Assembly (NCBI GenBank): GCA_020444165.1
Contig: JAHLLK010000004.1
Span: 83,178-147,177, forward strand
DNA from: Deltaproteobacteria bacterium
Lineage (GTDB): Bacteria > Desulfobacterota > Desulfarculia > Desulfarculales > Desulfarculaceae
Direction: 5' to 3'
DNA: 64,000 nt
Shown here in pieces: positions 1-64,000 of the stretch; the stretch's first letter is position 1, and each line of letters begins with the position of its first letter. The notes beneath the pieces are model-generated. The model saw only the letters and a program-made list of their open reading frames with translations, searched no databases and was not told the origin of the DNA. The position numbers and the translations under genes were made by a program.

Positions 1-444
1 GGTCATGACGTGGCCTTCATCACCATCGGCGATCCCCTGACCTACAGCACCTTTGGCTATCTCCTGAAGACGGTGCGCGAGCTGGAGCCCCAGACCAAGG
101 TGGAAACCGTGCCCGGCATCACCGCCTATAACGCGGCGGCGGCGCGGCTGAACATGCCCTTGGTGGAGAGCAAGGAATCCTTGTTGGTGGTCAGCGGCGT
201 GTGCGACCCCGGCGTGATCCCCAGCCTGGCCGCCACCGGCGACAACGTGGTGATCATGAAGACCTACCGCAACTACGACCAGATCATCGACAGCCTGGAG
301 CAGCTGGACGTGCCGCGGAAGACCTACTCCATTTCCATGTGCGGGCTGCCCGAGGAGAGGATCCGGGAAGACGCCACCACGCTCAGGGGCGAGAAAATGC
401 CTTACCTCTCGCTGGTGTTGGTGAAGGGACCCAAGGAGGCTTAA
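1..444 (+). CDS. cbiL: Precorrin-2/cobalt-factor II C20-methyltransferase, 3' part
   Basis: This is the last 147 codons of a gene that begins upstream of the window. CbiL adds a SAM-derived methyl group at C20 of cobalt-factor II in anaerobic cobalamin synthesis. The reading frame is open from base 1. It carries GDPLTYSTFGYL, a typical GDP-x-x-YST loop of the CbiL/CobI tetrapyrrole methylases, then VPGITAYNAAAARL, the usual VPGI substrate-side motif. The stop at 442-444 is followed within two bases by the possible CTG start of the next gene, and the strong AAGGAGG at 433-439 lies inside this coding end. It heads an operon of cobalamin genes. The family call is secure; the missing 5' part cannot be judged. 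Confidence 0.9.
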   Translation, partial: GHDVAFITIGDPLTYSTFGYLLKTVRELEPQTKVETVPGITAYNAAAARLNMPLVESKESLLVVSGVCDPGVIPSLAATGDNVVIMKTYRNYDQIIDSLEQLDVPRKTYSISMCGLPEERIREDATTLRGEKMPYLSLVLVKGPKEA

Positions 445-445
445 A

Positions 446-1564
446 CTGACCGCCACCACTGAACCTCTGGCCGCGGGCAGCGGCCCCGCCACGGTTGCGC
501 CCGAGCCTCGGCGCGGCAGGCGGAAAAAGCCTTCCCCTGTGGTGTGGTACCTGGTGACGGCCCTATTGGTCGCCGGAGGGCTCTTTTACCTGAGTGGCCA
601 AGGCAGCTTGGCCCATCTGTACGAAACGGGCAAGCTGTGGTCCCGTCTGGGCTGGCCCCTGGTGCGCACCCTCATGTACATCACCGGGGGATTGTTGGTG
701 GGCCAGCTCATCGAGGGGATGGGTTGGACCGCCAAGCTGGGAGTGCTGGCCTGGCCCTTGATCCGCCAGGCCCGCCTGCCCAAGGAGGCGGGGGCTGCCT
801 ACACCGCCGCCTTCGCCTCGGGGGTCACGTCCAACGCCATGCTCTTTACCGCCTGGCAGGAGGGCAAGCTTACCCGTAAGGAACTGATTCTATCCAACAT
901 TCTTAACGCCGGCCTGCCGGCCTATTTCCTGCACCTGCCCACCACTTTCTTTGTGGTCTACGCCCTGTTGCACCAGGTGGCCCTGATCTATTTCGGACTC
1001 ACGCTCCTGGCCGCCTTCCTGCGCACTTTGGCCGTGGTGGTTTTGGGCCGGTTCATGTTTCCCGCCGATCGTCCCCAAGCCCCGCAGGCGGCGGTACGCA
1101 CCCGGGAATGGAGAAAGGTACTGGCCGATACCGGGAAGAAGTTCTTTTCCCGCCTGCAGAGGCTTTTACTTATTATTTTACCAGTTTATCTGTTGGTATT
1201 CATTCTGGCCGAGCAAGGCTTTTTCAATTGGCTGGGCCAGGCCATGGCGGACCTGGTGGCCAGCAAGGCCCTGCCCTTGGAAACCATGAGCCTGGTCATC
1301 TTCGCGGTCATGGCCGAGTTTACCAGCGGCTTCGCGGCCGCCGGGGCCTTGTTGCAGTCCGGCAGCCTGAGCATACCCCAGGTGGTCATAGCCCTGTTGA
1401 TCGGCAACATGGTGGCCACCCCGGTGCGGGCCTTGCGGCATCAACTCCCCAACTACATGGGCATCTTCGCCCCGGGGCTGGGGACCAAGCTCCTCGGCCT
1501 GGGCCAGGCCACCCGGGTCGCGAGCGTGTTGTTGGTAACCCTCTTGTACGCCTGGTTGACCTGA
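446..1564 (+). CDS. Nucleoside-recognition (gate) domain membrane protein
   Basis: A predicted inner-membrane protein with many hydrophobic segments, resembling the nucleoside recognition/gate family of SpmA/SpmB and FeoB-like permeases. Its substrate is unknown; its place between cbiL and cbiD suggests a role in corrinoid or cobalt handling, which is inference. The first ordinary start is GTG at 539, which has no clear ribosome-binding site. The frame is open back to CTG at 446, placed six bases after a perfect AAGGAGG (433-439), and the extra peptide begins TATTEPLAAG and becomes basic (RRGRRKK) before the first membrane segment. I therefore place the start at 446 (372 aa), with 539 (341 aa) as the alternative. 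The stop precedes cbiD by one base. Confidence 0.7.
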   Translation: MTATTEPLAAGSGPATVAPEPRRGRRKKPSPVVWYLVTALLVAGGLFYLSGQGSLAHLYETGKLWSRLGWPLVRTLMYITGGLLVGQLIEGMGWTAKLGVLAWPLIRQARLPKEAGAAYTAAFASGVTSNAMLFTAWQEGKLTRKELILSNILNAGLPAYFLHLPTTFFVVYALLHQVALIYFGLTLLAAFLRTLAVVVLGRFMFPADRPQAPQAAVRTREWRKVLADTGKKFFSRLQRLLLIILPVYLLVFILAEQGFFNWLGQAMADLVASKALPLETMSLVIFAVMAEFTSGFAAAGALLQSGSLSIPQVVIALLIGNMVATPVRALRHQLPNYMGIFAPGLGTKLLGLGQATRVASVLLVTLLYAWLT

Positions 1565-1565
1565 T

Positions 1566-2684
1566 ATGGCCCGGGAAAACCTGCGTACCGGCTTCTCCAC
1601 CGGCTCGGCCGCCGCCGCGGCGGCCCGAGCCGCCCTTCTAACCCTTTTGGAACCCGTGCCGCCGGTCGGGGTCTCCATACCCCTGCCCTCCGGCGAACGT
1701 TTGGAGATCGCCGTGGCCGCGGCCGAGCGGCTGGACCAGTCCACGGCCTGGGCCACGGTGATCAAGGACGGCGGCGACGACCCTGACGCCACCCACAAAG
1801 CCGCCATCACCGCCCGGGTGCGCCTGGCCGCGCCGGGCCCGGGCCACGGGTCCGGGGTTAAGCTGGCGGGCGGGCCCGGGGTGGGCCGCATCACCCGGCC
1901 GGGCCTGCCCCTGGCCGTGGGCGAGCCGGCCATCAACCCTGTGCCCCGGCAGATGATCGCCGCCGCCCTGGAGGAGGCCTGGCAGGCCGCCGGCCGGCCC
2001 GGAACCCCGGCGGTGGAGGTGGAGATATCCGTGGCCGACGGCGAGAAGATCGCCAAGCACACCCTGAACCCCCGGCTGGGCATCGTGGGCGGCATCTCCA
2101 TCCTGGGCACCACCGGCCTGGTGAAGCCCTTCAGCCACGAGGCCTACACCGCCACCATTGACAGCGCGCTCAAGGTGGCCGCCGCGGCCGGGATCACGGA
2201 AATCGTGTTCACCACCGGCGGCAAGAGCGAGAAGCGGGCCATGGCGCTGCGGCCCGATCTGAACGAGCTGGCCTTTGTGCAGATCGCCGACTTCTTCGGC
2301 TACGCTTTCGAGCGGGCCGGGCAGGAAGGTTTTGCCCGCCTGGGCCTGGTCTCCTTCTTTGGCAAGGCCGTGAAGCAGGCCCAGGGCCTGGTCTACACCC
2401 ACGCGCACAAGGCGCCCATGGAGCTGGATCCCCTGGCCGCCTGGCTGCGGGAAGCCGGCGCGGCCGAGGGCCTGGCCCGCCAGGTGCGGGGGGCCAACAC
2501 GGCCCGCCACGCCCTGGAGATGCTCCGGGAAGCCGGGCGCCTGGACCTGGCCCGGGTGTGCGGGCCCCGCATGCTCACGGCCATGCGCGGCTTTGCCGGG
2601 CCCGGCCCCGCTCTGTGGGCCATGATCCTGGATTACGACGGCGCGCTCCTTTTCGAGGGCCGCCAGGAAGGGGACCGGCCGTGA
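1566..2684 (+). CDS. cbiD: Cobalt-precorrin-5B C1-methyltransferase CbiD
   Basis: CbiD methylates C1 of cobalt-precorrin-5B using SAM and is specific to the anaerobic route. The 372-residue product has the family N-terminus, RTGFSTGSAAAAAARAA at about residues 7-23, and ends at normal family length. ATG at 1566 starts one base after the previous stop. The gene ends in GTGA, so the next start codon (GTG, 2681) overlaps its TGA, indicating translational coupling. The presence of cbiD, cbiG and a cobalt-type cbiF together shows that this organism inserts cobalt early. No cobalamin riboswitch was seen inside the operon; any such element would lie upstream of the window. Confidence 0.95.
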   Translation: MARENLRTGFSTGSAAAAAARAALLTLLEPVPPVGVSIPLPSGERLEIAVAAAERLDQSTAWATVIKDGGDDPDATHKAAITARVRLAAPGPGHGSGVKLAGGPGVGRITRPGLPLAVGEPAINPVPRQMIAAALEEAWQAAGRPGTPAVEVEISVADGEKIAKHTLNPRLGIVGGISILGTTGLVKPFSHEAYTATIDSALKVAAAAGITEIVFTTGGKSEKRAMALRPDLNELAFVQIADFFGYAFERAGQEGFARLGLVSFFGKAVKQAQGLVYTHAHKAPMELDPLAAWLREAGAAEGLARQVRGANTARHALEMLREAGRLDLARVCGPRMLTAMRGFAGPGPALWAMILDYDGALLFEGRQEGDRP

Positions 2685-3904
2685 ACCTGGTGCGGGTGGT
2701 CGGTCTGGGCCTGGGGCCCCAGGACCTCACTCCCCGGGCCCGGGAGGCCGTGGCCGCGGCCCAGGTCCTGGCCGGGGGACGCCGCCTGTTGGCCATGTTC
2801 CCGGACCACCCCGGCCGCCGGCTCACCCTGGCCGGCGGGGTGGACCCCTGGCTGGAACAGGTGGCCCAGGCCGCCGAGACCTCGGAAGTGGTGGTGCTGG
2901 CCTCGGGCGACCCGGGGTTTCACGGCATTGCCCAGCGCCTGGCCCAGCGCCTGGGCCCGGACCACCTGGAGATCCTGCCCGGAATTTCCAGCGTGCAGGC
3001 GGCCTTCGCCCGCCTGAAGCTGCCCTGGCAGGACGCGGCCCTGGTGAGCCTGCACGGCCAGGAGGGCCAGGGCCTGTGGCCGGCCTTGGCCGCGCGGGAT
3101 GTGGTGGCCGTGCTCACCGACCCCGCCCGCGACCCGGCCCATTTGGGGCGGCTGTTGGCGGAACGGGGCCAGGCGGCCTACTGGCGGCTGTGGGTCTGTG
3201 AAGACCTGGGCGCGCCCACGGAGCGGGTGCGGTCTTTCTCGCCGGACACGGCCGCCGCGGAAAAGTTCTCTCCCTTGAACCTGGTGGTCCTGGAACGCCT
3301 GGCCCGGCCGCGGCGGCTTACCCTGGCCGCGCCCGAGGAAGCCTACGTCCACCAGGCCGGGCTCATCACCAAGGCCGAGGTGCGGGCCGTGGCCCTGGGC
3401 CTTTTGGCCTTGGCCCCGGGGCAGACCTTGTGGGACCTGGGGGCCGGCTCCGGGGCGGTGGGCCTGGAGGCCGGGCTGCTCACCGCCGGCGGCCGGGTGC
3501 TGGCCGTGGAAAAGGACCCCGCGCGGCGGGAGCAGATCGCGGCCAACCGCCAGGCCCTGGGCGCGGGCCATCTGGAGATCGTGGCGGCCGAGCTGCCCGC
3601 GGGCCTGGCCGAGCTGCCCGCGCCGGACCGGGTGTTCGTGGGCGGCGGCGGGGACCAGCTCCCGGCCATCCTGGAGGTGGTGGGCCGCCGCCTGGCCCCG
3701 GGCGGGGTGGTGGTGGTCTCCCTGGTGAAGCTGGAATCCCTGGAAGCGGCGCGGCGGGCCCTGGCCCAGGCCGATATGGCCGCGGAGGTGGTCCAGTTGA
3801 ATATCAGCCGCGCGGCCCCCTTGACCGGGGGGATGTACTTGAAAGCCCTGAACCCGGTGTGGCTGGTCAGGGGGACAAAACCAACAGCAGGAGGCGAAGC
3901 ATGA
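2681..3904 (+). CDS. cbiET: Bifunctional precorrin-6Y methylase/decarboxylase CbiET
   Basis: A 407-residue fusion that methylates C5 and C15 and decarboxylates the C12 acetate of cobalt-precorrin-7. The N-terminal half (about 1-205) is a tetrapyrrole methylase (CbiE) with VGLGLGPQDLT near the start, SGDPGF near residue 75 and LPGISSVQAAF. The C-terminal half (about 215-400) is a Rossmann methyltransferase (CbiT) with the SAM motif LWDLGAGSGAVGLEAG at about residue 250 and a GGGG loop further on. The start is GTG at 2681 because it overlaps the cbiD stop (GTGA) and gives the family N-terminus; the longer open frame upstream is only a cbiD shadow. It ends in ATGA, coupled to cbiF. Confidence 0.94.
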   Translation: MNLVRVVGLGLGPQDLTPRAREAVAAAQVLAGGRRLLAMFPDHPGRRLTLAGGVDPWLEQVAQAAETSEVVVLASGDPGFHGIAQRLAQRLGPDHLEILPGISSVQAAFARLKLPWQDAALVSLHGQEGQGLWPALAARDVVAVLTDPARDPAHLGRLLAERGQAAYWRLWVCEDLGAPTERVRSFSPDTAAAEKFSPLNLVVLERLARPRRLTLAAPEEAYVHQAGLITKAEVRAVALGLLALAPGQTLWDLGAGSGAVGLEAGLLTAGGRVLAVEKDPARREQIAANRQALGAGHLEIVAAELPAGLAELPAPDRVFVGGGGDQLPAILEVVGRRLAPGGVVVVSLVKLESLEAARRALAQADMAAEVVQLNISRAAPLTGGMYLKALNPVWLVRGTKPTAGGEA

Positions 3905-4692
3905 GCGGCCGCAAGGAAAACCCGGTGCTCTTCGTGGGGGCCGGGCCGGGCGATCCGGAGTTGATCACCGTGGCTGGCAAAAAGGCCCTGGAGCAAGCCG
4001 ATCTGGTGGTCTACGCCGGGTCCCTGGTCAGCGCGGAGATGCTCACCTGGTGCCAGGCAGGGGTGGAGGCCATCGACTCCGCCGGGCTGAACCTGGACCA
4101 GATCGTGGGCCACCTCAGCCGCGGCTGGCAGGCCGGCCTTCGGGTGGTCCGCCTGCACACCGGCGATCCCAGCCTCTACGGGGCCATTGCCGAGCAGATG
4201 CGGCGGCTCACGCGGGAAGGCGTGCCCTACCGGGTGATCCCCGGGGTCACTGCGGCCTTTGCCGCCTCGGCCGCCCTGGGCCTGGAGTACACCCTGCCCG
4301 AGCTGTGCCAGACCCTGATCCTCACCCGCGCCGCCGGGCGCACCCCCGTGCCCCCCGGCGAGGACCTGGCCTCCCTGGCCGCCCACGGGGCCAGTATGGC
4401 CATCTACCTCTCGGTGGGCCAGAGCCGTGCGGTCTCCGAGGTTCTGGCCGCGGCTTTCGGCCCCGACGCCCCGGTGGCCGTGGTGTACCGGGCCAGTTGG
4501 CCGGACCAGAAGGTGGTGTGGACCACAGCCGCGCGCCTGGCCGACGACCTGGCCGCCCAGAGCGTCACCCGCCAGGCCCTGATCCTGGCCGGGCCCTCCG
4601 TGGCCGCCCTGGCCCGGGGCGACGCGGCCGCGGAGTCCCAGCTCTACGACGCCGGATTCAGCCACGGCTACCGGCCGGCCGGGGCGGAGTAA
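3901..4692 (+). CDS. cbiF: Cobalt-precorrin-4 C11-methyltransferase CbiF
   Basis: A SAM-dependent tetrapyrrole methylase of 263 residues acting at C11. Motifs in order are VGAGPGDPELIT (about 11-22), DLVVYAGSLVS, HTGDPSLYGAI (about 86) and VIPGVTAAFAASAALG (about 112), the classic signature of CbiF/CobM. ATG at 3901 overlaps the cbiET stop as ATGA, so the start is well fixed. The downstream cbiG start lies five bases past its TAA stop. The enzyme acts just before CbiG in the anaerobic pathway, matching the gene order here. Confidence 0.95.
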   Translation: MSGRKENPVLFVGAGPGDPELITVAGKKALEQADLVVYAGSLVSAEMLTWCQAGVEAIDSAGLNLDQIVGHLSRGWQAGLRVVRLHTGDPSLYGAIAEQMRRLTREGVPYRVIPGVTAAFAASAALGLEYTLPELCQTLILTRAAGRTPVPPGEDLASLAAHGASMAIYLSVGQSRAVSEVLAAAFGPDAPVAVVYRASWPDQKVVWTTAARLADDLAAQSVTRQALILAGPSVAALARGDAAAESQLYDAGFSHGYRPAGAE

Positions 4693-4697
4693 AAACC

Positions 4698-5765
4698 TTG
4701 CCTCACCCCCAGGGACAGGTGGCGGTCTACGCCCTCACCGCGGCGGGCGCCGAGTTGGCGCGCCGCCTGGCCCGGGCCCTGCCCGGGGCCAAGGTGTTTT
4801 TGCCCCACCGCCTGGCCCAGGCCGGCGAGGCCGGCTTCAGCAAGATATCCGAAGCCTTGTCCGAAAACTTTCCCCGGTTTCGCGGCCACGTGGCCATTGC
4901 GGCCACCGGCATCGTGGTGCGCGCCCTGGCGCCGCTCCTAGCCCACAAGGCCCTGGACCCCGGAGTGGTGGTGGTGGACCAGGCCGGCCAATTCGCCATC
5001 AGCCTCCTGGCCGGGCACCTGGGCGGGGCCAACGGCCTGGCCCGGCAGGTGGCCGGGCTCTTGGGCGGCCAGGCGGTGATCACCACGGCCACCGACGTGG
5101 CCGGCCTGCCCAGCCTGGAGATGGAGGCCCGGTCCCGGGGCCTGGGCCTGGAGAACTTGCCGGCCCTGGCCGGGGTGAGCCTGGCCGTGCTGGAAGGCCG
5201 CCCGGTCACCGTGCAGGACCCCGAGGGCTGGCTCTGGCCCTGGCTGGCCGAGCGCTGGCCCGGGGTGTTCCAGCTGGCGGCCGGGCCCCCGGCGCTGACC
5301 GAGGCCGGCGAGCCCCGGGTGCGGGTGGACTGGCGGGCCATGCCCGCGGCCGAGGGCGAGCTGGTGCTCCGCCCGCCCTGCCTGGCCGTGGGCCTGGGCT
5401 GCAACCGGGGCACGGACCAGGCCGAAATGGCCGAGCTTTTGGAAAAGGTGTTGAATAGTCATGGCTTCAGCCGGGCCTCCCTGGCCCGCTTGGCCAGCGC
5501 CGAGGTGAAACGGGACGAGCCGGGCCTCCTGGAATTGGCCCGGGGTCTGAACCTCCCCCTGGAGTTCTACTCGCCCGAGGAGCTGAAGCAAATCAAGGTG
5601 CCAAACCCCTCCACCACGGTGGAGAAACACGTGGGAACCCAAAGCGTATGCGAAGCAGCAGCACAACTGGCAGCCCGGGGGGGGCCCCTGGTGGTCCCCA
5701 AACACAAGACCCCCAACGTGACGGTGGCCGTGGCCCTGTTGCGGCCGGAGGCAAGCTCGCGGTAG
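4698..5765 (+). CDS. cbiG: Cobalt-precorrin-5A hydrolase CbiG
   Basis: CbiG opens the delta-lactone of cobalt-precorrin-5A and releases the C20 carbon as acetaldehyde. The 355-residue protein has the characteristic ATGIVVRALAPLL and AGHLGGANGLARQVA stretches (central domain) and a C-terminal CbiG domain with VGLGCNRGT and KHKTPNVTVAVAL. The start is placed at TTG 4698: GGAG at 4686-4689 lies eight bases upstream and the peptide then reads MPHPQGQVAVYALT, a normal family N-terminus. A run of eight G at 5677-5684 lies inside the gene, but the conserved C-terminus continues in frame after it, so I see no frameshift. The end overlaps cbiH. Confidence 0.9.
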   Translation: MPHPQGQVAVYALTAAGAELARRLARALPGAKVFLPHRLAQAGEAGFSKISEALSENFPRFRGHVAIAATGIVVRALAPLLAHKALDPGVVVVDQAGQFAISLLAGHLGGANGLARQVAGLLGGQAVITTATDVAGLPSLEMEARSRGLGLENLPALAGVSLAVLEGRPVTVQDPEGWLWPWLAERWPGVFQLAAGPPALTEAGEPRVRVDWRAMPAAEGELVLRPPCLAVGLGCNRGTDQAEMAELLEKVLNSHGFSRASLARLASAEVKRDEPGLLELARGLNLPLEFYSPEELKQIKVPNPSTTVEKHVGTQSVCEAAAQLAARGGPLVVPKHKTPNVTVAVALLRPEASSR

Positions 5766-6550
5766 TGGGCCTGGGCCCGGGCCGCTCCGAAGGCCTGACC
5801 GAGGCGGCCCGCCGGGCCCTGACCGAAGCCGAGGTGGTGGTGGGCTACAAGACCTACCTGGAGCAGGCCGCGCCCTTCCTGGAAGGCAAGGAAGTCGTGC
5901 GGAGCGGCATGACCGGCGAGCTGGAGCGCGCCTCCCAGGCCCTGGACCTGGCCCTGGCCGGCCGGAAGGTGGCCCTGATCTCCAGCGGCGACCCCGGCAT
6001 CTACGCCATGGCCGGGGTGGTCTACGAAGAAGTGCGCAACCGGGGCCTGAAGCTGGGCGCCGAGCCGGGTCACCTCTCCCTGGAGGTGGTGCCCGGGGTG
6101 CCGGCCGTGGCCGCCGCCGCCTCGCTGTTGGGCGCGCCCTTGACCCACGATTTCGCCTGCATCAGCCTCTCGGACCGGCTCACCCCCTGGAAGCTCATCG
6201 AGCGGCGCCTGGACGCGGCGGCAGGGGCGGACTTCGTCATCGCCCTGTACAACCCCAAGAGCCGGGGCCGCGACTGGCAGTACGCCCGGGCCCTGGAGCT
6301 GGTGGCCCAGCACCGCGCCTCGGACACCCCCGTGGGCGTGGTGAACAAGGCCTATCGCGAGGGCCAGGAAGTGAGCCTCTGGGAGCTGTCCCAGGCGGCC
6401 GAGGCCCCGGTGGACATGCAGACCCTGGTGATCATCGGCAACTCCTCCAGCTTTGCCTACGAAGGACGCATGATCACCCCCCGGGGCTACCTGGGCAAGT
6501 ATGGCGAAGACTGGCAGGACACCAAGAAAAAGCGGAGCGCGGCCCGCTGA
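5648..6550 (+). CDS. cbiH: Precorrin-3B/cobalt-factor III C17-methyltransferase CbiH
   Basis: A tetrapyrrole methylase that contracts the ring and methylates C17. Motifs: KLAVVGLGPGRSEGLT, VVGYKTYLEQ, SSGDPGIYAMAG, VVPGVPAVAAAASLLGAP and FVIALYNPKSRGR, all typical of CbiH/CobJ. The start is unresolved. GTG at 5765 overlaps the cbiG stop (TAGTG) but removes the first beta strand (KLAVV) of the fold. The only other in-frame start, ATG 5648, keeps that strand but overlaps cbiG by 118 bases and adds about 36 low-complexity residues. GGAGG at 5747-5751 matches neither start well. I give the longer form because it preserves the fold; the product call does not depend on this. Confidence 0.85.
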   Translation: MRSSSTTGSPGGAPGGPQTQDPQRDGGRGPVAAGGKLAVVGLGPGRSEGLTEAARRALTEAEVVVGYKTYLEQAAPFLEGKEVVRSGMTGELERASQALDLALAGRKVALISSGDPGIYAMAGVVYEEVRNRGLKLGAEPGHLSLEVVPGVPAVAAAASLLGAPLTHDFACISLSDRLTPWKLIERRLDAAAGADFVIALYNPKSRGRDWQYARALELVAQHRASDTPVGVVNKAYREGQEVSLWELSQAAEAPVDMQTLVIIGNSSSFAYEGRMITPRGYLGKYGEDWQDTKKKRSAAR

Positions 6551-6564
6551 CCCGGGAGGTTTTT

Positions 6565-8073
6565 GTGGCCCCCAAACCGAAGTACCGTCCCCTCATGGTG
6601 GTGGGCACCGGCTCGCACGTGGGCAAAAGCGTGTTGGTGGCCGGGCTGTGCCGCTATTTCCGCAACCAGGGACTGGACGTGGCCCCCTTCAAGGCCCAAA
6701 ACATGGCCCTGAACTCCGGCATCACGCCCGAAGGCCACGAAATCGGCCGGGCCCAAATCTCCCAGGCCGAGGCCGCGGGCCTCCCACCCCACGTGGACAT
6801 GAACCCCATCCTGCTGAAACCCACCAGCGACGTGGGCTCCCAGGTCATCCTCATGGGCAAGGTCCTGGGCAACTACCAGGGCACCGCCTACTACGCCCTG
6901 AAGCCCAAGCTGCTGCCCCAGGTCATGGACGCCTTCCACCGCTTGGAGGACCGCCACCAACTGGTGGTGCTGGAAGGCGCCGGCTCCTGCGCCGAGATGA
7001 ACCTCAAGAAGGACGACCTGGTGAACATGTCCATGGCCCGGCGCGCCCACGCCAAGGTCCTCCTGGCCGCGGACATCGACGCCGGCGGAGTCTTCGGCCA
7101 GGTAGTGGGCAGCCTCGGCCTCCTCACCCCCACCGAAAAAGCCCTGGTGGCTGGGGTGATCGTCAACAAATTCCGGGGCGACCCGTCCCTGTTCACCAGC
7201 GGAGTCGATTTCCTGGAAAAGCGCACCAAGAAACCGGTCCTGGGCGTCCTGCCCTATTTCACCGACATCCGCCTGCCCCAGGAAGACGGGGTGGTGCTGG
7301 AGCGCAAAAAAGGCGGGCCCAGCGGCGGACGGGTGCGGGTCGGCGTGGTGCGGCTGTCGCGCATCAGCAACTTCACCGACGCCGACGCCCTGGCCGCCGA
7401 GGAGGGCGTGGAACTCCGCTGGGTCACCTCACCCCAGGAACTGGCCGGCCTCGACCTGGTCATCCTGCCCGGCACCAAGAACACCCTGGCCGCCCTGGCC
7501 GCCCTCAAGGACTCCGGCCTCTACGATGGCCTCCAGGCCTTCCACCGCCTGGGCGGCAAGATCCTGGGCCTCTGCGGCGGGTACCAGCTCCTGGGCCGCA
7601 TCATCGCCGACCCCCTGGGCGTGGAAGGCCCCCCAGCCACCGAACAGGGCCTCGGCCTCCTGGACATGGAAACCGTCATGGCCGGCGAAAAAACCACCAC
7701 CCAGGTGGAAGCCCGCGCCCTGCCCGGCCTGCCCTTCCCCGCCCCCGGCCCCCTCTATGGCTACGAAATCCACATGGGCGTCAGCCATAGCCTCGGCCCC
7801 GACCGCCCCGCCTTCCAACTGGTCAAACGCCTCGACCAAACCGTGGACGTGCCCGACGGCCAAGTCAGCCCCGACGGCCGCGCCGTGGGCACCTACCTCC
7901 ACGGCATCCTCGACAACGACCACCTCCGCTCCGCCGTCCTGGCCTGGGCCGCCGGCTCCGGGGAATTCCCCGCCGGCGTCGACTACGCCGCCTTCAATGA
8001 CCGCCAATACGACCTCCTGGCCGAACTCATGGGCCAAAACTTGAAGCTGGATGGTTTATTGGAGGCTATTTAA
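6565..8073 (+). CDS. cbiP: Adenosylcobyric acid synthase (glutamine-hydrolysing)
   Basis: CbiP/CobQ amidates the b, d, e and g side chains of adenosylcobyrinic acid diamide using ATP and glutamine. The 502-residue protein has an N-terminal P-loop amidoligase domain with GTGSHVGKSVLVAGL (about 13-27) and FKAQNMALNSGIT. Its C-terminal class I glutamine amidotransferase-like domain has the nucleophile motif LGLCGGYQLLG, then YGYEIHMG and the His-bearing GTYLHGILDN. GTG at 6565 follows GGGAGG at 6552-6557. The distal third uses noticeably more C-ending codons than the proximal part. It is the last gene of the cobalamin operon and is followed by a perfect inverted repeat. Confidence 0.95.
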   Translation: MAPKPKYRPLMVVGTGSHVGKSVLVAGLCRYFRNQGLDVAPFKAQNMALNSGITPEGHEIGRAQISQAEAAGLPPHVDMNPILLKPTSDVGSQVILMGKVLGNYQGTAYYALKPKLLPQVMDAFHRLEDRHQLVVLEGAGSCAEMNLKKDDLVNMSMARRAHAKVLLAADIDAGGVFGQVVGSLGLLTPTEKALVAGVIVNKFRGDPSLFTSGVDFLEKRTKKPVLGVLPYFTDIRLPQEDGVVLERKKGGPSGGRVRVGVVRLSRISNFTDADALAAEEGVELRWVTSPQELAGLDLVILPGTKNTLAALAALKDSGLYDGLQAFHRLGGKILGLCGGYQLLGRIIADPLGVEGPPATEQGLGLLDMETVMAGEKTTTQVEARALPGLPFPAPGPLYGYEIHMGVSHSLGPDRPAFQLVKRLDQTVDVPDGQVSPDGRAVGTYLHGILDNDHLRSAVLAWAAGSGEFPAGVDYAAFNDRQYDLLAELMGQNLKLDGLLEAI

Positions 8074-8084
8074 GATATTTTTTC

Positions 8085-8130
8085 GGGGGAAACCTTTTCC
8101 TTTTGAAGCCAAAAGGAAAAGGTTTCCCCC
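8085..8130. terminator. Perfect 21-bp inverted repeat after cbiP
   Basis: The arms 8085-8105 and 8110-8130 are exact reverse complements around a four-base loop (AAGC). The repeat lies 12 bases after the cbiP stop, between convergent operons. There is no T run after either arm, so it is not a textbook intrinsic terminator; it could still end transcription or protect the mRNA 3' end. A partial echo (CTTCCAAAAGGAAAAG) follows at about 8139-8154. The rest of 8131-8331 shows no gene. Confidence 0.6.
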
Positions 8131-8331
8131 CAAGCCCCCTTCCAAAAGGAAAAGCATATGGGGGTTAGATAAAGGCGGAACTGGGGCGGGAAGGCCCCGG
8201 CTCGGTTTGCATGAGGGACCTTGACGACCCGCCACGCATTCCAGGATGACCTGGCTACCTACCTTTTTTCTAATTGCCGACAGCCCGGCTTCGGGAGCGC
8301 GGGAGCTGAGCCTGAATGACAGCCTTGCCCG

Positions 8332-9009
8332 CTATGCGAGCGGTGGCAACGCCGCCGCGGCCGGGGTGGTCAGATGACCGTCCTTGAGTTCGAGGACGGT
8401 GGCGCAGGTGCGGCGGAGGAACTCGCGGTCGTGGGAGACCATGGCCCAGGCGAGATCGGAGGAGAGAAGGGCTTCTTCCAGCTTGGCGGTGTGCTCCGGG
8501 TCCAGACCGGTGCTGGGCTCATCCAGGAGCAGGGCCTCGGGCCCCATGGCCAGGACGGCGGCCAGGGAGATGAGACGCTTCTCCCCGCCGGATAGCTGGT
8601 GGGTGAGGCGCTTCTCAAAGCCTTCCATGCCGAGCTGGGCCAGGACCTCGCTCACCGCGGCCAGGGCCTTTTCCCGGCCCCAGCCCAGGTTCAGGGGGCC
8701 GAAGGCGATGTCTTCGGCCACGGTGGGGCAAAAGAGCTGGTCGTCCGGGTCCTGAAACAGGAAACCGACCTTTTCGCGGAGGGGGCGGAAGTCTTTCTCG
8801 TGGCGGCAGGGCTGGCCCAGGCCCAGCACCCGGCCCGCCTGGGGCGCCAATAGCCCCATGGCGATGCGGAACATGGTGGATTTGCCAGCCCCGATGGGGC
8901 CCACCACGCCGAGGCGGTCGCCCCGGCTGAGCTGGAAGTCCAGGCCGTCCAATACGGGCTGGCGGGAGGGATAGGCAAAGGTCACTTTTTCCAGCCGGAT
9001 CAGCTCCAC
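8332..9009 (-). CDS. nikO: ECF-type nickel/cobalt transporter ATPase
   Basis: The ATP-binding subunit of an energy-coupling-factor metal importer, 225 residues. It has Walker A GPIGAGKST (about 35-43), a Q loop in FLFQDPDDQLFCPTV, the ABC signature LSGGEKRLISLA, Walker B ALLLDEPSTGLD and the switch His in AMVSHDREFL, all as in CbiO/NikO. GTG at 9009 is chosen because GGAGGAG precedes it at good spacing; the start overlaps the end of the permease gene by 10 bases. It is the last gene of the nikKMLQO operon. Cobalt cannot be excluded as substrate, because the cobalamin operon is adjacent, but NikK- and NikL-like partners favour nickel. Confidence 0.92.
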   Translation of the reverse strand: MELIRLEKVTFAYPSRQPVLDGLDFQLSRGDRLGVVGPIGAGKSTMFRIAMGLLAPQAGRVLGLGQPCRHEKDFRPLREKVGFLFQDPDDQLFCPTVAEDIAFGPLNLGWGREKALAAVSEVLAQLGMEGFEKRLTHQLSGGEKRLISLAAVLAMGPEALLLDEPSTGLDPEHTAKLEEALLSSDLAWAMVSHDREFLRRTCATVLELKDGHLTTPAAAALPPLA

Positions 9010-9812
9010 CAAACTCCTCCCCACTGCACCACGATGAGCACGGCCACGATGGCCGCCCAACTCCAAGAGAACAGGGTGTCGCTCCGCCGCCAATGGAAGT
9101 GGTCCAGGAGCCAGAAGGTGCCCTGGAAGCCCCGGCACAGCATGGCCTGGTACACCCGCTCGGCCCGCTCCAGGCTCCGCACCAGGAGCATGCCCACCAG
9201 CATGGCGTAGGTCCGGTAGGTGTGCAGGTTGGTGCCCGGGGCGAAGCAGCGCACCTTCATGGCCTGGCGCAGGCGGGTGTATTCGCCGTGCATCACGAAT
9301 AGGTAGCGGTGGAACATGAGGAACAGGCTTACCAGCTTGGCCGGTACTTTCAAGTGGGCCAGGGCGTGGAAAATCTCCGGGGCCGGGGTGGTGGACAAGA
9401 GCGTCAGGAGCACCAGGAAGATGGCGTTGGCCTTCAGGGTGATGAGCCCGGCCAGGGGCAGGCCCTGGGGGTTGGGGAGCAGGGAGAACCCCCCGCCGGT
9501 CCAGGTGAGCTGCCAGGGCAGGAAGATCCACAGGAAGGCCACGAACACGTTCACGGCCACGGCGCGGCGCAGGATGAGCCCCGGGGAAAGCCGGGCCGCC
9601 GCGGCCAGGCAGAGCCCCAGCCCCACCCCCAAGGCCGGGCCCAGGGGGTGAGGGGCCAGGGCGGTGACCAGGCTGAAGGCCGCCACGGCCACCACTTTGG
9701 CCCGAGGGTCCAAACGGGCCAAGGGCCCCCGGGCCACGGCTACGCCCTCCAGACTCAGCTTCTTGGGCCGGGTCTGGCGGACAGCCTTGCCTTCGGTCAA
9801 GGCGCGACTCAA
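9000..9812 (-). CDS. nikQ: ECF-type nickel/cobalt transporter permease (T component)
   Basis: The transmembrane coupling subunit, 270 residues, with about five or six hydrophobic segments. The region following LVRSLERAERVYQAMLCRGF contains the conserved A-R-G-like coupling helix of CbiQ/EcfT proteins, here as AMLCRGF. The start is TTG at 9812: its TTGA overlaps the stop of the upstream gene and GGAGGAG lies just before it. An open frame continues a further 20 codons upstream but would run into the upstream gene. The product links the ATPase NikO to the substrate-binding membrane protein NikM. Confidence 0.9.
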   Translation of the reverse strand: MSRALTEGKAVRQTRPKKLSLEGVAVARGPLARLDPRAKVVAVAAFSLVTALAPHPLGPALGVGLGLCLAAAARLSPGLILRRAVAVNVFVAFLWIFLPWQLTWTGGGFSLLPNPQGLPLAGLITLKANAIFLVLLTLLSTTPAPEIFHALAHLKVPAKLVSLFLMFHRYLFVMHGEYTRLRQAMKVRCFAPGTNLHTYRTYAMLVGMLLVRSLERAERVYQAMLCRGFQGTFWLLDHFHWRRSDTLFSWSWAAIVAVLIVVQWGGVWWS

Positions 9813-10417
9813 CGCACTCCTCCTCGGCGGCCGCGGAAATACATGGCCGCCCCCAAGAGTCCCATGATCCAACCCAAGCCGCCCACCGCATCATGCAGGG
9901 TGATGTTGTCGTTGGCCTCGGCCAGCCGGGCGAGCTGGGCGGAGATGGGGGCCAATTTTTGATCCAAGACCCGGCCCAGGGTGGCGGCCAGGGCCGCGTC
10001 GCTGACCACGGCCGGGGCCGCCGCGGTGGCGGCCGGAGCCGGAGCCGCCGCGGTGGCTACGCTGCCGCCGGCTTCCCGACCCAGGTCCCGGGCGCTGAGG
10101 GTGAACTCGGCCTGGTGCCCCGCCCCGGCTTTCAAGACCAGCTTGAGGGGCGGCGGGGCGTCCGGGGGTTTGAGGGAAAATTTGCCTGTAGGGTCGGTCT
10201 TGACCGTGGTGGCCAGTTTGCCGCCCGCGTCATAGACCTCCACCGGGCAGTCCTGGGCTTTGCCGCCGCCGGGCATATAGGCCTCACCCTTGATGAGGCC
10301 GCCTTCCAAATAGGCGAATATTTTTACCCTGTGGGCCCAGGCCGGGACCGGCGCCCAAGAGAGCCAGGCGGACAGACCCAGGGTCAGGGCCAGAGACATG
10401 GTGAGGATACGTCGCAT
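9809..10417 (-). CDS. nikL: NikL-like exported nickel uptake accessory protein
   Basis: A 202-residue protein with a signal peptide (about 1-28, ending in VPAWAHR) and a beta-rich domain with a carboxypeptidase-regulatory-like pattern (GEAYMPGGG, VEVYDAGGKL, TDPTGKFSL). An Ala-rich linker and one C-terminal membrane segment (about 178-195, then basic residues) follow. This architecture matches NikL, which replaces NikN in some NikMNQO-type systems. It probably sits in the periplasm, anchored at its C-terminus, next to NikM. Its exact role is not known to me. The stop overlaps the nikQ start (TTGA). Confidence 0.75.
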   Translation of the reverse strand: MRRILTMSLALTLGLSAWLSWAPVPAWAHRVKIFAYLEGGLIKGEAYMPGGGKAQDCPVEVYDAGGKLATTVKTDPTGKFSLKPPDAPPPLKLVLKAGAGHQAEFTLSARDLGREAGGSVATAAAPAPAATAAAPAVVSDAALAATLGRVLDQKLAPISAQLARLAEANDNITLHDAVGGLGWIMGLLGAAMYFRGRRGGVR

Positions 10418-10436
10418 GAAACTCCTTCCCCCCTTA

Positions 10437-11042
10437 TCAGGAACCGGCCGTGAGGAGGCCGGGCTTGACCTGGCGTAAAAAACCCGCCGCCGCCGCGGTG
10501 ATAAGGCCCTCCACGGCCGCGCCGGGCAGGCTGCTGAGCAGGAAGGCCCCGGCTGTGGTGGTGAACGTGGTGTCGCTCAAGACAAGGCTGGCCGCGGTGA
10601 GGATCGCCGCCAGGAGCACGGCCAGGGAGCCGGCCAGAAAACCGGCCACGATCACCGGGACCTTGCCGCCGTTCTTCAACAAGGGATGCAAGGCGTAATA
10701 CAAGACCACCGCCGGCGCGGCCATGGTGACGGTGTTGACGCCCAGCACGGTGAGACCGCCGAACTGGAACAGCACAGCCTGTAGGACCAGGCCCACGAAA
10801 ATGGCGGGGAACGCGGCCCAGCCCAGGATGAGACCCATGAGGCCGTTCAAAACCAGGTGCACGGAACTGGGGCCCACCGGTACGTGGATCAGGCAGGCCA
10901 CGAAGAACACGGCCGACAACAGGGCCACCTGGGGCAGGCGGTCATAGTCCATTTTCTTGAGCCCCACGGCAATTCCCGCCGCGGCCAGGGCGGCGCCGGC
11001 CCCCAGGACCGGCGCCGACAAGACTCCCTCGGAGATATGCAT
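10437..11042 (-). CDS. nikM: ECF-type nickel/cobalt substrate-binding membrane protein
   Basis: The S component that binds the metal ion, 201 residues and about six membrane segments. It begins MHISEGVLSAPVL; in CbiM/NikM the free N-terminus and His2 directly ligand the metal, so this ATG start is functionally fixed. A second conserved element, HVPVGPSSVHLVLNGLMG, is at about 53-70. GGAG lies seven bases before the start. No separate NikN follows; the NikL-like protein appears to fill that place. It lies between nikK and nikL in one operon. Confidence 0.93.
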   Translation of the reverse strand: MHISEGVLSAPVLGAGAALAAAGIAVGLKKMDYDRLPQVALLSAVFFVACLIHVPVGPSSVHLVLNGLMGLILGWAAFPAIFVGLVLQAVLFQFGGLTVLGVNTVTMAAPAVVLYYALHPLLKNGGKVPVIVAGFLAGSLAVLLAAILTAASLVLSDTTFTTTAGAFLLSSLPGAAVEGLITAAAAGFLRQVKPGLLTAGS

Positions 11043-11061
11043 GGTTTACTCCGCCCCTGGC

Positions 11062-11823
11062 TTAGTGGGCGTAAACCCAGATAACGCCGCCAACTTCCAC
11101 TTCCTTGTCCTGTCCGTCATGCTTGATCTTGCGGTCCTCGTCGGTGTGCAGGGCCGAGAAACCCCACCAGCCGGCCCAGGGCATGGTCCAGGTGAACACA
11201 CCGTCCGCGGTGGTCTTCACCACCTGGGTGATGTGGGCCTCGGTGGGCGCGTGGCGCTCGGCCTTCTGGTTGTAGAACTCCACCTCCACCGCGCAGTCCG
11301 CCAGGGGCTTGCCGCGATAGAGCACCCGGCCGGTGAAGCTGTTGCCGGCGTACAGGCCGTAGGGCCGGGTCAGGGGCACTATCTCCATCTTGAGGCCGAC
11401 CGGTTGGTCCCAGCCTTCCTCGGCGCCCAGGGCGTCCACCACAGTCTTGGTGTAGTGGATGATGTAGAGGTCCTCGGCCGGTTCCCAATAGGGCTGGGGC
11501 TCCAGGTAGAAGATATAGTCACCGGGCTTTTTCACCGGGAACTTGACCTGCCAGGCCTGGTGACCGGCGATCTTGTGTTCCTCGAGCAGGGGCAAGAGGT
11601 CGGTCTTGACGCCGTCCACCATCACGCCAGCCACCTGGGGCCGGACCAGATCCATGCCGATGCCCTCCTGGGGATGCCAGAACAGGAAGTCTACGGTCAG
11701 ATCCCCAGGTTTGTCCAGGAGATTGGTTTGGGGAATCAGCATGCCAAAGTGGGCGAAAGCCGGAGCCGCCCAGGCCAGGCAGAGCGCGCAAGTAAGAACC
11801 AGCACCAATTTTCCGCGAGTCAT
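11062..11823 (-). CDS. nikK: DUF4198 (NikK-like) periplasmic metal uptake protein
   Basis: A 253-residue exported protein with a signal peptide (about 1-24, ending in PAFAHF) and a DUF4198-type beta-sandwich. The mature N-terminus starts with His-Phe-Gly, and the C-terminus ends [10 protein letters not shown], so both ends could offer His ligands, as proposed for this family. DUF4198 proteins accompany nickel NikMQO operons (NikK) and other metal uptake systems. GGAG precedes ATG 11823 closely. First gene of the operon; its leader (11824-12029) contains terminator-like hairpins. Confidence 0.8.
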
Positions 11824-11870
11824 CCCTATTTCTCCTTTTTCCTTACGGCCGCCCTGCCCGGCTCAAAAAA

Positions 11871-11974
11871 ATGGCCACGGGCGAAAAGCGCCGTATGCGC
11901 TGTTTCAGCCTTCGTGGCCATGACTTGGATTATGTTTTCAGGCTTGGAGCAAGTGGGGCGGGCGGACCCGCCCC
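11871..11974 (-). promoter_or_regulatory. Structured region with an intrinsic terminator between mcp and nikK
   Basis: Read on the minus strand, two hairpins lie between the chemoreceptor stop (12030) and nikK (11823). The first pairs 11974-11967 with 11962-11955 (GGGGCGGG with CCCGCCCC, four-base loop). The second pairs CGTGGCCAT with ATGGCCACG (11921-11913 with 11879-11871), encloses a small AGCGC/GCGCT stem and runs straight into seven T's. The second is a good intrinsic terminator 48 bases before nikK. It may simply end the chemoreceptor transcript or may attenuate nikK; I could not match it to the NiCo or cobalamin riboswitch. Confidence 0.6.
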
Positions 11975-12029
11975 GGAGCGGCCTTCAGGCTCGCGGTGCT
12001 TGTTAATATGGTTCCGGAGCCCAGACCTG

Positions 12030-13496
12030 TCAAGTAGATATTGTGGGCAAGAGCCGCCGCTCCGAAGCGGCCGAGGCCGTCAGCTGCACCGCCGCCGCCC
12101 GGCCCGCGCCGTCCATGAGCCGGGCCAGCTCGGAGACCAACTCCAGGAGCCCGCTGGCCTGGTCGGCCAACTGATGGCTGGCTGCCGCGGACTCTTCGGA
12201 GTTGGCCGCCACGGACTGGGTCACCTGGTCTATATCGGTCACCGCCTGGGCGATGTATTGCACGCTCTGGGACTGCTCCCGGCTGGCCGCCGCGATCTCG
12301 CGCACCAGGGCGGCCAGTTGGTCCGCGGACTCGCGCACTTGGCGGAACTCCTGGTCAGCCCCGGCCACCAGGGTCACGCCCTGGCGGATCTGGTTCAGGT
12401 TCTCCTCGATGAGGGACTGGGTGTTGCGGGCGGCCTCGGCAGCCCGGAGCGCCAGGTTGCGGACCTCGCCGGCCACCACCGCGAAGCCGGCCCCGGCCTC
12501 GCCGGCCCGGGCCGCCTCCACCGCGGCGTTCAGAGACAAGAGGTTGGTTTGAAAGGATATCTCGTCGATGGTCCTGACGATGGTGGCGGTCTGGGCGCTG
12601 GTCTGGCTCACCTGATCCATGGAGGCCCGGAGGCGCTGCATGGAAGTTTCGGCCAGGTCCATGGCCTGGGTCACCCGGGTCACCACCCCTTCGGCCGCCA
12701 CCGCGTTATCGGTGTTGCTCTGGCTTTGGGATCCCATCTGCTCCAGGGAAGCCGAGGTTTGCTCCAGGGCCGCGGCCTGGCGGGAGGCGCCCTCGGCCAG
12801 GGACTGGCTGGCGTTGGCCACTTGGCCGGCCGCGGCGGAAACCTCCCCGGCCCCCACATCCAATCCGTCGATGACCGCGCTCAAAGAGCGGGTGATCGCC
12901 TTGGTGAGGCCCCAGGCCAGGAGCAAGCCCAAGGACAGGCAGAGCCCGGCGGCCAGGTAGGACAACAGACGCACGGTGGTGATTTCCCGGCCCAGGGTGT
13001 CCCGCTCGGCCTTGGCCATCTCCTGGGTGGCCTTGATCGCCGCCCGGGCCTCCTGGACCATGTCCTTGTCCGCCGCCTCCAGGTTGGCCTGGAGCCCGGG
13101 GTTGGCGGACTCTCGCCACAGGCGCTGGGCGGTGTCCACGTAATGGTGGAAGGACTCGCGGTACTTCTGGATGCCGGTGGTGAGAGCCTCCAGGCTTTTC
13201 CGGCCCTCGGCCGTGTCCCGGAGAGCGGTCAGCCCCATGGCCAAGCCGTTCATCTGTCCCACCAGCTTGTCCACCCGGCCGATGTACTCCTTGTCACGGC
13301 GCAGAATGAAGTTTTTCTCGTGCCGGCGGGCGTCGAGGATCAGTTTCTCCAAGGTGTCGGCTTGCACCGTCCGGGCCGTGCGCGACTCCACGCGGGAAAG
13401 CGCGAACCAGCCCAGCCCGGCCACCAAAAGCATCAAGACGAGCACCACGGCGAATCCGCCGTACAGCTTGGTTTTCAGGTTGACGTGGACCCCCAT
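12030..13496 (-). CDS. Methyl-accepting chemotaxis protein
   Basis: A 488-residue chemoreceptor. It has one membrane segment at about 11-31, a mostly helical extracytoplasmic domain (four-helix-bundle-like, with [16 protein letters not shown]), a second membrane segment near 190-215 and a cytoplasmic coiled-coil signalling domain. The hairpin tip is [20 protein letters not shown] (about 303-322), the CheA/CheW contact region. No long HAMP domain is evident. ATG 13496 is chosen because GGGGGAGG is six bases upstream; an ATG two codons earlier would abut that site. The ligand is unknown. It lies between two transport operons on the same strand, separated by hairpins on both sides. Confidence 0.9.
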
Positions 13497-13530
13497 GGCC
13501 ATCCTCCCCCTATGACGTTGCCCCGCTGCC

Positions 13531-13577
13531 GCCGGATTCCGGACCACGGACGTTGGGGTGCACTCCGGGAATCCGGC
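13531..13577 (-). repeat. Leader hairpin upstream of the chemoreceptor
   Basis: GCCGGATTCCGGA (13531-13543) pairs with TCCGGGAATCCGGC (13564-13577), 13 pairs with a single bulged base and a 20-base loop, 35 bases before the chemoreceptor start. It could be a terminator for the upstream PII-like gene (no T run) or a leader structure. The rest of 13581-13781 is GC-rich, with a small GGGGC/GCCCC stem and no gene. Confidence 0.45.
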
Positions 13578-13781
13578 CTATTTTGGATTTGGTTCAGCCT
13601 AATGGAACCGCTGCCAGGGGGAAATGAGCAGGGGACTTCATTTGGGAAGGGAAATGCTTTCAAAAGGTGGACGCCCCCCGGGCGGGGCGCCGGGAGCGGA
13701 CCCCGCCGGGGCCAAGCCCCGGGGGGTGGGGCCGGACCAGCGGCCCGGGGGAAATATCGCCGGAGCGGGAACGCCGGCCGC

Positions 13782-14072
13782 TCAGCTCATCTCCACCACG
13801 GGCCAGGCGAAGATGCGGAGCGCGTCGATGCCGGACTCGGTCCGCAGGCTGGTCAAAAGTGTGTGCAGGCGTGAGGTGAGGTCCCGGTCCACGGCCACCA
13901 TGAGGCAGCAGTTGTAACCGGGCCAAACCGGGGTGTCCAGCCGGGGGCCGCTGGCGCTGCCTTGGCCCAGCACCCGGTTCCATTTGGTGAAGCCCGCCAC
14001 CCCGGCCAGCTCCAACACCTCGATCACTTCCGCGTCCAACACCGCGTCATAGGCGATGAAAAGCATGTTCAC
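13782..14072 (-). CDS. PII-like transporter-associated protein (PG0541-like)
   Basis: A 96-residue protein with a P-II-like ferredoxin fold pattern: MNMLFIAYDAVLDAEVIEVL at the start, then a central strand YNCCLMVAVDRDL and a C-terminal strand LRIFAWPVVEMS. Small proteins of this type are found directly after RND pump genes and are thought to bind the pump or a small ligand; that function is not proven. ATG 14072 overlaps the stop of the RND gene (ATGA), so the two are co-translated. It lacks the T-loop length of true GlnB proteins. The call rests on both sequence pattern and position. Confidence 0.75.
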   Translation of the reverse strand: MNMLFIAYDAVLDAEVIEVLELAGVAGFTKWNRVLGQGSASGPRLDTPVWPGYNCCLMVAVDRDLTSRLHTLLTSLRTESGIDALRIFAWPVVEMS

Positions 14073-17000
14073 GCCGCGGCCCTCCTTTGCCTTCTGCTCT
14101 CCAGGGTATAGTAAACCACGGGAATCAGCACCAAGGTCACCAGGCTGGAGATGCTGAGCCCGCCCAGAATGGTGATGCCCAAGGGGTTCCAGGTCTCCGC
14201 GCCTTGGGCGCGGCTCACCGCCATGGGCAGCATGCCGAAAAAGGTGGTGAGGGTGGTCATGAGCACCGGGCGCAAGCGGTCGCGTCCCGCTTGCACCACC
14301 GCCTCCCGGAGCGGCACCCCGCGGAGCCCCAGGAGCCGGGTGTAGTCCAAGAGTACGATGGCGTTGTTCACCACAATGCCCAAGAGCATGATCACTCCCA
14401 TGAAGGTGATGACCCCCAGGGTGACCCCGGTGAGCCGGAAGGCCCAGATCACCCCCACGAAGGCAAAAGGCACCGCGAACATGATGATCAGGGGATCGCG
14501 GAAGTTGCCGAACAGGGCGGCCATGACCATGTAGGTCAACAGGATGCCCAGGGCCAACAGGATGCCCAGGTCCCGGAAGGCCTTGTCCTGCTCCTCCACG
14601 TCACCGCCAAAGGCCAGGGTCACCCCCGGCGGGAGGTTCAGGCCGTCCATGACCCGCTCCAGGGCCTGGCGAGCCTGGCCCAGGGAGATGCCGTCCAGGG
14701 CGGCCTCCACCCGCACCACCTTTTGCAGGTTCTTGCGCTCCACCTCGATGGGCCCCCGCTGTTCGGACACCTGGGCCACGTCCCCCAGCCGGAGCCGGCG
14801 GCCGTCCGAGGTGAACACGGGGACTTGCAGGAGCTGGTCCAGGCGGTCCTTGTCCGCGTCAGAAAAGCGGGTGAAGATGTCGTAGTTGTCCCCGCCGTCC
14901 CGGAATTCGCTGGTCTTGTAGCCGTAGAGGTAGTTGCGGACCTGCTGGGCCACCACCCCCACGGGAAGCCTCAGGAGCGAGGCCTTGTCCCGGTCCACCT
15001 CCACCCAGATTTCCGGCCGGGGGTCCTTCTGGCTCACGGTCACATCGGCCAGGCCGGGCACCTGCCGGGCGCCCGCGGCCAGGCGGGCGGCCACGTCCCG
15101 GTTGTCCTCCAGGTCGGCGCCCTGCACCTCCACCACCAGGGGCTTGGCCCCGGTGCCGCTCAGGATGGAGCTGACCGGGTCCACGGCCAAAACCCGGAGC
15201 TGGGTGATGCCCGGCACGCGCTGGATGCGCTCCCGGAGGAGCCCGGCGATGGCCGTGGCCGAGCGCTCGCGCAATGCGGGGTCCACCAGCTTGAAGCCCA
15301 GGGAGGCGGCGTTGGGGCTCTCGTCAAAACCCAAGGCCACGCCGATGCCTTCCTCGGACTGGCCGCACCAGGCATAGAGGCTGCGGAACTCCGCGGGCCG
15401 CACCACCCCCATGACGTCGGCCACCACCCGCTCCACCACCTTCTTGGTTTCCTCCACCCGGGTCCCTTCCTCCAGGCGGAAGTCCACGCTCACGTCGCCC
15501 GAGTCCTGCTCGGGCATGAACGAAGTGGAGAGGAAAGGCGCCATGCTCACGGCCGAAAGCAGGGCCGCCCCGGCCAACGCCGCCACCAGCCAGCGCCGCT
15601 CCAGGCTCCAGGCCAACAGCCGGGCGTAGCCCTCGTCCAGGCCGGTGAAAAGATGCTCGGCCGCCGCGGCCAGGCGGCCCGGCGGGGCCGGCGGCGCTGC
15701 CGCTCCCCCGGAGGCGGGCGCTTTGCCCCGCAGCCAGCGGGAGGCCAGCATGGGGGTCATGGACAGGGCGGTGAACAGGCTGGCCCCCAGGGTGACCGCG
15801 ATCACGAAGGCGAGCTGCTTGAAGATCACCCCCACCAGGCCGGTGAGGAACACCATGGGCAGGAACACCACCACGGTGGTGGCGGTGCTGGCCACGATGG
15901 CCAGGCCCATTTCCTGGGCCCCCAACACCGCGGCCACCCCGGGGCGGCCGCCCCGCTCCAAATGGCGCACGATGTTCTCCAGCACCACGATGCCGTTGTC
16001 CACCACCATGCCGCAGGCAATGGCCAGGGACATGAGCGACACCAGATTCACGCTGTAGCCGTTCAGCTGCATGAGGATGAAGGCGATGAGCAGGGAAAAG
16101 GGGATGGTCAGGGCGATGATCACGGAGCTCTTGACTCGCCGGAGGAAGATCCAGGTGACGAGGGTGACCAGCGCGATGCCGGCCAAGAGGGAGAACCTGA
16201 GGTTGGCCACGGCCGAGAGGATGTTCTCGGCGTTGTCCATCACCACCTGGATCTTCACGTCACCGGGCAAGCTATGGGACAGCTTGGCCAGACGCTCCCG
16301 CACCTCTTCCACCACGGCCACGGTGTTCCGGCCGCTCTGCTTTTGCAACAGCAGCACCACCGCCGGCCGGCGGCCGGACCAGGCCAGGAGCTCCTCCGGC
16401 TCAAAGGCGTCGGCCACCTGGGCCACCTCACCCAGGCGCACCGGCCGGCCCTGGTGGGAGCCGATGACCGTCCGGCTCATCTCCCCGGCCGAGGCGTAGC
16501 GGCCCGGCACCCGCACGTAGTACTCCAGGGGCCCCACCTTGGCCGCTCCGGCCGGCAGGTTCAGGTTCTGGGCGGCCAGGACCCGGTTCACCTGCTCCAG
16601 GCTGAGGCCGAAGCCCTCCAGGCGGGCCCGGTCGAAGTACACGTTGATGCGCCGCCGCAGCCCGCCGTAGATGAGGATGGCCCCCACCCCGGGCACCCGG
16701 CGCAGCTCATCGGCGATGACCTTGTCCGCCAGGCGGTAGAGCCGGGGCCAGTTTTCCCGGGCGGTCACGGTGAGGAACATCACCGGCGCGGTGGCCGAGC
16801 TGAACTTGTAGAGCACCGGGGTCTCGGCGTCGTCGGGCAATTTGCGCCGGGCCAGCTCCAGCCGGTCGCGCAGGTCGTTGGTGGCGTTGGCCAGGTCGGT
16901 GCCCCAGTCGAAGCGGCAGGAGACCACCGAGAGGTTGTCCACGCTCTTGGAGGTGAGGGTGTCCAGGTTGTTCACCCCGTTGACCTGGTCCTCGATGCGC

Positions 17001-17194
17001 TGGGTGACCTCGCTCTCCACGTCCGAGGCGCTGGCCCCGGGCCAGGTGGTGAGGATGCTGACCACCGGCGGCTCGATCTCGGGGAACAGGTCCACCGGCA
17101 AAAGAGCCAGGGAGAAGCAGCCCAGCAGGATGACCGCCAGGAACAGCATCAGGGCCGCCACGGGCTGACGGACGGAAAATTCCGCTAGGCGCAT
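14069..17194 (-). CDS. RND efflux pump, HAE-type inner-membrane transporter
   Basis: A 1041-residue proton-driven exporter in the AcrB superfamily: two repeats of six membrane helices with two large periplasmic loops. It starts MRLAEFSVRQPVAALMLFLA, typical of the first helix. The proton-relay helix reads IACGMVVDNGIVVLENI (about 390-406), with Asp-Asn where AcrB has Asp-Asp, as in many pumps of this branch. The start at 17194 overlaps the adaptor stop by one base (TGATG). No outer-membrane factor is encoded in this operon, so it must borrow one or act alone. Its substrate is unknown. The following gene encodes a PII-like partner. Confidence 0.93.
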   Translation of the reverse strand: MRLAEFSVRQPVAALMLFLAVILLGCFSLALLPVDLFPEIEPPVVSILTTWPGASASDVESEVTQRIEDQVNGVNNLDTLTSKSVDNLSVVSCRFDWGTDLANATNDLRDRLELARRKLPDDAETPVLYKFSSATAPVMFLTVTARENWPRLYRLADKVIADELRRVPGVGAILIYGGLRRRINVYFDRARLEGFGLSLEQVNRVLAAQNLNLPAGAAKVGPLEYYVRVPGRYASAGEMSRTVIGSHQGRPVRLGEVAQVADAFEPEELLAWSGRRPAVVLLLQKQSGRNTVAVVEEVRERLAKLSHSLPGDVKIQVVMDNAENILSAVANLRFSLLAGIALVTLVTWIFLRRVKSSVIIALTIPFSLLIAFILMQLNGYSVNLVSLMSLAIACGMVVDNGIVVLENIVRHLERGGRPGVAAVLGAQEMGLAIVASTATTVVVFLPMVFLTGLVGVIFKQLAFVIAVTLGASLFTALSMTPMLASRWLRGKAPASGGAAAPPAPPGRLAAAAEHLFTGLDEGYARLLAWSLERRWLVAALAGAALLSAVSMAPFLSTSFMPEQDSGDVSVDFRLEEGTRVEETKKVVERVVADVMGVVRPAEFRSLYAWCGQSEEGIGVALGFDESPNAASLGFKLVDPALRERSATAIAGLLRERIQRVPGITQLRVLAVDPVSSILSGTGAKPLVVEVQGADLEDNRDVAARLAAGARQVPGLADVTVSQKDPRPEIWVEVDRDKASLLRLPVGVVAQQVRNYLYGYKTSEFRDGGDNYDIFTRFSDADKDRLDQLLQVPVFTSDGRRLRLGDVAQVSEQRGPIEVERKNLQKVVRVEAALDGISLGQARQALERVMDGLNLPPGVTLAFGGDVEEQDKAFRDLGILLALGILLTYMVMAALFGNFRDPLIIMFAVPFAFVGVIWAFRLTGVTLGVITFMGVIMLLGIVVNNAIVLLDYTRLLGLRGVPLREAVVQAGRDRLRPVLMTTLTTFFGMLPMAVSRAQGAETWNPLGITILGGLSISSLVTLVLIPVVYYTLESRRQRRAAA

Positions 17195-18384
17195 CAGCCT
17201 TCCTCCGGGGCCCGGGGGGTGGCGGCCGGCTCCACCTTGACCGACGCCCCCTCCTGGAGCCGTCCCAAGCCGCGTTCCACCACCATTTGCCCCGGGGTCA
17301 GCCCCTCCAAGACTTCGCGCCAGGGGCCCTGGGTGTCGCCGGGCCTGACGTTCACCTGGCGGGCCCGGCCCTTCTCCACCACGAACACATACCACACTCC
17401 GGTGCCCGGCAGGCGCTCCACCGCGCCCCGGGGCACGGCCAGGCCGGTGCGGCTACCCAAGCTCAAGCGGGTGTGGGCGTACATGCCGGAACGCAGGGCC
17501 AGGTCGGGATTGTCCACCATAATTTCCAGCTCGGCGCTCCGGGTGGCCGCCTCCAGGCAGGGGCTCACCGCGCTGACCCGGGCCGGGAACACCCGGCCGG
17601 GGTAGGCGTCCACCTGCACCTCCACCCGCAGGCCAGGGCGCACCCGAGGGTAATCGCGCTCGCCCACGGTGCTGATTATCTTGACCGGGTTTTCCTGGGT
17701 GATTTGGAACATCGGATCCTTGTCGCTGGACAGGGAGCCGGGGTCCTGAAAGCGGCGGCTGACAAAGCCGGTCAGGGGGGCCAAGAGCACGTGATCGGCC
17801 TCGACGATGCGGGCCGCGAGGAGGGCGGCCTGGGCCTCCTGCACCCGGGCCGCGGCCAGGTCCACGGCGGCCACGGCGGCCCGGTGCTGGGCCTCTGTGT
17901 GCTCCAACTGCTGGGGCGGCACCGCCCGGGTGTGGGCCAGGCGCCGGATGCGGGCCAAATCCTTGACCAGCACCTCCAGGTTGGCCGCCGCCGATTCCCG
18001 GGAGGCCCGGGCCTGGGCCAGGGCGGCGGTCAGCTGGGCCAGCTGGGCCGCGATGGTGGCCGGGTCCAAGCGGGCCAGGACCTGGCCGCGGGTCACCCGG
18101 TCGCCTCGCTCCACCAGGATCTCCCGGATCTCCTGACCCTTGATCTTGGGGATCAACAGCACCTGGTTGGCGGGCTTCACCTCGGCGCTCTGCTCCAGGA
18201 CCACCGGGAATTCGCGCGAACTCACCGCCGCCACCCGCACCGGGACCTCTTCCGGCGCCACTGGGGCCTGGTTTTCCCCATGCCAGAGGAAGAACAAGTT
18301 CAGCCCGCTGACGGCCAAGAGCCCCAACACCATCAGGGATCCCCAAAAGACTCCGCTCGGCCGTGGCTTGGCCGGGTTGCGCAT
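17194..18384 (-). CDS. RND pump periplasmic adaptor (membrane fusion protein)
   Basis: A 396-residue HlyD/AcrA-type adaptor. An N-terminal anchor helix (about 12-34) is followed by a barrel-sandwich (lipoyl-like) half with IKGQEIREILVERGDRVTRG, an alpha-helical hairpin rich in Ala, Gln and Leu (about 110-195) and the second lipoyl half (LLAPLTGFVSRRFQDPGSL). Beta-barrel and membrane-proximal domains with VSAVSPCLEAATRSAELEI and MVVERGLGRLQEGA come last. It starts two bases after the tetR stop and ends overlapping the pump gene, so the operon is tight. It links the inner-membrane pump to an outer-membrane channel. Confidence 0.92.
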   Translation of the reverse strand: MRNPAKPRPSGVFWGSLMVLGLLAVSGLNLFFLWHGENQAPVAPEEVPVRVAAVSSREFPVVLEQSAEVKPANQVLLIPKIKGQEIREILVERGDRVTRGQVLARLDPATIAAQLAQLTAALAQARASRESAAANLEVLVKDLARIRRLAHTRAVPPQQLEHTEAQHRAAVAAVDLAAARVQEAQAALLAARIVEADHVLLAPLTGFVSRRFQDPGSLSSDKDPMFQITQENPVKIISTVGERDYPRVRPGLRVEVQVDAYPGRVFPARVSAVSPCLEAATRSAELEIMVDNPDLALRSGMYAHTRLSLGSRTGLAVPRGAVERLPGTGVWYVFVVEKGRARQVNVRPGDTQGPWREVLEGLTPGQMVVERGLGRLQEGASVKVEPAATPRAPEEG

Positions 18385-18386
18385 GG

Positions 18387-19037
18387 CTATGCTCCCCGGG
18401 GTTCAGAAACCAACAAACCAGCCAGATATATCTCCGCCGTCTGGCGGTTGATCTGGTTGACGTCCACCTCGCGGGGGGTCAGGGCAGCGTTCAGGAAGAT
18501 GCCGTACAACAGGGAGACCAGGCCCACCGCGGCCACCGCAGGGTCCACGGGGCGGAAAAGCCCCGCGGCGATGCCCTGGGCCACGATGTCCTCGGCCACT
18601 GCCCGGCCCCGGCGCTGCGTAGCCTGAATCTCACGCTGCAGCACTTGCAGGCGGTGGCTTTCCAGGAACAGCTCCAAGGCCCCCTGGCCGGGTTCGCCCT
18701 CGCCTTCCTGGAAATAGGGGACCATCTCCCGATCAAAGGCCTCGCAAAAGGCCAGGTATTTTTCCGGCGCGGGCAGGTCCAGGTCCTCCACTTCTTCCAG
18801 GCGCTGTTGCAGGGAGCGCAGCTGCGTCCGCACCACCTCTTTCATGAGGCTACGCTTGTCCTTAAAGTGGAAATAGAGCCCCCCCTTGGTCAGACCGGCC
18901 CGGGCGGCCACGTCGTCCATGCGGGTGCGTTCGTAGCCCCGGATGGAAAAGAGATGGTGGGCGGCCTCCAGGATGGCCTGGCGCCGGACGTCTTCGGGGA
19001 GCTTCTGGCGGCGGGGTTTGGCGGCTTTGACGGGCAT
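18387..19037 (-). CDS. TetR/AcrR-family repressor of the pump operon
   Basis: A 216-residue one-component regulator. The N-terminal TetR DNA-binding domain shows RRQAILEAAHHLFSIRGYER, then the helix-turn-helix MDDVAARAGLTKGGLYFHFK at about 38-57, followed by a helical ligand-binding domain. ATG 19037 is preceded by GGGAGGTGA; an upstream GTG at 19052 would bypass that site. First gene of the tetR-adaptor-pump-PII operon, so it probably represses itself and the pump. A dyad lies between its -35 and -10 boxes. The inducer is unknown. Confidence 0.92.
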   Translation of the reverse strand: MPVKAAKPRRQKLPEDVRRQAILEAAHHLFSIRGYERTRMDDVAARAGLTKGGLYFHFKDKRSLMKEVVRTQLRSLQQRLEEVEDLDLPAPEKYLAFCEAFDREMVPYFQEGEGEPGQGALELFLESHRLQVLQREIQATQRRGRAVAEDIVAQGIAAGLFRPVDPAVAAVGLVSLLYGIFLNAALTPREVDVNQINRQTAEIYLAGLLVSEPRGA

Positions 19038-19056
19038 GGCGTCACCTCCCACCTTA

Positions 19057-19084
19057 ATAATACCGACTGGTAGGTATCAGTCAA
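19057..19084 (-). promoter_or_regulatory. tetR promoter with operator in the spacer
   Basis: On the minus strand TTGACT (19084-19079) and TATTAT (19062-19057) are separated by 16 bases. The 18-bp dyad ATACCGACTGGTAGGTAT (19060-19077 on the plus strand, 14 of 18 positions symmetric) fills the spacer and overlaps the -10 box. It resembles the ACCGACNNGTAGGT-like half-sites of many TetR regulators. Bound repressor would block RNA polymerase, supporting autoregulation of the pump operon. Confidence 0.75.
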
Positions 19085-19156
19085 TCAGCGAAGAATCTAT
19101 TATTGATTTTAACCTAATTACAGGATGTTATGGAACGGGGTTTCCGGTAGGACGGC

Positions 19157-19480
19157 TCAGGAACCAGGCCCCATTTTGAGCCCCACAATGCCGGCCACGA
19201 TGAGGCCCAGGCAGAACAGACGCCAGGGCAAAACCGGCTCGCCCAAGAGGATCATGCCCATCACCGCGGTGCCGGCCGCGCCGATCCCGGTCCATACGGC
19301 GTAGGCCGTGCCCACGGCCAGATCGCGGAGCGCCCAGGAGAGGAGGAGCACCGAGGCGGCCATGGCCCCCACGGTCAGGAGGCTGGGACCCAGGCGGGTG
19401 AAGCCGTGAGACGATTTCAGGGCCAGGGCCCACACCACCTCGCAGAGCCCGGCCACCACCAGGATGAGCCAGGAAGACAT
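19157..19480 (-). CDS. Small multidrug resistance (SugE/Gdx-type) exporter
   Basis: A 107-residue protein with four membrane helices, the size of the SMR family. The essential Glu is E14 in [18 protein letters not shown]; the [10 protein letters not shown] stretch after helix 1 and [20 protein letters not shown] in helix 3 are closer to the SugE/Gdx subgroup (guanidinium exporters) than to EmrE. It probably works as a dual-topology dimer in the inner membrane. Only 56 bases separate it from the upstream phosphatase gene, and I see no guanidine riboswitch there. It lies 72 bases upstream of the tetR promoter on the same strand. Confidence 0.88.
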
Positions 19481-19536
19481 GCTTTATCCCACTTTCGGGG
19501 CGGCGGCGCCCGGCTGGCGCCCACCGGGCCAAAGGC

Positions 19537-21456
19537 CTACATGCGGCGGGTGAAGAACAGCAGGGTCAGGTCGTCGAAGGCCTCCTCGGGCCCGGTGAAC
19601 TCCTTGTGATAGTCCCGGAGTTCCTTGAGCACGTCCGGCGCGGCCTTGGGCGGCTCCAGGTCCAGCCACTCCCTGACCCGCTCCAGGCCGAACATCTCGC
19701 CCGCGGGATTCACCGCCTCGTCCAGGCCGTCGGTGAAAACCAGAATCTCGTCGCCCACGCCCAGCTCCAGCTCGCCCTGCTCCAGCTCCACCCCGTCCAT
19801 GATGCCCAGGGCCATGCCCATGGTCTGGGGCATCTGGCTGGTCTGGCCGCCGGCCGGGCGCAAGAGCGGCGGGGGATGGCCCGCGTTGGCAAAGGTCAGC
19901 TTGCCGTTGTCCAGGTCATACACCCCATAGAACATGGTGACGAACATGCACATCTCGTTGTCCGGCAAGAGCTGGGCGTTGACCTCGGCCAAGACCGTGG
20001 CCGGGTCGGGGTAGTGGCTGGCCGCGTTCTTCACCAGGGTGCGGGCCACGGTCATGAACAGGGCCGCGGGGATTCCCTTGCCCGAGACGTCGCCCACCAC
20101 CAGGGCCAGCCGGCGCTCATCCAGCATGAAGAAGTCGTAGAAATCGCCGCCCACCTCCCGAGCCGGCACCGTGGTGGCGAAAAGGTCGAACTGGGGGGCA
20201 TGGGGGAAGGCCGGATAGGTCCGGGGCAGAATGGACATCTGGATCTGCCGGGCCATGTCCAGCTCGCTCTCGATGCGCTCCTTGGCCGCGGTGGTGGTGG
20301 TCAGCTCCCCGATATAACGTTGGAGGTCATCCACCATGCCGTTGAAGGCCTGGGCCAGATCTCCCACCTCGTCCCCGGGGCGCACCCCCTCCACCTTGGT
20401 CCCCAGATCGCCGGAAGCCAGGCGGGAAGCCCCCAAGGCCAGGCGTTTCAGGGGACGGGTGAGGCCCAGGACCAACAGCCACACCACCCCCACCAGGGCG
20501 GCCAAACCGAACACCGCGGTGAGACCCTGCTTCTTGGCCAGGCTCCAGGCCGGGGCCAGGATCTCCTCCTCGGGCTCCACCACTCCCAGGCTCCAGCCCA
20601 TGCCCTTGACCGGGGCATAGGCCAGCCAGATACGGCGGGGGTCCAGCCAGCTTTGCAGCACTTCCACCCCGGAGCCGCCCCGGAGCATGCGCTTGCCCAA
20701 GGAACGGAGATCCGGGCGGCTCAGCCCCTCGGCCAGGGAGAACAGGCTTTCGCGCATCACCCAGTCCGGCTTGGGCGCGGCCAGAAAGGTGCCCCGGGCG
20801 GTCACCAGGAAGGGCCAGCCTTCCCGGCTCACCGCCAGGCTCTGCACCTGGCGGCCCAGCTTGTCCAGGGCCACGTCCACGGTAATGACCCCCAGCACCT
20901 GGCCATCCCGGATCATGGGCACCGAGTAAGTGGTCATGATGATGTTGCCGCCGCCCTCGTCAAAGTAGGGCTCGCTCCATTGGGGTTGCCCGGTGAGGGC
21001 CGGCACCTGGTACCAGTCGGCCAGGAGGTAGTTGTCGTAGTTCTCGGCCAGATCCAGGGTCTTGATGCCCTGGTTGGAGCGGTAGGCATAGGGGCAGGTC
21101 TTCTGGCCCGGGGCGCAGAGCACGCCGGGAGCAAAGGCCGCGGCCATGCCGAAGATGTCCTTCTTGTCCCCCACCATACGGACCAGCATGCGGCGGGCCG
21201 TGTCGGCCGAGTCTGGCAGGCCGTTCTCCCAAAACAGGGCCAGGTCGGCGGCCGGCTGGGAGACCTGCACCAGATTGCGGGAAAGGCTGGTGGCTTGGGC
21301 CTGGGCCAGTTGGAACATCTGCTCCTGCGTGGCGGTCAAGAGCGCTTCGCGGCTTTCCAAAAAGCTGTAGCTGGCCAGAATGCCGGAAATGACCGCCACC
21401 CCGGCGGCCATGAGCAGCACGAAACGGCTCCGCAAACCGAGAACATGCGGCCTCAC
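19537..21456 (-). CDS. Membrane sensor SpoIIE/RsbU-type serine phosphatase
   Basis: A 639-residue signalling protein. It has a membrane helix at about 9-29, a periplasmic double-Cache-like sensor (about 35-300, with DWYQVPALTGQPQWSEPYFD and VDVALDKL), a second helix near 310-330, a HAMP linker (LTRPLKRLALGASRLASGDL) and a C-terminal PPM/SpoIIE phosphatase domain with EVGGDFYDFF, VVGDVSGKGIPAALFM and FTDGLDEAVNP, which supply the metal-binding acids. Such enzymes dephosphorylate anti-sigma-factor antagonists in partner-switching. GTG 21456 overlaps the stop of the upstream binding-protein gene (GTGA), so the two are co-translated. No antagonist or kinase gene lies nearby. Confidence 0.9.
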   Translation of the reverse strand: MRPHVLGLRSRFVLLMAAGVAVISGILASYSFLESREALLTATQEQMFQLAQAQATSLSRNLVQVSQPAADLALFWENGLPDSADTARRMLVRMVGDKKDIFGMAAAFAPGVLCAPGQKTCPYAYRSNQGIKTLDLAENYDNYLLADWYQVPALTGQPQWSEPYFDEGGGNIIMTTYSVPMIRDGQVLGVITVDVALDKLGRQVQSLAVSREGWPFLVTARGTFLAAPKPDWVMRESLFSLAEGLSRPDLRSLGKRMLRGGSGVEVLQSWLDPRRIWLAYAPVKGMGWSLGVVEPEEEILAPAWSLAKKQGLTAVFGLAALVGVVWLLVLGLTRPLKRLALGASRLASGDLGTKVEGVRPGDEVGDLAQAFNGMVDDLQRYIGELTTTTAAKERIESELDMARQIQMSILPRTYPAFPHAPQFDLFATTVPAREVGGDFYDFFMLDERRLALVVGDVSGKGIPAALFMTVARTLVKNAASHYPDPATVLAEVNAQLLPDNEMCMFVTMFYGVYDLDNGKLTFANAGHPPPLLRPAGGQTSQMPQTMGMALGIMDGVELEQGELELGVGDEILVFTDGLDEAVNPAGEMFGLERVREWLDLEPPKAAPDVLKELRDYHKEFTGPEEAFDDLTLLFFTRRM

Positions 21457-22490
21457 GGCTTTTTCCTCCAGGCCTCGCTCAAAAGCGTGTCCGTGTTGAC
21501 TTGCCAGTGGATCAAGCCCTGTTGCCGGAGCGCCATCTCCACCCGGCGGACGGTCTCCGGGGTCAGGCGGCCCAGTTCCTCCCGGCTCACCCCGCTGGTC
21601 ATCAGCTCCTGCATGGTGCGGAGCATCCAGCGCTGGTGAGGCGCGTTGCTGGCCAGCCGGGCCTGGTCCACCCGCTTCATCACCGCGGCCAGGGCCTCGT
21701 CCGGGCGGTCAAAGGAAAGGCGCCAGCCGTCCAGGGTGGCCTGGGTAAAGCGCCGGCACAGCTCCGGCCGTTTGCTCCAATTGTCCTCGGTGGTGTAAAG
21801 GCCGTCCTCGGGGAAGTTGAAACCCAGCTCGGCCAGGTCGAAGATCACCACGTCGTCCAGGTCCAGACCGGACTGGTAGAGTTGGTGCAGTTCGTTGTAG
21901 CGCATGGCCGAGGCCGCGGACACCGCCCGGTCCAGGAACAAAGCCATGCCCGCCCCTTGGCGAATCTCCTTTATCTGGATGTTTGCCTTGCGGAACAGAC
22001 CTTTGGCCGCCAGGGAGATATGCGCGTCCCAGAGGCTCACCCGCCGTCCGGCCAATTCGGAGATCCGGGTGATGTCCTCGTCCGCGTGGGCCACCAGGAG
22101 CATGGCCGAGCGTTGCAGCAGTTGGGCCAAATTAACCACCTTGCCGCCCGAGTCGCAGGTGGTCAGCGCGTCGGTGAGCCAGGTCAGGGCAAAGTCGCAT
22201 TTGCCCTCTTGCAGTTCGCCAAGGGGGGAGATGCCGGGCCCACTCGGCTTGACTTCCACTTCCAGACCGTATTGCCGGTAGATGCCCGCGTCCTGGGCCA
22301 GGTAGATCCCGGCGAACTGGGCCTGATGCCGCCACAAAAGCCGCAGCACCACCCGGTCCAGGGCCGCGGCCGGGGCGGCCGGAGCCAGGAGGAGGGTGGG
22401 GAGCGCCAGCAGGAACAGCGCCCTGGCCCAGATCCGGGTCGGGAAACCGCGGAAGGTCGAGCCGCGCAGAAAATGCGGGATGAAGGGCAA
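21453..22490 (-). CDS. THI5/NMT1-like periplasmic substrate-binding protein
   Basis: A 345-residue protein with a basic N-terminus, a hydrophobic signal segment (about 22-44) and an ABC-type binding-protein fold of the SsuA/THI5 class: LLWRHQAQFAGIYLAQDAGI, YGLEVEVKPSGPGISPL and LAGRRVSLWDAH. Proteins of this class bind pyrimidines, sulfonates, nitrate or similar small ligands. No permease or ATPase gene is adjacent; instead it is translationally coupled to the sensor phosphatase. It may therefore act as a signal receptor rather than a transporter part (inference). TTG 22490 follows AGGAG at good spacing. Confidence 0.82.
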   Translation of the reverse strand: MPFIPHFLRGSTFRGFPTRIWARALFLLALPTLLLAPAAPAAALDRVVLRLLWRHQAQFAGIYLAQDAGIYRQYGLEVEVKPSGPGISPLGELQEGKCDFALTWLTDALTTCDSGGKVVNLAQLLQRSAMLLVAHADEDITRISELAGRRVSLWDAHISLAAKGLFRKANIQIKEIRQGAGMALFLDRAVSAASAMRYNELHQLYQSGLDLDDVVIFDLAELGFNFPEDGLYTTEDNWSKRPELCRRFTQATLDGWRLSFDRPDEALAAVMKRVDQARLASNAPHQRWMLRTMQELMTSGVSREELGRLTPETVRRVEMALRQQGLIHWQVNTDTLLSEAWRKKP

Positions 22491-22702
22491 GCAGGCTCCT
22501 CTTCTGGGGCGGGGAGAGCGGCCGGGCGGCGGGGGGGGTCCGGGGCCTTGCCGTCCCGTCTCGCGGCAACATAACCACTAAGCCGGCTGCGGTTCAAGGT
22601 TTTTATGGAGTTGTGGGGCGGGAATGGTTCCGGCCGCGGGTGGCGGGGGCGGCCTGAGGAAGCGGCTTGGGGCGGTCCGGCCCCGCCCGCCAGGGTCGGG
22701 GC
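22491..22702. other. Intergenic spacer between nifU-like gene and binding-protein gene
   Basis: GC-rich spacer on the minus-strand path from the NifU-like gene to the THI5-like gene. A GGGGC...GCCCC stem near 22670-22690 could be a weak terminator of the NifU-like gene. No reading frame or clear promoter is visible. Confidence 0.35.
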
Positions 22703-23146
22703 TCAGCGGTTGTACATCTTCTTCCAGGGCTCGCGCAGCTTCTTCTGGTAGTCCCGCACCGCGGCCTTCAGGGTGGCCACGGCCAACACCGCGCAGTGGT
22801 GGTGATCCTTGGGCAGGCCGCCCAGGGCCTCGGAGAGCTCTTCCGGGGTCACGGCCACGGCCGCGGCCACCTCGCGGCCCTTGATCAGCTCGGTGAGCGC
22901 ACTGCCGCAGGCCACGGTGTAGAGGCAGCCTTCGGGCATGTAGCGGGCGTCCACGATGCGCTCCTCCCGCACCCGGAGATACAGCTCGATGTAGTCGCCG
23001 CAGGTGCCTTTGGGGCAGGCGTAGCCGTCGGGCTGGGGCAGGAGGCCTACGTTGGTCGGGGTCAGGGCGTGGTTGAAGAACTCCTCGCCCAAGCCGGCGT
23101 CCATGGCCTCGTTGATGAACTCACCGCTTTCCTGCTGACGCGCCAT
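22703..23146 (-). CDS. NifU/IscU-like iron-sulfur cluster scaffold protein
   Basis: A 147-residue protein resembling the N-terminal scaffold domain of NifU. It has FFNHALTPTNVGLLPQPDGY, then CPKGTCGDYIELYLRV, where IscU has its first Cys and the conserved Gly-Asp, a GCLYTVACGSALTELIKG stretch in place of the second Cys region, and HHHCAVLAVATLKAAV for the third. It therefore carries extra cysteines (C-x4-C and C-x5-C) compared with classic IscU. It would assemble or carry Fe-S clusters in the cytoplasm. No iscS is adjacent. ATG 23146 gives the family N-terminus; a longer frame upstream has no support. Confidence 0.85.
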   Translation of the reverse strand: MARQQESGEFINEAMDAGLGEEFFNHALTPTNVGLLPQPDGYACPKGTCGDYIELYLRVREERIVDARYMPEGCLYTVACGSALTELIKGREVAAAVAVTPEELSEALGGLPKDHHHCAVLAVATLKAAVRDYQKKLREPWKKMYNR

Positions 23147-23275
23147 GCCCTCGTGCTCCCGATTACCTTGTTTGTTCCACGCCTTCGGCATTACTGGGGG
23201 AATATAACGGCCCCGGGAGGCTTTGGCAACCCCGGCCGTGGGCCGCAGCCTGGCGGGTGATAACCATCCTGTCAC

Positions 23276-23313
23276 TTGACATTCGAACAGTCGTTTGATA
23301 CAAACGTTCGAAC
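23276..23313 (+). promoter_or_regulatory. Promoter and operator of the second pump operon
   Basis: TTGACA (23276-23281), a 17-base spacer and TACAAA (23299-23304) form a good sigma-70 promoter. Inside it lie CGTTTG-ATA-CAAACG (23292-23306) and two TTCGAA boxes (23282-23287 and 23307-23312), overlapping dyads that fit a TetR operator. The following gene is a TetR regulator, so autorepression is likely. The intergenic region starts at the divergent NifU-like gene (23146). Confidence 0.75.
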
Positions 23314-23328
23314 TTGGAGGTGACCACC

Positions 23329-23991
23329 ATGGACCAAGGCCCCGGCCAGACAACTTGCCCGACGTCCGACCCCACCCAGGAAAGGATCCTGGACGAGGCG
23401 GAGCTGTTGTTCGCCTGTCAGGGTTTTCACGGGGTGAGCGTGCGGGCCATCACCAAGGCCGCCGGGTGCCACCTCTCCGCGGTGAACTACCACTTCGGCA
23501 GCAAGGAGAACCTCTACCTGGAGGTGTTCCGCTGCCGCTGGGTGCCCCGGGGCAAAAAGCTGTTGGGGATGCTGCAGCAGATGGATGCCCAGCCCACGGT
23601 CACGGTGCAGGAGGTGGTGGGAGCCCTGGCCTTTTTCCTCTTCTCCCACCATATGGAGCAGGAACAGCGCCTCCGGCACCAAGGCCTGATGTCCAAGGAG
23701 CTGGATCATCCCGGTCCGGCCCTGGAGCTGGTGGTGAACGAAGTCATCCGGCCCCACGTGGAGTTGGCGGCCAGGCTTTTGAGCCGGGCCATGCCCGACT
23801 ACCCGGAGCCCGAGCGCCTGAAGCTCTGCGTGTTCAGCATCCTGGCCCAGGCCTTGTTCTTCCGGCACGGCTCACCCATTGTTTCCAAGGTCCTGGGTGT
23901 GGATTACGACTCCGCCTTCGCCTCCCTGCTCACGCGGCACATAACGGACTTCTGCCTCCATGGTTTGACCAATTCGGGAGACCCGTCATGA
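23329..23991 (+). CDS. TetR-family regulator (CerR-type) of the second pump
   Basis: A 220-residue TetR regulator. The DNA-binding domain has RILDEAELLFACQGFHGVSV and the helix-turn-helix ITKAAGCHLSAVNYHFGSKE (about residues 41-60). The C-terminal helical part resembles the DUF1956/CerR-like ligand domain (FFLFSHHMEQEQ, VVNEVIRPHVELAARLL). ATG 23329 is preceded by GGAGGTGA at ideal spacing. It ends in ATGA, overlapping the next gene, so it is cotranslated with the outer-membrane factor. It probably represses its own operon through the dyads upstream. Confidence 0.92.
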   Translation: MDQGPGQTTCPTSDPTQERILDEAELLFACQGFHGVSVRAITKAAGCHLSAVNYHFGSKENLYLEVFRCRWVPRGKKLLGMLQQMDAQPTVTVQEVVGALAFFLFSHHMEQEQRLRHQGLMSKELDHPGPALELVVNEVIRPHVELAARLLSRAMPDYPEPERLKLCVFSILAQALFFRHGSPIVSKVLGVDYDSAFASLLTRHITDFCLHGLTNSGDPS

Positions 23992-25457
23992 GCTTCCTCC
24001 GCCGCCGGGCCGTGCTGCTGCTATTGAGCGCTGTCGGCCTCCTGACCATCTCCGGCTGCCTCAAGGTCGGCCCCGACTTTCAGACGCCGCCCGCGCCGGA
24101 CCAGGTGCCGGCCCAGTTCCAGGGCCGGAACCCGGCCCCCGGCCAGCTGGTGACCACGGACCGCTGGTGGGAGTCCTTTGGCGATCCCGAGCTGAACCGC
24201 CTGGTGGAGGAGGCGCTCAAACGCAACCTCGACCTGGCCTCGGCCGACGCCCGGGTCCTGGAGCTTCTGGCCAACTTTGGCCAGGCCCGGGCCGAGCGCT
24301 TCCCCCAGATCAACCTGACCCCCTCGGCCAAGAAGCAGCGCCAGGCCCTGGGCACCATCACCCCGGTGCCCCAGGACCTGTCCATGGAGACCGAGAGCTA
24401 CAACCTCTCGGTGGCGGCCAGCTTCGAGGTGGACCTGTGGGGCCGCCTGGCCCGCACCGAGGAGGCGGCCCGGGCCGACCTGGCCCAGGCCTGGGAAACC
24501 CGGCGCACCGTGGCCCAGACCACGGCCGCCCGGGTGGTCACCAGCTACCTCACCATCGAGGCCCTGGAGCGCCGCCTGGGCGTGGCCGCCCAGAGCCTGG
24601 ACGCCACCCGCCAGAGCCTGGACCGGGTGGAGGGCCGCTACCGCCGGGGCCTGGTGAGTGTGCTGGACCTGTACCAGGCCCGCCGCTCCCTGGAGGAGGC
24701 CAAGTCCAAGATCCCCTCGCTCCGGCAGGAGCTGGCCCAGGAGCAGCAGCGCCTGGGCATCCTCCTGGGGCGCTACCCCAAGACCTCGCCTCCCCGGAGC
24801 CAACCCGCGGACTACTTCCCCGATCTCCCGCCGGTGCCGGCCGGCCTGCCCTCGGAGCTGTTGTTGCGGCGGCCGGACGTGGCCGCGGCCCAGGCCAGCC
24901 TGGAGGCCCTGAACGCCCGCATCGGCGCGGCCAAGGCGGCCCGCTTCCCCACCCTGACCCTCACCGGCTCCTGGGGCTATGTGAGCGACGGTCTGGAGAG
25001 CCTGATCCGGCCGGAGAACGAGCTGTGGAACCTCACCGCCGGGCTGGTGGCGCCCATCTTTGACGCGGGCTTGCGCAAATCCCGCCAGGACGCGGCCGAG
25101 GCCCGCTATCAGCAGGGCCTGGCCTCCTGGGCCACCACGGTGCTCACCGCCTTCAGCGAGGTGGAAGGGGCCTTGGTGGTCCGACAGCAGCAGATGGCGC
25201 GCCGCGAGCTGGTGCAACGGGCCCTCACCGAAGCCATCTCCACCCAGCGTTCCGCCGAGGAGCGCTACAACCGCGGCCTGGTGGAGTACATCTCCGTCCT
25301 GGACGCCTTGTCCACCCGCTATCGGCTGGCGGACGAACTGGTGCTGAACGAACTGGCCATCTTGACCAACCGGGTGAGCCTCTACCGCGCTTTGGGCGGG
25401 GGATGGGGCGCTCCCCAAGACTCTCTGGCCGCCAACAACCCGGGTGTGAAGCCATGA
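23988..25457 (+). CDS. NodT/OprM-family outer-membrane efflux lipoprotein
   Basis: A 489-residue outer-membrane channel. The signal peptide ends in a lipobox (LLTISGCLKVGPDF, Cys near residue 23), followed by the NodT-family start VGPDFQTPPAPDQVP. Two TolC-like repeats each supply two coiled-coil helices and two strands (for example VAASFEVDLWGRLARTEEAA and YRRGLVSVLDLYQARRSLEE in the first, and YNRGLVEYISVLDALSTRYR in the second). The start overlaps tetR (ATGA) and the end overlaps the adaptor (ATGA). It forms the exit duct of the tripartite pump encoded downstream. Confidence 0.93.
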   Translation: MSFLRRRAVLLLLSAVGLLTISGCLKVGPDFQTPPAPDQVPAQFQGRNPAPGQLVTTDRWWESFGDPELNRLVEEALKRNLDLASADARVLELLANFGQARAERFPQINLTPSAKKQRQALGTITPVPQDLSMETESYNLSVAASFEVDLWGRLARTEEAARADLAQAWETRRTVAQTTAARVVTSYLTIEALERRLGVAAQSLDATRQSLDRVEGRYRRGLVSVLDLYQARRSLEEAKSKIPSLRQELAQEQQRLGILLGRYPKTSPPRSQPADYFPDLPPVPAGLPSELLLRRPDVAAAQASLEALNARIGAAKAARFPTLTLTGSWGYVSDGLESLIRPENELWNLTAGLVAPIFDAGLRKSRQDAAEARYQQGLASWATTVLTAFSEVEGALVVRQQQMARRELVQRALTEAISTQRSAEERYNRGLVEYISVLDALSTRYRLADELVLNELAILTNRVSLYRALGGGWGAPQDSLAANNPGVKP

Positions 25458-26743
25458 AAAAGAAAAGCCGTTTCTTCTTGCATACCCTCGTGGCCCTCTC
25501 TCTCCTGGCCGTGGGGGCGGCGGTCTTGGTGATCCTGGTGCTCAGCCGGCCGCCGGCCGCCAAGCAAACCCCCCACAAGCAGATTCCCCTGGTGCGGGTC
25601 TTCCCGGCCAAGCACGAAGAGGTGCGGATCATCGTGGAGGGCGAGGGCACGGTGACCCCGGTGCAGGAAAGCTCCCTGGCCACCCAGGTGAGCGGCCGGG
25701 TGGAGTTCATCTCCCCGGCCCTGGTGGACGGCGGCGCCTTCAAGGCCGGCGATGTCCTGGTCCGGGTGGATCAAAAGGACTACCGCCTGGCCGTGACCCT
25801 GGCCCAGTCCGGGGTCAAGGAGGCCGAGACCAAGCTGCAGTTGGCCCAGGAGGAAACCGCCGCGGCCAAGGATGAGTGGGCCCGCCTTTACCGGGGCGAG
25901 AAGGGCAGCGGCGGCCCGCCCCCGCCCCTGGTGGCCCGGCTGCCCCAGCTGGAGCAGTCCCTGGCCGCCCTGGAAGCGGCCAAAGCCAAGCTGTCCCAGG
26001 CCGAATTGGACCTGTATCGCACCGAGATCCGGGCTCCCTATGACGGCCAGGTGGATGAGAAGCAGGTGGACGTGGGCCAGTACATCCGCTCCGGGGACAA
26101 GGTGGCCAAGATCTTCGCCACCGCCGCCGCCGAGGTCCGGGTGCCCCTGGAGAACCGGGATCTGGCCTGGATCGACGTACCAGGCTTCACCAGCCGGAAT
26201 GACGACGGCTCCCAGGCCGAGGTCACGGCCGACCTGGCCGGCCACGAGGAGTTCTGGCCGGGCCGGGTGTTGCGGGCCGAGTCCACGGTGGACGTGACCA
26301 CCCGCCTGGTGCCGGTGGTGGTCCGGGTGGAAAAGCCCTACGCCACCCGCCCGCCCCTGGCCATGGGCCTTTTTGTCAAGGTCCGCATCCAGGGGCACGT
26401 GCTCAAGGGCGCCAACCTGCTGCCCCGCGACGCCTTGCGGCCGGACAATATCGTATGGGTGGCCGACGCCCAGGGCATCCTGCATTTCACCCCGGTGAAG
26501 GTGGCCCGCCTGGCCGGTGACAAGGTGGTGATCCAGCCCGGCCTGCCCGACGGCTCCCAGGTGGTCCTGACCCCCCTGAAGGCGGTCACCGACGGCATGC
26601 AGGTGAAGGTGGCCCCGCAGGACGCCCCGGGCAGCGCGCCTTTGGAACCGGACGCGACGGCCGCGCCCCCGGCTGTGGCCCCGGCCAAACCCGCGGCTCC
26701 GGGCGGCCCGGCCGGCCCGGACAAGGGAGATAGCCGCTCATGA
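25454..26743 (+). CDS. RND pump periplasmic adaptor
   Basis: A 429-residue AcrA/HlyD-type adaptor. The membrane anchor is at about 9-31. A lipoyl half with LATQVSGRVEFISPALVDGG precedes a long helical hairpin (about 110-190), and the second half has TEIRAPYDGQVDEKQVDVGQ. Beta-barrel parts with YIRSGDKVAKIF and VRIQGHVLKGANLLPRDAL follow. The C-terminal tail is rich in Ala and Pro (about 395-429) and probably disordered. Coupled by ATGA overlaps to the channel gene before and the pump gene after. Confidence 0.92.
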   Translation: MKKKSRFFLHTLVALSLLAVGAAVLVILVLSRPPAAKQTPHKQIPLVRVFPAKHEEVRIIVEGEGTVTPVQESSLATQVSGRVEFISPALVDGGAFKAGDVLVRVDQKDYRLAVTLAQSGVKEAETKLQLAQEETAAAKDEWARLYRGEKGSGGPPPPLVARLPQLEQSLAALEAAKAKLSQAELDLYRTEIRAPYDGQVDEKQVDVGQYIRSGDKVAKIFATAAAEVRVPLENRDLAWIDVPGFTSRNDDGSQAEVTADLAGHEEFWPGRVLRAESTVDVTTRLVPVVVRVEKPYATRPPLAMGLFVKVRIQGHVLKGANLLPRDALRPDNIVWVADAQGILHFTPVKVARLAGDKVVIQPGLPDGSQVVLTPLKAVTDGMQVKVAPQDAPGSAPLEPDATAAPPAVAPAKPAAPGGPAGPDKGDSRS

Positions 26744-29700
26744 ACAAGCTCATCGAATGGTTCGCCGGCAACCACGTGGCGGCCAACCTGTTGATGCTTT
26801 TCTTCGTCCTGGCCGGCATCGTCTCCGCGCTCACCATCAAGCTGGAGATCTTCCCGGAGTTCACCCTGGAAACCATCACGGTGAGCGTGGAATACCGCGG
26901 CGCCTCGCCCTCGGAGGTGGAGGAAGGCATCCTCCGCCAGATCGAGGACAAGGTGGCCGGCCTGGCCGGCATCCGGCGCATCGACTCCGTGGCCCGTGAG
27001 GGCGTGGGGGTGGTGACCATCGAAGTCATGTCCGGCTGGGACGTGCAGAAGCTCCTGGATGAAGTCAAAAGCGAGGTGGACCGCCTCACCAACCTGCCCG
27101 AGCAGGCCGAGCAGCCGATCGTCCGCCAGATCACCCGCCGTTCCATGGTGCTGTGGCTGGCCATCTACGGCGACGCGCCGGAGTCCACCCTGAAGCATCT
27201 GGCCCAGAAGGCCCGCGACGATCTCACCAACCAGCCCGGCATCACCGTGGCCGAGCTGTTCGGGGTCAGGGAGGGCGAGATCCACATCGAGATCTCCGAA
27301 CACACGCTCCGGCGCTACGGGCTCACCCTGAACCAGGTGGCCGAAAAGGTGGGGCGCTCCAGCCTGGACCTGCCGGCCGGCAGCGTCAAGACCGCCGGCG
27401 GGGAGATCCTGGTGCGGGCCAAGGGCAAGAAGTACCGGGCCGCCGAGTACCGCGACGTGCCCATCGTCACCCGCAACGACGGCAGCACGGTGACCTTGGG
27501 CCAGATCGCCCGGCTCATCGACGGCTACCGGGACGACCTGGACCTGAAGGCGCGCTTCAACAACAAGCCCGCCGCGCTGATCCAGGTGTTCCGGGTGGCG
27601 GACCAGAACGCCCTCACCGTGGCGGCCGAGACCAAGGCCTACGCCGAGGAGCTGGCGCGCGACTTGCCCCACGGGGTGCACGTGGACTTCTTCGGGGACC
27701 GTTCCCGGGTGCTCAAGGACCGCATGAACCTGCTGCTCCGCAACATGTTCATGGGCCTGGTCCTGGTTATCATCACCCTGGGGCTGTTTTTGAACGCCCG
27801 CCTGGCCTTCTGGGTCACCCTGGGCATCCCCATCTCCTTCCTGGCCAGCTTGTGGTTCCTGCCCATGGCGGACGTGTCCATCAACATGATCTCCCTGTTC
27901 GCCTTCATCATGGTCTTGGGCATCGTGGTGGACGACGCCATCGTGGTGGGGGAGCACGTCTTCTACCTCCGGGAGAAGGGCTTCCCGCCCCTCAAGGCGG
28001 CGGTGGAAGGCACCACGGCCATCGGCTCCCCGGTCATCTTCAGCGTGCTCACCACGGTCGCCGCCTTTGCCCCCCTCTTGTTGGCCGGCGGCACCATGGG
28101 CAAGATCATGAAGAACATCCCCACCGTGGTGATCCTGGTGTTGTTGGCTTCCCTGGTGGAGTGTCTGTTGATCCTGCCCTCCCATTTGTCCGGCTCCAAG
28201 TTCCGGCCGCCCAAGGAAAGCGGGAAAAAGGAGAAGATCACCGCCCGCTGGCTCACCAACTTCGTGCATGGGCCCTACCGCCGCCTCTTGGACCTGTGCC
28301 TCCGCTGGCGCTACGCCACGGTGGCCGCGGGCCTGGCCTTGTTGCTTGCCGCGGTGGGCCTGGTGGCCGGCGGCTACATCAAGTTCACCCTGTTCCCCAA
28401 GGTGGAGGGGGACGTGTTGACGGTCAACCTGACCATGCCCGCCGGCACGCCGCTGGAGCGCACCGAGAACGCGGTCGCCTTCCTGGAAAAAACCGTGCGC
28501 GAGGTGCTGGCCGACGAGGACGCCAAGCGCCCGGCCGGGGCGCCGCCTCTGCTGAAGAGCAGCATAGCCTTGTTGGGCCTGCAGAGCGGCCAGGGCCACG
28601 GGGCCGCAACCAGCGGGGACTCGGGCGGCCACGTGGCCCAGATGTTCGTGGAAATCCTGCCCGGCGAAGAACGGGACGTGAGTTCCGGCAAGCTGGTGAA
28701 CGAGTGGCGGAAGCGGGTGGGCCAGATTCCCGACGCGGAGAACATCTCCTTTTCGGGTGAGCTGTTCAGCACCAGTAACCCCATCGAGGTGCATCTCTCG
28801 GCCCCCAATGAGGACCAGCTCAAGCTGGCGGCCCAGGAGCTCAAGGACCGCTTGAACAGCTACGCCGGAGTGTTCGATGTCTCGGACAGCTTCCTGCCCG
28901 GCAAGATGGAGATGCAGCTGGAGCTGAAGCCCACCGCCCGGGCCCTGGGGCTCACCCTGGCCGACCTGGCCAACCAGGTGCGCGCCGCCTTTTACGGGGC
29001 CGAGGCCCTCCGGTTGCAGCGCGACCAGGACGAGGTGCGGGTATTGGTGCGCTACCCCGAAAAGGAGCGCCAGTCCCTGGGCCGGGTGGAGGACATGCGC
29101 ATCCGCACCCCCGGGGGCGACGAGGTGCCGTTCTCCCAGGTGGCCCAGGTGCACATGACCCAGGGCTACACCTCCATCGACCGGGCTCAGCGCCGCCGGG
29201 TCATGAAGGTTTTCGCCGACGTGGACCCCACCGTGGCCAATTCCAACGAGGTGCGGCGCTGGCTCACCACCACGGTCCTGCCCGAAGTGGCCCGGAACCA
29301 CCCGGACCTGCGCTACACCATGGAGGGTGAAGGCCGCGACGAACAGGAGTCCCTCCGGGACGTGGGAGAAGGCTTTGTCCTGGCCCTGTTCATGATTTAC
29401 GCCCTGTTGGCCATTCCCTTCCGTTCCTTCAGCCAGCCCCTCATCGTCATGTCGGCCATCCCCTTCGGCGTCGTGGGGGCCCTGTTCGGGCACTTGATCA
29501 TGGGTCTGGACGCCAGCCTGTTGAGCCTGTTCGGCGTGGTGGGCCTGGCCGGCGTGGTGGTCAACGACTCCCTGGTCTTGATCCACGCGGCCAACGCCAT
29601 CCAGGTTAACGAAAACCTGAGCCCGGATCAGGCCATCCGGGAGGCCGGACCCTTGCGCTTCCGGGCCATCATCCTGACCTCGGTCACCACCTTTGCCGGC

Positions 29701-29916
29701 CTGATCCCCATCATCACCGAACGGAGCCTGCAGGCCCAGTTCCTCATCCCCATGGCGGTGAGCCTGGGCTTCGGCGTACTGTTCGCCACGGGCATCACCC
29801 TCATCCTGGTGCCGGCCGGCTATCTGATCCTCTACGATATCCACAACCTGGGCACCCGGATCAAGGCCCGGCTCTTCCCCGGCAGCGCCCGCGCCGAGGA
29901 GCATCACTCTTCCTGA
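26740..29916 (+). CDS. RND efflux pump inner-membrane transporter
   Basis: A 1058-residue AcrB-superfamily exporter with the duplicated six-helix layout. It starts MNKLIEWFAGNHVAANLLML, a short amphipathic helix then helix 1. The proton-relay helix reads FIMVLGIVVDDAIVVGEHVF (about 388-407) with the canonical Asp-Asp pair. The second repeat has FGVVGLAGVVVNDSLVLIHA. The sequence is closer to the group of pumps of unassigned substrate that travel with NodT channels than to AcrB itself. Last gene of the tetR-channel-adaptor-pump operon; a long hairpin follows the stop. Confidence 0.93.
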   Translation: MNKLIEWFAGNHVAANLLMLFFVLAGIVSALTIKLEIFPEFTLETITVSVEYRGASPSEVEEGILRQIEDKVAGLAGIRRIDSVAREGVGVVTIEVMSGWDVQKLLDEVKSEVDRLTNLPEQAEQPIVRQITRRSMVLWLAIYGDAPESTLKHLAQKARDDLTNQPGITVAELFGVREGEIHIEISEHTLRRYGLTLNQVAEKVGRSSLDLPAGSVKTAGGEILVRAKGKKYRAAEYRDVPIVTRNDGSTVTLGQIARLIDGYRDDLDLKARFNNKPAALIQVFRVADQNALTVAAETKAYAEELARDLPHGVHVDFFGDRSRVLKDRMNLLLRNMFMGLVLVIITLGLFLNARLAFWVTLGIPISFLASLWFLPMADVSINMISLFAFIMVLGIVVDDAIVVGEHVFYLREKGFPPLKAAVEGTTAIGSPVIFSVLTTVAAFAPLLLAGGTMGKIMKNIPTVVILVLLASLVECLLILPSHLSGSKFRPPKESGKKEKITARWLTNFVHGPYRRLLDLCLRWRYATVAAGLALLLAAVGLVAGGYIKFTLFPKVEGDVLTVNLTMPAGTPLERTENAVAFLEKTVREVLADEDAKRPAGAPPLLKSSIALLGLQSGQGHGAATSGDSGGHVAQMFVEILPGEERDVSSGKLVNEWRKRVGQIPDAENISFSGELFSTSNPIEVHLSAPNEDQLKLAAQELKDRLNSYAGVFDVSDSFLPGKMEMQLELKPTARALGLTLADLANQVRAAFYGAEALRLQRDQDEVRVLVRYPEKERQSLGRVEDMRIRTPGGDEVPFSQVAQVHMTQGYTSIDRAQRRRVMKVFADVDPTVANSNEVRRWLTTTVLPEVARNHPDLRYTMEGEGRDEQESLRDVGEGFVLALFMIYALLAIPFRSFSQPLIVMSAIPFGVVGALFGHLIMGLDASLLSLFGVVGLAGVVVNDSLVLIHAANAIQVNENLSPDQAIREAGPLRFRAIILTSVTTFAGLIPIITERSLQAQFLIPMAVSLGFGVLFATGITLILVPAGYLILYDIHNLGTRIKARLFPGSARAEEHHSS

Positions 29917-29922
29917 TTCCCC

Positions 29923-29958
29923 CCGGAGTTCCGCGCCCGCCCGGGCGCGGAACTCCGG
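29923..29958 (+). terminator. Hairpin after the second pump operon
   Basis: CCGGAGTTCCGCGCCCG (29923-29939) pairs perfectly with the reverse complement at 29942-29958, starting six bases after the pump stop. The stem is very stable but the downstream sequence has only short T runs (CACCCTCTTCC), so termination is likely but not certain. Confidence 0.7.
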
Positions 29959-30075
29959 CACCCTCTTCCCCGCGAGGCCAGCCCCACCCCGGCAAAGCTC
30001 TGGCGGAACCCCCATCAAATAAGCTATATTTTAGCTGCCATCGCCCCAGCCCTTTCCACCCTTGCAGCAGCGCCC

Positions 30076-31887
30076 ATGTATTCCAGCGATCCCCAGATTC
30101 TGCGGAGCCTTTTTGACAGCCTGCCGCTGCCGGTTTTCGTGCTGGACCGGAGCCACCAGATCGTGTTGTGGAACAAGGCCTGCGAGATCTACACCGGGTT
30201 TGTCGCCAGCGAGATGGAAGGCACCCGCCGCCAGTGGGAGCCCTTCTATGCGGCGCCGCGACCGGTGTTGGCCGACCTGCTCCTGGAGGACCACTCCGAC
30301 GCGGAGGTGATCGGCCATTACGACCGGGGGGTGGTGCGCCCCTATTCCCCCTTGCCTGGGGCCTGGATAGCCACCGACTTCTTTCCGTCTCTGGGCGGCC
30401 AGGAGCGGCATGTCCAGTTCTTGGCCGTGCCGGTGCGCCACCAGGACGGGGAGATGTGTTGCGTGGTGGAGACCCTGCAGGACGTTTCCCAGGAGACCGA
30501 GATCAGCCAGGCCTTGGTGGGCTCCCTGGAGCGCTACCGGCAGCTCTTCGAACAGGTGGCCGACGGAGTGGCCGTGCTCCAAGGGGGCCAGCTGGTGGAG
30601 GCCAATCCCGCCCTGGCCACCTTGTTCGGCTTCAGCTCGCCGGCCGAGATGCGCGCCTTGGCCAGCCTGGACCTGGTGGCCCCGGCCAGCCACCGCTTGG
30701 CCCGGGAGTTTTTGGAGCAGCCCTGGGAAAACAGGCCGCCGCGGACCGCCTATGAACTCTGCTGCCTGAAGAAGAGCGGCCGGGAGTTCTGGGTGCGGGG
30801 TCACGCGGCCGCCATTTCCTGGGAGGGGCGCGCCGCCTTGTTGTTCACCCTGCGCGACATCACCGCGCAAAAAAACCAAGAGGATTCCCTCCGGCGGGAA
30901 GCCGACGACTTGCGGGATGAGAACCGGCAGTTGCGCACCTCGTTGGGCGACCGCTACCGCCTGGAGGGCATCGTGGGCCGCAGCCGGGCCATGCACCAGG
31001 TCTTCCGGCTGATCCTGCGGGCCGCGGCCTCCGAGGCCCCGGCCGTGGTGTTGGGGGAGTCCGGCACCGGCAAGGAGCTGGCGGCCCGGGCCATCCACCG
31101 TCTGAGCCGGCGGCGGGAGAAGGAGTTCGTGCCGGTGAACTGCGGGGCCATCCCGGAGACCCTCTTGGAAAGCGAGTTTTTCGGGCATAAGAAAGGCGCC
31201 TTCACCGGGGCGCACATCGACAAGCACGGCTACCTGGACCTGGCCCACCAAGGCACCTTGTTCCTGGATGAAGTGGGCGAGATTCCCCTCAGCATGCAGG
31301 TGAAGCTCCTCCGGGTGCTGGACACCGGGGAGTTCACCCCCCTGGGCAGCAACCGGAGCCAGCGGGCCGATCTGCGCATCATCGCCGCCACCAACCGCAA
31401 CCTGGAAGAGATGGTGCGGGACGGCCGCATGCGGGCTGATTTCTACTACCGCTTGAGCGTGATCCCGATCAAGTTGCCGCCCCTCCGGGAACGCCAGGAA
31501 GACATTCCGCTTTTGGTGGAGCATTTCCTGCGCCAGGCCTACGCCACGGGCGGCGCTCCAGTGCTCTCGCCAGCCGAGCAGGCCAGCCTGGCCGCCCACG
31601 ACTGGCCTGGCAACGTGCGGGAGCTGCAGAACGTGCTGCACCGTTTCCAGAGCCTCGGCCGGCTGGATTTCCCCGGGTTCGGGGGCAAAAGCGAAACTAC
31701 CCGCCGGAGCGAATCCGCTGACTCCGGGCCGGACCGGGAGTTGGCGCCGGCCCTGAACCGCTTGGAAAAGGCCCTGATGCTGGCCTCCCTGGAGAGAAAC
31801 CACTGGAATCGGCAGGCCACGGCCCGCGAGTTGGCCATATCCCGCAAGACCTTGTACCTGAAGATGAAGCATCACGGGTTAACTTAA
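30076..31887 (+). CDS. Sigma-54-dependent activator with PAS sensor domains
   Basis: A 603-residue NtrC-type enhancer-binding protein. Two PAS-like domains (about 5-130, with VFVLDRSHQIVLWNKACEIY, and 145-275, with VADGVAVLQGGQLVEANPAL) precede a short coiled coil and the AAA+ domain. That domain carries Walker A GESGTGKE (328-335), the sigma-54 contact loop GAFTGA (374-379), Walker B TLFLDEVGEI and the arginine region FYYRLSVIPIKLPPLRERQE. A C-terminal Fis-type helix-turn-helix (NRQATARELAISRKTLYLKM) completes it. The sensors are cytoplasmic. A sigma-54 promoter and three dyads lie just downstream, so its targets probably include the next two genes. ATG 30076 starts the first PAS domain. Confidence 0.93.
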   Translation: MYSSDPQILRSLFDSLPLPVFVLDRSHQIVLWNKACEIYTGFVASEMEGTRRQWEPFYAAPRPVLADLLLEDHSDAEVIGHYDRGVVRPYSPLPGAWIATDFFPSLGGQERHVQFLAVPVRHQDGEMCCVVETLQDVSQETEISQALVGSLERYRQLFEQVADGVAVLQGGQLVEANPALATLFGFSSPAEMRALASLDLVAPASHRLAREFLEQPWENRPPRTAYELCCLKKSGREFWVRGHAAAISWEGRAALLFTLRDITAQKNQEDSLRREADDLRDENRQLRTSLGDRYRLEGIVGRSRAMHQVFRLILRAAASEAPAVVLGESGTGKELAARAIHRLSRRREKEFVPVNCGAIPETLLESEFFGHKKGAFTGAHIDKHGYLDLAHQGTLFLDEVGEIPLSMQVKLLRVLDTGEFTPLGSNRSQRADLRIIAATNRNLEEMVRDGRMRADFYYRLSVIPIKLPPLRERQEDIPLLVEHFLRQAYATGGAPVLSPAEQASLAAHDWPGNVRELQNVLHRFQSLGRLDFPGFGGKSETTRRSESADSGPDRELAPALNRLEKALMLASLERNHWNRQATARELAISRKTLYLKMKHHGLT

Positions 31888-31995
31888 ACCCGTTTTGGGT
31901 AAATTTTTACCCGTTAACACTTTTTTTACATAATATAAACGTTTTAGTTAATTCTAGTTGAAATTTTCAAGCGCCTGACGGGTAAATAATTGCCC
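31876..31995 (+). promoter_or_regulatory. Three 16-bp dyads, candidate activator-binding sites
   Basis: GGGTTAACTTAAACCC (31876-31891), GGGTAAATTTTTACCC (31897-31912) and GGGTAAATAATTGCCC (31980-31995) share the pattern GGGTWAAY-N5-CCC. Their starts are 21 and 83 bp apart, close to whole helical turns, and they end about 180-300 bp upstream of the sigma-54 promoter at 32173. This is the usual place for enhancer sites of an NtrC-type activator, and one is encoded immediately upstream. Confidence 0.6.
31897..31927 (+). terminator. Terminator-like hairpin after the activator gene
   Basis: GGGTAAA/TTTACCC (31897-31912), flanked by GTTAAC boxes that can extend the stem, is followed by seven T's at 31921-31927. 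It could end the activator transcript. The same bases form one of the dyads listed separately, so its role is ambiguous. The remaining spacer to 32170 is AT-rich without a gene. Confidence 0.55.
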
Positions 31996-32172
31996 AAATT
32001 CCTCCTCCCTGCGGCGATATTCCTTACTCCTCCCCCAGCCTTCGCCAACCCTCTCCCCTGTGGATAGTTATAAATATTATGTCGAATTAATCGCGTGTTA
32101 CGCGGGCTCGTTTTGGGGTCGCCACCTGCTCCCCCTTTTCCCCGGGGCCTCGGGGAGCCCTTTATCCGGCCC

Positions 32173-32188
32173 TGGCATAGGGATTGCA
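32173..32188 (+). promoter_or_regulatory. Sigma-54 promoter of the receiver-chemoreceptor unit
   Basis: TGGCATAGGGATTGCA matches the -24/-12 consensus TGGCAC-N5-TTGCA. The GG at 32174-32175 and GC at 32186-32187 are at the required 12-bp offset. Transcription would start near 32199, about 90 bases before the receiver gene. Confidence 0.8.
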
Positions 32189-32287
32189 AATCCCCAGACA
32201 ACTCTTTGGTCCCGCGCGGAGCGCCCGCTTGCTCCGCCCGAGCCTGGCCGCCTGCCCGACCGCGGCGGTGTGACGCCCGGAGAAGTC

Positions 32288-32671
32288 ATGCATATCTTGG
32301 TGGTGGAAGACGAAAAGGCCACGGCGGATCTCCTTCTGGAATGCCTGCAAGCTTGGGGGCATGACGCGGTTTGCGCAGGCGATGGCGCGGCCGCCAAGCA
32401 GATGCTCAGCCGCGGGACAGGCTTCGACTTGCTGCTGCTGGATCTTTTTTTACCGGATGGCCTGGGGCACCACATGTTGCCCGCCTTCCGGGCCCTGCAA
32501 CCGGAACTTCCCGTGGTCACCATGACCGGCTCCAACACCCGCGAGTTGGAGCTTCAGGTGCGCCAGCAGGGCATCCTGTACTACATGTCCAAACCGTTCG
32601 AATTGATGGAACTCAAGCGCCTACTGGATCATGTGGGACGGAATTCCGCCCTGGCGGCCAGCGACGTCTGA
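32288..32671 (+). CDS. Single-domain response regulator (receiver)
   Basis: A 127-residue stand-alone receiver. The acidic pocket is E7-D8, the phospho-acceptor is D52 in LLLLDLFLPDG, the switch residue lies in VVTMTGS (T80) and the conserved Lys is K102 in MSKPFELMEL. There is no output domain, so it acts by protein contact, like CheY or Spo0F. ATG 32288 follows GGAG; the longer open frame upstream is not supported. It lies behind a sigma-54 promoter and 69 bases before a chemoreceptor gene, suggesting a shared signalling role. No histidine kinase is in the window. Confidence 0.9.
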   Translation: MHILVVEDEKATADLLLECLQAWGHDAVCAGDGAAAKQMLSRGTGFDLLLLDLFLPDGLGHHMLPAFRALQPELPVVTMTGSNTRELELQVRQQGILYYMSKPFELMELKRLLDHVGRNSALAASDV

Positions 32672-32740
32672 CCGCGCCCGCGCCCAATTCGAGCTATTTT
32701 CAGCCGGCCTGCTGGGGCGGTCCGGTAAAGGGAAAACACC

Positions 32741-34582
32741 ATGCGATTGACCTTGCAAAAGAAACTGGTTGTGGGGGGGTTGGTGCTGGTCCTGGCGCCC
32801 ATCCTTGTTTTGGGTTGGTTTGCCTATGAAATGTCCTCGGAGGCCCTGACCCAACTGGCCCAGGAGAGCACGGTGGTCAAGGCCCGCGGCCTGGCCAATA
32901 TGACGGACAGCCTGGTGCGCGAGGAGCTGAAGGTGGCCAGCGGGCTGGCCATGGGCAACACCACCCAGACGGCGGCGCAAAAGGTGGCCCAGGCGGGCCC
33001 GGAAGGGGCCGCGGCCGAGATCGCCGCCCTGGACCGCAAGCTGACCGCCTTCCGCGAGAGCCAGGGCACGGATTATGAAAACATCATGGCCCTGGACCGA
33101 AAGGGCCGGGTGTTCAGCGACGCGGCCGGCGGCAAGAGCAAGGGCCTGGACCTGAGCCAGCGGGCCTACTTCCAAAAGGCCATTCAGGGCCAGGCCTCGG
33201 TCGCGGAGGTGGTGATTTCCAAGCTCAGCGGCCGGCCGGTGGCCATCATCGCCACGCCCATCCCAGGCGCCCGCGGACTGGCCACCGGCGCCCTGGTCCT
33301 CGCTTTGGAGCTGGCAGACCTGAACCAAAAGATCACCAGCGCCACCACCGGCCAGACCGGCTACGCCACCCTGCAAACAGCCGAAGGCGACGTGATCGCC
33401 CATCCCAAGCAGGAGTTCATCATGAAGCTCAACATGAAGAAAGTGCCCGGGATGGAGAAGATCGCGGCCGCCGCGATGAACGGCCAGATCGGGGTGGAGG
33501 AGTACGACTTCAAGGGGGTGCACAAGATCGCCGGCTTCGCCCCGGTCCCGGCCAACGGCTGGGTGGTCATGGCCATCCAGAACCAGGACGAGTTCCTGTC
33601 CGGCGTCTATCATCTCCGCAACGGGGTGGGCCTCATCGCTACGGTGTCCGCCGCCCTGGTGCTGCTCCTGGTCATCCTCTTCGCCCGGAGCATCACCCGT
33701 CCCATCAACCGGGTGGTCAGCGGCCTGGCCCAAGCCTCGGAGCAGGTCTCCGCGGCCTCCAGCCAGGTGGCGGCCAGCAGCCAGCAACTGGCCCAAGGCT
33801 CCAGCGAGCAGGCCGCGGCCCTGGAGGAGACCTCCGCGGCCTTGGAGGAGCTGAGCGCCATGACCCGCCAAAACGCGGACAACGCCGCCCAGGCCGACCG
33901 ACTGAGCCGGCAGGCCGGCCAGGTGGTGGAAGAAGCCGCCCAGGTGACCCAGCAGTTGCAGGATTCCATGCAGTCCCTGTCCCAAGCCAGTCAGGAAACT
34001 TTCAAGATCATCAAGAGCATTGACGAGATTGCCTTCCAGACCAATCTCTTGGCCCTGAACGCCGCGGTGGAGGCGGCCCGGGCCGGAGAAGCGGGCGCGG
34101 GCTTTGCCGTGGTGGCCGAGGAGGTGCGGAGCCTGGCGCTCAGGGCGGCGGAAGCAGCCAAGTCCACCTCTGATCTTATCGAAAGCACGGTGCAAGGCAT
34201 CGGCCAGGGCGGCAACCTGGCCCAGCAGACGCAAACAGCCTTCGGCCACATGGCCGAAACCACCGAGCAGCTCACCGTTCTGATCGCCGAGATCGCCGCC
34301 GCCTCGGGGGAGCAGACCCAAGGTCTGACCTCCATCAGCCGCGCCGTGGAAGAGATGGACCAGGTGACCCAAACCGCGGCTTCCAGTGCGGAAGAAACCG
34401 CGGCCGCTTCCCAGGAAATGGCCGGTCAAGCCGCGAGCATGCACGGTTTCGTGGGCGACCTGGAGCGGGTGGTGCAGGGCGGCGGACGTCACCGGGAGGA
34501 GAATGACTTCCTCGGCGGCCAGTCCCTCCCAGAGGCCGAGCCCTGGCGGCAGCCCCGGCTGCTGCCCCGCCGCCAGGCCTGA
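32741..34582 (+). CDS. Methyl-accepting chemotaxis protein with Cache-type sensor
   Basis: A 613-residue chemoreceptor. Membrane helix 1 is at about 8-30. The periplasmic part (about 32-285) has the double-Cache pattern [54 protein letters not shown] and [17 protein letters not shown]. Helix 2 is near 292-315, followed by HAMP ([15 protein letters not shown]) and the signalling coiled coil, with tip [20 protein letters not shown] at about 427-446. The C-terminal tail (about 585-613) is Arg/Pro-rich and lacks a clear CheR-binding pentapeptide. Probably in one transcript with the receiver gene before it. Confidence 0.92.
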
Positions 34583-34596
34583 GCCGGGCCTGGAAA

Positions 34597-34632
34597 AAAC
34601 CAGGGCCTCCCGCGCCAGCGGGGGGCCCTGGT
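34597..34632. terminator. Bidirectional intrinsic terminator
   Basis: AACCAGGGCC...GGCCCTGGTT with an inner CCCGC/GCGGG stem pairs 34597-34612 with 34617-34632 between convergent genes. On the minus strand the stem runs into GGTTTTTTCC, a good T run, so it ends the methyltransferase transcript. On the plus strand only GTTATT follows, giving a weaker stop for the chemoreceptor. Confidence 0.8.
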
Positions 34633-34648
34633 TATTGGCGAGGCAGAG

Positions 34649-35710
34649 TTAGCGCCAGTTTTCCCGGGCCAGGCGGCTGACCGCTCCGGTCAGGTCCAGG
34701 ATGCGCCGGGCCTTTTCCGCGTTGAGGGAGCCCATGCCGCAGGCCGGGGTCACCAGGGCTTGGTCGGCCAGGGTCTGGCGGTCGAAGCCTTTGGCCGCCA
34801 GTTCGTTCAAGAGGGCCTCGAGGCCTTGCCACAACCCTGCGGCGGTCTCGTCACCCCGGAAATTGTCCGTGGGCACCGCGCCCCAAGCCACGGCCCCGCC
34901 CCGGGCAAAGAGCTGGGCCAGGGCCTCGGGATAGAGCAGCAGGTGCCGGCCGTAGCCGGCCGAGTCCAGATTCAGCACGTCTGCGCCGGCCTCGATCAAC
35001 AACCCCCAGTCGGTATTGCCGCAGCAGTGCACCCCGATCACCACCTCGGGGGCCCGGCTGGTCAGCTCCTCGAAGCTGGCCGCGAGGAGCCCCAGCACGG
35101 TCTCCCGGTTCACCGGGGTGAAGGCGCTGCCGTAGCCTGAGAGATAGGGCTCGTCAAAGAAGATCATCAGCGGCCGGCCCAGGGGGGCCATTTGGGCCGC
35201 CTGGGCCGCGGCGGCGGCGCCCAGGCCCCGGGCCACGGCCTCGGCCAGCTCATCGTCAAAGACCAGCGCCTTGCCGTCCCGGCCCGTCACCGCCGCGGCC
35301 AGGGTCAGGGGCCCGGTGACGTGGCCCTTGACCCAGGGATACGCGCCGGCCGGCGCCCGGCCCACGGTCTGCAAAAAGGCGTGGAACCCCGCCGCCTCTG
35401 CCTCGCCCAGGCCAAAGGTGGTCAGGTCTTCCCCCAACAGGCGCTCGTAAAAGGCGGCCAGGGCCTCCTCCCGGGACAGGTCCGGGTGGGCCAGGACCTC
35501 CCGGCGGCCGGGGTCGGCGGTCAGGACCGGGTAGCAGGCCGGGGCGTACTGCAGATTCATGTCCTCCAAGGGGGACCGGGCCGGCAACTGCGGCCAATAG
35601 GGCATCTCGGGCAGACGCTCCAGCACGTCGGACACGGCTTGGCCGACCTCCAGATGGGGCAGGCTGCCGATGCCCGTGGCCGTGAAATGAGGCTTGAAAT
35701 CCTTAGGCAC
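34649..35710 (-). CDS. Core-MetE-like/UroD-superfamily methyltransferase
   Basis: A 353-residue TIM-barrel protein like the catalytic C-terminal half of cobalamin-independent methionine synthase. Zinc-ligand candidates are H228-x-C230 in VIGVHCCGNTDW, E187 in FFDEPYLSGYG and C324 in TPACGMGSL, matching His-x-Cys, Glu and Cys of MetE. The N-terminal MetE half is absent. Proteins of this type are thought to move methyl groups from a corrinoid or other donor to homocysteine; the real donor here is not known. ATG 35710 overlaps the efp stop by eight bases. It may instead belong to another UroD-like methyltransferase group. Confidence 0.78.
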   Translation of the reverse strand: MPKDFKPHFTATGIGSLPHLEVGQAVSDVLERLPEMPYWPQLPARSPLEDMNLQYAPACYPVLTADPGRREVLAHPDLSREEALAAFYERLLGEDLTTFGLGEAEAAGFHAFLQTVGRAPAGAYPWVKGHVTGPLTLAAAVTGRDGKALVFDDELAEAVARGLGAAAAAQAAQMAPLGRPLMIFFDEPYLSGYGSAFTPVNRETVLGLLAASFEELTSRAPEVVIGVHCCGNTDWGLLIEAGADVLNLDSAGYGRHLLLYPEALAQLFARGGAVAWGAVPTDNFRGDETAAGLWQGLEALLNELAAKGFDRQTLADQALVTPACGMGSLNAEKARRILDLTGAVSRLARENWR

Positions 35711-36260
35711 GTTCCAGATAATCTCCGGTTCGGGTGTCGATCTTCAGCACGTCGCCTTCCTCGATGAACAGGGGCACCTGCACTACCAGGCCGGTCTCCA
35801 GGGTGGCGGGTTTGGTGGCGCCGGTGGCGGTGTCGCCCCGCATGCCCGGCTCGGTGTGGGTCACCTCCAGGTCCACGGTGATGGGCAGTTCCACCCCGAT
35901 GGGCCGGCCCTGGAAGTACAGCACCTGCAGGTCGATGTTGGGCTTGAAATAGTCCACCGCGCTGCCCAGGTGGTCGGCGGCCACGAACACCTGGTCATAG
36001 GTGTCGGTGTCCATGAACACGTACTGGTCGCCTTCCTGGTAGAGGTACTGCATGTTCTTCTGCTCCAGGTCGGGCTTGTCCACCTTGGCCCCGGAACGGA
36101 AGGTCTGCTCCAACACCTGGCCGGTCTCCAGGTTCTTCAGCTTGGTGCGCACAAAGGCGCCGCCCTTGCCGGGCTTGACATGCTGGTATTCCACGATCAC
36201 ATAGGGCTTGCCCTCGATCTCCACTTTCAAGCCCTTGCGAAAATCCGCCGTACTATACAT
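35703..36260 (-). CDS. efp: Translation elongation factor P
   Basis: A 185-residue EF-P with the three-domain beta-barrel layout. The N-terminal KOW-like domain has the loop HVKPGKGGAFVR with Lys32 at the tip, the position modified with beta-lysine in enterobacteria; a Lys tip suggests an EpmA-type or unmodified form. OB domains follow (YLYQEGDQYVFMDTDTYDQV and GATKPATLETGLVVQVPLFI). It relieves ribosome stalling at polyproline, which is relevant because several proteins here are Pro-rich. No epmA or epmB is adjacent. Standard length and start. Confidence 0.96.
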   Translation of the reverse strand: MYSTADFRKGLKVEIEGKPYVIVEYQHVKPGKGGAFVRTKLKNLETGQVLEQTFRSGAKVDKPDLEQKNMQYLYQEGDQYVFMDTDTYDQVFVAADHLGSAVDYFKPNIDLQVLYFQGRPIGVELPITVDLEVTHTEPGMRGDTATGATKPATLETGLVVQVPLFIEEGDVLKIDTRTGDYLERA

Positions 36261-36317
36261 AGAGTAGCCTACCTGTTGACTGAATGGGAAAAGGATAACC
36301 GATAATCGGGGTTGAGG

Positions 36318-37079
36318 TCACTCGCGGGCGGCCCGCCGGCGCGCGGCCCGCTCCAAGCTGCCCAGCCGCCGGGCCAGGTGGGCCTCCCGTGGGGAGACCC
36401 GGGGCCGGGGAGCCTCCGGAACCGCGGCCGGCGGAACGGCCGGGGCCACGGCCGGCTCCGGGGCGGGTGGTTTGGCCGCCGGCGGGGGAGCCGGCTCCGG
36501 CTGGGCGGCTTCCGCCCGGGCCGGGGGCACGCCGGCCAGCTCCTGCAACTGGGCCAGGCGCTTGATCAAGGCGTCGTCCCGGGGGCGCTCCCGGGAAAGC
36601 TTGTCGTAGATGCCCAAGGCCTGCCGGTAATGACCTTGGGAGGCGTAGACCTCGGCCAGGGTGGCCGTGGCCTGGGGGTCCTCGCCAAAATCGTCCTCGG
36701 GCTGCAGGGACAGGGACAGGGCCAAGGCCCGGGCCTGGTCCGCCTCGTGGCGGCGGCCGTCCTGGTCCAGGAGCCGGGCCATGCTCTCGAAGACCCCGGC
36801 GTGCTTGCGGAGCTGGTCCGCCGCGGTGTGCAGGTGGAAAAGGGCCTGCGCGGTGCGGCCCTGCTCCTCCAGCACCTGGGCCAAGAGATGCCGGGCGGCG
36901 ATGTCGTCGGTGTTCACGACCAACAGCCGCTCCAGCACCTGGGCGGCCTCGTCCTGGCGGCCCAGGCCGTAGTAGACCCGGGCCAGCTTCAGGGCCATGC
37001 GGGAGCCGGGGTTGTCAGCCACCCAGGCTTCCAGGATCATCAGCTCCGGAGAGCCGTTCTTGCCCCCCTCGGTGCTCAC
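36318..37079 (-). CDS. Tetratricopeptide-repeat protein with Pro/Ala-rich tail
   Basis: A 253-residue protein built from TPR-like helices (LARVYYGLGRQDEAAQVLER, HLLAQVLEEQGRTAQALFHL, LAEVYASQGHYRQALGIYDK). An Ala/Pro-rich linker (about 180-230) and a basic end (RRLGSLERAARRRAARE) follow. No signal peptide is visible. TPR arrays mediate protein contacts; the partner is unknown. GTG 37079 overlaps the stop of the FtsB-like gene (GTGA), and the upstream part of the open frame is only a shadow. It may support envelope or division functions together with its neighbour, by position only. Confidence 0.75.
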   Translation of the reverse strand: MSTEGGKNGSPELMILEAWVADNPGSRMALKLARVYYGLGRQDEAAQVLERLLVVNTDDIAARHLLAQVLEEQGRTAQALFHLHTAADQLRKHAGVFESMARLLDQDGRRHEADQARALALSLSLQPEDDFGEDPQATATLAEVYASQGHYRQALGIYDKLSRERPRDDALIKRLAQLQELAGVPPARAEAAQPEPAPPPAAKPPAPEPAVAPAVPPAAVPEAPRPRVSPREAHLARRLGSLERAARRRAARE

Positions 37080-37378
37080 CGCTTCTCTTTCCCGGCCTGG
37101 GGCGCCGCCTCGTAAACCACTTCGTCGGGCCGCACCAGGTTCATCTCCCGGCGGCAGGCCTGCTCCAGGGCCTGGGGGTCGTCCCGGAGCCGCTCCGCCT
37201 GGCGGTAGAGGCCCTGGTTGACCGCGTCCAGTTCCAGATTGGCCTGGCGGACCTGCACCAGCTCCTGGTGGGCCCGCCGTAGCGTGCTGTAGCCGCGGTG
37301 CACGGCAAAAAGGCAGGCCAAGGCCAATACCCCCGCCAAAAGGAGCCACCAAGGGCTGCGTTTTTGGGGTTCGGCCAA
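37076..37378 (-). CDS. FtsB/DivIC-like septum protein
   Basis: A 100-residue bitopic protein: short cytoplasmic N-terminus, one membrane helix (about 10-27, WWLLLAGVLALACLFAVH), then a coiled coil (LRRAHQELVQVRQANLELDA) and a short C-terminal region with REMNLVRPDEVVYE. The RxELNLVxPGE-like end is typical of FtsB/DivIC, which joins FtsL and FtsQ in the divisome. It lies 22 bases downstream of the FAD reductase gene and overlaps the TPR gene. Confidence is limited by the short, low-complexity sequence. Confidence 0.8.
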   Translation of the reverse strand: MAEPQKRSPWWLLLAGVLALACLFAVHRGYSTLRRAHQELVQVRQANLELDAVNQGLYRQAERLRDDPQALEQACRREMNLVRPDEVVYEAAPQAGKEKR

Positions 37379-37400
37379 GGCAACCTCCAGGAGAAGGCCG

Positions 37401-38570
37401 TTAACTCAGGGGGTTACTATAATATGAACCGCCGCGGGGGTCAAGGGGCCAGGGCCGGCCCACCAGCCCCCGGACCAAGGCCGCCCACACCCCCGTGGGC
37501 TGCACCGCGCCCCGGAGGATGTCCCAGCCCAGTTCCAGGCCGCCGGGATGCCGCCGGGCCAGGCCCTGGAACAGGGTTGGCCAGCCGAAAGTCAGCCAGG
37601 CCAGCCTCGCGGCGTGGGCATGGTCCCGCCACAGGGTGTCCGCGAGTTCCGCGGGATAACGTTCCGGATTGCCGGCCAAAATGGCCCGCGCGGCCAGGCG
37701 GCCGGAGTACACGGCCGGGGCGATGCCTTCGCCCAGGAAGGGATCGGCCAGCCCGGCCGCGTCGCCCACCACCAGGGCGCGGCCCCGCTGCACCACCCCC
37801 CGGCGGCCCGGCGGGCAGGGAATCAGGGCGCCCCGCACCCGGCCCGGCTGCCCCAGGCCGTGGCGGGCCAAAAAACGGGCATAGGGCCGGTGGAGCCCCT
37901 GGGGCAGGGCCCCCCGGCGGCCGGTCCGCCCGGCCAGGCCCAGGTTCAGGGTGTCCCCCCGGCCAAAGGCCCAGCCATAGCCGCCCGGGGCGGAGCCCAA
38001 CTCGATCAGCGCGGCCCCGGCCAGCAGCCCGGCCAGCCGGCCGGGGAGCGGACGCTCCTCCACCAGGGCCGCGAACACGTGCCCGGTGCGCCCCAGGCCC
38101 AGGTCCCGACCCACCCGGCCGAGCGCCCCGTCCGCGCCCACCAGCCAAGCGGCCTGCCAAGTGCCCCGGTCGGTCGCCACCCGGAAGCTCCCGGTCTGGG
38201 ACGTCACCCGGGTCACCTTGGCCTGGCGGATTTCCGCGCCGGCCTGGGCGGCCCGTTCGGCCAGCCAAGCGTCCAGACGGGGCCGCTGCACGAACCAGGC
38301 CGCGGGCTCCCCGGCCCGGGAGCAGAGCGGCTCCTGCCCCGGGGCGGTGAGCCATAGAGTCTCCACCGGCCAGGCGGTGAGCCAGGCCGGCGGGTCCAGA
38401 AAGCCCAGGGCCTCCACTCCCCGCCGGGAAAGGCACCCGCCGCAGGGTTTTTCCCGGCCGAGGCGCGCCTCCAAGACCAGGACCCGCGCCCCGGCCCGGG
38501 CCAGTTCCACCGCCGCCGCCGCGCCAGCCGGGCCCAGCCCCACCACCATCACCGAAAAATCCGCCTTCAA
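37401..38570 (-). CDS. FAD-dependent geranylgeranyl-reductase-like oxidoreductase
   Basis: A 389-residue flavoprotein. The N-terminal dinucleotide-binding motif VVGLGPAGAAAAVELARAGA is followed by LEARLGREKPCGGCLSRRG, like the K-P-C-G-G signature of the geranylgeranyl reductase family, then LVGADGALGRVGRDLGL and the second FAD motif VVGDAAGLADPFLGEGI. These enzymes saturate isoprenoid chains or oxidise related lipids; the substrate here is unknown. TTG 38570 is preferred because it gives MKADFSVMVVGLG after a GGAGTGAGG site; the open frame extends 23 codons further with no support. Divergent from the radical SAM gene. Confidence 0.82.
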   Translation of the reverse strand: MKADFSVMVVGLGPAGAAAAVELARAGARVLVLEARLGREKPCGGCLSRRGVEALGFLDPPAWLTAWPVETLWLTAPGQEPLCSRAGEPAAWFVQRPRLDAWLAERAAQAGAEIRQAKVTRVTSQTGSFRVATDRGTWQAAWLVGADGALGRVGRDLGLGRTGHVFAALVEERPLPGRLAGLLAGAALIELGSAPGGYGWAFGRGDTLNLGLAGRTGRRGALPQGLHRPYARFLARHGLGQPGRVRGALIPCPPGRRGVVQRGRALVVGDAAGLADPFLGEGIAPAVYSGRLAARAILAGNPERYPAELADTLWRDHAHAARLAWLTFGWPTLFQGLARRHPGGLELGWDILRGAVQPTGVWAALVRGLVGRPWPLDPRGGSYYSNPLS

Positions 38571-38721
38571 CCGCCCGACCTCACTCCAAATCGCTGTCCC
38601 TGGGCCCTCGCTGGGCCTCTCCCCAGAGTTTCCGCGCAACCTTTGCGCCCGGCCCCCGGGTATGGTAATAACCCCTCACCTTTTAACGCGCTTGAAACCC
38701 TTTGGGCGAGAAAAAATCCCC

Positions 38722-39987
38722 ATGAGCACCCCCCGCCTGCTTTACGCCGACGAAAACGGCAACATCTACGACCATCCCGAGTTGGGCCTGGCCGGTTCCG
38801 CGGCCGGCCGCTGGGAGCCGGTGGACGAACGGGACTGCATCCCCCTGCCCGAGGGCAGCGAGATGTTCCTCCTGCCCGGCCGCCTGCCGGTGGGGGTGAA
38901 CGCCAAGGGCGACTTCGAGGTCATGGACCAGGATCTCCTGGAGCCGGACCAGACCGTGACCGCGGTGGCCGCCTTCATGGCCCCGGCCCACACCGCCACC
39001 CTCTGGGCCGCCTATCATACCCAGCCCGGCGCCCCCACCCTGCCGCTCTTTGCCTATGCCGCGGTGGGCTTCGCCCGGGGAGAGTTCGTGGTCACCGGGC
39101 TCCGGGTGGATCCCCTGCCCCGCCAGGACGCCGCCCGCTTCCCGACCCAGGAGGTCATCGCCTCCTCGGCCAAGCGGCTGTTGCGCAAGTATCAACACAA
39201 CCGCCTGTGGCAGCACCTGGGCAACTGCGCCCTGACCTACGGCTGCCCCGCGGCCAAGAACCTGATGATCGGCCGCTGGGAAGCGCCCCTGCCCACCAGC
39301 CCGGCCTGCAACGCCTCCTGCCTGGGCTGCCTCTCCTCCCAGCCGGACTGCCGGTTCCCGGCCACCCAGGACCGCATCGCCTTCGTGCCCGAGCCGGCCG
39401 AGGTGGCCGAGGTGGCCCTGCACCACTTTGCCAACCAGCGTGACCCCCTGGTGAGCTTCGGCCAGGGCTGCGAGGGCGAGCCGCTGTTGCAGGAAGACCT
39501 GTTGGCCGAGGCCATCCACCTGATCCGCCAAAAGGAGCCCACGGGCACCATCAACCTGAACACCAACGGCAGCAAGCCCGCGGCCGTGGCCCGGCTCATG
39601 CGCGAGGGGCTCACCTCCATCCGGGTGTCGGTGAACAGCCTCTTGCCCGCCCGCCACCAGGCCTATTACCAGCCCAAGGGCTGGAGCCTGGACGACGCGG
39701 TGGAGTCCATCCGCCAGGTCAAGCGGGCCGGTGGCCGGGCCTCCATAAACCTCCTGACCCTGCCCGGGGTCACGGACCAGCCCGAGGAAGCGGAGGCCCT
39801 GTACCGGCTCATCGCGGACACCCGCCTGGATTTGATCCAGTGGCGGAACCTGAACATCGATCCCGAGGTGTATCTGGACGAGCTGCACATCGCCCCGCCC
39901 CAGGAGCGCCTGGGCATCCCCCAGCTCATGGCCGAGGTGAAGAAGCGCTACCCCTGGGTGCGGCACGGTTATTTCAACCTCAAGTGA
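38722..39987 (+). CDS. Radical SAM protein
   Basis: A 421-residue radical SAM enzyme. The 4Fe-4S motif is C196-x3-C200-x2-C203 (SPACNASCLGCLSSQPDC), placed late because an N-terminal region of about 190 residues precedes the barrel. Further barrel motifs are FGQGCEGEPLLQEDLLAEAI (GGE-like) and TINLNTNGSKPAAVARLMRE. No C-terminal SPASM cysteine cluster is seen. The reaction is unknown; the N-terminal domain (LLYADENGNIYDHPELGLAG) is not one I can name. GGGCGAG lies about 10 bases before ATG 38722. Confidence 0.85.
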   Translation: MSTPRLLYADENGNIYDHPELGLAGSAAGRWEPVDERDCIPLPEGSEMFLLPGRLPVGVNAKGDFEVMDQDLLEPDQTVTAVAAFMAPAHTATLWAAYHTQPGAPTLPLFAYAAVGFARGEFVVTGLRVDPLPRQDAARFPTQEVIASSAKRLLRKYQHNRLWQHLGNCALTYGCPAAKNLMIGRWEAPLPTSPACNASCLGCLSSQPDCRFPATQDRIAFVPEPAEVAEVALHHFANQRDPLVSFGQGCEGEPLLQEDLLAEAIHLIRQKEPTGTINLNTNGSKPAAVARLMREGLTSIRVSVNSLLPARHQAYYQPKGWSLDDAVESIRQVKRAGGRASINLLTLPGVTDQPEEAEALYRLIADTRLDLIQWRNLNIDPEVYLDELHIAPPQERLGIPQLMAEVKKRYPWVRHGYFNLK

Positions 39988-39995
39988 GCTTCCCG

Positions 39996-40021
39996 GGCGC
40001 CGTCCCTGGGGGGTCGGCGCC
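39996..40021. terminator. Hairpin between the convergent radical SAM and mfd genes
   Basis: GGCGCCG (39996-40002) pairs with CGGCGCC (40015-40021). A second CCGGGGC...GCCCCGG stem follows around 40031-40062. No T run follows, so termination is plausible but not clear. The rest of 39988-40088 has no gene. Confidence 0.45.
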
Positions 40022-40088
40022 GGCGCGGATGCCGGGGCCCGCCACCTTCCCCGCCCCGGGGCGCCGTGCCTTCGCTCCAACTAAAATC

Positions 40089-43000
40089 TCAGTTCGCGCC
40101 GGCTCCCAGCTCGTGCAGGAAATTCCGCGCCGCGGCCAAGGGGGATTCCCCCTGGCCCAAGCGCACGTGAATCCTGCCCTCGGGGAACACCTTCACCCCC
40201 CGCCGGGGATCCTGGGCGATTTGCATCAGCCGCGCCATGTCCAGGTGGTGGGACTCGCCAAAGTGGGCGGTCAAGGACCCCGCGGCCAAGTCCAGGCGGT
40301 GGGCCCCCAACTGCCGCAGCAGCCGCTTCAGGTCCACGGCGTCCAGGAGGTTCCGCACCGGGGCCGGAGCCGGGCCGAAGCGGTCGGCCAGCTCGCGGCC
40401 GATCTGCTCCAGGTCTTCGGCCTGCCGCACGGCCGAGAGCCGGCGGTACACCCCCAGGCGCACCTCGGCGTCGGGCACGTAGTCCTCGGGAAGCTGGGCG
40501 GCCAGGGCCAGGTTCAGCTCCGGCTCGGGCCCCTCGGGCGGGGCCTCGCCCTTCAGCCGCGCGATGGCCTCCTCCAGCATGGCCAGATACAGCTCATAGC
40601 CCACCTCGGCGGCCACCCCGGACTGGGCCTCGCCCAAGAGGTTGCCCGCCCCCCGGATCTCCAGATCGTGCATGGCGATGGCGAACCCCGCCCCCAGGCT
40701 GGTGAAGTCCATCAGGGCCTTCAAGCGCTTCTTGGCGTCTCGGGACAGCGCGGTTTCGGACTTGATGAAGAGATAGGCATAGGCCCGCTGGTTGCTGCGG
40801 CCCACCCGGCCCCGGAGCTGGTAGATCTGGCTGAGGCCCAGCTTGTCGGCGTTGTTGATAACGATGGTGTTGGCGCTGGGGATGTCCAGGCCGGATTCGA
40901 TGATGGTGGTGGCCACCAACACATCCAGCTCCCGGCGCACAAAGGCCAGCATCACCCGCTCCAGGGACTTTTCCGAGAGCTGGCCGTGGGCCACGCCCAC
41001 CCGGGCCTGGGGGGCCAGGGCTTTGATCATGGCCGCCATCTTGCCGATGTCCTGCACCCGGTTGTGCACGAAGAACACCTGCCCACCCCGCCGCAGTTCC
41101 CGTTCGATGGCCTCCTTGACGCTCTGGGGACTGAAGGTGGACATGTAGGTCTTGATGGCCATGCGGTCCTCGGGCGGGGTGTTGATCACCGAGAGGTCCC
41201 GGATGCCCGAGAGGCTGAGCTGCATGGTGCGGGGGATGGGCGTGGCGGTGAGGGTGAGCACGTCCACCAAGCGGCGGAGTTGCTTCAGTTTCTCCTTGTC
41301 CCGCACTCCGAAGCGCTGCTCTTCGTCCACCACCAGGAGCCCCAGGTTGGCGAAGACCACGTCCTGGGACAGGAGGCGGTGGGTGCCGATGAGGATGTCC
41401 ACCCCGCCCTTGGCCAGGGCGGCCAGCACCTTTTTCTGCTGGGCCGCGGTCTTGAAACGGGACAGCGAGTCCACCACCAGGGGCGTGTCCTTCAGGCGCT
41501 CCAAAAAGGTCTGGAAATGCTGCTCGGCCAGGACGGTGGTAGGCACCAGCACCGCCACCTGCCGGCCCTGGCTGGCCACCAGGAAGGCGGCGCGCAGAGC
41601 CACTTCGGTCTTGCCAAAGCCCACGTCGCCGCAGACCAGGCGGTCCATGGGCCGGGGGGAGGTGAGGTCCTCGATGACCTCGCTGATGGAGCGGGCCTGG
41701 TCCGGGGTCTCCGAGTAGGGGAAGCCCAGCTCGAACTCCCGGTAGGCGCGGTCCGGGGCGTGGTAAACGTGGCCCTTGTGCACCCGGCGGGTGGCGTACA
41801 GCTCCACCAGGTCCTGGGCGATCTCCTCCACCGCCTTCTTGACGCGGCCCTTGGTGCGGGCCCAGACCTTGCCGCCCAGCCGGTCCAGGCTGGGCTTGGC
41901 GTCACCCGGGCCGCGGTACTTGGTGATGAGGCCCATGCGATCGGCCGGCAGGTAGAGCCGGTCGCCGCCGTGGTACACGATTTCCAGGAAATCGCTCTCG
42001 GCCGGACCCACGGCCATGGACTTGAGGCCCAAATACTGGCCCACCCCGTGGTCCACGTGCACCACCAGATCGCCGGGGACCAAGTCGTCCAGGGCGGCCA
42101 GCATGGCCGAAAGCTTGGGGGGAGCCTTTTGGCGCACCACTCGGGGGGCGCCGAACACCTCGTCCTCGGTGACCAGGCACAACGGCAGGTCAGCCGGGGC
42201 AAAGCCGTGCAACAGCCCGCCCACCAACAGGGTGAGGCGGCCGTCGGCCGGCGGCGGCCAGGTCTGCCGGGCGCTGGCGGCCACCGCGGCCGGGATCTCC
42301 CGCTCGGCGAACAGCTCGGTGAGGCGGTCTATTTGGGAGCGGGAGCGGCAGACCAACACCGTGGCCCGGCCCTCCTCGGCCCGCTCGGCCACCCAGGCCA
42401 GGAAGGCGGTGAGCACCGAGCCCTTGCCCCCGGCCCGGGCCAGGTCCTGGTACAGGCCCGACCAGGAGTCGGCCTGCAGGCGCACCCAGCCGCTTTCCTC
42501 CCACCCCTGGGGAGAGAGGGCCAGGGCCCGGAAGGCCAGGCGCGGCCCGTCCGCCAGCCGGAGCCTGATCTGGTCCGGGGTGCGGCGCTGATAGGGGGGC
42601 GCCAGCACGATGCGCCCCTGATCCCGGGCCGCCTCGAACTCAGCCGCCAACTCCTTGGCCTCGGTCCGCAAAAGCTCCTCGGTCTCGGCCGGTTCCAACA
42701 GCACCCGGCGGCAGCCCACGGGCAGATAGGAGAACAGGTCCGCCGCCTGGGCCGAGTATAAGGAAAGCAGCGACTCCAGACCGGGGAACACCACCCGGCG
42801 CTCCATCTGCTCGGTCAGTTCGGCCAGCCGCCGGGTGGAGAGCTTCTCCTCCCGGGCGATATCCCGGATTTGCGCCACTGCCCGTTCCACCGCCGCGGGG
42901 GAGAGGTCCACCGGGTGGCAGGGGATCATCTGGGCGGCGGCCAGCTTGACCAGGGAGCGCTGGTCCGCCGGGTCAAAGGTGCGCAGGCTCTCGACCTCGT

Positions 43001-43640
43001 CGCCAAAGAACTCCACCCGGACCGGCTCTTCCAACAAGGGCCCGAAATAGTCCACCACCGAGCCCCGCACCGCGAACTCGCCCACCTGTTCCACCACGCT
43101 CACCGTGGTGTAGCCGCCCTCCAACAGGGCCTGCACCAGCTTGTCACGTTCCAGCTCCGCCCCAGCCGCCAGGGCCAGGGAGCCGTCCACCAGCCGCTCC
43201 GGGGGGCAGAGGCGGCAGGTGAGCGCCCCGGCCGAGGTCACCACGATGAGGGGCTCCTCCAGGGCGATCAGCTCCCACATGACGGCCAGGCGGCGGGCGA
43301 TGATCTCGGCCGGGGGGTCCAGCTCGCGGTAGGGCGAGACCTCGTAGGCCGGGAACAAGCGCACCGGAGCCGGGCGATCGTCCTCCCCGCCCAGGAAGAA
43401 TTCCAGGTCGCGGTTCAGGGACTCGGCCAGGGCCAGGGTGGGGCAGACCACCAGGGTGGTGGCCGGCGAGGCCAGCCAGAGGCGGGCCAGGGCAAAGGCC
43501 CGGGCCGAGCCTTCCACCCCGCCCACCAGGACCTCCCGGCCGGCGGCCATGCCCTCCAGGACTTGGCCGAGCCCCGCGCCCAGCGGCCAGGTGGCGCGCC
43601 CGGAAGGGGACGAAGCAATGTGTGCGGGAGGAAGGGACAA
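40089..43640 (-). CDS. mfd: Transcription-repair coupling factor Mfd
   Basis: An ATP-driven translocase of 1183 residues that removes stalled RNA polymerase and recruits UvrA. In order: UvrB-like domains (from about 15), the RNA-polymerase-interacting domain (LVPGDLVVHVDHGVGQYLGL, about 510), and the SF2 motor with Walker A GDVGFGKTEVALRAAF (about 670), DEEQ (about 770), TATPIPRTMQLSLSG and QLRGRVGRSNQRAYAY. A C-terminal TRCF domain (LPEDYVPDAEVRLGVYRRLS) completes it. Length matches the family. The start is uncertain: TTG 43640 gives MSLPPAHIASS and follows AAGAGG at rather long spacing; the larger open frame would overlap the HDOD gene. It lies 47 bases after that gene. Confidence 0.95.
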   Translation of the reverse strand: MSLPPAHIASSPSGRATWPLGAGLGQVLEGMAAGREVLVGGVEGSARAFALARLWLASPATTLVVCPTLALAESLNRDLEFFLGGEDDRPAPVRLFPAYEVSPYRELDPPAEIIARRLAVMWELIALEEPLIVVTSAGALTCRLCPPERLVDGSLALAAGAELERDKLVQALLEGGYTTVSVVEQVGEFAVRGSVVDYFGPLLEEPVRVEFFGDEVESLRTFDPADQRSLVKLAAAQMIPCHPVDLSPAAVERAVAQIRDIAREEKLSTRRLAELTEQMERRVVFPGLESLLSLYSAQAADLFSYLPVGCRRVLLEPAETEELLRTEAKELAAEFEAARDQGRIVLAPPYQRRTPDQIRLRLADGPRLAFRALALSPQGWEESGWVRLQADSWSGLYQDLARAGGKGSVLTAFLAWVAERAEEGRATVLVCRSRSQIDRLTELFAEREIPAAVAASARQTWPPPADGRLTLLVGGLLHGFAPADLPLCLVTEDEVFGAPRVVRQKAPPKLSAMLAALDDLVPGDLVVHVDHGVGQYLGLKSMAVGPAESDFLEIVYHGGDRLYLPADRMGLITKYRGPGDAKPSLDRLGGKVWARTKGRVKKAVEEIAQDLVELYATRRVHKGHVYHAPDRAYREFELGFPYSETPDQARSISEVIEDLTSPRPMDRLVCGDVGFGKTEVALRAAFLVASQGRQVAVLVPTTVLAEQHFQTFLERLKDTPLVVDSLSRFKTAAQQKKVLAALAKGGVDILIGTHRLLSQDVVFANLGLLVVDEEQRFGVRDKEKLKQLRRLVDVLTLTATPIPRTMQLSLSGIRDLSVINTPPEDRMAIKTYMSTFSPQSVKEAIERELRRGGQVFFVHNRVQDIGKMAAMIKALAPQARVGVAHGQLSEKSLERVMLAFVRRELDVLVATTIIESGLDIPSANTIVINNADKLGLSQIYQLRGRVGRSNQRAYAYLFIKSETALSRDAKKRLKALMDFTSLGAGFAIAMHDLEIRGAGNLLGEAQSGVAAEVGYELYLAMLEEAIARLKGEAPPEGPEPELNLALAAQLPEDYVPDAEVRLGVYRRLSAVRQAEDLEQIGRELADRFGPAPAPVRNLLDAVDLKRLLRQLGAHRLDLAAGSLTAHFGESHHLDMARLMQIAQDPRRGVKVFPEGRIHVRLGQGESPLAAARNFLHELGAGAN

Positions 43641-43687
43641 AACGGCTTGGAACCTCTTGACGGGGGGTGGATGGAGAGGGGAGCGGC

Positions 43688-44539
43688 CTAACTGGCCAGG
43701 GCCAACAGGCTTTCCGCCTTGACCAACAGCGCCTTGATCTGGTCGGGCAGGGCCAGGATCTGCTCGCGGGAGAAAGGCAGCTCCAGGATCGCGGTCTGGG
43801 GCGGCTCCACTCCCTTTTCGTCCATGCCGCCGCCGTGCCCGGCCTTGACGGCCAGGTAGTTGGCCAGGGACACCAGGTTGGTCACCGTACGGGGCCGGGC
43901 GGCCTTCTGGGGAGTGTGGTGGAAGATGATGCATTCCCGGATGGAAATGGGGAACTTCCACTTCTTGGCCATGAGCCCGCCCAACTGGGCGTGATCCACC
44001 CCCAGAACCTGCTTTTCCGCGTAAACCTCGTAGGCCCCTTCTTCGGCCACCAGCCGCTCGATCTCGTGGAAGCGCTGCTCCACGAACTCGCTCAAGACCA
44101 GCTTGCCCGCGTCGTGCAACAGGGCCCCGGTGTAGACGATCTGCACTTCCCCGAAGTTAATGAGCTGAGCCAGATGCTTGGCCACCAGGGCCGTGGCCAT
44201 GGAATGCCGCCACAACTGTCCCCGGGCCAGGCGGTAGCCATTCTGGCCCTCCTGGAAAAACTGGCTGATGCCCGAGGACAGCACCACGTCCAACAGGTTG
44301 TTGACCCCGATCAGGGGAATGGCCTGGGTCAGGGAAGCGGCCTTGTTCCGGAGCCCGAAGAAAGGGGAGTTGCAGACCCGGAGCACATTGGCGGTGATGC
44401 CCGGGTCCAGGCTGACCACTTTCACCAGCTTTTCCATGGAAAAGTCAGGATCACTGGTCTGTTCCAACACAAAACGGGCCACCCCGGGCATGGCAGGCAG
44501 TCGTTCAATCTTGTCCAAGAGTTGGCGGATCAGTTTCAT
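43688..44539 (-). CDS. HDOD-domain signalling protein
   Basis: A 283-residue HDOD protein. The domain begins IERLPAMPGVARFVLEQTSD and continues with VVSLDPGITANVLRVCNSPF and LTQAIPLIGVNNLLDVVLSS. The HD-like region includes LWRHSMATALVAKHLA and GALLHDAGKLVLSEF, which here keeps a His-Asp pair; many HDOD proteins lose one of these. These proteins act in two-component or cyclic-di-GMP-linked regulation. ATG 44539 gives the family start MKLIRQLLDKIE; TTG 44578 is an upstream alternative. In the same direction as mfd and probably cotranscribed. Confidence 0.88.
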   Translation of the reverse strand: MKLIRQLLDKIERLPAMPGVARFVLEQTSDPDFSMEKLVKVVSLDPGITANVLRVCNSPFFGLRNKAASLTQAIPLIGVNNLLDVVLSSGISQFFQEGQNGYRLARGQLWRHSMATALVAKHLAQLINFGEVQIVYTGALLHDAGKLVLSEFVEQRFHEIERLVAEEGAYEVYAEKQVLGVDHAQLGGLMAKKWKFPISIRECIIFHHTPQKAARPRTVTNLVSLANYLAVKAGHGGGMDEKGVEPPQTAILELPFSREQILALPDQIKALLVKAESLLALAS

Positions 44540-44666
44540 CTCACCAGACCAGTATAACAACTCGGGCGCCTTTCTCAATCAGGCAAGATTAATGTAACTG
44601 ATGTTGCCCCCGGCGGCAAATGGCATTGGTGGGACAGGGGCCCGCCCTGCGGTATACTCGGATTTT

Positions 44667-44902
44667 CAGGCTGTTGACCAACAGCCTGCGACGGGCCAAG
44701 GCCCCCCCAAACCAGCCTGCGGCAGGTTTGGGGAACCTGGGGGATGGCCCGCCGCTTTTCGGATAATATTGAAAATCATCCGGAAAGCGTGCAACTTGGC
44801 AGAATTACGGCCTCCCAGCAAATTTGGTTTGCTGGGGTGTGAGTGCGTTTTTGCCAGGTTGCGGCTGAAAAAGGCCAGGACGGCCTTTTCAGCAATCTTT
44901 TT
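44667..44902 (+). ncRNA. Candidate structured RNA or leader upstream of the RtcA-like gene
   Basis: The spacer 44540-44941 has no gene but is dense in hairpins on the plus strand: 44667-44688 (CAGGCTGTTG/CAACAGCCTG), 44705-44733 (CCCCAAACC/GGTTTGGGG), 44754-44788 (CTTTTCGGAT/ATCCGGAAAG) and the 72-nt element 44791-44862. A final stem 44864-44893 (GCTGAAAA-GGCC/GGCCTTTTCAGC) is followed by a five-T run (44898-44902), a terminator shape. TATACT at 44653-44658 is a possible -10 box, with no good -35. The unit ends 39 bases before the next start codon, so it is either a separate small RNA or a leader with an attenuator. Confidence 0.5.
44791..44862 (+). repeat. 72-nt structured intergenic element, copy 1
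   Basis: The outer stem pairs GCAACTTGGCA (44791-44801) with TGCCAGGTTGC (44852-44862). The inner hairpin pairs CCCAGCAAA (44814-44822) with TTTGCTGGG (44828-44836), leaving a 15-base single strand that ends in a T run. Copy 2 at 49002-49073 has the same length and fold, with paired substitutions in both stems. Confidence 0.7.
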
Positions 44903-44941
44903 GGGCCGCTTTACCACGGGCCGTTGCCTGGGGAGAGAATT

Positions 44942-46075
44942 TTGTCTGGCACCTTGCTCATCGATGGCGCGGGCACCGCCCGCAACCAAGCATTCTACAC
45001 CGCCTTGGCCCTGGCCCTGGTCAGCGGCCAGGAGGTGGCTTTCCGCGGCCTGGTGGACGAGGAGAACCGCCCCCGGCCCGGCCTGGGCCCCGGGGGGGAG
45101 ACCGCCCTGCTGACCGCCGCCCGCCTCTCCCAGGGTGAGTTCGAGGGAGAACTGGACGATGAGGAGGCCTTCTTGCGCCCGGGCAAGGTGATCCCCCAGG
45201 AGTTCACTTTCGACGTGGCCCTGCAACGGCCCTCGGCCGCGCCCCTGGCCCCCATCCTGGGCCTGGCGCTCCCGGCCCTGTGCCTGGCGGGCGGGGAGAG
45301 CAACCTGGTGGGCATCGGCGGCACCCACATTCCCTGGTCCACCACCAGCGATGAGCTGACCCACGTGCACCTGCCTCTGTGGCGGCGCCTGGGGCTCCGG
45401 GTGGACTACACCGAGGTGGTGCCGGGCTTCCTGCCCAGGGGCCGCGGCGAGGCCGCCCTCCGGGTCTTGGCCGGGCCCCTGCCCGCCCGGGTGGAGGCCG
45501 AGAACCCCTTCCGGCCCGCCCGGGCCGGGGTGGAGGTGCTCTCGGCCGGCCTGCCGGTGCACCTGTCGGAGCAGGCCCTGGAAGGGGCCCTGGGGCGGCT
45601 GGAGTTGCACGGGCTCAAGGCCCAAGGGCGCATCCGCCGGGCGCGGGGCGCGGTGGGCATGGCCGTGCTGGCCTGGGCCGAGGATACCCGGGGCGTCCGG
45701 GTGGGTTATTCCGCCCTGGGGCGGCGGGGCGGGCGGCCGGACGCGGTGGCCATCGAAGCGGTGGAGGCCTTGAGCACCTTCCTGCACAGCGGCGCCGGCT
45801 TCCCGGCCAACCTGGCCGCGGATCTCTTGCCGCTGTTGCTCCTGGCCGCCGGGGTCAGCCGCCTGGCGGTGGACAAGATCACCCCCCGGCTCAAGGCGGC
45901 GGCCCGCGCCGCCCGGGCCTTCTTTCCCGGGGCGGTGAAGCTGGAGGAGCCGGGCCGGCCCGGCGAACCGGCCGGCCTGGTGGTGCGGGGCCGGGGCCTG
46001 GAATTGGGCAAGGCCACGGCAGGCTCGGGCGCTTCCGGCCGGCCTGCCGCGGAACGCACGGAAAAAGCCACTTGA
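44942..46075 (+). CDS. RNA 3'-phosphate cyclase-like protein with degenerate active site
   Basis: A 377-residue protein with the RtcA fold pattern: LLIDGAGTARNQAFYTALAL, RPRPGLGPGGETALL, IGGTHIPWSTTSDELTHVHL (about 125-144) and SGAGFPANLAADLLPLLLLA near the C-terminus. True RtcA has an EGGGQxxR loop near its start and a catalytic His in a DEHLADQLL-like motif. Here the first reads GTARNQAFY and the His position appears to be Asn290. It may be a non-catalytic relative, as Rcl1 is in eukaryotes. TTG 44942 follows GGGGAGAG at good spacing; the longer frame upstream lies in the hairpin-dense spacer. The C-terminus is Ala/Gly-rich. Confidence 0.78.
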   Translation: MSGTLLIDGAGTARNQAFYTALALALVSGQEVAFRGLVDEENRPRPGLGPGGETALLTAARLSQGEFEGELDDEEAFLRPGKVIPQEFTFDVALQRPSAAPLAPILGLALPALCLAGGESNLVGIGGTHIPWSTTSDELTHVHLPLWRRLGLRVDYTEVVPGFLPRGRGEAALRVLAGPLPARVEAENPFRPARAGVEVLSAGLPVHLSEQALEGALGRLELHGLKAQGRIRRARGAVGMAVLAWAEDTRGVRVGYSALGRRGGRPDAVAIEAVEALSTFLHSGAGFPANLAADLLPLLLLAAGVSRLAVDKITPRLKAAARAARAFFPGAVKLEEPGRPGEPAGLVVRGRGLELGKATAGSGASGRPAAERTEKAT

Positions 46076-46201
46076 TATTATGGGCTTGCCTAATTAGAGT
46101 GTGTTTGGAGCAGGCGAGAGGCTCCGTTAATCCTGAACCCGGCCTGTCCGGGGGAGCTGGACGCGCCTAAATACTGGCTGGCGGCGGAAACCGGGGGCGG
46201 G

Positions 46202-47266
46202 GTGCCAGGGACTCACGCCCTCTCGGGAGAAGGCGGCTTGGATCGGCGGCGACTCGTATTTTTTTTATGGTGGCTGACCGGCGCCCTCTGCGGGCTCTTG
46301 GCCATGGCTTGGCACAGCGGCTGGCTGACCCTGCAATGGGGACACCTGGCGGTTTCCGCCACGGACAAACAAGAGGCCCAACAGGACCTGAACCTGCTTC
46401 TGCGGGATTTCGCCGCGGAAAAATCCCCCAAAGCCCTGACCCTGGACCGCGTGGAAGGCCTGGCTCCCGGCCTGGAGTTGTGGTACGCCAACCTGGGCGA
46501 CAACCAGGGGCTCTTGCGGGTGGCCGCGGTGGACGGCGGGCGTTATCTCATCACCGGCAACATCTTTGCCAAGGGGCCCCAGGGCTATCACCGGTTGGAA
46601 ACCACTCCCTCCGAGACCCCGCCGCCCAAGCCTCTGGACCTCGCGGCGGTGACCCACGATCCCCGGGATCTGGTGAACCAGAACACCGAGGGCCCCGCCC
46701 TGGTGGAGTACATGTCGCTACGCTGCCCGGCCTGCAGCCAGCTCACCCCGGTGGTGGAGAAGATCAGCCAGGAGGGCGCCGCGGTCTACAGCAAGGTCAT
46801 CGTGGAACCGGACGACGCCCCGGCCGCCCTGGCTTGGGCCGTGCTGCACCGGGTGGCCCAGGTGGCCCCGGCCGACTACTTCCCTCTCCGGCACATTTTG
46901 GCCAATCTCCTGCAAGGCGGAGCCGGGGAGAAGGACCTGCGGTCCACCCTGGAATTCATGGCGGCCAAGACCGCACCAGGGCCGCTGAAGGAAGCGCTCG
47001 TGGCCACGCCCACCCCCGAGGACCGCAAGATCATGCAACGGCAGATGGCCGAGTCCAAGGCGGTGGGGGTTTACTACACCCCCACTTACCTGGCCCAGGG
47101 CAAAGAGGTGAAGCCCACCTCGCCGGACCAGCTCCTGCAGGAGTTGCGCGCGGCCCTGGGGCTGACCAAGGCTGCGATCACCGGCCCGACTTCCGGTCCG
47201 ACGCCCGGCCCGCCGCCCGGCCCCACCCCGGGGCCGACGCCGGGTCCGACGCCGGCGGATCACTAG
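46202..47266 (+). CDS. Membrane-anchored DsbC/DsbA-like thiol-disulfide protein
   Basis: A 354-residue protein with one N-terminal membrane helix (about 18-38), a DsbC-like dimerisation region (LTLDRVEGLAPGLELWYANL, GGRYLITGNIFAKG) and a thioredoxin-fold domain with the redox motif C175-P-A-C178 in MSLRCPACSQLTPVVEKISQ. The cis-Pro side (VGVYYTPTYLAQGK) is also present. The C-terminal tail is a Gly-Pro-Thr-Pro repeat (about 330-354). It would shuffle or form disulfides in the periplasm. A VKOR-like gene follows after 12 bases and could reoxidise it. The start is GTG 46202, with a modest ribosome site. A short gene-free spacer (46076-46201) precedes it. Confidence 0.82.
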   Translation: MPGTHALSGEGGLDRRRLVFFLWWLTGALCGLLAMAWHSGWLTLQWGHLAVSATDKQEAQQDLNLLLRDFAAEKSPKALTLDRVEGLAPGLELWYANLGDNQGLLRVAAVDGGRYLITGNIFAKGPQGYHRLETTPSETPPPKPLDLAAVTHDPRDLVNQNTEGPALVEYMSLRCPACSQLTPVVEKISQEGAAVYSKVIVEPDDAPAALAWAVLHRVAQVAPADYFPLRHILANLLQGGAGEKDLRSTLEFMAAKTAPGPLKEALVATPTPEDRKIMQRQMAESKAVGVYYTPTYLAQGKEVKPTSPDQLLQELRAALGLTKAAITGPTSGPTPGPPPGPTPGPTPGPTPADH

Positions 47267-47278
47267 GAGAGAGACGGC

Positions 47279-47680
47279 ATGACCCTACGCCGCGTCATCG
47301 CGACCCTGGCCTGTCTGGCCGGTTTGGGGGCCAGCGTGGTTCTGTTTTTGGGCGCGGGAGAGCCCGGGACCTGGGCCTGCCCCCGGGGGGACTGCCTGGA
47401 AGTGCTGCGCTCGCCCCTGGCCAGCTTCCTGGGCATCGAGTTGAGCCGCTGGGGCGTGTTTTACTGGGGAGTTTCGCTCCTCCTGGTGCTGGCCGCGCCC
47501 CGCTCCGGCCTCACCGCCTTTCTGGCGGCCGCGGGAGGGGTGTTCTCCCTGGGGCTCCTATGGTCCCAGTACCAGGGCCCGGCCTTCTGCCTCTGGTGCG
47601 GAGTGTCCGGCCTGGCCGCCGTGGTGTTCGCCTTGTGCGCCCTCGCGCCCCTGGCCGCTCCCCGGAGCGGGACTCTCTGA
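47279..47680 (+). CDS. Vitamin K epoxide reductase (VKOR)-family protein
   Basis: A 133-residue membrane protein with four predicted helices and the VKOR cysteine set: C34 and C39 in WACPRGDCLEVLRSPLASFL (loop pair) and C104-L-W-C107 in GPAFCLWCGVSGLAAV (active pair at the quinone). The Ser after the loop pair and the WGVFYW segment also fit. Bacterial VKORs pass electrons from DsbA-like partners to quinones, the role DsbB has in E. coli. The partner is probably the thioredoxin-fold protein encoded just upstream. It appears to lack a fused thioredoxin domain. Confidence 0.85.
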   Translation: MTLRRVIATLACLAGLGASVVLFLGAGEPGTWACPRGDCLEVLRSPLASFLGIELSRWGVFYWGVSLLLVLAAPRSGLTAFLAAAGGVFSLGLLWSQYQGPAFCLWCGVSGLAAVVFALCALAPLAAPRSGTL

Positions 47681-47716
47681 CCCCCCGTCCTGCCCTTCCC
47701 TGCGGAAAGCCGACCC

Positions 47717-48775
47717 ATGCCCTCTGAGGAATCTTCCCCACCCCGGCCCTCCCGCCGCTGGAAAACCCTGGCCTCGGCCGCCCTGGGCCTGGGATTCACC
47801 GCGCTTTTGTTCGTATACCTGGCCCGGAATACCACCTGGGCCGATTGGCGCGGGCTGTACCTGGGGCTGCGGGCCGATTATTTCCTGCTCTATCTGGCGC
47901 TCTTTGCGGCCACCATGCTCTTGAAGGCCGTGCGCTACCGCGTGCTGTTGCAGGCCGGCGACCAAGCCGGCCCCGGGGTGGGAGATCTGTTGGTGGTGAG
48001 CCTGGCCACCAACCTGTTCGTGGACCTTCTGCCGGCCCGGAGCGGCAGCCTGTCCTATATCCTTTTCCTGAACCGCCGCCTCGACGTGGACCTGCCCTCC
48101 TGCGTTTCCTCCTTTGCCTTTGCCTTCATTTTCGACGTGGTGGGCATCCTGCCCTTGTTGTTCACGGCCATCCTCCTGGCCGGGGGGCCGGCGGACCGGC
48201 CCAGCGGAGCCTTGTGGGCGGCTTTGGCCGTGCTGGCGGTGGCGGCCTTGTTGGCCCTGTTCCTGCTGGATCGGGTCATGGCCTGGGCCGCCCGCCTGGC
48301 CGCCCGCTGGGCGCCCCAGGGTCCGGGCCGCCTGGCCGGGCTGTGGCGCCGGGGGGTGGAGGAGCTCTCCGGCATGGCCGCCGAGGTGACCCGCATCAAG
48401 GGGCGCCGGGTCTACGGCCGCCTCTTGGGGCTGTCGGTGCTCTTGCGCTTGGCCAAGTACCTGTCCCTGTTCATCCTGGTCCAGGCCCTGGCCGCGGCCT
48501 GGGACCCGGCCGTGGGGCAGCGGCTCACCTTCCCCCTGGTGTTTTTCGCCCTGGTGGCGGCGGAAACCACGGCCAGCCTGCCCATTTCCGGCATCGCCGG
48601 CTTTGGGGCCTATGAAGGGGTGATGAGCGCCACCCTGTTGTGGGCCGGGCTGGCTGACAACCAGGCCGCGGCCCTGCCCTTTGCCCTGCATCTCTTGACC
48701 CAGACCATCGACTACTCGGCCGGCGGCCTGGCCCTCCTATATCTCCTGACCTCCCGGCGTTACCGGAAATCCTGA
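47717..48775 (+). CDS. Lysylphosphatidylglycerol synthase-type flippase-like membrane protein
   Basis: A 352-residue multi-pass protein of the UPF0104/LPG synthase membrane-domain family. The first cytoplasmic residues are basic and Pro-rich, followed by about eight helices. Family motifs are LFAATMLLKAVRYRVLLQAG (first loop), NLFVDLLPARSGSLSYIL (the P-x-R-x-G region) and PISGIAGFGAYEGVMSATLL (the G-x-G-x-x-E region). Relatives move lipids or take part in glycolipid export; the substrate here is unknown. It follows the VKOR gene by 36 bases, so it is probably in the same transcript. ATG 47717 has no strong ribosome site. Confidence 0.85.
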   Translation: MPSEESSPPRPSRRWKTLASAALGLGFTALLFVYLARNTTWADWRGLYLGLRADYFLLYLALFAATMLLKAVRYRVLLQAGDQAGPGVGDLLVVSLATNLFVDLLPARSGSLSYILFLNRRLDVDLPSCVSSFAFAFIFDVVGILPLLFTAILLAGGPADRPSGALWAALAVLAVAALLALFLLDRVMAWAARLAARWAPQGPGRLAGLWRRGVEELSGMAAEVTRIKGRRVYGRLLGLSVLLRLAKYLSLFILVQALAAAWDPAVGQRLTFPLVFFALVAAETTASLPISGIAGFGAYEGVMSATLLWAGLADNQAAALPFALHLLTQTIDYSAGGLALLYLLTSRRYRKS

Positions 48776-48912
48776 ACCGGAGTGCGGACTGGCCGGACGA
48801 TGCTGGATGGGATCCCGGTTCGGGGCCGAGGCACGGCAATTGCGAAATCAACTAAAAATGAACAGTGAGTTACGTCACCCTCCCGTGGTTGACTGTGTAC
48901 CATCGGCCTCGT

Positions 48913-48969
48913 GTGGGCCATGAATACACCCCAAGCGAGAGCATTGCACGGGGCGTATTCATGGCCCAC
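48913..48969. repeat. Long imperfect palindrome in the 48.8-49.4 kb spacer
   Basis: The 20-base arm 48913-48932 is complementary to 48950-48969 except at one position, around a 17-base loop. It lies 137 bases after the flippase stop. No T run follows, and it does not resemble its neighbours. The whole spacer 48776-49364 holds no gene; besides this palindrome it carries the second 72-nt element and a GGA-loop hairpin. Confidence 0.6.
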
Positions 48970-49001
48970 TTAGTCCCGAGCCTGAAAGGCGAACGATTTG
49001 T

Positions 49002-49073
49002 GAGCCTTGGTAATCTACTGGGCCCCCAGCAAGCTTTGCTTGCCGGGGTTTGATCGCGCTTTTACCAAGGTTC
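49002..49073 (+). repeat. 72-nt structured intergenic element, copy 2
   Basis: The outer stem pairs GAGCCTTGGTAA (49002-49013) with TTACCAAGGTTC (49062-49073). The inner hairpin pairs CCCAGCAAG (49025-49033) with CTTGCCGGG (49039-49047). Against copy 1 (44791-44862) it has equal length, about two-thirds identity and a conserved unpaired strand (GGGGTKTGAKYGCGYTTTT). Substitutions in the stems are mostly compensated. Confidence 0.7.
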
Positions 49074-49077
49074 CAAG

Positions 49078-49129
49078 ATGCACGGTGCAGGACGCACCGT
49101 GCATCACCCTCAGGACGCATCGTGCATCG
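49078..49129 (+). promoter_or_regulatory. Hairpin with AGGAC loop and its partial repeat (CsrA-like site)
   Basis: ATGCACGGTGC (49078-49088) and GCACCGTGCAT (49094-49104) form a perfect 11-bp stem with loop AGGAC. AGGACGCACCGTGCATC is then repeated with one change at 49113-49129. A GGA in a hairpin loop is the usual CsrA-binding form. It lies in the presumed leader of the gene at 49365. The flgE leader (minus strand, 52152-52128) shares CCGTGCATCAC followed by CTC and TCAGGA. Confidence 0.4.
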
Positions 49130-49364
49130 CTCTCGGATCGTTCCGCCCCCCGGGACACCGGTCCCCCGGGCCGGGATTGGCCTCAGCCCCGCGTCCCGGC
49201 GCCCGGAAGACCCATGCGGCGCTTTTAGCCTTTATTTCCCCAGGTTATCCGAAACATTCCCCTCCACCCCGCCTTGGCCTTGGTTTGCATATATCTTGCA
49301 AGTAATTCCTGCAACCTGCTCATACCGCCCTTGCAGAGCGGCCAACCCTGGGATGGGTGGCGAA

Positions 49365-49769
49365 ATGAACCGTAAAGCCAAAGTCTGCCTGCATGTGCCG
49401 CCCGGCTCCGCGGCGGCCGGACGCCTGAAGTCCGCCCTGGCATCCCTGGGCCCGGACTATACCTGGGAGGTAACAGAAACCCTGGCCCAGCTTCAGGATT
49501 GCCTGATGCGGACTTCCCCGCGTCCCTCCCTCGCGGTGCTCCTGGTGCAGGATGGGGAGCACCTGGCCCGCCTGGCCGGGCTCGCTTCCTTGTGGGAGGA
49601 CCTGCGCCTGATCATGGTGCTGCCGGAGTTCGGCCCCGGGACCTTGAAGCTGGCCCATCGCCTGGGGCCCCGCTTCATCACCCATATGCAAAGCGATTTC
49701 TCGGATGTGCGGGAAGTGGTGGCTAAAATGGCCGCCTTGTCCCGGGCGGAGCTTCGCCAGCCGGCCTGA
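49365..49769 (+). CDS. Small protein of unknown function, receiver-like pattern
   Basis: A 134-residue soluble protein that I do not recognise. The alternation of strands and helices (KVCLHVPPGSAAAGRLKSAL, PSLAVLLVQDGEHLARLAGL, DLRLIMVLPEFGPGTLKLAH, PRFITHMQSDFSDVREVV) resembles a receiver-like fold without a usable phospho-acceptor Asp: the second strand ends in VLLVQDGEH, where an Asp is present but the acidic N-terminal pair is missing. ATG 49365 has GGTGG five bases upstream; ATG 49353 is the alternative. It is read toward flgE (convergent). Regulatory function is only a guess. Confidence 0.6.
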   Translation: MNRKAKVCLHVPPGSAAAGRLKSALASLGPDYTWEVTETLAQLQDCLMRTSPRPSLAVLLVQDGEHLARLAGLASLWEDLRLIMVLPEFGPGTLKLAHRLGPRFITHMQSDFSDVREVVAKMAALSRAELRQPA

Positions 49770-49906
49770 GGGCGCCCGGCGGAGCGACCCGCCGCCGGCC
49801 GGAACCCTCGGGCCGGACGCGCAGAGGCCCGCCGCCCTGGGAGGGCTGGATTCCTCCCAGGGGACAGGCTTGAGATTTGTTCAGGCTGAGCTGGTAGGCC
49901 GGCCGA

Positions 49907-52108
49907 TCAAGTACGCAGATTGATGGCGGTCTTCAACATCTCGTCGCTGGTGTTGATGACCTTGGTGTTGGCCTGGAAGGCCCGCTGGTAGATGATCATG
50001 TTCACGAACTCCGAGGCCATGTCCACGTTGGAGTTCTCCAGGGTGCCGGAACGGATGCTGCCCAGAGCCAGGGTCTGATCCCCGGGCTGCCCAAACTTGG
50101 CCTCCCCCGATGCCGGGGTGGCCGACCACAGGTTGGAGCCTTCCCGGGCCAGGTTGGCCGGGCTGTTGAAGGTGGCCAAACTCAAAGCGCCTACGTCCTG
50201 GGTCACCCCGTTGCTGAAGGTGGCCACCAAGTATCCCTCGTCATCCACGTCCAGGCTGGACAGCGTGCCCTCGGGATAGCCGTCCTGGTCCAGGTTGAAC
50301 AGGGCGTAGTCCTGGGCTATCTGGGTGCTGGCCCCGTCCGGGTCCCCGTACTCGAAGGTCACGTTCTGGTTGCCGCCGGCGCCGAAGTTCCAGTTCATGG
50401 CCACCTGGGTCCCGGTGAGCCCGGGGTACTGCTCGTCCAGGGTGAAACCGGCGAAATCATAGCCCAGGCCGCCGCCCAGGCTGTTGGCCGAGTCGACGGT
50501 CACCGGGTCGTAGGGCGAGGCGGCGCGGCTGAGCTGCAGGCTCACCCCCCCGCCAGCCGGGTTGTTGCCCACCGTGGCCTGCACGTCGTGGGTGGCGGTG
50601 CCGTCCAGGCCATTGGCCAGGTTGCCGCCGCTCACCGCCATCCCGGCGCCGCTGGCGGCCAGGGTCACCTGATTGCCGGCCTGCCCCACCTGATTGTAGC
50701 TCAGGTACACACTGCCGCCGTTGGTGGTGGCCGTGAGGTTGGACCCGCTGCCCGCGATGAGGGCGGCCAGGGATGCGGCGTCTGTAAAGCCATTGGTGGC
50801 CGGCGGCGGGGTGGCCGGATCGCCGTCGTCGTAGAAGTACTGCACCCCGTCCACGGTGACCGAGGCGCCGTCGGCCAGGGTGGCCGCGTCCAGGTTGATG
50901 GTCCCGGTGGCCGCTTGGCCGCTGTTGATCAGGGCGGCCACGTCGGTCAGCGAGTTGAAATTCAGGGTCGCCCCGGTGGCGCTCACGTCCAGGGGCCCGG
51001 CCCCGCTCTCGGCATAGAGGGACACCGCGCCGCCGGTGGCCACGGCGTAGGCGCCCAGACCCGCCGCGGCGTTGATCTGGTCCGAGAGCTGGGTGGCCGC
51101 CTGCGCCGCGGTGAGCCCGGCCGGTACGCTGAAATTGGACCCGCCCAGGGTAAGGTTGGCGGCCGCGCCGGCCCCGGCGGTGAAGTCCACCGAGGCCGAG
51201 GAGGTAAGGGTCTCCGCCCCGCCCTGCCCGGTGAAGCTGAAGGTCTCGCCGATCCGGTTGCTGGCCGTGTCCAGGGCCGTGCCCAAGATGGCGTTGGAGT
51301 TGTAGGTGGAGGTCATGGCCGCCTGGCCGGTGGTGGACAACCCCAGGAGCTGGCCGTCCGAGTCGAAGTGCATATAGAACTGGTTGTTGCCCGCGGGGGC
51401 CACGTAGTTGCCGTCCACCAGTTCGAAGGTCTGAGCCTTCCAGGTGCGGCTCGCCGGGCTCATGCGCTGGTAAAAGGTCACCAGGTTGTGCTCATCGCCG
51501 CCCGCGTCATAGGCCGGCGCGCTCACGGAATAATTGTAGGTGGCCGCGTCCGTGGGGTCGATGGCCGTGCTCTGGTCAAAGCTCTGGGTGTCCGCGGCGT
51601 CCAGGTTCACGCCCACGGAGATCTGGTTGGTGGTGGACATGATGGTGCTGTTCAGGGGCACGGTGACGTCGCCCATGGCCCCCGCCGGCGTGCCGCCGGT
51701 CACGCCCCACCCTTGGACCCGATAGCCTTCCTGATTGACCAGATAGCCGTCCTTGTCCACCAGGAACTGGCCGGCCCGGGTGTAGTACTGGGCCGTGGAA
51801 TCGGGTGCGCTCACCACGAAAAAGCCGCCGCCGTCGATGGCCAAGTCCAGGGGGTTGTCGGTGACCTCGAAGGAGCCCTGGGTCATGATGTTGGCCGCCT
51901 GCATGGTGGAGCCGTAACCCTTGTCCGAAATCTGGGGTTGGCCGGTGGCCGCGCCGCCGCCCATGGTTTCGTACAAGACGTCGCTGAACTCCGCCCTGGT
52001 GCCCTTGTAGCCCACGGTGCTCACGTTGGCCAGGTTGTCCGACACGGACCCCAGACCATTGGTGTAGCTTTTTATGCCGGAGACCCCGTTGAAAAGCGAA
52101 GTCAACAT
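49907..52108 (-). CDS. flgE: Flagellar hook protein FlgE
   Basis: The hook subunit, 733 residues, well above the roughly 400 of enterobacteria. The N-terminal rod/hook motif is MLTSLFNGVSGIKSYTNGLG then SDNLANVSTVGYKGTRAEF. FlgE core domains follow (LDLAIDGGGFFVVSAP, GYRVQGWGVTGG), then a large Ala/Thr/Gly-rich insertion (about 270-540) that will form the variable outer hook surface. The C-terminus FVNMIIYQRAFQANTKVINT is the conserved D0 helix. ATG 52108 is fixed by the family N-terminus, with AAGGA nine bases upstream. No other flagellar gene is nearby. A sigma-54 promoter lies upstream. Confidence 0.95.
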   Translation of the reverse strand: MLTSLFNGVSGIKSYTNGLGSVSDNLANVSTVGYKGTRAEFSDVLYETMGGGAATGQPQISDKGYGSTMQAANIMTQGSFEVTDNPLDLAIDGGGFFVVSAPDSTAQYYTRAGQFLVDKDGYLVNQEGYRVQGWGVTGGTPAGAMGDVTVPLNSTIMSTTNQISVGVNLDAADTQSFDQSTAIDPTDAATYNYSVSAPAYDAGGDEHNLVTFYQRMSPASRTWKAQTFELVDGNYVAPAGNNQFYMHFDSDGQLLGLSTTGQAAMTSTYNSNAILGTALDTASNRIGETFSFTGQGGAETLTSSASVDFTAGAGAAANLTLGGSNFSVPAGLTAAQAATQLSDQINAAAGLGAYAVATGGAVSLYAESGAGPLDVSATGATLNFNSLTDVAALINSGQAATGTINLDAATLADGASVTVDGVQYFYDDGDPATPPPATNGFTDAASLAALIAGSGSNLTATTNGGSVYLSYNQVGQAGNQVTLAASGAGMAVSGGNLANGLDGTATHDVQATVGNNPAGGGVSLQLSRAASPYDPVTVDSANSLGGGLGYDFAGFTLDEQYPGLTGTQVAMNWNFGAGGNQNVTFEYGDPDGASTQIAQDYALFNLDQDGYPEGTLSSLDVDDEGYLVATFSNGVTQDVGALSLATFNSPANLAREGSNLWSATPASGEAKFGQPGDQTLALGSIRSGTLENSNVDMASEFVNMIIYQRAFQANTKVINTSDEMLKTAINLRT

Positions 52109-52201
52109 GCCGCACGTCCTTTCCCGGCTCCTGAGGGGAGAGTGATGCACGGCACGTCGTACATCGCCCCCCCGGAGCCTGGTTCGCTCGGGGATATGGG
52201 A

Positions 52202-52217
52202 TGCAACAAAAATGCCA
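52202..52217 (-). promoter_or_regulatory. Sigma-54 promoter of flgE
   Basis: On the minus strand TGGCATTTTTGTTGCA (52217 down to 52202) fits TGGCAC-N5-TTGCA with the GG and GC 12 bp apart. The start point would be near 52191, giving an 80-base leader to the flgE ATG. This agrees with class II flagellar genes in related bacteria. The spacer 52109-52479 has no other gene and holds the divergent lipoprotein leader. Confidence 0.8.
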
Positions 52218-52479
52218 CTCGGCGGCGGGGATTTGCCTCGTATTTTTTGATTTAATATCGGTAAGTTAGTCTGGAAGCCCTGGGAGGGGGCCCAGGGGAA
52301 GCCGGCAGAATGTACCGCCTGGGGCTGGAGCAGCCGGCAGCTTCGTCTCGGTGGGATCAGGCGGGCGGCCATTTGTCTTTCTTGCCCTGGCGGCCGATTG
52401 CGCTATTATAGGTGACCCTTTGCTATGGTGCGGTGACCCGCCCTCAACCTCAACACACCTCTTGCCGGAGAGGACTGCC

Positions 52480-52806
52480 ATGACGAAGTTACACCGAAAA
52501 ATCCCCCTTTTGCTTTTGACCCTCCTCTTGGTGGGCGCTTGCGGTGGCGGGGGCGACAGCGGCGGCGGCACCTGCTGGGAGGCCGCGGATCTGGCCGGGG
52601 CCTGGCAGGTGGCCGAGGGCAACTATCCCGGCGAGATCATCTTTGACGCCCAGGGAAACATCATCTACGCCACCCGGACCTTCACCTTCATGGAGGGCCG
52701 CCACGTCACGGTGGACTGCAACGGCGATATCAACGGTGACTACCGGGGGGAGATCATGAGCAGCGACCGCATCCAGTTGAACAACTTCACCTGGGCTAAA
52801 CGTTAG
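52480..52806 (+). CDS. Small predicted lipoprotein
   Basis: A 108-residue protein with a short basic N-terminus, a hydrophobic stretch and the lipobox LVGAC, so Cys21 would be lipidated after cleavage. The mature protein starts with a Gly-rich linker (CGGGGDSGGG) and a small beta-rich domain (WEAADLAGAWQVAEG, IIFDAQGNIIYATRTF, CNGDINGDYRGEIMSSDRI) that looks like a compact lipocalin-like barrel. I cannot name the family. ATG 52480 follows GGAGAGG. It is divergent from flgE and not obviously linked to it. Confidence 0.75.
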   Translation: MTKLHRKIPLLLLTLLLVGACGGGGDSGGGTCWEAADLAGAWQVAEGNYPGEIIFDAQGNIIYATRTFTFMEGRHVTVDCNGDINGDYRGEIMSSDRIQLNNFTWAKR

Positions 52807-53056
52807 CCGGTCTCCTTGGTGCATCCGGCGAGGGCCGGCGGGCCGCGGCCGGCCTCCGGCCCTCCCGCGTTGACCACCAGCCGCAACCTCCCGCTTCCAC
52901 CCCCCAACCCGGCCAGCGCCTGCTCCCGCGGGCGCCCCGCCGCAGATGCCGCCGTCCCCCAGGGGCTCCAGATTCAGCCCTCCTGGCCGCCTCGACCGCC
53001 CTGGGGACCCCCGCCAGCCCCTCCGGCCGGCTTTGCGCCCGCCCCCTCGTTATACC
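52807..53056. other. C-rich spacer without a gene
   Basis: GC-rich, Pro/Arg-coding-like sequence in all frames, with no start supported by a ribosome site and no family resemblance. No hairpin with a T run is visible. Confidence 0.4.
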
Positions 53057-53086
53057 TTGACGGGCCGTTCATAGATTTTCTACCTT
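53057..53086 (+). promoter_or_regulatory. Possible sigma-70 promoter of the acyl-CoA dehydrogenase gene
   Basis: TTGACG (53057-53062) and TACCTT (53081-53086) are 18 bases apart in a locally AT-richer stretch, 36 bases before the start codon. Confidence 0.45.
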
Positions 53087-53121
53087 AGGTTTTGGGTCTT
53101 AAACTTGTACCGGAGGCGCCG

Positions 53122-54273
53122 ATGGACTTCGAACTATCCATGGAGCAGGAAATTCTGCGCAATACCGTGCGGAACTTCGCGGAAAAGACCATCAAACCCG
53201 TGGCCCGCCAATTGGACGCCCGGGAAGAATTCAGCCTGGACACCCTGGGGGCCATGGGCGAGCTGGGGCTGTTCGGCATGGTGGTGAGCGAAGCCTACGG
53301 CGGACAAGGCATGGACTATATCTCCTACATCATCGCGGTAGAGGAGATCGCCCGGGTGGACGGCAGCCACGCCGCCACCGTGGCCGCCGGCAACTCTCTG
53401 GGTATAGGACCTCTTTATTATTACGGAAGTGAGGAGCAGAAACAGAAATACCTGCCCGACCTCTGCACCGGCCAAAAGCTCTGGGGCTTCGGGCTCACCG
53501 AGCCCAACGCCGGCAGCGACGCCGGCGGCGCCCAAACCACCGCCGTGTTGGACGGCGACGAATGGGTGATCAACGGCTCCAAGATCTTCATCACCAACGC
53601 CAGCACCCCGGTGACCGCCGGCGTGACGGTGATGGCCAGGACCGGCCCCCGCGACAGCGCCCGGCCGGAGCTTTCCTGCATCCTGGTGGAGGCCGGCACC
53701 CCGGGCTTCGAGGCCCGGCCCATGCACGGCAAGATGATGTGGCGCTCCTCCAACACCTCGGAGCTGTACTTCGACGACTGCCGGGTGCCCAAGGAAAACC
53801 TCCTGGGCGAGCGGGGCAAAGGGTTCCACCAAATGCTCGAAACCCTGGACGCGGGCCGGCTTTCCATCGGGGCCATGGGGGTGGGCGGCGCCCAGGGCGC
53901 CTTTGACCTGGCCTTGAAATACGGCCGGGAACGCCAGCAGTTCGGCAAGCCCATCAGCTCTTTTCAAGTAAACGCTTTCAAGCTGGCGGACATGGCCATG
54001 GAGATCGAGGCCGCCCGCCTGATCCTCTACAAGGCCTGCTGGCTCAAGGACAACCACAAGAATTTCAGCAAGTCCGCCGCCATGGGCAAGCTATATGCCT
54101 CGGAGGTCATGGGCCGGGTAGTCGACGCCGCCGTGCAACTGCACGGCGGTTATGGTTTGATGCAGGAGTACGACGTGGAGCGCTTCTACCGCGACCAGAA
54201 GCTCCTGACCATTGGCGAAGGCACCAGCGAAATCCAACGTCTGGTCATCGCGCGGCTCATCGGCGCCATCTAG
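53122..54273 (+). CDS. Acyl-CoA dehydrogenase
   Basis: A 383-residue flavoenzyme that introduces the 2,3 double bond in an acyl-CoA and passes electrons to electron-transfer flavoprotein. Motifs: YGGQGMDYISYIIAVEEIAR, the FAD/substrate motif FGLTEPNAGSDAGG and WVINGSKIFITNA in the beta domain. RQQFGKPISSFQ and the catalytic Glu366 in TIGEGTSEIQRLVIARLIGA (short/medium-chain-type position) are in the C-terminal helices. ATG 53122 follows CGGAGG; ATG-like codons upstream are less likely. It stands alone, without etf genes. The exact acyl chain cannot be deduced. Confidence 0.93.
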   Translation: MDFELSMEQEILRNTVRNFAEKTIKPVARQLDAREEFSLDTLGAMGELGLFGMVVSEAYGGQGMDYISYIIAVEEIARVDGSHAATVAAGNSLGIGPLYYYGSEEQKQKYLPDLCTGQKLWGFGLTEPNAGSDAGGAQTTAVLDGDEWVINGSKIFITNASTPVTAGVTVMARTGPRDSARPELSCILVEAGTPGFEARPMHGKMMWRSSNTSELYFDDCRVPKENLLGERGKGFHQMLETLDAGRLSIGAMGVGGAQGAFDLALKYGRERQQFGKPISSFQVNAFKLADMAMEIEAARLILYKACWLKDNHKNFSKSAAMGKLYASEVMGRVVDAAVQLHGGYGLMQEYDVERFYRDQKLLTIGEGTSEIQRLVIARLIGAI

Positions 54274-55177
54274 CCCGCGGGGAAGGCGGTTCTCCGGCCG
54301 TTCCGGCCCGCGGGACGGCCGGACCCGGACCTTCCCCCGAGGGGGCGGGGCGAGGGCGGGGGAGCGGTGGCGGCAGCCCGGGGCCACGTCCCCGCCTCGC
54401 CGGGCGCGGGGTGGTCCCCCTGTGGTCTCCCCGGGCGCGGCCGGAGGCGGGCTCGGGGCGCCCCACCCACCCGCGTGATCTCCGGCCCGGCCAGTTTGTC
54501 GGCGCCGGAGCCTCTCAGTTTGGAAACATTCCCATCTGCCTGGACTAGTCTCAAAAATATGCCGCCCTGGGGGGCGGACCCGGCGGCATTTCTCAACCTT
54601 CTTTTCACATGTTTGGAATATTTCGTTGACACGTATTTCACTAGGTCATTATTCTGGAAACTGAGGTGGTTGCCCAGCGGAAGAGGCAAAACGTCCCCAG
54701 GTTGCGCAACACCCCACACCCGGGAGCGGGAAACCGGTGGCCCCGCCGGAAAGGCCCCGGATATTCGTCCCGGTTCAGAGGCCGGTGCCACCGGAAGTTG
54801 CCCCTCCGGAGGGTGCCGGCCCGTCCCGTGATGCGCTGTTGCGTTTGACGGACGGCGGCCAACCAGCCAGGCAGAGGCGCCCAGGCCCTATTTCCAACCA
54901 GCCCCGGGCTGGTTGGGGGCTCCGCGGGGAAGAGCGCTCCAGGTTGCGCCGCTTGGGCCACGCAGGCAATTTCGTAATATTGTTTGGATTTGGCCAAGGA
55001 CGGCCATTTTCCATACCCAGCTAGCAAGGGTTGGCAGGAAGCCTCCAGGACGTGGCTCACGTTGGGACGACCCCGGGAAAACGGGGCCGGGCTCGGGCCC
55101 CTGACCCAACCCCATACTGCCTCGGTAGGGGTGATCTTCTCGCCGCGCCCACCCCCCGCCGTCCAAGGAGCCTCTCC
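54274..55177. other. 900-bp gene-free region with promoter-like boxes and hairpins
   Basis: No supported reading frame. TTGACA (54626-54631) with TATTCT (54650-54655) makes a fair plus-strand promoter. Downstream are a near-perfect CCAACCAGCCC/GGGCTGGTTGG palindrome (54891-54913), GGCCAAGGACGGCC (54982-54995) and two CCAGGTTGCG boxes (54697 and 54939) that also occur in copy 1 of the 72-nt element (44854). It may encode an untranslated RNA or carry decayed intergenic elements; I cannot decide between these. Confidence 0.35.
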
Positions 55178-55588
55178 GTGCAAGTTCCCAATATGAACGA
55201 AGGCCTCGGTTTGGCGGCCCAGTACCAACCCAAGGTGGTGGTGGTCGATGACGAACCCTTCGTCCTGGGCCCCATGGCGGGCTACCTGAGCCACACCTTC
55301 GCGGTCAGCGCTTTCAGCGATCCGGCCAAGGCCCTGCAGCATCTGGAGCATTGCGACGCCGACTTGGTCATCGCCGATTACGCCATGCCCCAAATGGACG
55401 GCTACACCTTCATCACCCGGGCCCGCCGCCTGCAACCCTGGGTGCGCACCATGATGATCAGCGGCCAGTACTTCCTGGAAAGCGGCATGGACAGCAGCGA
55501 CGCCTCCACCGTGGTGGACGCCTTCATCACCAAGACCGCGGGCATGGCCTCCCTGGAGTCGTGCTGTAGGCGGTTATTGGGGGTGTAG
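55178..55588 (+). CDS. Single-domain response regulator (receiver)
   Basis: A 136-residue receiver domain: acidic pair D24-D25 (VVVVDDEPFVLGP), phospho-acceptor D67 (LVIADYAMPQMDGYTF), switch Ser in TMMISGQ and Lys119 in FITKTAGMASL. The usual Lys-Pro is Lys-Thr here. No output domain. GTG 55178 is chosen because AAGGAG is seven bases upstream; ATG 55193 is the alternative. Its C-terminal half is duplicated in the pseudogene at 57399-57638. No kinase is nearby. The Cys pair near the end (SCCRRLLGV) is unusual for this family. Confidence 0.85.
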   Translation: MQVPNMNEGLGLAAQYQPKVVVVDDEPFVLGPMAGYLSHTFAVSAFSDPAKALQHLEHCDADLVIADYAMPQMDGYTFITRARRLQPWVRTMMISGQYFLESGMDSSDASTVVDAFITKTAGMASLESCCRRLLGV

Positions 55589-55979
55589 GGGGCGGGAGCC
55601 GAATCCCCCTCCCGGCTGGAAGGCCAAGGGCCAGCGGCGGGAGGGGCGGTGGCTGACTCGGCCGCGCACCACGCCGGAAATCTCTTACAACCTCTTGGTA
55701 TCCAAAACAAAATCAGCAACCAGTGCGGGAGGGCGCGACTGCGGCCCGGCAAGCCGGAAGTGTCTCTGCCCCGTTGGAACCGGCCACCGGCCACCTCCCC
55801 ATCTTACCAGCCTTCTCAGTCACCATTTTTCCTCGCCCAACCCTCTGGCTGCTTGCCTCCAGATCTTCGCTACACTTGGGGAATAGGTGGCAGGTTTGGC
55901 GGCAGCCGACCCCCTGGCAGGTGGAACATTTTCCTTTGGTCAAAATAGGCCACGCCACTTGCCGTCCAGCCCGCCCCCT
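55589..55979. other. Spacer without a gene
   Basis: Mixed-composition spacer between convergent genes. The first bases after the receiver stop (GGGCGGGAGCCGA) resemble those after the pseudogene at 57639, extending the duplicated segment. Nothing else is recognised. Confidence 0.4.
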
Positions 55980-56330
55980 TCAGTCGTCCAGGAACTCGCT
56001 CACCAAGCGGTTGGCGGCCTTGAGCCGGTGCAGCAGACGATCACAATGGCGGATGCGGCCGACGGAGTGCAGGATCAGATAGCAGGCGAACAGAAAGAGC
56101 AGGCCATTGACCACCAGGAACGGAATGGCCAGGTGGGGCACCTCCAGCAGGGCGTAAGAGCGCGAGGAGACGATCAGCAGGGCCAGGATGGCCAACTGGG
56201 CCAGCAGGATGAAGATGCCGGTACGCACCACCATCAGGGCGGTGGTCTTCTCTTCCAATAACAGCTTGATCTCGTCGATCAGCAGCAGCGTGGGCTGGCC
56301 CGAGCCCTCCGGGCGGCGAATTTCCGGCAT
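55980..56330 (-). CDS. Small two-helix membrane protein of unknown function
   Basis: A 116-residue protein: a soluble N-terminus (PTLLLIDEIKLLLEEKTTAL), helix 1 at about 36-55 (GIFILLAQLAILALLIV), helix 2 at about 65-88 (IPFLVVNGLLFLFACYLI) and a basic/acidic C-terminal helix (IRHCDRLLHRLKAANRLVSE). ATG 56330 has GGAGG eight bases upstream. GTG 56360, which overlaps the TauE stop (GTGA), is the alternative and would add ten residues. It is in one transcript with the TauE gene and may be an accessory to it. I do not recognise the family. Confidence 0.65.
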   Translation of the reverse strand: MPEIRRPEGSGQPTLLLIDEIKLLLEEKTTALMVVRTGIFILLAQLAILALLIVSSRSYALLEVPHLAIPFLVVNGLLFLFACYLILHSVGRIRHCDRLLHRLKAANRLVSEFLDD

Positions 56331-56356
56331 GCTGACGGCCTCCGGCTTGAGGTTGT

Positions 56357-57187
56357 TCACCACACTTGCATGATAATGCGCACCCCCACCAGGCCCAGGG
56401 CCAAGGCCAGGCTGCGGATGATCCAGCCGCCCTTCAGGTGGTTGGAGAGCAGCGCGCCCAGCTGGGCCCCGGCCACCACCCCGATGGCCAGGGAGATCAT
56501 GTGGTGGGTGCCGTGGGCAAAGGAGCTCTCCAGCACGTGCACCAAGGTGCCGGTCAGGGCCATCACCACCAGGATGAAATGGGAGGTGGCCGTGGCCACG
56601 TGCACCGGGAAGCCCAGCAAGTAGACCAGGGCCGGCACGTGGATGATTCCCCCGCCGATGCCCAGGAAGCTGGAGAGATAGCCCACCCCCAGGCTGATCC
56701 CCACCCCCAGCACTGGATTGAAGGCATAGTCAAAGGCCTGGCCGTCGGCCTCCACCAGATGGCGGGCGGTCAGGTGACCGTTGTGGGCCGCGGGGTGGTT
56801 GTGGGCCTGCCTGGGTTTGAAGGCCAAAAGGGCCGCGCCCGCCACCAGCAGCACCCCGAAGATGACGTCAAAGAGCCGGCGCGGGACCAGGCTGGTGTTC
56901 AGGGCCCCCAGCACTGCGCCGGGGATGGTGGCCAGGGCGAAGAGCAGGCCCGAGCGGTAGTCGATGCGCCGCATGCGGGCATAGGCCTCGGAACCCGACA
57001 GGGCGTTGAGAAAGACCACCGCCAGGGAGATGCTGGTGATGTTCTCCGGCGATTCGTGGGGGTAAAGCAGCAGCAGCACCGGCATCAGCACGAAGCCGCC
57101 GCCGGCCCCAATCAGGGTGCCGAAGGCCCCCACCCCCAGACCCAGGGCCATGAAGCCCAGGTAGATTTCGGGATTCCAGGCAGTCAT
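56357..57187 (-). CDS. TauE/SafE-family anion exporter
   Basis: A 276-residue permease with about eight membrane helices in two homologous halves. The half-repeats begin GFMALGLGVGAFGTLIGAGG and GISLGVGYLSSFLGIGGGII, the GxxxGxxGxGGG pattern of the TSUP family. A His-rich loop lies between them (RQAHNHPAAHNGHLTARHLV). Members move sulfite, sulfoacetate, thiosulfate or similar anions; in a sulfur-metabolising anaerobe this would fit, but the substrate is not shown. ATG 57187 is preferred over an upstream start at 57217. Coupled to the small membrane protein gene. Confidence 0.88.
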   Translation of the reverse strand: MTAWNPEIYLGFMALGLGVGAFGTLIGAGGGFVLMPVLLLLYPHESPENITSISLAVVFLNALSGSEAYARMRRIDYRSGLLFALATIPGAVLGALNTSLVPRRLFDVIFGVLLVAGAALLAFKPRQAHNHPAAHNGHLTARHLVEADGQAFDYAFNPVLGVGISLGVGYLSSFLGIGGGIIHVPALVYLLGFPVHVATATSHFILVVMALTGTLVHVLESSFAHGTHHMISLAIGVVAGAQLGALLSNHLKGGWIIRSLALALGLVGVRIIMQVW

Positions 57188-57398
57188 CCTTGCTGATCCT
57201 CGCGGCGGCCGGGGCAAGCACCGGGACGCTCTCTCTTAGTTAAGTATGGTAGGCCGGGGCGGCCGGTGGTTCAAGGGCGGGCAGGCCGTAATGACCAGAT
57301 TCCGTATTCTTAGACCCCCAACCATGGACAACGGCTACGGCGCGGATAAATCTGGCGATCAGCTTGGGCTCCCATCCGGCAGGGGGCGGGGGCAAGGA

Positions 57399-57638
57399 TC
57401 AACGAAGGCCGCGGTTCAGCGGCCCAGGAGCAAGCCAAGGTTGGTGGACGGCTACGCCTCCATCACCAAGGCACGCCGCCTGCTCCCCTGGGTGCGCACC
57501 GTGATGATCAGCGGCCAGAATGTGCCGGAAAGCGTGGTGGATAGCTGTGACGCATCCACCGTGGTGGACGCTTGCGGCACCAAGACCGCGGGCATGGCCT
57601 CCCTGGAGTCCTGGTGTAGGCGTTTGCTGGGGGTGTAG
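57399..57638 (+). pseudogene. Truncated duplicate of the receiver gene at 55178
   Basis: The segment 57400-57440 matches the start of the receiver gene at 55196-55235 (AACGAAGGCC..., CCAAGG), but the ATG is now ATC. The match then jumps to the GGACGGCTAC region (copy 55396, here 57446) and continues to the same stop context (SLESWCRRLLGV against SLESCCRRLLGV). A 155-bp stretch including the phospho-acceptor Asp is missing. Because 155 is not a multiple of three, the halves are in different frames, so it cannot make a receiver domain. The conserved C-terminal codons suggest the copy is not very old. Confidence 0.8.
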
Positions 57639-58071
57639 GGCGCGGGAGCCGAGCTACCTCGCATGTACGAAAGTCCGGCAGCGAGGAGCGGCGGGGCACT
57701 GCTGCCGCTTCCCACAATAGATACTCCTACCTAAGATTTCCCATCCAGGGGAGCGCAGACTGCCCCCTAACTCTCTCAATTTCCAATTCAAGGCCTATTG
57801 CTGGACGATCATTTCTGCCTCTAGGGGCGCAAGAAAGGGGACAAGAGGTGGGAGAGATGCAGCCGGAACAGTAAGTTGACTTTGTCACTTTCAATACGAA
57901 GCTACTCCACCAAGGACGCAACAGGAAAGAGAGGGCCCCCTTCCAGACTTTCTCAGATGGCCTAAAAGACTAGAATCCGGAACCAGAAAAGTCCGATACT
58001 AAATAGGCTGCCCAAACGCACCCGGTAGGATTCTACTGTCAGACGAATATCTTCACAGTACAGGAAAAATG
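57639..58071. other. Spacer at the edge of the AT-rich island
   Basis: The sequence moves from GC-rich to AT-richer around 57720-57900. No gene, tRNA end, direct repeat or integrase is visible, so the junction of the island cannot be fixed precisely. Confidence 0.4.
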
Positions 58072-61000
58072 TTATTTAGCTAAACGTAGAGGGGGTATTT
58101 CGGGTGAGTCATTGGTATCAGCCTGAACGGAATACCATTTCACACGTGTCCCCCTCGACAAAAGAGCTATCTCAGTTTCTACAATTGGCTCACCGCTTGC
58201 AATAATTTTAATGGCTTCTGGTATGTTTACGTGTTTTATCAACTCATCAGTACCGACAACTATGAAGGAATGATCATCGCAATGCTTTTTTTCAAATTTC
58301 TCAGTTCCTTTTTTTATGCGACTGAAATGCTCCCAAAACCTTTCCCCATTTACCTCGGTTCCTGGTTCGGCTCTATAAACTTCGGTACCAACAAATGAGC
58401 AAGGTATTAAATACATTCTTACCTTGAAATCCTTAAAACATTTGGCAGCATCCATGATATTTTCATACAATCTAACCATATAATCTCTGGCAAATTTTCC
58501 AGAAAAAAACACATGTTTTTCGTCGTTAAAAGAGAATTTATCTCCGTTCCAACAGTAGATTTCACAATCATTTTTTCTGGCTAGGATTGTAATTGTGTTG
58601 ACTATTTGGTTGATAGTCATTTTAAACCTACGCGTGGTTTCCCTTGTGGCATCAACTGGCTTACCTATTTTGCCAGATTTTGTTGCAGTCGAGTCTACGA
58701 TATCATACCACAATAGATATTGGTATTTATGTCTATTGACAAATTTTCCATAGTCCCTAGTCGTAGAATCTATAATTTGTGCCATACCCAATACTCTAGG
58801 CAAAAATCCATGTAATTTGGCAACCGCATAATTATAAATATCTTCTGGTTTTACCGAATAAATATCTTCCCTTATGAGTTGTTCAAATCTATCTTGTATC
58901 TTATCTGTTATTGCTTTTTTCTTAAAACCCATTTCCAGAAAATCTTGATTAAATTTCACCATTTTACTAACAACCAGTTTCGCCTTAAAGACAGCATCGT
59001 CTTTTTTATTATGACTACCCAGAGTCAAGGCAATTTCTAGCATATATATGTATGTAGATAATTCCCATATTATCAATGAGGCTTCATTTATTATCTGATT
59101 AAAATATACTCGTTCGTCAGTCAGCTCATTATCGAGGAGGTCTATAAAATAACTTTTCCACTTTCGAGCAATAAAATCATTGCCGAAAAGCTCACACAGG
59201 TGATCAACACCAGTTAAGACAACTTCTCGAAGTTGGCCTTTTATATAGGCAATTATTTTCATTCTTGAAGATTGTACTGTTTCATATCCCGTGCTGCCCC
59301 TCAGCTCTTTTAATATAGGCTGAACTGTCCCAGTTTTTCCCCATATTATCTTCTGACTCATTCTAGGCCATGAGTGATTAAAAAAATGCCCGGCAATAGA
59401 CAACTCTGCAGAGATCGCAGCGGCCATATTTCTTGGAGGCCAGCATGTCGCCAAAGTAATCAAATCCGAATCCTCATATATGCCAACACGGTTATCGCCA
59501 TCCTTGTTGGAAGCATGTTTTGGTGACCGCAGCTCTTTGGGGCGGTATAAATATGCTAAAATTGCACCTAGATCCCTAGCTTCTTCTGGTGCGTTCTTCG
59601 TAATATAATTGCCTTCGATCTTCTCTCCAAGGCCATAACCCTTATGGGGTACCTCAATTATGGCCTTTCTCTCCAGTAAATACGATGATAACCACACTTC
59701 ATTGTCTGACCTGCTAGCGCTACCCCGAGACAGCACTGGGACGGCGCCTTTCAGATGGAAGCCTATTCTAGCAACACCATCGTAACCACTAACGCCAAAT
59801 ATAGGTTGAATAAACTGTTTTGCGATTCCAATTTTTATTAAAAAAACGATCAGTTTTTCTAATACCAACTTAGGTATAGTTGTACGCTGACTTGTTTTTA
59901 AAAAACTTTCAACCGCAGTATATGACAAAGAAAGTTCACCGTCAGAAAAAAGTACATCTTCTCCATATCTATAGCCTCTGTAGACAATTTTATTATGAAT
60001 ACATGAAACAGGTACTGCGACTCCGTAATCAACACATAAATCCAGAACAAGGCTAAACAGGTTCGCAAAACTATGAGAAGGTTTTTGTTTTAAAACAGCT
60101 GAAACGTGATCAACAAGGCATTGCCATGGTATGCCAATTTCGAGTCTATCTCTGTTAAAAATATCTCCCATTTCTTCTTCATAGTATTTTGAACCCAAAT
60201 TTTTAGCTTTTTCTCTCGCCGGACCTTCCAACTTCTTATGCATCTTTATAAATATTTCAAAAAACAGCGCAACCAAATTACCAATCGATTCTTTCTCATG
60301 GTCGCCTTCAAATATTAAATTTATATCAGAGAGATCTTTACTCAAAATATTTTTTGCATTATCCTGGACCTCTACGGGCAGCAAATATGTTTTAATTGGA
60401 TCTAGTTCGGCAACTTGCACAGGTGCTGGTTTAGAGGAAATAAATTGAGATATCCCTAACTGCAATTTTTCAAGACAGTCATGATTCCACGGCCCGAAAG
60501 AACGTTCGCAATGTATTAAATCAGAACGAAAAACTACTGAATGTCCAAGTGCATTCGAAAGACTATTCGTAAATATGTGCCCCAGAATAGTGCTAAAAAT
60601 GTACTGTAATAGTCTTAGTTTTGCAAATGGTGTCCTCATAGAATAGAGTAAATCATAAAAATTGTGCCCTACGCTCTTTCCAACAGCACCCAAATAATAT
60701 TCCAGATAATCGGAGAGACCCTTTTCGCTTAAAGGTTTTAATGTTACTATGGGCACTATTTTTGTCCAATATATATCTTTAATTGTCCTAGAAAAAGTTC
60801 TTACTTTTATTATATCGGAAAGGTTTAATATGTTGTTATCGATACCATTCAATTGACTATAGACAATATCTGTCGGGAAAAAGCTAAACAAGTGAACGCC
60901 ATTCGTAGTCTGAAATTCAGATGATATGCGAATACTATTCCAATCGACGGAAGACAAAAACATGCTGCTATCCGGAATCCTAATTTTATAGGGATCGGAA

Positions 61001-61482
61001 ATCGGAAAATCAACCAAGTAAGGCCTTGGCAACAAGGACATCGCCCGCACTTCCGAAGCACAAAATGTCATCATTTGATTGTGACTATATTCAAGAAAGT
61101 TTCTATCGGGTTTAATTAGCGCTCTGTTCCAGTTATCCACATCAACACACAACGTGGTTACTGACACATTTGTGCTAACACTATTTAACAATTTGTGCTT
61201 GGTTTTACCTAGTGTTGTACCGCAAATCAGAGTGTCATCAATCAACGCAATATTTTTGTTTTTCAAAACGTCCAAATTTATATCAAGGATTCTATCGCTT
61301 GCGATAATAATTTCAGAACTTGGCAATCCGATGGAAGTAAAAACATCATACAAACACAATGATTTTCTCGCCATAAAAATTAATATATCTGCATCAAGTT
61401 CGCTAATGTATTTCGTAAATTCAATCACAGCTCTAAGGGAAGAGGGGTCAAATTGATTTAAAATTAGCTTTTGGAGTGGCAC
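58072..61482 (-). CDS. Large PRTase-like/nucleotidyl-cyclase-like fusion protein
   Basis: An 1136-residue protein in a gene far more AT-rich than its surroundings, so probably acquired. Near the N-terminus DADILIFMARKSL and IALIDDTLICGTTL (about 78-91) match the PRPP-binding loop of phosphoribosyltransferases; LLPRPYLVDFPISDPY follows. The middle (about 180-900) is largely helical and unfamiliar. Residues about 918-1075 look like a class III nucleotidyl cyclase: YLLWYDIVDST (Asp927), YCWNGDKF (Asp981) for the second metal, and TEVNGERFWEHF (Asn1045/Arg1048) near the transition-state pair. GTG 61482 follows AAAGGA; TTG 61497 is possible. It stands alone. A stress or phage-defence role is a guess. 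Confidence 0.6.
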   Translation of the reverse strand: MPLQKLILNQFDPSSLRAVIEFTKYISELDADILIFMARKSLCLYDVFTSIGLPSSEIIIASDRILDINLDVLKNKNIALIDDTLICGTTLGKTKHKLLNSVSTNVSVTTLCVDVDNWNRALIKPDRNFLEYSHNQMMTFCASEVRAMSLLPRPYLVDFPISDPYKIRIPDSSMFLSSVDWNSIRISSEFQTTNGVHLFSFFPTDIVYSQLNGIDNNILNLSDIIKVRTFSRTIKDIYWTKIVPIVTLKPLSEKGLSDYLEYYLGAVGKSVGHNFYDLLYSMRTPFAKLRLLQYIFSTILGHIFTNSLSNALGHSVVFRSDLIHCERSFGPWNHDCLEKLQLGISQFISSKPAPVQVAELDPIKTYLLPVEVQDNAKNILSKDLSDINLIFEGDHEKESIGNLVALFFEIFIKMHKKLEGPAREKAKNLGSKYYEEEMGDIFNRDRLEIGIPWQCLVDHVSAVLKQKPSHSFANLFSLVLDLCVDYGVAVPVSCIHNKIVYRGYRYGEDVLFSDGELSLSYTAVESFLKTSQRTTIPKLVLEKLIVFLIKIGIAKQFIQPIFGVSGYDGVARIGFHLKGAVPVLSRGSASRSDNEVWLSSYLLERKAIIEVPHKGYGLGEKIEGNYITKNAPEEARDLGAILAYLYRPKELRSPKHASNKDGDNRVGIYEDSDLITLATCWPPRNMAAAISAELSIAGHFFNHSWPRMSQKIIWGKTGTVQPILKELRGSTGYETVQSSRMKIIAYIKGQLREVVLTGVDHLCELFGNDFIARKWKSYFIDLLDNELTDERVYFNQIINEASLIIWELSTYIYMLEIALTLGSHNKKDDAVFKAKLVVSKMVKFNQDFLEMGFKKKAITDKIQDRFEQLIREDIYSVKPEDIYNYAVAKLHGFLPRVLGMAQIIDSTTRDYGKFVNRHKYQYLLWYDIVDSTATKSGKIGKPVDATRETTRRFKMTINQIVNTITILARKNDCEIYCWNGDKFSFNDEKHVFFSGKFARDYMVRLYENIMDAAKCFKDFKVRMYLIPCSFVGTEVYRAEPGTEVNGERFWEHFSRIKKGTEKFEKKHCDDHSFIVVGTDELIKHVNIPEAIKIIASGEPIVETEIALLSRGTRVKWYSVQADTNDSPEIPPLRLAK

Positions 61483-62285
61483 GATAAGTCCTTTCAATTA
61501 GACGACACGAATGTTATTCACAGTTCAATCCTCACTATCAGGTTCTGACAAGCTTGTAATTTGGCTTTGAATCATTCAGCTAGAAGAAAACAGCCTATCT
61601 CAATCTCATTGTGGAACAGCCTAGCCTTAACCACATCACCAAAGGATCAATAATTAGTGAATCAGACGTATGTAACGGTATTCTAGGTACATCTCTCCGC
61701 AGGCCCAGGCTTGTCGGTATGCGCTACTCGCATATAACTTACGGTAATATTTGACTTAAATTGATTGCGGGCCAAGAAACTTGCCATGGCGTCCCCCCGG
61801 AAAAGCCTCGGTCCTAGTCCTACACAAATTAGTCCATTGGTCGTACCATAGTCAATACAGATTTACTTACACCGTGGCATCTCGTTTTCAGGCTTTGATT
61901 ATAAACTTGCGTTCAGGAGGTATTACCTTTAATAACTAAGTAACCGGTCCATAATTAATAATTAGTCAACCAATTAGAAATATGGGTCTTTTGACCTTGC
62001 TTAGTTCTGTGAAACCCAACTATCGGGCTGTTCAGCATGAGATATCGATAAAGACATTCATCGCAAACTTAGCCCAGGGCAAAGTTTAAAGAGAACACAT
62101 ATCTCGAGAGGACATCTAAGCGTTAACTCGTAATAACAATGCGCAACCCGCTGTCAGGCTGAAGAATCTTTTATGGTGGATATTATGTCATATCAATAAC
62201 CCGCTGAGACATAAGGTGATTTGCCGATCTCTCGGTTAGACCTTCCAAACTTCTGGAGCCAGCCTCCCCTCCCCCCCCCAAATAA
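61483..62285. other. 800-bp AT-rich region without genes
   Basis: No open frame of useful length on either strand, yet the composition matches the neighbouring large gene, so it is probably part of the same acquired block. It would contain the promoter of that gene (minus strand). I see no repeats, tRNA or strong hairpin; decayed genes or an untranslated RNA remain possible. A C9 run sits at about 62271-62279. Confidence 0.4.
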
Positions 62286-62315
62286 AGCGGCGCGAGCCCT
62301 CAGGCCCGCGCCGCT
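62286..62315 (-). terminator. Intrinsic terminator after the XRE-cupin gene
   Basis: AGCGGCGCG (minus strand, 62315-62307) pairs with CGCGCCGCT (62294-62286) and is followed by TTATTT. It lies 34 bases after the stop of the XRE-cupin gene and also marks the boundary to the AT-rich island. Confidence 0.8.
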
Positions 62316-62348
62316 GATCATCGCTCTCAACCGTTTCCCGCCGCGCCG

Positions 62349-63032
62349 TTACTTGTCCTGGCTGAAGATCACCGCCACGATGCGGCAGGGCTGGTCGCCG
62401 TGGGGGCGGACCAGGTGGGGCACGTTGGAATCATAATAGATGCTGTCCCCGGGGGTCAGCACCTCCCGGGCGTCCTCCACCAGGGCCTCCATCTCGCCTT
62501 CCAGCACGAAGATGAATTCCTGGCCCTCGTGGGCGGACGGCGGTACGTCCTCGTGCACGGGTTGCAGGGTCACCAGGAACGGCTCCATGGCCCGGTTGTT
62601 CTTGTGGGGGGCCAGGTGTTCGTAGGTGTAGCCGTACTTCGTGCCCCTTTGCGCGGCGAAGCGGCTCATGGCCTGGCGCTCGTCCGCCCGGACCACGGTG
62701 TAGGCGCGCTCCTCCCCGCTGGAGATGAGGGTGCCGAGCTTCATGTCCAGGGCCCGGCCCAGCTTGACCAGGGTGCCCAGGGGCGGGCTGGCGGTGTCGG
62801 CCTCGATCTCGGCCAGGACCTCCTCCGTGAGGCCGGTGCGCTGGGCCAAGTCGCCCAGGCTGAGGCCCTTTTCCTGCCGGAAGCGGGAGATCCGCTGGCC
62901 CAGGGGCGCCGCCGGGGCGGTGTCCTCCCGGGCTCCTCCCGCATGCTGGGCGACATCGTGCAGGAAAGCGGTCTCCCGTTCCGTGCTGATGCCTACCCGA
63001 TCCCGTACCGCCTGTTGGTCATCCTGTGCCAT
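62349..63032 (-). CDS. XRE-family regulator with C-terminal cupin domain
   Basis: A 227-residue regulator. The N-terminal tail (about 1-45) is followed by an XRE helix-turn-helix (ISRFRQEKGLSLGDLAQRTG, then LTEEVLAEIEADTASPPLGT) and a C-terminal cupin barrel (EPFLVTLQPVHEDVPPSAHE, GQEFIFVLEGEMEALVEDAR, LTPGDSIYYDSNVPHLVRPH). The cupin probably binds a small ligand or metal. Proteins of this build often control metabolic operons. ATG 63032 has GGAAGGG six bases upstream. It follows the oxidoreductase gamma gene by 22 bases, so it is probably cotranscribed and may regulate that operon. Confidence 0.88.
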   Translation of the reverse strand: MAQDDQQAVRDRVGISTERETAFLHDVAQHAGGAREDTAPAAPLGQRISRFRQEKGLSLGDLAQRTGLTEEVLAEIEADTASPPLGTLVKLGRALDMKLGTLISSGEERAYTVVRADERQAMSRFAAQRGTKYGYTYEHLAPHKNNRAMEPFLVTLQPVHEDVPPSAHEGQEFIFVLEGEMEALVEDAREVLTPGDSIYYDSNVPHLVRPHGDQPCRIVAVIFSQDK

Positions 63033-63054
63033 CGCCAACCCTTCCTGCTCCAGC

Positions 63055-63606
63055 TCAGGCGGCTTGGCCGCGGATGAACTCGGAGCCTTTGTACAAGGCC
63101 TGGGTGTTGGCGGGGATAAGCTTGTGATAGCGCTGGTCCAGGGCCGTCGGCAGGCAGGAAATCACTTCCTCCACCGTCAGCGCGCTGCTGGCCTCCGCCA
63201 CCGCACCCAGCATGACCATGTTGGCCAGGCGGGGATTGCCCACCTCCTGGGCCAACTCCATGCAAGGCACCATGCTCACCCGCCGGGCGGGAGTCGAGAC
63301 GTACTGCGCCTCCACCAGGCTGGAATTGACGAACAAGTGCCCGTTTTTCTTGACGCGGGGCCCGAACTTCTCGGCCGAGGGCCGGTTCATGACCACCGCG
63401 GTCAGGGGTTTATGAATGATAGGCGAGCCCACGGGGCGATCGCTGATGACCACGGTGCAGTTGGCCGTGCCTCCGCGCATCTCCACCCCATAGACCGGCA
63501 TGTAGGTGACCTCCTTGCCGGCCTCCATGGCCGCGTAGGCCAGGACATTACCCATGAGCATGACGCCCTGGCCGCCAAAGCCCGCAATGATGGTATCAAA
63601 ATACAT
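63055..63606 (-). CDS. 2-oxoacid:ferredoxin oxidoreductase, gamma subunit
   Basis: A 183-residue subunit of a pyruvate/2-oxoglutarate-type ferredoxin oxidoreductase. It starts MYFDTIIAGFGGQGVMLMGN, the GxGGQG motif of the gamma family, and carries VTYMPVYGVEMRGGTANCTV and the MVMLGAVAE segment. The complex oxidises 2-oxoacids to acyl-CoA and reduces ferredoxin in anaerobes. ATG 63606 is preceded by GAGGAG ten bases away. The beta subunit gene lies just upstream; the alpha gene must lie outside the window. The exact 2-oxoacid (2-oxoglutarate, branched-chain or other) cannot be told. Confidence 0.9.
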   Translation of the reverse strand: MYFDTIIAGFGGQGVMLMGNVLAYAAMEAGKEVTYMPVYGVEMRGGTANCTVVISDRPVGSPIIHKPLTAVVMNRPSAEKFGPRVKKNGHLFVNSSLVEAQYVSTPARRVSMVPCMELAQEVGNPRLANMVMLGAVAEASSALTVEEVISCLPTALDQRYHKLIPANTQALYKGSEFIRGQAA

Positions 63607-63623
63607 CCCTGTCGCGCTCCTCG

Positions 63624-64000
63624 TCAATCAGCGTAGCGGTCCTTGAATTGTCCCAGCGGAAAATAGGCGGCCATTTCGTTGCCCACCCGGCGGTTGGCTT
63701 CCAGGGCATCCATTTTCCAGTTGGTGGGGCAAGCCGAAAGGAACTCCACAAAGGCGAAGCCCCAACCGTTCACCTGGTACTCGAAGGCGCGGTGCAGAGC
63801 CTTCTTGGCCTTGTTCAAGTTCTTGATATCGTTGACAGCCACCCGAGCGGCGAAACCGGTGCCCTCCAAGGTGGCCAGCATCTCGCACATGCGGATGGGC
63901 AGGCCCGCCTCCTCGGCCTTGCGGCCATAGGGGCTGGTGGTGGTGACCTGGCCCTCCAGGGTGGTGGGGGCCATCTGGCCGCCGGTCATGCCGAACACCG
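63624..64000 (-). CDS. 2-oxoacid:ferredoxin oxidoreductase, beta subunit, 3' part
   Basis: The last 125 codons of a thiamine-pyrophosphate-binding beta subunit; the gene begins beyond 64000. MFGMTGGQMAPTTLEGQVTT is the conserved M-T-G-G-Q stretch of KorB/VorB-type subunits, followed by FEYQVNGWGFAFVEFLSACP and TNWKMDALEANRR. The stop is 17 bases before the gamma start, consistent with one operon and with the alpha-beta-gamma gene order. Confidence 0.9.
   Translation of the reverse strand, partial: VFGMTGGQMAPTTLEGQVTTTSPYGRKAEEAGLPIRMCEMLATLEGTGFAARVAVNDIKNLNKAKKALHRAFEYQVNGWGFAFVEFLSACPTNWKMDALEANRRVGNEMAAYFPLGQFKDRYAD

Follow-up and report, generated by a model that had tools for sequence, protein, structure and literature searches.

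A PRTase and cyclase-fold fusion protein on an AT-rich island, and its family of probable anti-phage alarm proteins

What does a 1136-residue protein do that stands alone on an AT-rich island of a GC-rich deltaproteobacterial genome? The window analyzed here (the whole stretch of 64,000 nt from a Desulfarculaceae contig) contains such an orphan gene, which a first-pass annotation, made from sequence, had described as a fusion of a phosphoribosyltransferase (PRTase)-like and a nucleotidyl-cyclase-like domain. Comparison with its relatives places the protein in a family that probably raises an alarm against phages and whose output ends seem to be interchangeable.

The gene, its island and its distribution

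The ORF at 58072..61482 (minus strand) is open for 1136 codons from a GTG start and encodes 1136 aa plus a stop. Its longest form (58072-61497) starts at TTG and has 1141 aa; the database copy, P0001, likewise has 1136 aa, and an AAGGA at 61489-61493 (minus strand), directly upstream of the GTG, looks like a ribosome-binding site and may act as one. The gene had been described as strikingly AT-rich and alone with its own spacers, and this proved correct: its GC content is 0.370 (GC3 0.329) in surroundings of ~68% GC, where 272 gene-length segments left of the island had a minimum of 0.639 (mean 0.679, sd 0.022). In 150-nt steps, GC was ~0.5 or lower across 57750-62249. No other convincing gene lies within this island, the longest frames outside the gene being 52 aa (61500-62220) and 64 aa (touching 57750-58071), and an Rfam search of 54000-64000 gave no match at E <= 1. 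Both motifs quoted by the first-pass annotation were found in the translation. The features are as follows.

57750..62250, no strand: AT-rich island with the gene inside and no other convincing gene (GC steps, ORF listing)
58072..61482, minus: gene of the PRTase-middle-cyclase protein, 1136 aa, GTG start (ORF listing, protein search, GC)
61033..61455, minus: PRTase-fold domain, residues 10-150 (structure model, fold match)
61210..61251, minus: PRPP-loop-like motif IALIDDTLICGTTL, residues 78-91 (ORF; D82, D83 and G88 kept in 78/78 cyclase-clade rows)
58744..60969, minus: conserved middle, residues 172-913, mostly helical (structure model, hhalign)
59953..59982, minus: family signature, residues 501-510, consensus YRAYRHGEDV, here YRGYRYGEDV (row counts)
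58120..58743, minus: cyclase-fold domain, residues 914-1121 (structure model, fold matches)
58690..58710, minus: first cyclase motif WYDIVDS with D927, residues 925-931 (D927 in 78/79 rows, D930 in 75/79, S931 in 77/79)
58516..58533, minus: second motif SFNDEK, residues 984-989, with S984, D987 and K989 (each 79/79)
58318..58356, minus: E1043..G1046..E1051..R1055 stretch (64, 75, 70 and 69 of 79 rows)

The genes flanking the island look ordinary and metabolic by eye. One flank holds genes for an acyl-CoA dehydrogenase, part of a response regulator, a small membrane protein and a permease resembling TauE/SafE; the opposite flank has oxidoreductase subunits next to a regulator of the HTH-cupin type. 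The segment 57398-57652, adjoining the island, repeats parts of the upstream response-regulator gene at 55193-55602 (208 nt at 86% and 44 nt at 84% identity) and resembles a decayed partial duplicate. As part of the whole reading that we favor, we lean towards horizontal acquisition of this foreign-looking gene. Gene GC was below locus GC in all 16 family loci listed.

A protein search with the window protein yielded 47 other proteins at E <= 1e-3 that were 29-40% identical to it; 45 of the 47 were 1100-1179 aa long, and relatives of such similar length indicate a conserved protein rather than a chance frame. A profile search listed 65 proteins, three with TIR domains. Of 130 pattern matches in a scan of species genomes, 27 proved to be family loci, and a scan of viral contigs gave a single locus. 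No match was found among plasmids with the window and L007 proteins, or among phages with the L004 protein. At L008 (4095-6596), the frame of a 50%-identical relative ends after 277 aa, beside transposase-like ORFs (by eye). L028 (3733-13790) is a viral-contig record of a PNP-ended member, with genes that look by eye like tape-measure and integrase genes.

The family is conserved yet sparse. Cyclase-type members occurred in 2 of 38 genomes of one genus; in other groups there was one full-length match in 196 genomes, one in 299, two in 293 and one in 341. The group of 196 genomes had 17 further matches confined to the PRTase region, and a group of 321 genomes had two matches, one of PNP type. 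The starting genome is counted among the matches in each of these surveys.

Folds and conserved residues of the two end domains

An AlphaFold2 model of the 1136-aa protein (pLDDT 88, pTM 0.88) contains the fold of the type I PRTase superfamily at residues ~10-150 and that of class III cyclases at ~914-1121, so the fusion is real; the two folds had been anticipated at residues 20-170 and 918-1075, respectively. Single-sequence searches of the window protein against Pfam, PADLOC, NCBIfam and PDB returned nothing useful, but a family profile searched against PDB placed PRTases first (best E 0.009). A ComF match (E 0.29) and matches to viral core-antigen chains (E 0.4-1.7) in the single-sequence searches were judged to be due to chance. 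A viral fold search gave nothing at E <= 0.001, and its best rows showed only separate PRTase or cyclase domains.

In the PRTase domain, R39, D82, D83 and G88 were present in 78/78 rows of the cyclase clade and were kept throughout the family, including members with PNP or TIR ends. The PRPP loop of the cyclase clade retains the acidic pair, the Gly and the subsequent T/S, and lacks the T/S before the Gly: residue 87 (61222-61224), which we take to be the position where PRPP loops usually carry T or S, was L, V, C, I or A in all 78 rows and never S or T, whereas S or T stood at the equivalent position in 90 of the 92 effector-clade rows that have a residue in that column. This contrast hints at a different ligand or lost catalysis. 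No match of the window protein was found to PRTase-CE (PF24390), a name that reportedly comes from a 2020 survey; five relatives scored 15.7-18.7 bits, below the curated cut-off of 27 bits. In the signature YRAYRHGEDV of the middle, R502, G507 and E508 were present in 187/187 rows and R505 in 186, and hhalign showed that the C-terminal part of the middle is common to PNP-fused relatives. The PRTase domain and the middle form a platform common to the cyclase clade and its sister clade.

One alternative lies outside defense: the protein might be a regulator of stress or metabolism, in which a nucleotide-pool signal received by the PRTase domain would be linked to a second messenger. PRTase folds are found in housekeeping regulators such as PyrR, AncGREENPyrR was among the fold matches of the window protein, and the neighbors in the window are metabolic genes by eye. 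However, a sparse occurrence (2/38 in one genus, and one or two cyclase- or PNP-type matches per 196 to 341 genomes elsewhere), relatives with effector domains and neighboring defense genes argue against such a regulator, and we regard it as quite improbable.

The first-pass annotation had also assigned Asp927 and Asp981 as the metal-holding pair of a class III cyclase. The first residue stands: D927 was kept in 78 of 79 rows, with an E in the remaining one. The second is doubtful: Asp981 was present in only 40/79 rows, while Ser984, Asp987 and Lys989, as well as R1022, were present in all 79. In the model, the third strand of the domain starts at 988, and residues 980-985 have pLDDT < 50. We think that D987 has probably replaced the usual Asp of the GD motif. 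Against this view, in an hhalign comparison with six class III cyclase domains, D981, not D987, fell on the second Asp in an alignment that was not significant (Prob 0.4%, E 0.14); these six domains came from the genomes of two relatives, in which 12 loci were collected, eight tried and six found usable. E1043..R1055 is positioned like the DxxGxxVNxxxR stretch of class III cyclases. By sequence the domain went unrecognized by the cyclase model (Pfam PF00211) and the PycC model; PADLOC gave 0 families for the window protein, and a search with a profile of seven cyclase domains returned no cyclase.

With the S/D/K set in place of the second Asp, the chemistry of the domain may not be cyclization. 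An alternative is a defense protein whose C-terminal domain is itself toxic and directly consumes or modifies nucleotides, with the membrane protein PycTM as an optional partner. Besides the second Asp, which is not kept, and the different invariant set, this explanation draws on the window gene, L001, L002 and L004, none of which has an adjoining PycTM, and on fused PNP and TIR domains, which act directly as effectors according to passages of PMC10952713. On the other hand, the cyclase fold and the first Asp motif are retained, and PycTM adjoins the gene in 4/8 cyclase-type genomes and in 0/17 sister-clade genomes. We consider direct toxicity unlikely.

Exchangeable ends in the sister clade

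Fifteen relatives from L009-L028 were scanned with Pfam (L016, L019, L022, L026 and L027 were left out). PNP (PF01048) was over the cut-off in nine of them (L009-L013, L017, L023, L024 and L028) and below it in L014 and L015; L018 carried TIR_2, L021 a CAP12/Pycsar-type TIR, and L020 and L025 no named Pfam end. In seven of the loci scanned, the end matched an effector or PDC model of PADLOC. TIR domains were found in P0080, P0082 and P0083, and a further profile search listed 94 proteins, most of them PNP-ended, with TIR_2 in nine besides P0080 (precomputed Pfam). Many PNP- or TIR-ended members among those listed carry generic names or none.

The domain preceding PNP is homologous to the window cyclase domain (hhalign E 2e-9 for a slice, and 4e-28 when a longer stretch was compared). 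The modeled C-terminal half of L012 (pLDDT 86.7, pTM 0.59) showed a similar strand order followed by an MTA/SAH-nucleosidase fold; because nucleosidases made up all of the best 50 VIA-align matches listed for it, its cyclase-like domain rests on the profile comparison and the strand order. The motif pair was present in 78/78 cyclase-ending rows and in none of 80 PNP, 14 TIR and 15 other rows, after removal of three duplicates and the half-length P0048 and with L014 and L015 taken as PNP. An earlier count had given 78/79 and 0/113, where the single miss was P0048 (629 aa), lost to a position filter. In the sister clade, then, a cyclase-like domain that has lost the motif residues precedes a PNP nucleosidase or a TIR domain, both of which are effectors known from abortive infection.

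In a FastTree phylogeny of residues 1-880, cyclase and effector rows were separated by one change, which makes the contrast in motif and effector one event; the states cyclase, PNP and TIR needed five changes. With the 15 unlabelled rows as their own group, the tree showed 12 changes for PNP, two for cyclase and five for TIR, with a total of 16. FastTree gave long-branch warnings for P0175, L023 and L014, for P0078 with P0081, and for L017 with L023. P0078, P0081 and P0156 have neither the cyclase motif nor PNP or TIR. In P0078, residues 817-885 weakly resemble GreA/GreB (E 3e-4, short of the cut-off), and the end of P0156 is, by eye, a glycine-rich, membrane-like stretch.

These fused ends also bear on a further possibility, in which the C-terminal domain would control a PRTase that is itself the toxic part, a role proposed for the PRTases of type III retrons and the DprA-PRTase system. 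Portions of PMC9122126 and PMC12548924 present PRTases as likely effectors, both in retrons and alongside DprA. In our family, R39, D82, D83 and G88 are kept, and PADLOC gave weak ShosT matches in L028, L024, L014 and P0078. However, members ending in PNP or TIR have an output of their own and still retain the same PRTase residues, so the PRTase looks like a constant, sensor-like part; moreover, residue 87 is S or T in 90/92 effector-clade rows and in none of the 78 cyclase-clade rows. A toxic PRTase is, in our estimate, very unlikely.

Turning to the neighbors, PycTM (PF18967, Pfam cut-off 27.2 bits) adjoined four cyclase-type genes. It was divergent in L003 (E 2e-13), in L005 (E 3e-11) and in L042 of genome G039 (54.3 bits, the sole PycTM match of that genome); in L006 the adjoining frame (119 aa, 30.2 bits) matched the C-terminal part of the model only. 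L007 has a 200-aa candidate overlapping the gene start, at 17.6 bits, below the cut-off. No adjoining PycTM over the cut-off was found in L001, L002 (whose contig ends ~360 nt downstream) or L004. The seven genomes of L001-L007 held six PycTM matches over the cut-off, three of them adjoining, and two of the 17 effector-type genomes held three matches (frames of 419-438 aa), none adjoining by contig position. The difference between 4/8 and 0/17 genomes gave p 0.006 in a one-sided Fisher test, and p 0.017 (3/7) without G039, a second genome of the same genus.

Known defense genes were found near some relatives. For example, a complete Gabija pair, GajA (E 2e-272) and GajB (E 5e-252), lies upstream of the L007 gene, separated from it by two small genes; JetC and JetD (Wadjet) lie 2-7 kb from the L003 gene; the L001 gene is followed by a type I methyltransferase and by a PDC-S02 protein; and within ~6 kb of the L006 gene there are a PDC-S15 protein and a weak match to PycC (E 1e-9). 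The latter is a separate, weakly PycC-like gene at 14337-15755 (PADLOC E 1e-9), ~1 kb from the PRTase-cyclase gene. Adjoining the cyclase-type member in L002 (4354-9344) are two Trypsin_2 proteins, one of which (1278 aa) also has Endonuclease_NS and Peptidase_S8 domains. Portions of PMC12799240 describe nuclease-protease pairs with an MBL-type nuclease; we rejected these as an explanation of the L002 neighbors, whose domains are Trypsin_2, Endonuclease_NS and Peptidase_S8.

The first-pass annotation had proposed to test whether homologues cluster with defense genes, and such genes do lie near some relatives (PycTM in 4/8 cyclase-type genomes, and Gabija, Wadjet or type I restriction-modification genes at some loci). 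Neither PycTM nor another recognizable effector was found near the window copy, and PADLOC gave no effector among six neighboring ORFs, of which the regulator matched HTH models. A decayed PycTM, sought with a three-relative profile on six-frame fragments of 54001-64000, gave a best E of 0.04 near 57.2 kb and nothing significant. The segment 61500-62250, where three relatives hold the divergent PycTM, has no ORF > 52 aa (to 62220) and no PycTM remnant.

Proposed function and comparison with known systems

The reading that we favor, with modest confidence, is a horizontally acquired and probably anti-phage single-chain sensor-cyclase, whose PRTase and middle switch on a non-canonical cyclase that signals to PycTM. 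Infection would alter the ligand or state of the PRTase/middle part, upon which the chains would dimerize and the cyclase domain would convert an NTP to a cyclic or related nucleotide. This nucleotide would open a PycTM-type membrane effector, and growth would stop, as in Pycsar. For the window copy, which has no effector at its side, the partner would be encoded at a distance, be a different protein or have disappeared; this copy may also work by itself or persist as a relic whose frame is still intact. The earlier idea of a nucleotide-signalling enzyme, possibly a defense or stress module gained by transfer, is supported in part by the fusion, the effector-fused kin, the defense neighbors, the sparse distribution and the low GC, and is doubtful at Asp981. 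More tentatively, with somewhat less than even confidence, the family may be an undescribed immune platform, in which a PRTase-type ligand sensor and the conserved YRAYRHGEDV middle of one chain would drive outputs that can be exchanged. In one clade this output would be a cyclase whose active site has moved and that makes a (perhaps new) cyclic nucleotide for PycTM; in the other, a dead cyclase would relay to PNP or TIR.

If true, cyclic-nucleotide defense would include another cyclase type with its own sensor in the same chain, and a single protein would then give access to both trigger and signal. Comparing a live cyclase that has a partner effector with a dead one fused to its effector would reveal how a second-messenger step is gained or lost, and the PRTase as the constant part would make the role of PRTase domains in phage defense testable.

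Among known systems, class III nucleotidyl cyclases (PF00211) share the fold and the first Asp motif; unlike them, the domain is missed by the Pfam model, its second Asp position is not kept, and S984, D987 and K989 are invariant. Type III retrons, ShosTA/DprA-PRTase and Pfam PRTase-CE likewise have a PRTase domain in a defense setting (portions of PMC9122126 and PMC12548924). However, no reverse transcriptase or DprA partner was named beside family genes among the neighbors listed, and PRTase-CE scores were absent or below the cut-off. A PRTase-cyclase fusion was not found in the portions of these two papers, nor was such a build described in titles and abstracts of open-licence literature, where mention elsewhere is possible. 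PRTase is among the abbreviations for validated systems in a figure legend of PMC13092281 (DefensePredictor), which gives no details for a comparison. In contrast to the PNP/TIR effectors of CBASS, Detocs and further systems (Cap17 and others), the window protein has no such domain and carries a cyclase-fold end in place of the dead counterpart; membership in CBASS was rejected, as no Pfam or PADLOC match of the window protein to a CD-NTase was seen at E up to 10. In Pycsar, as sections of PMC11224242 describe it, cUMP or cCMP from a cyclase switches on either PycTM, which acts at the membrane, or PycTIR, which depletes NAD+. The window protein differs in its size, 4-5x that of a solitary cyclase domain, in carrying a PRTase and a long middle on the same chain, in its metal-site loop and in lacking a PycC model match; PycTM is mostly divergent rather than in one operon, and none is present at the window gene. 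In common with Pycsar, the family has a class-III-cyclase fold, a PycTM gene adjoining the cyclase-type gene in half of the eight genomes and, in one sister-clade member (L021), a fused CAP12/Pycsar-type TIR.
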